A stretch of DNA of 29,443 nt, taken from the IMG/VR virus record IMGVR_UViG_3300018049_000102, positions 1 through 29,443 of that record. One strand, given 5' to 3'. Numbering within the stretch: position 1 is the first letter of the stretch; each line of letters begins with the position of its first letter. Shown one piece after another: positions 1-29,443 of the stretch. The position numbers and the translations under genes are program-made. The notes beneath the pieces were generated by a model, which had not been told where the DNA came from, searched no databases, and saw only the letters and a program-made list of their open reading frames with translations. The DNA is from a virus.

Positions 1-3000
1 ATACTTTACATGATCTTTCTGCTAGACTAATTGGTTTCCAAAAAAGGAATTATTTGAGCAATCTAATTATAGATGATGTAAGCCAATTAAAATTTTATAA
101 AGGATTTATACAAGAAAAAGGAACAAAAAATTCTTTAAGCAAACTTTTTGAACCGCTAAGTGCTCAAGGAGAGGAAAGTTTAGAATTTTTTGAAGAATGG
201 GCTGTGCGAAGTGGAGTATATGGTGCTTCTGAAGATATAAAACAAATAGAAATACCACTTCCTGATACTAAGATGATCGAAAGTCCACAACCTGTTCTAT
301 TTACAGATAATTTGCCAGCAGAAAAATTCGATAACATATACAGAGTTTTGCCATCAGATCTTTTAGATAAACCTTTAGATTATACTAGTAATGTATTTCC
401 TATATTACAAAACACAGCCGAATTTATTAAATCATCTGGGTATGTAGATGAAGATGATATTGATTTTGAAGCAGCAAGTGTTAATGATTTAGCTTTAGGA
501 AATGTAAATGTTTTTAGACTAGGTGGTTATTTACATTTGACTAATCAAGATAACAGTGATTGGACTGTATATCAGCATGTTGAAACAAATCTTAAAGCTA
601 CAGTATTGACCGAAGCAACTACACTAGACACCCAAGGTAGATTAATATATGAACTGCAAGTAGACCAGTGGGTAGGAAATAATCTTCAAATTGGAGACAT
701 GGTTGCCGTCCGAGGAGCAACTGAATTTAATTTTAACGGGTTTTATAAAATTATTGATGTTAATCTAAATAAATTAAGTATCAAAGTTCCAATTGATAAT
801 GACATAAACGGTTTTGAAAATCAAAATTTAATCGTTACAAAATTACGTAAAGTAAGAATACAAAATACCAGTGAAGCAAATGCAATAGTAGATCAAAATA
901 TCTACGATAATCAAAAATTATGGGTAGATAACATAGATTCAAATTGGCAAGTTTTACAAAATCAAAAAGTATATTCTTTTTTACATCAATATGATAATCC
1001 TAGTGATTGGGACAGTACTCAACAAAAATTTACAGATTCCATGACAGCTACAGATGATAACAGAAATTTGTTTGTATCATCAGCAGGCGATGATAGCGGA
1101 AAAGTTTTTGTATACAAAAGGACAAATGAAAATGCAAACTTGCAGTTGCAACAAGTATTATCTTTTGATGAAATTTCAGATTGGAAGCCATTAACAGATT
1201 ACAAAAATGGTGCAAGAGTAAGATATGATAACAAATATTATCTACTTAATTTGACATTGACACCTGAAGAAACGTATACTAGTGAAGAAACATTCAATAG
1301 TTTCAAATGGACAGAAATTGATTCTCCTAGTGGTTATATAGATATTTTTGATCAATTTGGAGCAAGCATCGATGTAAGTAGCGACGGTGAATACCTAGCA
1401 GTAGGTGTTCCAAATGCATCTGGTGTTAAAACAAAATATCTAGGTAATTTCAATCCAGATATAGAATATACAAAACATGATATTGTAAAATTTAGAGAAA
1501 GCTTTTGGCAAGCAAATTTAACTGTTTTCCCTCAGATAGGTACGCAGCCATTTTCTACTTTTGATAGTTATATCGATCTAACATCAAGAGATGACACAGA
1601 CAGCACAAATTTACAACTTTTAGTTGCAGGAAAATTTGGCTTGCCAACCGGAAACATAGATCATATGTTAATACGTGCTCCTATAGATATGTATATAGGA
1701 ACAAAAGGTAGAGTTGACGGGCAAGCAGGCGACAAAATTAATTTATCATGGAACAGAGTAAGCTATGCATTTCCTACACTTGATAGATATTTGCCTTTTG
1801 ATAATCAGATACCAGAAATTACACCAGAATTTTTATCGCAAGAACACGAAATTATAGAAAAAATAGATGCAATTCTATACGTAGATACCTATGTTAGTTT
1901 ACCTACAGTAGGAGAAATTATAGAAACTGATACAGGATCAGGAGAAGTTTTTTACATAGCAAGTTTTAGAGATAGTGCTGTAATATATTTGAAAAATATT
2001 AATGGTATTATAGATATTACTGGAGAATTATTTGCTCTTAATACCGGTAACTTTATAGGTTTTTATACTCAAGAATCGACCTATGCAACTACTCCGTCTG
2101 TAGGAGGGTTCTGGTATATTAATACAGCTGAATTTGACGAAGCAGGTAATTTAACATCTGGATTTACATATACAAACAATGGTAGATATCTAGATATAGG
2201 CAGAGGATTAGTGTATGCAGATATTAGACCAAGCAGTAATAATGATGCAGACAGACCTTTTACATATTATAATATACAAACTACAGTAGATGATATAGGC
2301 AACTTTGTTTTAGATAAAAACCGCGTTAGTTTTTTAACACATCTAAGCTACAGAGGCGATATTGTTGACGAAGAAAGTAACTTATGGGTATTGCGAGTTG
2401 GAAAAACCTACAGCGATTTATTGAATAGTCAAGGAGCATTAGTAGGACAAGGCAACGAAAATAACAAAGTTTTAAAATTGAAATTTTTTGAAAATGAATC
2501 TTTTGTAAACAATATTAATTCAAAAGGTTATAATATCGATGAATTAAATGGTGAAAATAAATTATATGATATTTGGGACGGATACATAGACTTTTCATTT
2601 ACAGAATTTGACTTTGTCGGTAATCCATTTGAACCTGTTGTAGGAGATATAATACAAGATGTGCAGATTCCTAGAGACGGAGCCGGAGGTCTTGCTCTAA
2701 CTAGTAGAAGCACTAGTACAGCTGAAATAGTCAGCTATAGAAAAGAATTTAATTCAGTTCGTGTATACTTAAAAATATTGACTGGTACATGGGAAGAATT
2801 GAATAATATTGGTAGATTCCAAATACGAAGACTAGCAAATGAGGCAGTTAGAGGTCCTGGCGATGTAGATCGTGTAATGGGCACTGTAGAGGATGTAGAC
2901 AACGATATATTATTAGGAACTAACAAAGTAGGAAAATTATTAGTATTTGAGAAAAACGGTGAAGATCCTGCTGACGTATTTACAGCAGTAGATAATGCAG

Positions 3001-6000
3001 AAATTTTAGAAGCAGAATATTACTTCTTTGATGAAACCACAGAAGGCGGCATTGCTAGAGCAGCAAATGCCCCTAATAGTTTGAACAAGGACTGGTCTCA
3101 AATATATAATATTCCAGCAAATATTAGGGGAACTTCGAGTGGATTGGTCAACGAAGGCGTTGTAGTCATTTATAGACGACAGCCTAATGGTATATACGAA
3201 TTTGACAATATCTTAACCAGCCAGTATAAACAAAATGAAAGAAAATTCGGTGATCAGGTTAAAATTAGAAAATTTGGAAATACCTATCATCTATTAGTTG
3301 GATCTAAAGGAGATTTAAATTCTTCTACAAGGTTTGACCCTGGTAGCATAGAAGTCTTTACTCATGGCCCAACTGATAATGAAAGATTTAAAGGAGAATA
3401 TCAAGCCACTGTATACCAAGAAGGTGACATTGTTTTATATAAAGATAAATTTTACGTTGCAAACAAAGATACAGACGAAGGTATACAATTAAATATTTTA
3501 AATCCTGTTGTTTGGAATAATATTAGTTGGAGATACGGTGTAGACGAAAATTATAGAGGAAACTGGGATAACACATATGGTTATGCAGTAGGGTCTATAG
3601 TTTTATATAATAATTTGTTCTATGTAGCTAGAACAAATATTGCAGCAGGAACAGCGTTTTCTGAAAGTTTATGGGAACAAATTTCAAGTAACATAGATTA
3701 TTTAGGATACTTACCCAACTTGACTGGTAATAATCTATTAGGCGAAGATGTTTTCGACCCAAGTGAAAATATAATTGAATTTAGTGAAAGTTTCGATGTA
3801 AGTGAAAATGGAGAAGTGTTAGTTGTGACTGCGCTTCTAGAATCTTCTGATAGTACAACTAACAAAAAAATAGCAATCTATAGAAAAGAAGATAACAAAT
3901 ATAAATTGTACGAAACTATTTCAGCACCTTTAAGCGGATTTGAATTACAAGATCACGATTTAGATAAATTTGAAACAGATGTAGACGGCAACTGGATTTA
4001 TAGAGATGCAGAAGGCGAAATTGCTACACCGCTTACAGGTACTAGAACATTAAATCCAAATGCTACTCCTGATATTTTTATAGATAAAACAAATTGGGCA
4101 CACAAAGTAGCTATAAGTCCTGATGGAAAGCAAATAGTAATAAGTGTGTTAAATGATAACACAAAAAAATATAGACAAGGGGCGGTGTTAGTATACAATC
4201 AGAATAACGGATCTTTCTCTGCACAACAGCCACAAGTTTTATATAGCCCACAAGGAGAAGTTGCAGAAAACTTTGGATACGAAATTGGTTTTACTAATGA
4301 AAATTTATTAATAACAAGTATAAATGGTGACCAAACGATTCCAACTACATTTGATTTTTATACAAATAGAGATCCAAACTCCGAAGAAAAATACGGAAGT
4401 AAGTTTGTAAACGATCCATCGAGCAGTTTAGCTGAAAAACCAACTTCGTTTGACCTTGGATTCACAGAATTTAGAAATATTAAAGTAGATACCGGTGTTG
4501 TATATGTTTATGAAAACCTAAATGGCTCTTATATATACAGCGAGAAGTTTAGATTTGATAACACTACAGCAGAATTTGGACGCAATTTACTTGCAAAAAA
4601 TAATCACGTTTATGTAGGCATTCCATTTTATAGTTTAGAAACTGAAAAAGGTATTCTAGTAGATTACAGAAAACCAAAAGGAAAAAAAGCATGGAATACT
4701 TACAAACAAATTGTTCCTCCAGTAGATTTAGAATTGATAGAAGGAGTGTATCTATATAATACAAAGGAAAATAGGATTATTTCTTATGTTGATTATATAG
4801 ATCCAATTCAAGGAAAAATAGCAGGAGTTGCAGAAGCAAACATAACATACAAAACTGATAAAGATCCTGCATATTATAATGTTGGCAGCACTACTGAACG
4901 AGAGTTTGATTTAGACCAAACATGGTTTGACGAATACGTAGGACAAGTTTGGTGGGATATAAGCACTGCAAGATTTGATTATCCATATCAAGGAACAATT
5001 CTTGAACAAAAGAACACATGGTCAAAATTAACTGAAGGAGCATCTATAGATGTTTATGAATGGATAGAAACTGATTACTTACCAAGTCAATATTCAAAAC
5101 TTGCAGACACAGACGAAGGAATTAAGATTGGTATTAGCGGTCAACCTCTCTACGGAGACAGTAAATTTAGCTCTAAATTAATTTATGACGAAGTAGCAAG
5201 GGTTTTCTCTACTAAGTATTACTTTTGGGTAAGAAATAAAAGAACTATACCTCCAATTAAAAATAGAACAGTAAGTATTTTTGACATCGAGTCTTTAATA
5301 CGAACACCTAGAGAAACTGGATATAGATATATTAGTTTCACTGGTCAAAACAGAATAATTTTAAACAATTTTGATAATTTAATATTGAGTAATGATGTTG
5401 TTCTTAATATCAAATATAAATCCAATCCTACGAAAGATTCAAATGAACATATTGAGTTCAAATTATTATCAGAAGGAGATAGTAACTCTAAATTAGATAA
5501 AGATATTGAGCGTAAATGGTTTGATAGCTTAATAGGATTTGATACAAATAATAGGCCTGTTCCTGATATTAATTTACCAAGAAAACAAAAGTATGGTATA
5601 TTAAACCAGCCTAGACAATCTATGTTTGTGAATAGAATAGAAGCACTAAAGCAAACAATAGAAAGAATAAATTTGAAGTTTGAAGAGCTACTAATAGTTG
5701 ATGATTACGATATTTCTAATTTACTAATGACTGATAAAGCTCCTAGTATAGTATCAAGAGAATATGATATAACTGTAGATACTTTTGAAGAATTAGAGTT
5801 TGTAAGCACTAACAATGTTACACAAGCACAATTACAGCCAATTATTTCAAATGGAAAAATAATAAGAGTCGATATAACCTCACCTGGTAGAGGATATAAA
5901 GTTCCACCTTCTTTAGAATTACGTGGCAAAGGAACAGGTGCGCAAATAGAACTTACAATTAATAGTTTAGGCAATGTTACGGCTGCTAAAATTGTTTCTC

Positions 6001-9000
6001 AAGGATCTGGTTATGGTCCCGATACAAGTATCACTGTACGTAGGTTTAGTGTACTTGTACAATCAGATTCTACTGCAAATAATATATGGAGTGTATACGG
6101 ATACAATGAAATACAAAAAAATTGGTTCCGTCGTCTAAGTCAAGGATTTGATGTGACAAAATATTGGGAGTACAAAGATTGGTATGCACCAGGATATAAT
6201 CAATTTACAAATGTAAATTACGAAATTGATGCTTCCTATCAATTACAAACAATCAATCCAGAATTTAATAGTGTAGTTAAAATTAAAAATATTGGCGGAT
6301 CAGGATGGTTGCTATTAAAAAGAATTGGTTCTAGTAATAGTGAAGATTATTCTATAGATTATGAAACAATAGGACGAGAAAAAGGAACTATAGAATTTTT
6401 GTCTAATTTGTATGATAATGTAACTACAACAGTTGGATACGATAACAGAAGTTTCGACAGTGTGCTATTTGACAACAATCCTGCTAGAGAATTAAGAATA
6501 ATATTTGAAACATTAAGAGATAACATATTTGTAAATAATCTTGCTTATGAATATACAAATCTATTCTTCTGCGGTTTGCGTTATGCAGTAGCTGAACAAT
6601 CTACAATAGACTGGGCATTTAAGACTAGTTTTATTAAAATAAATCATAATGTAGGAGATTTAGACCAGCCTGCAACATTTAGGAATGATAATTTATTGTA
6701 TTTTAGAGATTATGTAGAAGAAGTAAAACCTTATAGCAGTAAAATACGGGAGTTTGTTACAAAACATAATAGAATAGAACCTACAAATACGGCAGTTACA
6801 GACTTTGACGCCGGACCATTTTATAACAACGTCACTGACCAAATAGAAACACTTAAATCTACAGTAAGTCAAAATACACTTATAAAAGTTGACAATGTTC
6901 TAGATGAATATCCTCGCAAATTCTTCTTAGATAATATTGGCGCTCAAATATCTGAAATAAAAATAAAAAATGCTGGATCTGGCTATATATTCCCACCCAA
7001 AGTTATTATTGAAGATAATAATTCTGGAGCAGAAGCAGAAGCGTTTATTGGATATGGTAAAGTTACAAAAATTATAGTCCGTAATCCAGGCGGCATGTTT
7101 ATAAATCCTCCTAAGATTAGACTAGAAGGAGCACAAACTGATGATGGTGAAACTGCAACTGCATTTGCAATCTTAGGAAAAAGTTTAGTTAGAACACCTA
7201 GTATAAGGGTAAAGTTTGATAGAGTTTCTGGAGATTACTTTGTTGAAGATTTGTTCCTAAGCGAAACCTTCACAAGTTCGGGTATTGATGTTAATTTTGA
7301 TCTTAAATGGCCGTTAGATTTAAATAAAAATAAAATCAAAGTATTTGTAAATAATCAAGAAATGTTGCGAAGCACTTATACTGCTAGTAACATTGAAAAA
7401 GTAAAAGATTATACTTACCAGCAAGGCAGAATTACATTTGTCACACCGCCTGTATCAACTGCTGTAGTCAGGATAGAATATTATAAACCATTAAGTTTAT
7501 TAGATGCTGCAGATAGAATAAAATTTGCATACAATCCTGCAGACAATATGTTCGGTAAAGACCTAAATCAATTGATGACAGGCATAGATTATGGCGGCGT
7601 TGAAGTTAAGAGTTTTGATTTCGGCGGACCTAGCGGCTGGGATAGTCAGCCGTGGTACACAGATGCGTGGGACATATATGAAAATACTTTTGAGGATGAA
7701 ATTTTTGTATCTGATGGCTCTACAATTGCTGTAGAACTCAGAAACCCTCTTGAAAAAGATATAGTTTATAATTTATATAAAAACGGTGTAAGAATAGACG
7801 ATCCTAATTTTGATGAAGGTACATATACAAATTCTTATGCAATAGTTAATAGCATTACAGGTGATGGTACAACTACAATTATCGAAACACAAAATTTAGG
7901 AATAACTCTAAATGACGGAGACATTTTAATTGTAAGGAAAATTACAAGTGACGGTAGTGTCGTTCCTGATCTAGACAGTTATGATAGTGCTTTACAAGGT
8001 GGAGATTTAGCATATACTACAGCAGCAGGTATAAATGCAGAAGAAATAATTACAGACGGTGATTTGTTTGTTTCTACTTCTAGAGCAAAAACAGAAGAAT
8101 TAGTGCCAGGATCTGTATTTGACACATTAGATTTAAAAGTTTATACAAGAAAATCTGGTAATCAAGGATTAATAATTTGTAAAAACTTTAGAATACCACC
8201 AAATACCGAAACCTTTACTTACAATTTTGATATACTACCAGGAACCATAGATAGTATACTTGTAAAATATGATGGCAGATTATTAGATAAATCAGAATTC
8301 AATGTAAACTGGACAGCAAAACAGTTGACGTTGGATGTTGAACCTCAAAAAACTCTATCTATTGTACTGCAAGAAGAAACAACTTCTACCAATATAATAG
8401 ACAGTGGCGAATTACTGATAACACAGCAAGAGCAATATGATTTTGTTATAGATTACGAATACAATGACAACATTGCTCTAAGTGTTACTCTAAATGGTGA
8501 TGTACAAGAAATAAATCTATTTAATTATTCAACAGTTGTTGAAGACGACAATAGAATAGCATTTAGACTTACTGAGCCAGCAACACTTGGCCAAACATTA
8601 AATTACACAATATTATCAGATAACCAAACTGTTAATTACAGTCAAATTGTTACTGACGAATTTGTAGCAACAAGCGGTCAACAAACATTTACATTAGGAC
8701 AAGCGCCGTTTTATGCACTTCCTACAGAACATAATACTATTGTTAGAGTTGATCAAAAAGTTCTTAACAGCGGGTATAGTAAGAAATTTGTTATACCTGA
8801 AAACAACCAAAGAGAATATCAGTTAGAATTATTCCAACAGCCAGCAGGATCGTTAGATGCGCAAACTATGTTAGTCTTCTTAAACGGAGAACAAATTTTT
8901 ACACCAACAGAATGGCGTTTAGATATTTCTAATAGTTCTATCATATTAGGAGACGAGTATGGACAACCAGGGGACACGATTGAAATTTACAATATAGCAG

Positions 9001-10073
9001 AGAGTGAATACACTATTAGTGGAAACCAAATTACACTTAAAGATATTCCTAGCAATAATGCAACCATTTATGTTACACAATTTAGTAACCACAATTTAAA
9101 AGAAATAGAAAAAATACAATATGATGTGGTAAAAAGAGAAACACTTATTACCGATACCGAATTAAGCACGTATCTTAGACTAACTGCAGGCGAAATACAA
9201 TTAAGAGCTCCTGCTATTGATGCACAATATGTTTGGGTTAACAAAAATGGAGAGTTATTAACACCTAGTGTGGATTATTTTATTACTGATGACAGAATGA
9301 GATTAAGACTAGTAAATATTCCTAACGAAAATGATACGATAGAAATAATTCATTTTACAGCAGATCTTACAGTAGAAGGATTCGCATATAGACAGTTTAA
9401 AGATGTTCTTAACAGAACACACTACAAGAGATTAGATGCACATTCTACAGTATTAGCCCAAGATTTGGCATATAACGACCTTAGAATAGAAGTGCAAAAC
9501 GGAGAAGATTTACCAACACCTGATAAAGGAAAAAATCTTCCAGGAATTATTTTTATTAATGGCGAAAGAATAGAATATTTTGTCAAAGAACAAAATACAT
9601 TGCGCCAGATAAGAAGAGGTACACTAGGTACAGGTGTGCCAGAAGTTCATGTTGCTGGCCAAAAAGTGTTTAATCAAAATAAAGATAAAACTGTGCCTTA
9701 CAAAGATCAAAATTTAGTTGCAAATTTAACTGCGGATGGAGTAAGCACTACGTTTACAATAGGATACAATATAGATAGTATTAATGAAATTGAAGTATTT
9801 GCTGCTGGCAAACGTTTAAGGAAAAATGAAATAGCTGTATTTGATCAAACAAAAGCTTTAACTAGTCCTGAAGGAGACATAATTTTACCAGCAGAATTTA
9901 GTGTTGATACAGTTAATAACACAATAACGTTGTTGAATGTTTCACAAGAAAATTCAAGAATTACAGTAATAAAAAGACAAGGACAAGTATGGACTAAAGA
10001 CAATGAAATGCTAGGAAATTCACAAAATTCAATAGCAAGATTCTTACGTGCTGGTACATATGAACAACCTTAA
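1..10073 (+). CDS. Giant virion structural protein (5' end outside window)
   Basis: Very large structural protein of marine T4-like phages, probably baseplate or tail-associated. The frame is open to the left edge: codons from base 3 read THDLSARLIGFQKRNY-like sequence straight into the TTG at 54, so that TTG is internal and the N-terminus is missing (3356 residues visible). Blade-like strands of an FG-GAP or integrin-type beta-propeller recur at about 1033-1125, 1345-1435, 2890-2970, 3247-3370, 3780-3895, 4096-4211, 4273-4534 and 4576-4674, with repeated 'FG.. v..n...vaVGvP' and 'G.v.vY' patterns. Between them lie four short modules with the pattern Y..G..V.Y...fYva....G......W (about 1183-1320, 1438-1581, 3387-3526, 3555-3690), resembling CBM5/12-type folds. 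Gly-Tyr...Pro-Pro repeats lie at 5853-6040 and 6950-7130. The C-terminal third is beta-rich and ends with a 'NGERIEYF...RGTLGT...H..GQKV' element. No enzymatic motif was seen. Structural assignment is strong; exact position in the virion is inferred. Confidence 0.9.
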   Translation, partial: TLHDLSARLIGFQKRNYLSNLIIDDVSQLKFYKGFIQEKGTKNSLSKLFEPLSAQGEESLEFFEEWAVRSGVYGASEDIKQIEIPLPDTKMIESPQPVLFTDNLPAEKFDNIYRVLPSDLLDKPLDYTSNVFPILQNTAEFIKSSGYVDEDDIDFEAASVNDLALGNVNVFRLGGYLHLTNQDNSDWTVYQHVETNLKATVLTEATTLDTQGRLIYELQVDQWVGNNLQIGDMVAVRGATEFNFNGFYKIIDVNLNKLSIKVPIDNDINGFENQNLIVTKLRKVRIQNTSEANAIVDQNIYDNQKLWVDNIDSNWQVLQNQKVYSFLHQYDNPSDWDSTQQKFTDSMTATDDNRNLFVSSAGDDSGKVFVYKRTNENANLQLQQVLSFDEISDWKPLTDYKNGARVRYDNKYYLLNLTLTPEETYTSEETFNSFKWTEIDSPSGYIDIFDQFGASIDVSSDGEYLAVGVPNASGVKTKYLGNFNPDIEYTKHDIVKFRESFWQANLTVFPQIGTQPFSTFDSYIDLTSRDDTDSTNLQLLVAGKFGLPTGNIDHMLIRAPIDMYIGTKGRVDGQAGDKINLSWNRVSYAFPTLDRYLPFDNQIPEITPEFLSQEHEIIEKIDAILYVDTYVSLPTVGEIIETDTGSGEVFYIASFRDSAVIYLKNINGIIDITGELFALNTGNFIGFYTQESTYATTPSVGGFWYINTAEFDEAGNLTSGFTYTNNGRYLDIGRGLVYADIRPSSNNDADRPFTYYNIQTTVDDIGNFVLDKNRVSFLTHLSYRGDIVDEESNLWVLRVGKTYSDLLNSQGALVGQGNENNKVLKLKFFENESFVNNINSKGYNIDELNGENKLYDIWDGYIDFSFTEFDFVGNPFEPVVGDIIQDVQIPRDGAGGLALTSRSTSTAEIVSYRKEFNSVRVYLKILTGTWEELNNIGRFQIRRLANEAVRGPGDVDRVMGTVEDVDNDILLGTNKVGKLLVFEKNGEDPADVFTAVDNAEILEAEYYFFDETTEGGIARAANAPNSLNKDWSQIYNIPANIRGTSSGLVNEGVVVIYRRQPNGIYEFDNILTSQYKQNERKFGDQVKIRKFGNTYHLLVGSKGDLNSSTRFDPGSIEVFTHGPTDNERFKGEYQATVYQEGDIVLYKDKFYVANKDTDEGIQLNILNPVVWNNISWRYGVDENYRGNWDNTYGYAVGSIVLYNNLFYVARTNIAAGTAFSESLWEQISSNIDYLGYLPNLTGNNLLGEDVFDPSENIIEFSESFDVSENGEVLVVTALLESSDSTTNKKIAIYRKEDNKYKLYETISAPLSGFELQDHDLDKFETDVDGNWIYRDAEGEIATPLTGTRTLNPNATPDIFIDKTNWAHKVAISPDGKQIVISVLNDNTKKYRQGAVLVYNQNNGSFSAQQPQVLYSPQGEVAENFGYEIGFTNENLLITSINGDQTIPTTFDFYTNRDPNSEEKYGSKFVNDPSSSLAEKPTSFDLGFTEFRNIKVDTGVVYVYENLNGSYIYSEKFRFDNTTAEFGRNLLAKNNHVYVGIPFYSLETEKGILVDYRKPKGKKAWNTYKQIVPPVDLELIEGVYLYNTKENRIISYVDYIDPIQGKIAGVAEANITYKTDKDPAYYNVGSTTEREFDLDQTWFDEYVGQVWWDISTARFDYPYQGTILEQKNTWSKLTEGASIDVYEWIETDYLPSQYSKLADTDEGIKIGISGQPLYGDSKFSSKLIYDEVARVFSTKYYFWVRNKRTIPPIKNRTVSIFDIESLIRTPRETGYRYISFTGQNRIILNNFDNLILSNDVVLNIKYKSNPTKDSNEHIEFKLLSEGDSNSKLDKDIERKWFDSLIGFDTNNRPVPDINLPRKQKYGILNQPRQSMFVNRIEALKQTIERINLKFEELLIVDDYDISNLLMTDKAPSIVSREYDITVDTFEELEFVSTNNVTQAQLQPIISNGKIIRVDITSPGRGYKVPPSLELRGKGTGAQIELTINSLGNVTAAKIVSQGSGYGPDTSITVRRFSVLVQSDSTANNIWSVYGYNEIQKNWFRRLSQGFDVTKYWEYKDWYAPGYNQFTNVNYEIDASYQLQTINPEFNSVVKIKNIGGSGWLLLKRIGSSNSEDYSIDYETIGREKGTIEFLSNLYDNVTTTVGYDNRSFDSVLFDNNPARELRIIFETLRDNIFVNNLAYEYTNLFFCGLRYAVAEQSTIDWAFKTSFIKINHNVGDLDQPATFRNDNLLYFRDYVEEVKPYSSKIREFVTKHNRIEPTNTAVTDFDAGPFYNNVTDQIETLKSTVSQNTLIKVDNVLDEYPRKFFLDNIGAQISEIKIKNAGSGYIFPPKVIIEDNNSGAEAEAFIGYGKVTKIIVRNPGGMFINPPKIRLEGAQTDDGETATAFAILGKSLVRTPSIRVKFDRVSGDYFVEDLFLSETFTSSGIDVNFDLKWPLDLNKNKIKVFVNNQEMLRSTYTASNIEKVKDYTYQQGRITFVTPPVSTAVVRIEYYKPLSLLDAADRIKFAYNPADNMFGKDLNQLMTGIDYGGVEVKSFDFGGPSGWDSQPWYTDAWDIYENTFEDEIFVSDGSTIAVELRNPLEKDIVYNLYKNGVRIDDPNFDEGTYTNSYAIVNSITGDGTTTIIETQNLGITLNDGDILIVRKITSDGSVVPDLDSYDSALQGGDLAYTTAAGINAEEIITDGDLFVSTSRAKTEELVPGSVFDTLDLKVYTRKSGNQGLIICKNFRIPPNTETFTYNFDILPGTIDSILVKYDGRLLDKSEFNVNWTAKQLTLDVEPQKTLSIVLQEETTSTNIIDSGELLITQQEQYDFVIDYEYNDNIALSVTLNGDVQEINLFNYSTVVEDDNRIAFRLTEPATLGQTLNYTILSDNQTVNYSQIVTDEFVATSGQQTFTLGQAPFYALPTEHNTIVRVDQKVLNSGYSKKFVIPENNQREYQLELFQQPAGSLDAQTMLVFLNGEQIFTPTEWRLDISNSSIILGDEYGQPGDTIEIYNIAESEYTISGNQITLKDIPSNNATIYVTQFSNHNLKEIEKIQYDVVKRETLITDTELSTYLRLTAGEIQLRAPAIDAQYVWVNKNGELLTPSVDYFITDDRMRLRLVNIPNENDTIEIIHFTADLTVEGFAYRQFKDVLNRTHYKRLDAHSTVLAQDLAYNDLRIEVQNGEDLPTPDKGKNLPGIIFINGERIEYFVKEQNTLRQIRRGTLGTGVPEVHVAGQKVFNQNKDKTVPYKDQNLVANLTADGVSTTFTIGYNIDSINEIEVFAAGKRLRKNEIAVFDQTKALTSPEGDIILPAEFSVDTVNNTITLLNVSQENSRITVIKRQGQVWTKDNEMLGNSQNSIARFLRAGTYEQP

Positions 10074-10079
10074 TAAATA
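10071..10079 (+). promoter_or_regulatory. Candidate T4-like late promoter (TAATAAATA)
   Basis: TAATAAATA overlaps the stop codon of the giant gene and ends 26 bases before the ATG at 10106. It resembles the T4 late promoter consensus TATAAATA read by a gp55-type sigma factor. The same AATAAATA octamer stands before the genes at 14694 and 19462. No -35 element is expected for this class. Assignment is by resemblance and recurrence only. Confidence 0.5.
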
Positions 10080-10105
10080 CAGTATAGGATAATTTGGATA
10101 GTATA

Positions 10106-10696
10106 ATGCAAGAAAATCATGGAATATTAGTACAAGGTCATATTAAAATATTTGACCCAACTTCCCAAGAAGTTTATGTGAATAAAAGGAATGCAATCCA
10201 TTATGAAAACATGAGTATTGCATTAGCTGAAAGCCTTGCAAATGCAGGTGAAGGATTTATATACGAGATGAGTTTTGGTAATGGCGGAACAAACATTGAT
10301 CCTACAGGCATAATTACTTACCTTACTCCTAATTCTACAGGAACAAATGCAGCACTTTACAATCAAACTTATACTAAAGTTGTAGATGATTCTAGTGTAA
10401 ACAATACAGATCCTACAAGAAATAAAATTGAAACAAGACATTTAAGCGGTACAAACTATACTGATATTCTTGTAAGCTGTTTATTAGACTACGGAGAACC
10501 AGACGGACAACAAGCTTTCGATACAGCAAGCAACACAAATGATGTTTATGTATTTGATGAATTAGGTTTGAAAAGTTATAGTCCTGATGGCACTGGCAGA
10601 CTGATTACTCATGTTATTTTCCATCCTGTGCAAAAGTCACTTAACCGCTTGATACAAATTGATTACACAGTTAGAGTACAGAGTTTGACAGGATAA
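10106..10696 (+). CDS. Conserved virion structural protein (about 196 aa)
   Basis: Small protein of a type found beside tail-fibre genes in marine T4-like phages. The N-terminus reads GILVQGHIKIFDP, followed by 'VYVNKRNAIHYENMS' and 'EMSFGNGGT', a compact beta-rich pattern without catalytic motifs, signal peptide or membrane segment. A TTG at 10094 is an alternative start in the same frame. I prefer the ATG at 10106 because ATG is the stronger codon and a GGAT lies a few bases upstream, though neither start has a strong Shine-Dalgarno sequence. The gene lies between the giant structural gene and the tandem fibre genes, four bases before the next ATG, so it is probably co-transcribed with them from the AATAAATA site. 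A baseplate or fibre-attachment role is inferred from position. Confidence 0.8.
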   Translation: MQENHGILVQGHIKIFDPTSQEVYVNKRNAIHYENMSIALAESLANAGEGFIYEMSFGNGGTNIDPTGIITYLTPNSTGTNAALYNQTYTKVVDDSSVNNTDPTRNKIETRHLSGTNYTDILVSCLLDYGEPDGQQAFDTASNTNDVYVFDELGLKSYSPDGTGRLITHVIFHPVQKSLNRLIQIDYTVRVQSLTG

Positions 10697-10700
10697 AAAT

Positions 10701-12752
10701 ATGGCATACCAAATTAGTTATACAGATGTTGTAAACAAAGGAACAATTATAGTAGAAGATGCTACTCTAAATGATGAGACTAGCTTAACTATACCTGGAC
10801 GTAATGTTACTTCATATGGACAAGCTATTGCAGAAAACTTTTTACACCTATTAGAAAATTTTGCAAATAGTAGTGCTCCGGAGCGTCCAGTAGAAGGACA
10901 GCTTTGGTATGATAGTTCTGAAAGTGTAAATCAACTGAAAGTTTATGACGGTACAACCTGGACAGCCAGTGGAGGACTTAAAAAATCTCCTTCACAACCA
11001 GAAGTATCTAACAGTATAGCAGGCGATTTGTGGGTAAACACAGAAAGTCAGCAATTATATTTGTTCACAGGTACAGGATGGGTTTTAGTTGGTCCAGAAT
11101 TTAGTGATGGACTTTTAACAGGAACTCAATCTGAAAACATTATAGGATCAAATGATAGTGTTTATTCAGTATTGACTGTAAAAATTAAAGATAAACCTGC
11201 AATAATTATATCAGACAGCGATTTTGTTCCTAAAACAGTAATTCCGGGTTTTAGACAAGGTATAAAGGCAGGTATGAATATTACAAATCAGCCTTTAGTT
11301 AATGACACTTTAAAATATAATGGCATAGCTGAAAAAGCAGAGGCACTTATTGTGGGTGAAGAAGTTGTGCCTGCAATAAATTTCCTTAGAGGAAATGCCC
11401 AAAGCCAAACAAGTTTTCCTTTGATAGTAAAAAATGATGAAGGTTTATCAGTAGGTTCGGGAAATCAATTAAAGATTGCTGTAGAAAATGAAGCAGTAAT
11501 TTTGCAACAAAACATTGTAGGGTCTAATATTGACTTTAGATTAAAAACATCTACTGGATTACCTACGGTGATGCGACTAGATTCTGAGGGCTTTGTTGGA
11601 ATTAATACCACTGCCCCTGAAACAGAATTAGATGTAAAAGGCGACATTACAATAGCACCTAGAGAAGGTAAGCCTGAATCCGGTATACTGAACGTAACTA
11701 GTGCTAATAATAGCACAAGCATAAACAGCGGTTCTATAATAACCAGCGGCGGCGCCGGCATTGCTTTAGATTTATATGTTGGCGGCAATGTAGACATAGG
11801 AGGAATATTACAAACAGGAAATATTGCTCCTGATTCATCTGGCACAAGAAATGTAGGAACAACAAATAATAAGTATGATCAAATTTTTGCCAATACTTTT
11901 ATAGGTAATGTACAAGGTAATGTGAGTGGTACAGTCACTGGTCGGGCAGGTTCTGCAGATAGACTATCAAGTGCAACTACATTTTCTGTATCAGGCGATG
12001 TAGAAAATAATAGTTTTGAATTTGATGGTCAAACAGGCGGCACTAGTAAAACTTTCAATATACAGGTTGCCAACAGTTTTATTGCTAACAAAGATCTAAC
12101 ATTTGATGCGTCAAATGCAGATGAATTATTATTAAATGTAAAAACCGGGTCAACTGGCGTATATAGGATATCAAAAAGAAACTTTCTTAAAACTATTCCT
12201 TTAGTTCCACCAGGATCAATTATGCCATATGGGGGTATAAACGCTCCTGAAGGATGGTTGTTTTGTGATGGCAGCGAGGTTCTAAAATCAGATTATACAA
12301 CATTGTTTAACGCAATTGGATTTAATTTTAAAGATTCGTCGTTATTATCAGATGAAGGAGTAAACAGTTTTGCGCTTCCGGATTTACGCGGAAGATTTGC
12401 ATTAGGTTTAGACAATATGGGCGGACAGCCTGCTAATAGGGTAACTGATATTGCAGCGGATGCAATAGGCGGAAATGCTGGCAGTGAATCACGCACAATC
12501 AACACAGATAATTTACCCGAACATGAACATGATATGGAAGCGCCATCGGGAACGCAATATTATGGATTGCGTGTAGGCGCCGGCGAACCAGTTGATGAAG
12601 AAGCAATTACATTTACAATAGATCCAGGTACGGGAGGCACTCAAGCATTTCCTGCTAGCGGCGGCGTAAAAACTACAGGAGATCTCAATCAACCAATAGA
12701 AACTATGAATCCATTTTTATCTGTAAACTACATAATTTATACTGGAGAATAA
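10701..12752 (+). CDS. Tail fibre / short-fibre-like protein with tail-collar domain
   Basis: First of three tandem paralogues. Residues 1-130 carry the shared scaffold: MAYQISYTD, 'YGQAIAENFLHLLENFA', 'GQLWYD', 'YDGTTWTASGG', 'GDLWVNT'. The middle (about 310-500) has beta-helix-like fibre patterns such as 'ETELDVKGDITI' and 'LYVGGNVDIGG'. The last ~180 residues form a phage tail-collar domain (Pfam PF07484 type): 'VPPGSIMPYGG', 'APEGWLFCDGS', 'FALPDLRGRFALG', then 'LPEHEHDM' and a terminal 'MNPFLSVNYIIYTGE'. Collar domains form trimeric fibre tips in T4 gp12-like short tail fibres; the HEHD could be a metal site like the HxH of gp12, which is inference. Start ATG is five bases after the previous stop; the next gene begins one base after this stop. 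Probably an adsorption protein of the virion. Confidence 0.87.
   Translation: MAYQISYTDVVNKGTIIVEDATLNDETSLTIPGRNVTSYGQAIAENFLHLLENFANSSAPERPVEGQLWYDSSESVNQLKVYDGTTWTASGGLKKSPSQPEVSNSIAGDLWVNTESQQLYLFTGTGWVLVGPEFSDGLLTGTQSENIIGSNDSVYSVLTVKIKDKPAIIISDSDFVPKTVIPGFRQGIKAGMNITNQPLVNDTLKYNGIAEKAEALIVGEEVVPAINFLRGNAQSQTSFPLIVKNDEGLSVGSGNQLKIAVENEAVILQQNIVGSNIDFRLKTSTGLPTVMRLDSEGFVGINTTAPETELDVKGDITIAPREGKPESGILNVTSANNSTSINSGSIITSGGAGIALDLYVGGNVDIGGILQTGNIAPDSSGTRNVGTTNNKYDQIFANTFIGNVQGNVSGTVTGRAGSADRLSSATTFSVSGDVENNSFEFDGQTGGTSKTFNIQVANSFIANKDLTFDASNADELLLNVKTGSTGVYRISKRNFLKTIPLVPPGSIMPYGGINAPEGWLFCDGSEVLKSDYTTLFNAIGFNFKDSSLLSDEGVNSFALPDLRGRFALGLDNMGGQPANRVTDIAADAIGGNAGSESRTINTDNLPEHEHDMEAPSGTQYYGLRVGAGEPVDEEAITFTIDPGTGGTQAFPASGGVKTTGDLNQPIETMNPFLSVNYIIYTGE
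12744..12748 (+). promoter_or_regulatory. Ribosome binding site supporting a GTG start
   Basis: GGAGA lies inside the end of the upstream fibre gene, five bases before the GTG at 12754. It decides this non-ATG start, which also aligns with the MAYQ N-termini of the two paralogues. Confidence 0.65.
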
Positions 12753-12753
12753 A

Positions 12754-14655
12754 GTGAGTTATCAACTAAACAAAACAGACGGAACATTACTTACTGAATT
12801 AATTGATGGACAAATTGACAATTCGTCTACTAATCTTGTTTTAGTTGGTAGAAATTATTCCGGATATGGAGAATTTTTTAATGAAAATTTTATTAAATTA
12901 TTAGAAAATTTTGCTAACACTTCTGCTCCTAGCAATCCTTTAGTAGGTCAACTATGGTATGACAGGTCGGATGAAAGATTAAAAATTTATGACGGCACTA
13001 CATGGAAAGCAAGCGGCGGTCCGTATGTGCAAAATACTAGACCGCAAATGGTTGCAGGCGATTTGTGGATAGATAACTTAAAAAATCAACTTTATGCATT
13101 CGACGGCAATGATTTAATTTTAGTTGGACCACAATATACAGAATCACAAGGTGTAAGTGGATTTAAAATCGAAAGCATACTCGATACTCAATCTAGATCA
13201 AGAACACTAGCAAATTTATATATTGCTGGCGAACTAGTTGCTGTGCTAAGTAGTTTAACATTTACGCCCGTTTATAGTCAGAGGATTTTAGGTTTAGTAA
13301 CAGAAGACAATCCAAATGGTATAATAAATGAAGGCATAAATGTAATTGATAGTGCCAATTTTAGATTTTATGGAACTGCTAGTGGTGCTAATGCTCTTAT
13401 TACAGGTGCAGGAGTTACTAGAACAGCCGACCAGTTTTTACCTTCAGATGCTAATGGAGTAACTGTTGGTACATTAACAATTCAAAACTCAGGTGGTTTA
13501 ACAGTTGGTTTATCACAAAATCATGTTCAAAAAGTTGTTGGACCGAGATTTTATTTTGAAAATCAGTTATTAGATAATGATATTAGTTTGCGTGTTAGAA
13601 CCACACCATCCGGCGCAGTTATTGTTGATGCGTTGTATATAGATGCATCAACAGAACGAGTAGGCATTTTTACAAATACACCACAGTACACTCTAGATGT
13701 AAACGGTGATCTTAGAATAACTGGAGATTTAGTTGTTGAAGGCGATACAACTACCGTTGAAACAACAACACTTCTAGTTGAGGATAAAAATATTGATCTT
13801 GCACATGTGAAAGGCGGTTCATATGGCGATGATACAGCAGTTGACGGCGCAGGATTAACAGTATTAGCTAGTACTACAAACAAAACATTTACGTGGGTTA
13901 ATGCAAATAATGCATGGACATCTAATTCAAATCTAAATTTAACTTCTACCGGTTCAACTTATAAAATTGGCGGTATAGACAAAATTACCAATACAACTAT
14001 TGATCCTAGTATCGATACTGCACTTGGTCTAACTAGGATAGGCACACTGATTTCTCTAGAAGTTGATGGCACAATTACAGTTAATAATACTTTACAAAGT
14101 GCAACTACACTTAATTTTATAGCAAATGATGTAGATATCGATGGCAGAGGAATTTTAATTACCGGTGCTGGCGATATTCATGTTACAGATAGTCAAAAAA
14201 TCACAGGGTTGGCTGATCCTACACAAAACCAAGATGCAGCTACAAAGTTTTATGTAGACAATCAAATTGCTACTGAACCGATTGTGTTTTCTATGGATAT
14301 TACAGGGTTGGGTACAGGCGCAACACTATATTCTAATTTAATTGCATACTTAGATGATTTATATCCTGCCGCAGTAGAAAATGCGGGTAAATCAGCTAAA
14401 ATACACGCAACATCTTATTCTGGTGCTACTGTTAGCGGTATCAACGTATCGGTTGCGGACAACAATACAGGAGTTTTACAAAAATCATTTATAGAAGTTG
14501 ATCTAGCAGGCGGCGGCACAGGAGCAGTTGTACAAGATATTGTAGCAAATACTACTGCATCTGGTAGTGCTACACTTTCGCCATCTAGACAACTTATTAC
14601 TTTTTCTTCAGATGGTGCTGCATGGAATTTTGTTAGTGACACTGCATATCCATAA
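12754..14655 (+). CDS. Tail fibre-like structural protein, second paralogue
   Basis: Starts at GTG to give MSYQLNKTDGT, matching the paralogues on either side. The first ~130 residues repeat the shared scaffold ('GYGEFFNENFIKLLENFA', 'GQLWYD', 'YDGTTWKASGG', 'GDLWIDN', 'LVGPQY'). Residues ~300-360 have a fibre-like stretch ('RVGIFTNTPQYTLDVNGD', 'ITGDLVVEGDTTTVET'). Near residue 490 is 'DPTQNQDAATKFYVD', a motif common in phage fibre proteins just before a C-terminal tip. The C-terminus (from about 505) is a Gly/Ser/Thr-rich beta domain with no collar motif, so it differs from its neighbours. No signal peptide, no membrane segment. It lies one base after the previous gene and is followed by an AATAAATA site. 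Role as a fibre or adhesin subunit is inferred from the shared scaffold and context. Confidence 0.83.
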   Translation: MSYQLNKTDGTLLTELIDGQIDNSSTNLVLVGRNYSGYGEFFNENFIKLLENFANTSAPSNPLVGQLWYDRSDERLKIYDGTTWKASGGPYVQNTRPQMVAGDLWIDNLKNQLYAFDGNDLILVGPQYTESQGVSGFKIESILDTQSRSRTLANLYIAGELVAVLSSLTFTPVYSQRILGLVTEDNPNGIINEGINVIDSANFRFYGTASGANALITGAGVTRTADQFLPSDANGVTVGTLTIQNSGGLTVGLSQNHVQKVVGPRFYFENQLLDNDISLRVRTTPSGAVIVDALYIDASTERVGIFTNTPQYTLDVNGDLRITGDLVVEGDTTTVETTTLLVEDKNIDLAHVKGGSYGDDTAVDGAGLTVLASTTNKTFTWVNANNAWTSNSNLNLTSTGSTYKIGGIDKITNTTIDPSIDTALGLTRIGTLISLEVDGTITVNNTLQSATTLNFIANDVDIDGRGILITGAGDIHVTDSQKITGLADPTQNQDAATKFYVDNQIATEPIVFSMDITGLGTGATLYSNLIAYLDDLYPAAVENAGKSAKIHATSYSGATVSGINVSVADNNTGVLQKSFIEVDLAGGGTGAVVQDIVANTTASGSATLSPSRQLITFSSDGAAWNFVSDTAYP

Positions 14656-14657
14656 TT

Positions 14658-14666
14658 GAATAAATA
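14658..14666 (+). promoter_or_regulatory. Candidate T4-like late promoter (GAATAAATA)
   Basis: GAATAAATA starts three bases after the stop of the upstream fibre gene and ends 27 bases before the ATG at 14694. It shares the AATAAATA octamer with the junctions at 10072 and 19436. Confidence 0.5.
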
Positions 14667-14678
14667 AGTATATTACTT

Positions 14679-14683
14679 AGGGG
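14679..14683 (+). promoter_or_regulatory. Ribosome binding site deciding ATG over TTG
   Basis: AGGGG lies 10 bases before ATG 14694 but only one base before the in-frame TTG at 14685. The spacing favours the ATG, which also gives MAYQIDRY, matching the paralogues. Confidence 0.55.
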
Positions 14684-14693
14684 CTTGACAAAA

Positions 14694-16178
14694 ATGGCGT
14701 ATCAAATTGATAGATATAATAATACACTGTTAACAACAGTAGAAGACGGTACAGTAGATCAAACAACAGATCTTAAATTTATCGGAAAAAACTATGCCGG
14801 TTACGGTGAAATACAAAACGAAAACTTCCTGTTTTTGTTAGAAAATTTTAGCGGTGCAAATCAACCATCTAGGCCTATAAGCGGCCAGGTTTGGTTTGAT
14901 AGCGGTAATAGTAAATTAAAATTTTACGACGGCACACAGTGGAGAACTACAGGCGGCGCTGAAGTTGGCGCGGACGAACCTGCAGGACTTACAGACGGTG
15001 ATTTTTGGTGGGATAATACCAACGACCAATTATATGTTTACAATGGCACTGCTTTTGTTTTAATAGGCCCACAAAACGCAGGCGAAGGTGTTACACAAAT
15101 GCAAAGTCGTGAAGTGTTAGATAACGGCGGAGCGACTAGAAGCATAATTGCAGCAACAGTAAACGATAACGTTGTTTCTATAATTAGCTTTGACTATTTT
15201 GTGTTAAATGCAAGCGAAACATCTTTAATTGATGCAGGATATAGTACCATTTATAAAGGTATCACTGTGCCAAATTATTCGGTAGTTTCTTATACTCCAT
15301 TTACAACTGGACGCCACAGTTTTGGAGGAACTGCCCTTGATTCTGACAGGTTGCAAGGATTAGCTGCAAATCAGTTTGTACAAACTTCTAATCCAACATT
15401 TACAACTTTGGTATCATTTCCAGATGCAGGTATACGTGTAGGTGATAGCCAAGATTTAAAGATACTTGTAGAAAATGGAACCGAAGCTGTCATTTCAAAT
15501 ATCACAGGCTTGAATAGTAAGATTAAATTTAAAGCAACAGATAGCGGCGGCGTAGAAACACACATTGCTACACTTACTAGCTCAGGTTTGAATCCTTCTA
15601 CTAACAATACCTACGATCTAGGTAGTGCATCTTTAACTTGGAATGATATATATGCAAGTAGTTTTGTTGGAGTTGCAACGAAAGCTGCTTCCTTAAATGA
15701 TGGATCCGGCAATTATAGAACAGCATCTGTAGGAACATCTAACAATACAGTGGCGGTTCGTGATGCAACAGGTAACTTGTCAGCAAATTTATTCCAAGGT
15801 ACTGCTACTCAAGCAAGGTATGCTGATTTAGCAGAAAAATATACAACTGGCGAAGAGTTAAAAGCAGGAACTGTAGTTTGTGTATGCGACCATACAGACC
15901 ATGAAGTTGAAGCAGTGTCTAAAGGTTGTACAGCTATCGGAGTTGTATCTACTGACCCTGCATTTATGATGAATAGTGAAGCTGCCGGACAATACATTGG
16001 TTTAAAAGGACGATTGCCTGTAAGAGTAATTGGACCAGTTGCAAAAGGCGATGCTGTATATGTTGACGACAATGGTTGTGCAAGTACAGCAATTAATGGA
16101 GGTTCAGTTGTTGGCATTGCATTAGAGAACAACTTTGACGAGGGTGAAAAACTAGTAGAATGTGTTCTAAAGGTATAA
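14694..16178 (+). CDS. Tail fibre-like structural protein, third paralogue, with YADLAEKY domain
   Basis: N-terminal scaffold shared with the two preceding genes: MAYQIDRYNNT, 'GYGEIQNENFLFLLENF', 'GQVWFDSG', 'YDGTQWRTTGG', 'GDFWWDN'. Around residues 300-345 'NTYDLGSASLTWNDIYAS' is a typical fibre beta pattern. The last ~120 residues begin with 'ATQARYADLAEKYTTGE' and run through 'GTVVCVCDHTDHEVEAV', 'GVVSTDPAFMMN', 'GLKGRLPVRVIGPVAKGD' to the end. This C-terminal type recurs in marine phage fibres and recalls the Peptidase_G2/intramolecular-chaperone style of fibre C-termini ('DxAExF'), but I see no clear catalytic pair. It holds five cysteines, unusual for an extracellular fibre. Start chosen from the ATG, the RBS spacing and the paralogue alignment. 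A 9-base gap separates it from the next gene. Confidence 0.83.
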   Translation: MAYQIDRYNNTLLTTVEDGTVDQTTDLKFIGKNYAGYGEIQNENFLFLLENFSGANQPSRPISGQVWFDSGNSKLKFYDGTQWRTTGGAEVGADEPAGLTDGDFWWDNTNDQLYVYNGTAFVLIGPQNAGEGVTQMQSREVLDNGGATRSIIAATVNDNVVSIISFDYFVLNASETSLIDAGYSTIYKGITVPNYSVVSYTPFTTGRHSFGGTALDSDRLQGLAANQFVQTSNPTFTTLVSFPDAGIRVGDSQDLKILVENGTEAVISNITGLNSKIKFKATDSGGVETHIATLTSSGLNPSTNNTYDLGSASLTWNDIYASSFVGVATKAASLNDGSGNYRTASVGTSNNTVAVRDATGNLSANLFQGTATQARYADLAEKYTTGEELKAGTVVCVCDHTDHEVEAVSKGCTAIGVVSTDPAFMMNSEAAGQYIGLKGRLPVRVIGPVAKGDAVYVDDNGCASTAINGGSVVGIALENNFDEGEKLVECVLKV

Positions 16179-16187
16179 GGGATCGTC

Positions 16188-19100
16188 ATGGCAGAAGTTA
16201 CCGCAGCAAGAATTAATAACCTACAATCAAGGATTGAACTAATTTTAGGTAATGGCTCCGGTACAACCGGGTATGGACAGCTTATACAAAGTTCTCAAGT
16301 GTTACCCGGAGATTTAATTGATGCTGATAATCTAAATAATTTATATGTTGATATTATAAAAGCTAGGATTCATCAAGTTGGTCCAAGTGATCCTAGTGTT
16401 ACAGAAATACAAATTGTATTAGAAAATCAAAACGTAGTTGCAGACGAAACTTCATTTATAATTAATGATCAAGGACTAGAGTCAGCTGACCCCGAAGGAA
16501 CAAAAAAGGGTATATCAGATTTTGAGTCATTAATGCGTAAAGTCGAAACCGACAAAAGTAATGTTCATCCTAGCCAAGCAAGCTCTCAAACAGCAGTCAC
16601 TTCGACAAGAACAAGTACTTGGAATGGTTTAATATTTCACGAGTTTACTGTTACTTTTGGCAGTAGTGATGCAAGACGTCACTATTTTAATACAGGCGGC
16701 GAAATTAGAATTGATCCATCTAATACAAATGCTAGTACTCCTAAGGGTTTAGATTGGGCGGCGTTGACAAACGAAGTAGGTATAGTAAGATTTAACAGTC
16801 TTGCAACTGCCGCATCTTCCGGAAGCGGAACTAATATAGGTAATTTTGGCTTAACTAGTTCGTATCAAACCATATACACAAAAATTGGCGCAGGATCTTA
16901 CAGCGGTGTATATGCAGGAAATATCTTTTTAGTAAAAGCAAGAGCAGTAAGTGAAACTCAAATATCATTTAGAATTGAATTTAATGATGTTGTTGGCGAT
17001 AACAATGTGGATAATAATGTTGACGGGACATTAAGAAGTTTAATTACACTATTTAGAGCCACAGGAGATGTAAGTGTTCCTTCTCCTGGTGTATTCACAA
17101 ATGTTGATCTAACAGGCCAGACACCGACAAGTGGACCTACATATGTATTGACTCCAAGTGTATCTGCTGTAAATGAAGGATCTGCATTTACTATTACACT
17201 AAGCACATTTAATGTTCCTACAGGAAGTACAGTGCCATATACTATCACTGGCATTAGTGCTGCTGATTTAGTGTCAGGTAGTTTATCTGGCAATTTTACC
17301 ATTGACAACAATGGCATAGGAATAGAAACTTTTGCAGTTGTAGCTGATTTTGCAACAGAAGGTGTAGAAACTTTTGAACTTGCATTAGATAATAATCTAG
17401 CACGAACATCTGTTTTAATTAATGACAGTAGTGCAGAATCAGGAGCAGCAACATATATAGTTACTCCTAGTTCAACAAGTATAAACGAAGGCGGCACTGT
17501 TAGTTTCATACTTACAACCACAAATGTAACAAATGGTACACAAGTGCCATTTACTATATCGGGTATTCAACGTGAAGATCTATCAGACGGAACTTACAGC
17601 TTAGATGACTGGTACAACGAATTTAGAACCTCCTACTTAAACGGAATATCTAAAGAAGATGCACTAGAAGGTTTTGATTTTGTATATCCATATTATAATT
17701 CAAACAATCAGTATCAAACACAAAATTGGGGTACTAGGTATGGACTGTTTAGATTACCTGATGCTGCCGGTATCGCATATTGGACAGATGAGTACATACG
17801 TGTACACAATAAAAATGGAACTGCTTGGGAAAATGTATTCTGGAGTAGCGTAAATTACAGTACAGTGCCAATAGCATGGATACAAGCAAACGGCACAGAA
17901 ACTGATTCATCAAGATCTCTAACGCCTAACAAAACATATTTAATTGGTACCGGAAGCGGATCAGGAGTAACATATACTTGGGATGACTGGTATGCAGAAT
18001 TTCAAGCACAATATAATTGGGCTTCGACAAAAGAAGCAGTACTATCGGATAAAGACTTTATATTGAATCTATACGAGAGTAATGATGCTTTTAGTACAAG
18101 TTTAGGTACTAGATACGGATTATTTAGAAAACCGAGAGCAGAAGGCATAGCATATTGGGTAAATGATATACAAAGAGGTATTTCTCGATCAACAACACAA
18201 GATAACTTTTTCTATTCTGCAAGCCTAGGAACTACACCGTGGGGAGGTCTCACAGATGCTGAAAGGTCTTTAACACAAGATAAAGTATTCATAAGTGCAG
18301 GAAACGGTGTTGTATATGATAGAGGTACCTTTGGAACAGTAGGAGACAGAGGTACTCCGGGCGGCACCTTGTCAGATGAATTACAAGATGCATTTACAGT
18401 TTATGGTAATACAGCAATAAAGAATTACAATCCAGTAGCGGATGTAATTACTGAAGGTCAGGAAACAATGACACTTACATTAGATAATCATCCTGCAGTG
18501 TCTGCAAGTATTACAATAAATGATACGAGTATTAGTGGTGAACCACCCATAACAATTGACGCACCAACTATCACTAGTTGGACATTTAATAGAAGTGTTG
18601 CATATTGGGGAGAACCTGTTTTCGCAACATGGAATGTGTTAAATGCTGATAGTGTTACTGTATCACTAGCAGGGCCAGGAATATCACAGATTGACACATA
18701 TACTACACTTAACGGAAGTAGTGATATAGTAATATTTGAAGAAGCAGACGGAACAGGTAATGTGACTGCTACGCTTACAGCATCTAATGCAGGCGGCAAT
18801 GTTACAGCAACAGTAACTATACCAGTAAACGCACCAGAACCTACAATCAGTGCATTTTATCCAGAACCTTTTGGTGATATAGAAATAGACACACCAGTTA
18901 GATTAATTTATCAAGTTGCAAATGCAACGACCGCAAGTATTACAACTAATTATGATGTAGAATATAGTGATTTGCCACTTCCGAGCGGCTCAACTGGTGC
19001 AACATCATTTACGCTAGAAGAAATAGGAACAAAAACTGCTACCCTTACCGCACAAAATAGTCAAGGCAATACTGTATCACAAACAGTTAGCTTTGAAGTA

Positions 19101-19415
19101 TTAAGTTCAGTTGAACCTACTGCTCCAAGTTGGCTTGTACAGCCTGAATGGTCAGGTCTTGCAGAAAGTGTTGCATTCGGAACAACTGGCAGAGGATTTA
19201 TACAAGCAGAAGGCGATATTGATTCGGTAGAATATACAATTACAGGACCTTCAGGAACCGCAACAGATGTTGTAGATTATACTCCTGGCTCATTCTATTT
19301 TACTCCTAACTATGGATTTACAGCAGAAGGAGACCATACTGTGACAATGACTGTTACAGGGCCAGGCGGCTCTATTAGCGGTAGCGATACGGTCACAGTA
19401 TTGCCGCCAACTTAA
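16188..19415 (+). CDS. Large adhesin-like structural protein: Calx-beta, DUF4214-like modules, Ig-like domains
   Basis: 1075 residues, preceded by an AAGGGAT ribosome site. Residues 1-65 form a conserved scaffold ('LQSRIELILGNGSGTTGYGQ', 'NNLYVDIIKARIHQVG') shared with the gene at 19462. Residues 140-295 are a beta domain ('HEFTVTFGSS', 'FNTGGEIRI') also shared with that gene. Residues ~317-415 are one Calx-beta repeat ('NEGSAFTITL' ... 'EGVETFELALDN'). A second Calx-beta starts at ~421, is interrupted at ~468, and resumes at ~729 ('AFTVYG' ... 'EGQETMTLTLDN'). The interruption holds two tandem copies (469-594, 595-713) of a DUF4214-like unit ('DDWY' ... 'RYGLFR' ... 'GIAYW'). Three Ig/PKD-like domains follow (~787-881, 882-972, 976-1074). 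Calx-beta and Ig domains are typical of surface-binding proteins, and Calx-beta may bind calcium. Likely a virion adhesin; no signal peptide or enzyme motif. Confidence 0.85.
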   Translation: MAEVTAARINNLQSRIELILGNGSGTTGYGQLIQSSQVLPGDLIDADNLNNLYVDIIKARIHQVGPSDPSVTEIQIVLENQNVVADETSFIINDQGLESADPEGTKKGISDFESLMRKVETDKSNVHPSQASSQTAVTSTRTSTWNGLIFHEFTVTFGSSDARRHYFNTGGEIRIDPSNTNASTPKGLDWAALTNEVGIVRFNSLATAASSGSGTNIGNFGLTSSYQTIYTKIGAGSYSGVYAGNIFLVKARAVSETQISFRIEFNDVVGDNNVDNNVDGTLRSLITLFRATGDVSVPSPGVFTNVDLTGQTPTSGPTYVLTPSVSAVNEGSAFTITLSTFNVPTGSTVPYTITGISAADLVSGSLSGNFTIDNNGIGIETFAVVADFATEGVETFELALDNNLARTSVLINDSSAESGAATYIVTPSSTSINEGGTVSFILTTTNVTNGTQVPFTISGIQREDLSDGTYSLDDWYNEFRTSYLNGISKEDALEGFDFVYPYYNSNNQYQTQNWGTRYGLFRLPDAAGIAYWTDEYIRVHNKNGTAWENVFWSSVNYSTVPIAWIQANGTETDSSRSLTPNKTYLIGTGSGSGVTYTWDDWYAEFQAQYNWASTKEAVLSDKDFILNLYESNDAFSTSLGTRYGLFRKPRAEGIAYWVNDIQRGISRSTTQDNFFYSASLGTTPWGGLTDAERSLTQDKVFISAGNGVVYDRGTFGTVGDRGTPGGTLSDELQDAFTVYGNTAIKNYNPVADVITEGQETMTLTLDNHPAVSASITINDTSISGEPPITIDAPTITSWTFNRSVAYWGEPVFATWNVLNADSVTVSLAGPGISQIDTYTTLNGSSDIVIFEEADGTGNVTATLTASNAGGNVTATVTIPVNAPEPTISAFYPEPFGDIEIDTPVRLIYQVANATTASITTNYDVEYSDLPLPSGSTGATSFTLEEIGTKTATLTAQNSQGNTVSQTVSFEVLSSVEPTAPSWLVQPEWSGLAESVAFGTTGRGFIQAEGDIDSVEYTITGPSGTATDVVDYTPGSFYFTPNYGFTAEGDHTVTMTVTGPGGSISGSDTVTVLPPT
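17592..17969 (+). repeat. DUF4214-like module, copy A
   Basis: About 126 codons running from TYSLDDWY to RSLTPNKTYL plus a Gly/Ser linker. The core 'RYGLFRLPDAAGIAYW' resembles DUF4214 ('LgRxPDaaGlaYW'). It is the most divergent of three copies and lies inside the second Calx-beta repeat of its host protein. Confidence 0.7.
17970..18326 (+). repeat. DUF4214-like module, copy B
   Basis: Directly follows copy A and begins TYTWDDWY. It shares with copy C 'NLYESNDAFST', 'LGTRYGLFRK', 'AYWVND', 'RSLT' and a terminal DRG. DNA identity with copy C is also high, including a run of about 20 identical bases around 18078-18097, so B and C look recently duplicated or exchanged. Confidence 0.75.
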
Positions 19416-19434
19416 TGAATGTAAAGACAACTTC

Positions 19435-19443
19435 AAATAAATA
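19435..19443 (+). promoter_or_regulatory. Candidate T4-like late promoter (AAATAAATA)
   Basis: AAATAAATA lies in the 46-base gap after 19415 and ends 18 bases before the TTG at 19462. It is the third occurrence of AATAAATA at a gene junction in this window. Confidence 0.5.
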
Positions 19444-19450
19444 GTAATAA

Positions 19451-19455
19451 GGAGA
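19451..19455 (+). promoter_or_regulatory. Ribosome binding site supporting a TTG start
   Basis: GGAGA lies six bases before TTG 19462. It supports this start, which gives MPVTITANRFNDL, matching the N-terminus of the gene at 16188. Confidence 0.65.
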
Positions 19456-19461
19456 AACAAA

Positions 19462-20766
19462 TTGCCTGTTACTATTACTGCAAATAGATTTAATGACTTA
19501 TATTCTCAAGTAGAACAAATTCTTGGACCATCGACTCCTGCGACTTACAACTGGAACGATTGGTACGATGAATACAAAACTATATACTGGGGAAGTACAC
19601 CTAAGGCAACTGTGCTTGCTTATAAAGATTTTGTTTTAAATTTATACGAAAGTAATGATGCTTTTAGTACAAATCTAGGCACCAGATATGGATTGTTTAG
19701 AAAGGCAAGAGCACTAGGTGTAGCATATTGGGTAAATGATTTGACCAACGGCTCTTCTAATCAAAACCTGATTAACAACTTTTTTACTTCTGCAAGTCTT
19801 AGCACAGTTATTCAGTCAGACGGTCAAACAGATGCTCAACGATCATTAACTTCTAGTAAAAGTTTTCTATATTCTGGAGTAGGAACTGTGGTATCAGATA
19901 GAGGAGAAGCTGGATACGGCTATGGACAATCTCTATTAAGCACACCTGTCTCTTCCACGGTAGACATAATAGATGATGAAGAATATATAAATTTATATAA
20001 AGATATTATACGGATAGATGCCCATCAAAACGGCGATGGAATTACTATTGATCCTTATGTTGTAGGTGATTATGCAACAAATCTAGCATCAACTGATAAA
20101 GTAGAAGAATTATACATATCAAATTTAGAAACCCAAGTTGGAGGTCTAGAAACTAATAGATTTGATATAGACATTACTAACCAGGCAGACATAGTTCCGT
20201 TGTTTGTACCTAGTGGGCTTTTTGTACTAGGGTCTACAAGAAGTTTACAATGGCGAACAGCTATAAGTCATATTTTTACAGTAGATTTTTCGAGCGAAAC
20301 ATCTTTAGATAGCTTTTTTAATTCGGGTGGAGAAATAAGAATGTCTTTGACATTAACGTACACTGGCGGAGAATTAAAAACCAACAACTGGAAAAATTTA
20401 ATGGCAGATGTTGGGCAAATAAGAATGGGCTATAATAAAACACAGGATTCAGATGGAATTATATCTACTAAGGGTTACGCAGATCTAAGTTCTACTTATA
20501 CAAGGGTTTACACAAGTTCTAGCACTACCAATTATTCAAATAATCAGATAGTTGTGGATGCTTTAAAAGTTGACGCTAATACTTTACAAATAAAATTGCA
20601 ATGCCAAGATTTCCATGGCGAAGGTATAGATGAATATGTAAAAGGAACAACAACGAGCCAAATGTTCCTAGCTGTACCTAATGGTGAAATACTAATTAAT
20701 GGCGAAACTATTGACACGGTCGTATATAGTGATGCTATTACAGGCACTACAGTAGCTAATTTCTAA
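19462..20766 (+). CDS. Tail/adhesin structural protein with inserted DUF4214-like module
   Basis: 434 residues from a TTG with a good ribosome site. The scaffold matches the gene at 16188: 'RFNDLYSQVEQILG' (9-22), then 'GYGQSLL' (153-159) and 'YINLYKDIIRIDAHQNG' (175-191). Between the two scaffold halves, where the neighbour has only about five residues, sits one DUF4214-like module (about residues 28-148). Residues ~265-410 are the second shared beta domain ('HIFTVDFSS', 'FNSGGEIRMS', 'VGQIRMGY'). There are no Calx-beta or Ig domains. Likely a virion structural protein paralogous to its neighbour, probably under the AATAAATA late site. It is the last gene before the sigma70-type promoter and the accessory cassette. 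Confidence 0.82.
   Translation: MPVTITANRFNDLYSQVEQILGPSTPATYNWNDWYDEYKTIYWGSTPKATVLAYKDFVLNLYESNDAFSTNLGTRYGLFRKARALGVAYWVNDLTNGSSNQNLINNFFTSASLSTVIQSDGQTDAQRSLTSSKSFLYSGVGTVVSDRGEAGYGYGQSLLSTPVSSTVDIIDDEEYINLYKDIIRIDAHQNGDGITIDPYVVGDYATNLASTDKVEELYISNLETQVGGLETNRFDIDITNQADIVPLFVPSGLFVLGSTRSLQWRTAISHIFTVDFSSETSLDSFFNSGGEIRMSLTLTYTGGELKTNNWKNLMADVGQIRMGYNKTQDSDGIISTKGYADLSSTYTRVYTSSSTTNYSNNQIVVDALKVDANTLQIKLQCQDFHGEGIDEYVKGTTTSQMFLAVPNGEILINGETIDTVVYSDAITGTTVANF
19543..19905 (+). repeat. DUF4214-like module, copy C
   Basis: From TYNWNDWY to DRG, with the same boundaries as copy B in the neighbouring gene. The core is 'RYGLFRKARALGVAYW'. It is inserted inside the N-terminal scaffold of its host protein, a different context from copies A and B. 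Confidence 0.75.
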
Positions 20767-20778
20767 GCCAGTCTTTCA

Positions 20779-20807
20779 TTGACAACAAACAAATTATGTT
20801 ATATACT
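20779..20807 (+). promoter_or_regulatory. Near-consensus sigma70 promoter
   Basis: TTGACA at 20779-20784, a 17-base spacer, and TATACT at 20802-20807. The -35 is perfect and the -10 matches TATAAT at five of six positions. It lies in the 69-base gap before the accessory cassette. No AATAAATA late site is present in this gap, so this operon is probably read by host-type RNA polymerase and may be expressed earlier than the fibre genes. Confidence 0.75.
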
Positions 20808-20824
20808 ATAGTAAAAGTATAGTA
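20807..20824 (+). repeat. Direct repeat TATAGTA overlapping the likely transcription start
   Basis: TATAGTA occurs at 20807-20813 and again at 20818-20824, 11 bases apart, about one helical turn. The first copy is part of the palindrome TACTATAGTA (20804-20813). It overlaps the -10 and the expected start site, so it could be an operator; it could also be chance in AT-rich DNA. Confidence 0.35.
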
Positions 20825-20835
20825 GGAGCACCTCT

Positions 20836-21189
20836 ATGGACGAACGTCTTAAAAAAGCACTCGATTTTAGTAATTATATGGTTACATTAAATAACCAAAA
20901 AAGGGTTTTAGAAGAAAAATATAATCAAGAACTTCTTTACTATCATAATGGGTCTCAGTTTACAGTAACAAGAGAATTAATTAACTTTTGTTATACATTA
21001 CTATCAACAGGAAATACAGAAGTTGTTCTCGTTGATGATAATAAATTGCCTGTACAAGTTATCGATCTCGAAGAGTTTCACTCAAATGTTCTTGACGTTT
21101 ATTTTACAGCTTCTAACAGTTACTACAACGAGTTTGTAGAACTAAAACAAAAAAGAACAGTAGAAAAATTAGTGGATGCAAATGAGTAA
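20836..21189 (+). CDS. Small conserved protein of unknown function, first gene of the cassette
   Basis: 117 residues with a clear AGGAG seven bases before the ATG. The N-terminal third (about 10-35, 'LDFSNYMVTLNNQKRVLEEKY') is charged and helical, possibly a coiled coil. A short central beta-like stretch follows ('NTEVVLVDDNKLPVQVIDLEEF'), then a helical C-terminus ending 'KQKRTVEKLVDANE'. No DNA-binding, membrane or catalytic motif was seen. I think similar small proteins occur in other marine T4-like phages but cannot name the family. Its last eight bases overlap the next start (ATGAGTAA), indicating translational coupling with the glycosyltransferase-like genes. Confidence 0.75.
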   Translation: MDERLKKALDFSNYMVTLNNQKRVLEEKYNQELLYYHNGSQFTVTRELINFCYTLLSTGNTEVVLVDDNKLPVQVIDLEEFHSNVLDVYFTASNSYYNEFVELKQKRTVEKLVDANE

Positions 21190-22036
21190 AGGTGTTATAG
21201 TATTTGCTAGAAATAATTCAAATATTGATTATGTAAAACAAGCTTTTTATCTAGCTAAAAAAGTAAAGCAGCATCTCGGTCTACCTACATCTATCATTAC
21301 GGATAATGTAGATTATCTAAAAAAAACATATAATGAAAATGTTTTTGACAAAATAATAGAAATTGATTATGACCATAAAAAAAACTTACGTAACTTTTTC
21401 GACGGAGCATTATCATCAAAATCTGATAATTTTAAAAATTCTTCAAGATCGTCAGCATACGATCTGACACCTTATGACGAAACGCTTTTGTTAGATAGTG
21501 ATTTTATTATATCTAATGATTTGTTTTTGAATTGTTTTCGTAGTAATCATGATTTATTATTATATAAGGATTCTTATGATTTAAGTGGTACTAGGAATAC
21601 CAAAGAGTTTGAGTTTATTAGCGATAGCGGTTGTGAATTTTATTGGGCAACCTGTGTGTTTTTTAGAAAAAACGAAACAAACAAGATGTTTTTTAATTTG
21701 ATAAAACATATTCAAGAAGAGTGGCATCATTATAGAAGAGTTTACCAAATTCAATCTTTGTTGTTTAGAAATGACTTTGCATTTAGTATTGCAATACATA
21801 TCCTAAATGGATTTAAAAAAGGAAACTTTGCAGCACAGATGCCAGGAAAACTAACATACATTACAGATCAAGATATTTTATGGAATATAGATAAAGAGAA
21901 AATGCTTTTCTTAGTTGCTAAAAAAGATTACATTGGTGAGTATCATGCTATCTCTACAAAAAATTTAAATGTACATGTTATGAATAAATTTAGTTTGTCA
22001 CGTGTGATAGACAAGGAACTGGTAAATGAACAATAA
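21182..22036 (+). CDS. Glycosyltransferase-like protein (GT-A/GT8-like, DSD motif)
   Basis: 284 residues. The N-terminus 'KGVIVFARNNSNIDYVKQA' is the first strand and helix of a nucleotide-sugar fold. 'PTSIITDN' (35-42) and 'YDETLLLDSDFII' (98-110) place a DSD at 105-107, the position of the metal- and sugar-nucleotide-binding DxD of GT-A enzymes. 'YWATCVFFRKNE' further on fits the acceptor side. It is paralogous to the next gene, with the same N-terminal pattern and DxD placement, and probably a cytoplasmic sugar transferase; donor and acceptor cannot be told. I chose ATG 21182 over ATG 21176, two codons upstream, because ATGAGTAA overlaps the previous stop in the way common in this operon. 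It overlaps the next gene by 11 bases. Confidence 0.68.
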   Translation: MSKGVIVFARNNSNIDYVKQAFYLAKKVKQHLGLPTSIITDNVDYLKKTYNENVFDKIIEIDYDHKKNLRNFFDGALSSKSDNFKNSSRSSAYDLTPYDETLLLDSDFIISNDLFLNCFRSNHDLLLYKDSYDLSGTRNTKEFEFISDSGCEFYWATCVFFRKNETNKMFFNLIKHIQEEWHHYRRVYQIQSLLFRNDFAFSIAIHILNGFKKGNFAAQMPGKLTYITDQDILWNIDKEKMLFLVAKKDYIGEYHAISTKNLNVHVMNKFSLSRVIDKELVNEQ

Positions 22037-22868
22037 AGGTTTTTTAGTATTAGCACAGAATTCTTCCTCTGGCGATTATATTATTCAATCTTGCCTTTTA
22101 GCAATGAGTTTAAAGGCGACAAATAATGCACCTATAAGTATTGTAACAAATGACGAAGTACCAGACAATTATAAATTTTTGTTTGATAATATAATTTCTA
22201 TTCCGTTTGGTGACGATGCAATAGACAAAGACTGGAAAATAGAAAATAGATGGAAACTGTATCATGCCACACCATATGAAGAAACAATTGTTTTAGATAC
22301 AGATATGTTAGTTTTAGAAAATATAGATTCATGGTGGCAATTTTTAGAAAATTACGATGTTTATTATACAAGCAAGGTATATGACTATAGAGGAGATATT
22401 GCCGATACATCTTATTATAGAAAAGCATTTGAGCAAAACAATTTACCAAATCTATATTCAGGATTCCACTATTTTAAGAAAAATGATTTTGGCATGAATT
22501 TTTATCAAGAATTAGAAACCGTTGTAAAAGATTATGGCAGATTTTATGAAACAGTAGTTAAAAAATCGACCCCTAGTTTTCCTAGTATGGATGTCTGTGC
22601 TGCAATAACAGCAATAAATCTAAATTGTACGAGCAAAATAACAAACAAATATGTTAAAAATCCTACATTTACTCATATGAAACCTTATTGTCAAGGATGG
22701 GAACAAGTAAACAAAAGTTGGTTAGACAAAGTAGGATGCTATATCAATCCTAAATGTGAAATAAAAATAGGAAATTTTTTGCAGTCAGGTATATTACATT
22801 ATACAGAAAATGATTTTGTAAATAAAACTCCTGTGATAGAAAGATATAAGGTCTTACTCAATGTCTAA
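22026..22868 (+). CDS. Glycosyltransferase-like protein (GT-A/GT8-like, DTD motif)
   Basis: 280 residues, preceded by AAGGAA. 'KGFLVLAQNSSSGDYIIQS' and 'PISIVTNDEVPDNY' start the Rossmann-like half. 'ENRWKLYHATPYEETIVLD' leads to DTD at residues 91-93, the GT-A metal site. Conserved-looking acceptor-side segments follow: 'NLYSGFHYFKK', 'SMDVCAAITAINL', 'FTHMKPYCQGW' and 'GILHYTENDF'. The His at the end of such proteins often helps bind the metal in GT8-like enzymes, which fits 'LHYTE' here. It is closer to the GT8 pattern than its upstream paralogue. Overlap with the following ATG is eight bases (ATGTCTAA). Substrates are unknown; a role in decorating virion or host-surface glycans is inferred from the cassette. 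Confidence 0.72.
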   Translation: MNNKGFLVLAQNSSSGDYIIQSCLLAMSLKATNNAPISIVTNDEVPDNYKFLFDNIISIPFGDDAIDKDWKIENRWKLYHATPYEETIVLDTDMLVLENIDSWWQFLENYDVYYTSKVYDYRGDIADTSYYRKAFEQNNLPNLYSGFHYFKKNDFGMNFYQELETVVKDYGRFYETVVKKSTPSFPSMDVCAAITAINLNCTSKITNKYVKNPTFTHMKPYCQGWEQVNKSWLDKVGCYINPKCEIKIGNFLQSGILHYTENDFVNKTPVIERYKVLLNV

Positions 22869-24198
22869 TTTAAAAGAATTACTTAATAGTATTAAAATAC
22901 AACAAGCAAAACAAAACGAAAGTTATGTTTCTTATGAAAAAGCAACAGGTAAAATTTATAAAATTACCAATCGGAGACCTTTAGATACCGAATACGAAAT
23001 TGCACCAGTTGCTACAGAAATAGTAAAACCTATTTTAGAAGGAACAAAAAGTGTTTCTGATTTTGTAGTTGTATATGATTTTGTATTGAAACAGGTTGTT
23101 GTAAAAGAAATTAATTATGAAGATCATTATAACAGTGCTAGCTCTTTTATTCATGAATTTTCAAGAACTAGCTCTAGTAACGAAGGACATTCTAGTTTAG
23201 AAAAAATATACGACGGTGTAAGTATAGATATTTTTATTAAGCAAGATAGATACAAAAAAGATCAATTAGTCTTTTATAATAACAATATATACAGATTTTT
23301 AAAAGACAACAAAGAAAATGAAGATTTTGACTTCAATAACGTATTACTTTTTGTTGAAGATGTAAAGTTATCAGATTTGTCAACAAAAGATCATACAGTG
23401 TCTTTAGAAGTTTCTGTACCAATATATGATGGAGTACATGTTGATGTATGGTATAATGAATTAGAACATGTGGCCGGACAACACGTCTATTATAATGGTA
23501 ATGTATACAAAATTAAAAAAGACCAAGAAAGAAATACAAGTTTTAACGAAAGTAATTGTGAATTAATTGTAGAAAATGTAATTCTATACAATGATAGTAA
23601 TAAGGAACTTGAATTTCAAGATCCAACTACCATAGGAGATAAATTTTTAGATAATAACAAATTATATATGATTGATGTGAATGAACTTGTACACAAAAGA
23701 GAATTTGGAGACATTTTTTTCTATTCTGGAAGTAATTTAATAGAATATAATAATGGGCTGAGTGTTATAAATTTAACTACAAAGGATATTTATTCTATAG
23801 AAAAAAACTATTTGACCATACACAAAAGTAATGAGTTATCAAACGGAGACAAAGTTTTAGTAGGCAAAGAGCTATATAGCTTTCACATAGATAAAGAATA
23901 TGATTTACTTATTAGACAAAACAATAAATTAAAAAGATGGGAATTACTTTTAAACCCTACAACTAAAAAATTTATAAAACTTGCAGGTTATTCTACAAAT
24001 GATACAGTATATTTTAGTATTACTGAAAAGTATGATCCAAATATCTTACTGAAGTCAATTACAGTATCTGTTGAACAATTGATTCAAGATGACGAAATTT
24101 ATTTAAAATTTGAAGATGATTGGGATCCTACTGATATGGAATTTAGTGTATATACTACAAAATATTTTGAAAATTATGGTCACGAGGTAATTAAATGA
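22861..24198 (+). CDS. Unknown protein with two carbohydrate-binding-like repeats
   Basis: 445 residues, family not recognised. Two internal repeats are visible. About residues 117-170 read 'EKIYDGVSIDIF' then 'KKDQLVFYNNNIYRFLKDN' and 'NNVLLFVEDV'. About 186-242 read 'VPIYDGVHVDVW' then 'AGQHVYYNGNVYKIKKD' and 'ESNCELIVENV'. The 'G..V.Y.n..Y.i..d' core resembles the CBM5/12-like modules of the giant structural protein at the left. The rest is rich in Lys, Asp and Asn and predicted beta. No signal peptide, membrane segment or enzyme motif was seen. It sits between glycosyltransferase-like genes, overlapping the upstream gene by eight bases and the downstream one by four (ATGA). It could be a virion adhesin or acceptor protein that the neighbouring enzymes modify; that is speculation. 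Confidence 0.7.
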   Translation: MSNLKELLNSIKIQQAKQNESYVSYEKATGKIYKITNRRPLDTEYEIAPVATEIVKPILEGTKSVSDFVVVYDFVLKQVVVKEINYEDHYNSASSFIHEFSRTSSSNEGHSSLEKIYDGVSIDIFIKQDRYKKDQLVFYNNNIYRFLKDNKENEDFDFNNVLLFVEDVKLSDLSTKDHTVSLEVSVPIYDGVHVDVWYNELEHVAGQHVYYNGNVYKIKKDQERNTSFNESNCELIVENVILYNDSNKELEFQDPTTIGDKFLDNNKLYMIDVNELVHKREFGDIFFYSGSNLIEYNNGLSVINLTTKDIYSIEKNYLTIHKSNELSNGDKVLVGKELYSFHIDKEYDLLIRQNNKLKRWELLLNPTTKKFIKLAGYSTNDTVYFSITEKYDPNILLKSITVSVEQLIQDDEIYLKFEDDWDPTDMEFSVYTTKYFENYGHEVIK

Positions 24199-25115
24199 GC
24201 AAATTCAAACCTATCGATTATGATATTATCTATCTATCATATGATGAACCTAATGCAGAAAAAAACTATGCAGATTTATGTAGCAAAGTTCCATGGGCAA
24301 AACGTGTGCATGGTGTAAAAGGTTCTGATGCAGCACACAAAGCCTGTGCAGAGTTATCAGAAACAGATCGATTTATTACTATAGACGGTGATAATATTAT
24401 TGACGAAAGATTTCTAAACCAAGAAATAAATTTCGATGAACATACCGATTTGTCAAACTGTGTTATTAGTTGGGCAGGCAGAAATGCTGTAAATGGATTA
24501 ATGTACGGTAACGGAGGGATTAAGTGCTGGCCCAAAGACTTTGTACTACGTATGCGCACTCATGAAAATGCAGATCCAAATAATGCTCATGCACAAGTAG
24601 ACTTTTGTTGGGATGTACAATATATTCAACAAAATAGTTGTTTTTCAGATGTTTATAATAACGCTACACCACATCAAGCATGGAGGGCAGGATTTAGAGA
24701 AGGCGTTAAGATGGCGCTTGATCGTGGTGTAAAAGTAAGTGTAGAAGAGTTCCATAAAAATCATTGGAAAAATTTGCATAGATTATATATTTGGCTTATG
24801 ATAGGTGCTGATGTGGAAAATGGTCTATGGGCTATATATGGTGCTCGAGAAGGTCTGTGGAGAACTATGTGTACAGATTGGGATTATGTAAATGTTCGTG
24901 ATTTTGATTATTTAAACGAACATTGGGATGAGTTAATAGAAACTGTAACAGAAGAAAATTTAGAAAATGAAATAGAACTTTTAGGTGATATACTTATTGA
25001 AAAATTAGAGATTCCTATATCTACTGTGCCACTAAGCGGATCCCAAAGTAAATTCTTCAAAGCAGTCTACACTAATCCTAACAGGATTGATGAAATTATC
25101 GATATAGAGGAATAA
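24195..25115 (+). CDS. Glycosyltransferase-like protein (GT-A, DGD motif)
   Basis: 306 residues. 'DYDIIYLSYDEPNAEKNYAD' and 'WAKRVHGVKGSDAAHKACA' are characteristic openings of a GT-A-like family common in marine T4-like phages. 'TDRFITIDGDNIIDERFL' follows, with DGD at 64-66 as the putative metal/nucleotide-sugar site. 'MYGNGGIKCWPKDFV' (103-117) is the next conserved block and recalls the donor/acceptor loop after DxD in GT2-like enzymes. The C-terminal half is helical and aromatic. It differs in sequence from the two GT8-like genes upstream. Coupled by a four-base ATGA overlap to the upstream gene and one base from the next. Usually such genes are only described as hypothetical or glycosyltransferase; substrate is unknown. 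Confidence 0.68.
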   Translation: MSKFKPIDYDIIYLSYDEPNAEKNYADLCSKVPWAKRVHGVKGSDAAHKACAELSETDRFITIDGDNIIDERFLNQEINFDEHTDLSNCVISWAGRNAVNGLMYGNGGIKCWPKDFVLRMRTHENADPNNAHAQVDFCWDVQYIQQNSCFSDVYNNATPHQAWRAGFREGVKMALDRGVKVSVEEFHKNHWKNLHRLYIWLMIGADVENGLWAIYGAREGLWRTMCTDWDYVNVRDFDYLNEHWDELIETVTEENLENEIELLGDILIEKLEIPISTVPLSGSQSKFFKAVYTNPNRIDEIIDIEE

Positions 25116-25116
25116 T

Positions 25117-26391
25117 ATGGAAAAGGTTGCCATTTATACAAGAGATGATCTAACTGAAGATTACTGGCCTAGAGATCCTAAAGGATTTGCCCTTCACAAC
25201 TTTCATTGCGGATTAAATAAAGATCTATTATTAAAACATCCTGATAAATTTCAAGCGCACGGAGATCCTTATATAGCAGTAGGTGCAGTGCAAAACATAG
25301 CTCAAAAAGTTTATACCTTTTTATCAAAAAAGAATTTTGCGTTTTTTAAAGGTAAGTATTATTTTCCTATACCTTGGAATCCTGTTCATAATGAGTTAAA
25401 TTTAGATGATGTTATAGATATTCCTCAAGAACATTTAGACAACATTAAAAATGGTAGATGTAAAATACTTATGATTAACCATATGGAAGGCTGGAATCAT
25501 GAATCTTTCTTTAAAATAATTATAGATTATATAAAAGAAAGGTATAATTTATCATATAATAATTTTGTGATGATGACAGGTAATATGAAAGAACCTTCCT
25601 ATCCAGTAAAGAACATATATTATAATTGGTGGGAGCAACAATATTTAGGACAAGCTGATTTTAATGTAAACTATTTTGGTAGAGAAGGATTGTTCCATTT
25701 GCCAAGGAAAAATAGACAACATAAATTTGTGTGTTTAAACAGGAGACCACATAAGCACCGTATAGTTCTTGCAAGTTTGCTTTCAAAATATAAACATAAA
25801 GGTGTTTTGACTTGTCATAAGATTGTAGATGATACAACATATTATTGGGATAAAAATATAGCTGAAATATTAGAAGCAAAAGATAAATTGCCTGATGATA
25901 CACTAGACAAAATTACAGAATTAGAAAGCATTTTACCTCTAAGATTTAATGATGGAATTGATGCAAATGTAGAAAATCCTACAATAGATTTAAAAGTAGA
26001 AAAATTTTACGACTCATACTTACACATAGTAACAGAAACCTACTTACCAAATGATCAAAATTTCTTTAGTGAAAAGATTTTTAAACCTATGATTTTTATG
26101 CAGCCTTTTATCTTAATAGGTGCTCATAATGATCTTAATTCTTTAAGAAAATTAGGATATAAAACGTTTGATGGAATTATTGACGAAACATATGATACTA
26201 TAGAAGATGAAATAGATCGTTTTTTAGCAGCATATAAAGAGATTGAAAATATTATAAACAAATCTGATGCAGAACTTACTAAAATGTATGCAGATTGTTA
26301 TGATATTTTGGTTCATAATTACTGGCATTGGGTATATAGAACAAATACAATACATATAAATCTAAGACATGATTTATTAGAGGCACTATAA
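25117..26391 (+). CDS. Glycosyltransferase-like protein with SEK motif (fucosyltransferase/exostosin-like C-terminus)
   Basis: 424 residues; AGAGG precedes the ATG by six bases. The N-terminal half is Trp/Tyr/His-rich without a clear motif. The C-terminal half shows 'HKFVCLNRRPHKHRIVLAS' (202-220) and 'FFSEKIFKPMIFMQPFILIG' (316-335), then 'LRKLGYKTF'. The 'NRRP..HR' followed by 'SEK......P...G' order recalls the nucleotide-sugar half of GT-B enzymes such as GT10 fucosyltransferases and exostosin-like proteins. A closely similar ending ('LTEKIMNAMLNYRPFIMVGP') is found in the truncated gene at the right edge, so two members flank the hydrolase and radical SAM genes. Substrate and acceptor cannot be told. 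No membrane segment was seen. Confidence 0.62.
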   Translation: MEKVAIYTRDDLTEDYWPRDPKGFALHNFHCGLNKDLLLKHPDKFQAHGDPYIAVGAVQNIAQKVYTFLSKKNFAFFKGKYYFPIPWNPVHNELNLDDVIDIPQEHLDNIKNGRCKILMINHMEGWNHESFFKIIIDYIKERYNLSYNNFVMMTGNMKEPSYPVKNIYYNWWEQQYLGQADFNVNYFGREGLFHLPRKNRQHKFVCLNRRPHKHRIVLASLLSKYKHKGVLTCHKIVDDTTYYWDKNIAEILEAKDKLPDDTLDKITELESILPLRFNDGIDANVENPTIDLKVEKFYDSYLHIVTETYLPNDQNFFSEKIFKPMIFMQPFILIGAHNDLNSLRKLGYKTFDGIIDETYDTIEDEIDRFLAAYKEIENIINKSDAELTKMYADCYDILVHNYWHWVYRTNTIHINLRHDLLEAL

Positions 26392-26406
26392 AGTTGGATG
26401 CAGTAA

Positions 26407-27054
26407 ATGAAAAGATTAGTAGCATTTGGATGTAGTTATGCTTACGGACACGGATTACAAGATTGTTGTGAAAAGGACGGACAACCTGGTCCGTTGCCTA
26501 GTAACTTTGCATGGCCTGCTGTAATAGCAAAAAAACTACATATAGAACTTAGTAATCAATCAAGACCAGGAAGTTCTAATATAGAAATTCTACATAAAAT
26601 AAAAAGTTTTAGTTTTCGAAAAGATGACATATGTATAATACATTGGTCGTTTATAGAACGTTGGTGCAAAATTTTAGACCAAGTAGATAAAATAGGATAT
26701 CAAACTATAGGACCATGGCAAGATAATAAAATTGCAAAAAGTTTTTTTAACAGTATTTACAATGACACTACAGGAGTATTTCTTTCAAAAGTACATGCAG
26801 ACTTCGTAGGATATTATTTAAAAGACATAGGAATAAAATATATAAGTTTTGAACCGATTATATATCATACAGTGAGAAATACCCTAAAATTAAACTATAC
26901 TACACCTCACGATTATAAAAATTTATGTCATTTTCATAACAAACAACTTTATCCTTTTGCTGATACAGCGTTAGACAGCGCACATCCTGGTCCTGAAACA
27001 CACAAACGATTTGCAGAATACATACTAGAGGAATATCCTTGGCTAAAAGATTAA
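26407..27054 (+). CDS. SGNH/GDSL hydrolase-like protein
   Basis: 215 residues. Block I reads 'VAFGCSYAYGHG' (5-16) with Ser10 as the likely nucleophile, although GCS replaces the usual GDS. 'RPGSSNIEIL' (53-62) provides the Gly/Asn of blocks II and III. 'DICIIHWSFIERW' (74-86) replaces the usual GxND. Block V is 'DSAHPGPETHKRFAEYI' (190-206), with Asp190 and His193 in the DxxH spacing of the catalytic pair. This supports an SGNH esterase or acyltransferase fold, known for removing or adding O-acetyl groups on glycans and lipids. In this gene run it may trim or modify acyl groups on the glycan built by the neighbours; that is inference. The gene starts 15 bases after the upstream stop, and the next gene overlaps its end by 16 bases. 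Confidence 0.72.
   Translation: MKRLVAFGCSYAYGHGLQDCCEKDGQPGPLPSNFAWPAVIAKKLHIELSNQSRPGSSNIEILHKIKSFSFRKDDICIIHWSFIERWCKILDQVDKIGYQTIGPWQDNKIAKSFFNSIYNDTTGVFLSKVHADFVGYYLKDIGIKYISFEPIIYHTVRNTLKLNYTTPHDYKNLCHFHNKQLYPFADTALDSAHPGPETHKRFAEYILEEYPWLKD
27029..27032 (+). promoter_or_regulatory. Ribosome binding site supporting an overlapping TTG start
   Basis: AGGA lies six bases before TTG 27039, inside the end of the upstream hydrolase gene. It supports the overlapping non-ATG start; the first ATG in frame is much further in, at 27120. Confidence 0.5.
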
Positions 27055-28484
27055 CAGAAACAGACCCACAAGCAGCCGCACTAGAAGTGATTCCTTTGTT
27101 AGAGGAAATATCACCTAGTATGTGTATGGCTAAGTGGTTGTGGTCAAGTATTCATTTAACAACTGGACTTACTAACAGTTGTTTTCTACCACCTTTACAT
27201 AAAATAGATGCAGCAGAAGTAGAAGTAAATCCTAAAGCATTACACAATACAGCACAAAAGAAACAAGAACGTGCTGCAATGCTATGCGGAGAAAAACCAG
27301 AAGGCTGCTCAACCTGTTGGCGTGTAGAAGCAATGCAGGGAGATCATCTTAGTGACAGATTTTATCGTTCGTCAGAGTCCTGGGCACAAGATGGTTGGGA
27401 CGATGTAATTTCTAAAGGTGCAAAAGGTGATATTGAACCACGCTATCTAGAAGTAAACTTTAATCATGCTTGTAATCTAGCGTGTTCATACTGTTCTCCA
27501 CATCTAAGTTCTAAGTGGGCAGAAGACATCGAAGCAAACGGTCCGTACCCTACTCTAGTACCACACAACAGTATAGATTACTTTAAGCAAACAGGACAAT
27601 ATCCAATCCCTGTTAGAGAACACAATCCATATGTAGAAGCATTTTGGAAATGGTGGCCTGAACTATATCCTAAACTAAAACATTTTCGTATGACAGGCGG
27701 TGAACCGTTACTTGACAAGAATACATTTCGTGTATTAGACTATGTTGTAGACAACGGACGTCCTGATCTAGATATGAGCATTACTAGTAACGCTAGTGTG
27801 CCTGAAAAAAACTGGAATCGCTTTGTAGACACTGTAAGTTTTATTACTGAATACAATAAATTAAATTCGTTTAGACTATTTGTAAGTGTAGACGGGTGGG
27901 GCAAGCAAGCAGAATATATGCGCAACGGTCTAGACTTTGACCAGTTATGGAACAACGTAAACAACTATCTAGCAAAGACGCACAACGGTCTAGTAACGTT
28001 TATTATTACGTTTAATATGTTGAGCTTGCCAAGCATTAAACGCTTGCTAGAGGGCATATATGCGCTGCAAAAGGCCCATAACGTGCGTAAAGTACGCAGA
28101 GACGAAGACACAGGTAAATTAACGCACTACGGCAATCATCGTGTGTTTGTTGATACACCTGCACTACATCATCCTGCTTGGCAGAGCCTAAAACTTGCGC
28201 CACAAGAGTATTGGCATTATGCAGAAGAAGCATTAGAGTTTATGAGAGCTCATCCTGATGGACAACGAGAAACACGATGGACAGGATTTAAACCGCACCA
28301 AATTGCTAGATTTGAACGCTCAATAGAATTTATGAAACAAGGGTTTGCTACAGAACAAGAACGTACGGAAGCACAGCAAAACTTTGTAAAATTTTTTACA
28401 GAGTATGATAAGCGTCGCGGAATAGATTTTGAAACTACGTTTCCTGAATACAAGGAATTAAAAGATAAATGGAACAAAGATTAA
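27039..28484 (+). CDS. Radical SAM protein with N-terminal SPASM/twitch-like cysteine set
   Basis: 481 residues from TTG. 'CNLACSYC' supplies the [4Fe-4S] cysteines C145, C149 and C152 (CX3CX2C) that bind S-adenosylmethionine. 'RMTGGEPLLDK' (217-227) is the GGEP SAM-binding motif, 'SITSNAS' and 'FVSVDGW' (281-287) are further barrel strands. The N-terminus has 'SMCMAKW' (C29), 'TNSCF' (C48) and 'MLCGEKPEGCSTCW' (C83, C90, C93), which looks like a SPASM/twitch auxiliary cluster placed before the radical SAM core, an arrangement known in marine phage proteins. The reaction is unknown; relatives modify peptides, sugars or small molecules. GC content and codon use (CGT/CGC Arg, many GGT, ACG) differ clearly from neighbours: sampled 60-base blocks give 43-48% GC against about 13% in the gene at 25117. 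Possible later acquisition. Confidence 0.88.
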   Translation: MAKRLTETDPQAAALEVIPLLEEISPSMCMAKWLWSSIHLTTGLTNSCFLPPLHKIDAAEVEVNPKALHNTAQKKQERAAMLCGEKPEGCSTCWRVEAMQGDHLSDRFYRSSESWAQDGWDDVISKGAKGDIEPRYLEVNFNHACNLACSYCSPHLSSKWAEDIEANGPYPTLVPHNSIDYFKQTGQYPIPVREHNPYVEAFWKWWPELYPKLKHFRMTGGEPLLDKNTFRVLDYVVDNGRPDLDMSITSNASVPEKNWNRFVDTVSFITEYNKLNSFRLFVSVDGWGKQAEYMRNGLDFDQLWNNVNNYLAKTHNGLVTFIITFNMLSLPSIKRLLEGIYALQKAHNVRKVRRDEDTGKLTHYGNHRVFVDTPALHHPAWQSLKLAPQEYWHYAEEALEFMRAHPDGQRETRWTGFKPHQIARFERSIEFMKQGFATEQERTEAQQNFVKFFTEYDKRRGIDFETTFPEYKELKDKWNKD

Positions 28485-29443
28485 CTAGTCCTAACGATAC
28501 AGGTTTATTCAGTAATGTTGCCCTAGGAAAAGTATGGTTTCCGTCACTAACAACAAAATTACAACAAGGGTGGAATACCTCATTTTCAAATTTAAAAAAA
28601 ACATATTTTAAAAAAGTTAATACACCATATGCAGTGTATTTTAGCGTTGATAAAATCCAATGGTTAGAATCTAACAATGCTATAATATCAGATAAAAATA
28701 GAGAAGTTTGTAATAAAAAAGGATTAAAATTTTATCTGTGGGAACCCTTATCAACATATGATACTAGAGTAAATAAAGATGGTATTTATACTGCCTGGAG
28801 TGAGACAGATGCAAAATATATTAGAGCTAGAGAACTAGACAGTATTCAACAGTATGTACAAAAAAATCAATTAACAACTGTTGAAGTATATACTCCTAGT
28901 TTTAATTGCAAAAAATATTTTCAAAAGAATTATCCGGAGTTTGAAATTGACTGTACACCAGTAGGATGGATATATCCTGCAACAATTAATGTTGACAAAC
29001 AAGAAGGATATATGGATGCAGATAAAATAACAAAAAAATTCTGGTGTGGAAATTGGCGATATGCTAGCCATAGGCACTGTGTGGCAAGTTATCTTGTTAG
29101 TCAAACAGATAGTTATAATTTAAGTTGGTTATATGAAAGTAATATAGAAATATTAAAAACACAATCCAATTTTACTTTGCCAAAAATAGATTCATTAAGT
29201 TTAGGTGCTGCACTTTTAGATAACATTGCTCCTAAGAGTATGGATCGTGCTGTAGATAAAAAATTAAAAATTGACGAATATATAGATATACACATAGATA
29301 CAAATCCAAAAAACGCATATGCAGAATGCTTTTGTGCAATAGTCAATGAAACACGATATACAGAACCAACAGGATTGTTGACAGAAAAGATAATGAATGC
29401 TATGCTTAATTATAGACCTTTTATTATGGTCGGACCTACTCAT
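28469..29443 (+). CDS. Glycosyltransferase-like protein with TEK motif, 3' truncated by window
   Basis: 325 codons are visible from ATG 28469 (MEQRLTSPNDTGLF), overlapping the radical SAM gene by 16 bases; the frame is open at the right edge. The N-terminus 'VALGKVWFPSLTTKLQQGWN' starts a soluble, AT-rich protein without signal peptide. 'FWCGNWRYASHRHCVASYL' (about 191-209) matches the position and feel of 'CLNRRPHKHR' in the gene at 25117. 'GLLTEKIMNAMLNYRPFIMVGP' at the end corresponds to its SEKIFKP block, so the two seem to be distant paralogues with a GT-B fucosyltransferase/exostosin-like half. GC falls back to the low value of the rest of the window. Function as a glycosyltransferase is tentative and the C-terminus is unseen. 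Confidence 0.62.
   Translation, partial: MEQRLTSPNDTGLFSNVALGKVWFPSLTTKLQQGWNTSFSNLKKTYFKKVNTPYAVYFSVDKIQWLESNNAIISDKNREVCNKKGLKFYLWEPLSTYDTRVNKDGIYTAWSETDAKYIRARELDSIQQYVQKNQLTTVEVYTPSFNCKKYFQKNYPEFEIDCTPVGWIYPATINVDKQEGYMDADKITKKFWCGNWRYASHRHCVASYLVSQTDSYNLSWLYESNIEILKTQSNFTLPKIDSLSLGAALLDNIAPKSMDRAVDKKLKIDEYIDIHIDTNPKNAYAECFCAIVNETRYTEPTGLLTEKIMNAMLNYRPFIMVGPTH

Follow-up and report, generated by a model that had tools for sequence, protein, structure and literature searches.

Predicted helical modules nested in the loops of two neighbouring phage virion-type proteins, and a Calx-beta-like loop that recurrently holds unrelated inserts

Introduction

Can a domain of a phage structural protein be interrupted by other whole domains and still be one domain? 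The portable domains known from phage particles are for the most part repeats set end to end, and the locus described here raises the question of whether they can also be nested, one inside a loop of another. The locus lies in a virus record of 29,443 bases (IMG/VR record IMGVR_UViG_3300018049_000102), and by the window we mean this whole stretch. Two neighbouring proteins of the window, P1 and P2, are the subject of the analysis. A preliminary description, made from the DNA of the window alone, claimed that the second Calx-beta repeat of P1, which it took to be a phage adhesin, breaks off near residue 468 and continues near residue 728, that two tandem DUF4214-like units occupy the gap of about 260 residues, that the first repeat of the same protein is uninterrupted, and that the nested pair is a portable module. 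The features that we discuss are collected in Table 1.

Table 1. Features of P1 and P2 in the window, and examples of a second kind of nested domain in other loci
Feature	Position	Strand	Evidence or remark
P1, 1075 residues, virion-type, bears the nested modules	16188..19415	+	single intact open frame; N-terminal part homologous to PA5oct gp360
P1 N-terminal domain, residues 1-300, with uninterrupted ILGNGSGTTGYGQ site	16188..17087	+	paralogue of P2
CB1, complete uninterrupted Calx-beta-like repeat, residues 313-416	17124..17435	+	profile 2-103, 147 bits; aligns with the CALX CBD1 fold
CB2a, first half of second repeat, residues 417-468	17436..17591	+	profile 3-51
M1, first DUF4214-like module, residues 469-594	17592..17969	+	module alignments; mainly helical in model
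M2, second DUF4214-like module, residues 595-716	17970..18335	+	Pfam DUF4214, 25.3 bits; clade with M3, 98/97
Linker of ~12 residues from M2 to the resumption of the repeat, residues 717-728	18336..18371	+	direct reading; profile match starts at 729
CB2b, second half of second repeat, residues 729-790	18372..18557	+	profile 50-103; four strands in model
P1 C-terminal part, residues 791-1075	18558..19412	+	Ig/PKD-like by weak matches only (PKD_4, Big_13, below cut-off)
P2, 434 residues, N-terminal part split by M3	19462..20766	+
Helix segment at the P2 N-terminus, residues 1-27, to the left of the second site	19462..19542	+	matched in alignments by the start of P1 and by empty homologues
M3, DUF4214-like, residues 28-151, between '..QILG' and 'GYGQ' of P2	19543..19914	+	59% identical to M2 over 131 columns
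P2 remainder, residues 152-434	19915..20763	+	27.6% identical over 290 columns to its paralogue, the P1 N-terminal domain
Examples of the ~300-residue domain	L215:3928-4827; L237:4501-5418 (Syn33_094); L259, L248; L320, L321

One repeat, interrupted once

The second repeat of P1 is one domain with a single interruption near profile position 50, after residue 468. We say so because its two halves are complementary and because, once joined, they score above shuffled controls. A repeat profile built from nine uninterrupted Calx-beta-like repeats of relatives matches P1 in three places: residues 315-416 (the complete CB1), residues 420-468 over profile positions 3-51 (46 bits), and residues 729-782 over positions 50-103 (34 bits). 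When the two halves are joined they are found as one domain, from profile position 3 to 103, with 88 bits, as compared with 52 and 41 bits for the separate halves, and 20 joins in which the second half had been shuffled reached at most 54.6 bits. The joined halves of four relatives likewise score 72-96 bits, all above 20 shuffled controls. Searched against GenBank phages, the joined P1 repeat matches one uninterrupted stretch in Acinetobacter phage SH-Ab 15599 (43.6% identity, query 14-114, E 4e-14).

The insert consists of M1, M2 and the short linker, and M1 and M2 can be aligned to one another and to M3, a third copy that lies in the next gene and is absent from the preliminary description. 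What that description said of the P1 repeats themselves, namely where the second one stops and resumes, the two tandem units in between and the intact first one, is borne out. A broader profile extends the first half into the module in three relatives (L051-L053, profile 2-84), and the edge is blurred there.

Could the two halves instead be two separate truncated repeats that happen to have modules between them? The halves are indeed detected as separate stretches, and the arrangement of the structural model is unsure. Yet the halves are complementary near one position wherever both are seen, the joined scores exceed those of the shuffled joins in P1 and in the four relatives alike, and in the model the four strands of CB2a followed by the four of CB2b repeat the order of CB1, with tandem Calx-beta structures aligning across the insert. 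We give a pair of truncated repeats almost no credence, and a single interrupted repeat is the reading that we carry forward.

Fold and family of the host repeat and of the modules

An AlphaFold model covers P1 residues 313-790 (478 residues) with a mean pLDDT of 70.6 and a pTM of 0.34; the strands of the repeats are confident and the overall arrangement is not, so that the model does not fix the relative placement of the domains. It runs through four strands, then the helical modules, then four further strands, and its strand order places the insertion between the third and the fourth main strands. CB1 is predicted to have the fold of the NCX/CALX CBD sandwich: it aligns with CALX CBD1 over 99 residues (Z 10.2, rmsd 2.8, with a second structural aligner), and further CBD chains stand near the top of the same list. 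Foldseek ranks complement C3-type and antibody domains at the top for the P1 model and CALX CBD12 ninth, so CALX comes first only with the second aligner. Across the insert, the two repeats together can be aligned with two tandem structures: NCX1 CBD12 (3us9; Z 9.2, rmsd 7.0, 197 residues aligned, model 5..471) and CALX CBD12 (3rb5; Z 9.5, rmsd 7.9, 182 aligned, 6..466). The structure prediction that the preliminary description had proposed as a check thus agrees with it in the four strands of each half and in these alignments, but not at the level of a confident overall arrangement. Given the low confidence of the models of P1 and P2, the closure of the split repeat rests mainly on the complementarity of its sequence halves.

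The family names need to be qualified. Pfam lists no Calx-beta family for P1 at E<=1, in searches where HMMER drops most matches above 0.1, and for this reason we write 'Calx-beta-like'. For Pfam DUF4214 (PF13946, cut-off 23.2 bits), M2 alone reaches 25.3 bits, whole P1 22.7 and whole P2 19.2; since M2 by itself passes the cut-off and the whole proteins fall below it, the modules are called 'DUF4214-like'. Eight of the 15 modules match that profile at E<=10, and the match spans only profile positions 17-66 of 72. Of the two names originally proposed, then, Calx-beta holds as a predicted CALX-like fold but not as a Pfam match for P1, and DUF4214 as a likeness, with M2 above the cut-off and the whole proteins below it.

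The DUF4214 family is helical. M1, M2 and M3 are predicted to be mainly helical as well, with moderate confidence in P1 and low confidence in P2, where about two thirds of the module falls below a pLDDT of 50. Searched with a profile of the phage modules, a plasmid protein of Roseomonas that carries the annotation DUF4214 has three matching stretches (E 0.05, 1.4e-4 and 1.3e-3, with that protein searched alone), and the Roseomonas stretches and the phage modules have a common core with R, aG and W. By direct reading, the same Roseomonas protein has a Calx-beta-looking sequence ahead of its DUF4214 stretches.

Other relatives of the modules are hard to find. The 260-residue insert has no match at E<=0.01 among GenBank phages and plasmids, and P2 from residue 28 onward has none among phages. 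A search with M2 alone at E<=10 brings up nothing but weak matches (E of 2 or more), in 9 plasmid records and 15 phage records; three of the plasmid records are Roseomonas DUF4214 proteins with E about 10. The module profile has no match at E<=1 among the sequences of solved structures; 31 stretches came out of one pattern scan of GTDB genomes, and none of them could be confirmed as related; and two scans of viral contigs with module alignments gave no contigs beyond the P1/P2 group.

A second site in P2, filled and empty

The start of P2, TANRFNDLYSQVEQILG, resembles the start of P1, TAARINNLQSRIELILG. Afterwards P2 reads 'GYGYGQ' where P1 reads 'TTGYGQ', and in P2 the module M3 stands in between. 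Since the remainder of P2 is a paralogue of the P1 N-terminal domain, this one phage has both an empty and a filled form of one host domain. The homologue gp360 of phage PA5oct, by direct reading, has the site ILGTGTGSYGYGQ empty and a different C-terminal part. In the P2 model, the C-terminal part gives only weak matches, to CspA/CspB/CspC-type proteases and to galectins (best Z 7.0, rmsd 3.3, 112 residues aligned), which we leave aside.

To see how often the site is filled we used a set of 80 loci, the best 80 of 209 viral-contig relatives of the P1 N-terminal domain. The state of P2 can be assessed in 47 of these; 13 are filled and 34 are empty, and the other 33 loci are cut off or have no clear P2. 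After collapsing near-duplicates (simple similarity ratio 0.9) there are 6 filled and 14 empty forms, where L057 and L058 count separately among the six only because one of them is cut short. At the join, the alignment has 'LG-S....P.YGYGQ' in the empty forms against 'LG..[module]..GYGYGQ' in the filled ones. The module profile was made from the same modules that it counts, and the filled and empty calls are independent of weak scores: the part homologous to P2 begins at residue 31-42 when the site is empty vs. 156-161 when it is filled.

The P1 site among relatives

The first half of the interrupted repeat is present in 19 of the 80 loci, which represent about six lineages, several of them as near-identical contigs. 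All of the 18 that reach the junction are filled (L060 ends before it), and a P1 homologue in which the second repeat is present but empty was found in 0 of these 18. The number of modules varies: both halves are seen in 13 P1 loci, of which 8 carry two modules and 5 a single one. Their place varies too, as in L083, L085, L086 and L104, where a complete repeat is followed by one diverged module in a linker, and P2 is empty. Seven loci of a related clade (L094-L100) are free of modules, and the same gene there bears a pair of uninterrupted repeats; their N-terminal domain is 50-53% identical, and the first of their two repeats is matched only from profile position 17-18. In the L026/L027 lineage, the second module (L026:2037-2504) has an additional internal stretch relative to the other aligned modules.

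The homologues do not all have the same arrangement, as these module-free relatives make plain. The proposal that the module is portable is sustained by M3 in the P2 loop, by the 13 filled and 34 empty P2 sites, and by the variation in number and place, but not by an empty second repeat in P1. The insert-free allele that the preliminary description suggested looking for in relatives is thus found for P2, in 34 of the 47 assessable loci, but not for the second repeat of P1.

Probable movement of the modules between genes

Did P1 receive its modules in a single ancient insertion and pass them on vertically, with P2 acquiring its own independently? In a module tree rooted on the linker modules of L083 and L085, the M2 modules of three lineages and five P2 M3 modules form a clade (support 98/97) apart from M1. 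An AU test rejects forcing the nine modules nested in P1 repeats into one clade (lnL 13.7 lower, p-AU 0.006), where the groups follow gene position, yet were tested after the first tree had been seen, and the L083 and L085 linker modules were left outside as outgroup. The 18 filled junctions out of 18 speak for vertical inheritance; the grouping of M2 with the P2 modules rather than with M1, the varying copy number and the module outside the repeat in the L083 group speak against it, and we consider vertical inheritance without movement between genes largely refuted and very unlikely. The module trees also reject M2 as a tandem duplicate of M1. Because M2 is closer to M3 than to M1, the module has probably crossed between genes and, with that, between host folds.

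Part of the likeness of M2 and M3 has another source. A patch of 138 nucleotides (18030-18167 in M2, 19603-19740 in M3) is 80% identical, as opposed to 52-54% on both sides of it, and M2 compared with its own orthologue shows 71-78% along the whole length. This patchy identity implies that later gene conversion contributes to the M2-M3 relationship, and the core looks like a later patch, exchanged between modules of neighbouring genes. Could conversion be the whole explanation, with separate ancient modules in P1 and P2 and a later patch copied from M3 into M2? The identity contrast between the core and its sides, next to the even identity of M2 to its orthologue, is what one would expect. Against this, a tree made from the module flanks, with the most similar core omitted, again groups M2 with M3 (88/95), so that the patch explains only part of the relationship. 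Conversion alone is unlikely in our judgement, though less so than strict vertical descent. Recombination has probably acted at least twice, as we read the alignments, with a module copied between genes and then an exchange between the copies. The tree, on the evidence of one outgroup, suggests that the module was first in P1 and later in P2.

Transposition was also considered and is unsupported, as there are no repeats flanking the modules and their G+C lies in the same range as that of the hosts: no 8-base direct or inverted repeat is shared by the module edges, and the modules have a G+C of 0.36-0.37, inside the host range of 0.34-0.41.

The same loop with other inserts

Is the loop special to these modules? 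A viral-contig scan with the first half of the repeat gave 74 loci, and we surveyed the plus-strand ORFs of L161-L235 together with those of the N-terminal domain loci L063-L123, counting contigs, many of which are near-identical. The survey has 233 complete repeats and 26 split ones, and all 26 of the split repeats break at profile positions 48-64. The filter accepted first halves ending at profile 15-85, and missed three module loci, L168-L170, which the first profile finds split. Because sampling with the first half as query favours breaks after it, early breaks are under-sampled, and their absence is weaker evidence than the absence of late breaks.

Ten of the 26 split repeats hold DUF4214-like modules and 16 hold different inserts: a domain of about 300 residues; inserts of about 190-225 residues (L199, L202, L208); one of about 121 residues (L190); and a stretch of 75 residues (L180-L182), the weakest case, whose halves overlap by eleven profile positions. 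Comparisons between these insert classes, and of the classes with the modules, reach E 0.03 at best, the set being very small. The Calx-beta-like loop is therefore a recurrent insertion site for unrelated domains, with three or four further types of insert beyond the modules. The insert of L190 matches part of a cyanophage baseplate wedge family (phrog_708, E 5e-16).

The ~300-residue domain has the motif EHVFHTLHMHG and, in many copies, the edges DPEYNNG and AGASGYVV. Alone, it has no match in Pfam, NCBIfam or PHROG, and none at E<=1 among sequences of solved structures. Among the best 80 of 136 viral-contig relatives of this domain, 14 sit in a split Calx-beta-like repeat and 65 elsewhere, and one is at a contig end beside a half repeat. 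Its flanks fall into 21 groups on the left (74 loci) and 19 on the right (66 loci), the groups being made by BLAST at E<=1e-4, which leaves room for remoter kinship between them. In L248 and L259 the domain stands directly ahead of a Pfam subtilase match that begins at profile position 40 or 41. Its left flank resembles the catalytic-aspartate stretch of such enzymes, so here the domain seems to split an enzyme.

Cyanophages provide the closest view of gain and loss. The ~300-residue insert with its half-repeats, used as query, matches 85 GenBank cyanophage records, and 25 of the 25 matches listed cover the insert; several of the proteins among them are named baseplate wedge. In the three that were inspected (Syn33, S-RIM2 and S-B43) the insert has no detectable repeat around it; the host recorded for Syn33 is Synechococcus WH7803. 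Two closely related S-RIM12 phages carry the same gene, in frame, with the insert (S-RIM12_RW_25_0210) and without it (S-RIM12_Sn_31_0910), the DNA on the two sides being 90.6% and 98.7% identical. For the ~300-residue domain, then, one sees directly that a phage structural protein can gain or lose an entire nested domain in frame.

Phage context

In PA5oct (NC_071039), gp355 and gp357-gp360, all in the same cluster, carry a mark of mass-spectrometric detection (ESI-MS/MS). The giant protein of the window has homologues in PA5oct-type phages (32% over 23% of the query), and so has the N-terminal part of P1 (27-28% over residues 4-265), its homologue in PA5oct being gp360. Because the homologues in the PA5oct cluster are so marked, P1 probably belongs to the virion, in the region of the tail or baseplate, and P1 and P2 may both be in the particle. 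The word adhesin in the preliminary description goes further than this homology.

The neighbourhood of P1 has some features of its own. Three consecutive structural proteins (10701-16178) have a common N-terminal domain of about 90 residues (phrog_15511/14394), which is the second shared N-terminal domain in this cluster. The gene at 14685-16178 matches Peptidase_G2, a domain of autoproteolytic cleavage, below the threshold (21.3 vs. 25 bits). Downstream of the structural genes, 27039-28484 encodes a Radical SAM-type protein (phrog_14086, E 6.5e-11).

Discussion

The anatomy of P1 and P2 and the portability of the module are well supported. The explanation that we favour, and hold with considerable confidence, is as follows. 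P1 and P2 would be neighbouring virion proteins, associated with the tail or baseplate, of an uncultured marine phage that is distant kin to the jumbo phages of the PA5oct group, and both would be built on paralogous domains of about 300 residues. A mainly helical module of about 120 residues would have entered two unrelated folds in frame, each time within a loop: once or twice between main strands three and four of the Calx-beta-like repeat in P1, and once at 'ILG..GYGQ' in P2, with the host folds interrupted and yet preserved. Modules would then be gained, duplicated or lost, and copied between the P1 and P2 genes by recombination, and the Calx-beta-like loop would be used recurrently.

What would such modules do? 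From their position and variability, contact with the host is a reasonable guess: nested modules may project sideways and touch the cell surface, so that changing the modules would change attachment. They might instead be structural spacers, assembly aids or binders of a partner virion protein. The P2 module is near the start of its protein, an end that could be the one attached to the virion, and this fits a structural role; presence and absence among relatives would be more typical of variable, surface-exposed parts. We see a role within the particle as a substantial possibility, and contact with the host as plausible.

How general is the arrangement? The strand-three/four loop of Calx-beta-like repeats in marine phage virion proteins could be a general socket for mutually unrelated domains that are mobile in frame (DUF4214-like, and of about 300, 200 and 120 residues), the first two of which are also found in loops of other proteins, subtilases included, and which would be swapped between genes and between related phages and so vary the contact with the host. 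We hold this wider proposal tentatively, at a little under even chances.

The observations suggest that phages vary their outer proteins by swappable plug-in parts. Whole domains sit within loops, and the loop of one sandwich repeat takes four or five different inserts, a concrete grammar by which marine phages alter structural proteins and yet leave them intact. It points to tolerant insertion points that may be useful in protein engineering. And cyanophages with and without the ~300-residue insert give a direct handle on what such an insert does, with the S-RIM12 pair differing elsewhere too.

Comparison with known systems

The first repeat of P1 is like the Calx-beta domains of the Na+/Ca2+ exchanger (CBD1 and CBD2) and of CALX in its predicted fold; it differs from them in having no Pfam sequence match, and the second repeat of P1 differs further by holding two whole domains in one loop. 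The modules are like the tandem DUF4214 modules of bacterial surface-type proteins, in that M2 passes the Pfam cut-off and that there is a core in common with the Roseomonas protein, whereas the modules described here are longer (about 120 residues), belong to phage proteins and are nested in loops of other domains. The gp355-gp360 cluster of PA5oct has a similar gene order and similar sizes, homology having been tested for the giant protein and for the P1 N-terminal part with gp360; PA5oct differs in having one structural gene fewer before gp360 and no P2 after it.

Ig-like domains, according to Fraser and co-workers, are reportedly small and portable and have spread among unrelated phage virion proteins, and these beta domains are said to be added mainly at ends or by frameshift. 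The likeness is in small portable domains; here, the domains are helical modules and stand inside loops of another sandwich.

BACON repeats of crAss-like phages are tail-associated, and their evolution has been attributed largely to the horizontal transfer of individual domains in two lineages, and to duplication in a third (PMC6949934). They are tandem arrays, and the abstract of that article makes no mention of nested insertion, whereas the modules of P1 and P2 are nested.

Among the papers listed by a literature search (subscription journals and preprints lay outside its scope), none describes this arrangement of nested modules. Domain exchange between phage structural proteins is already known; what is new here is that it takes place inside loops, that neighbouring genes show it in two host folds, and that one loop is used repeatedly.
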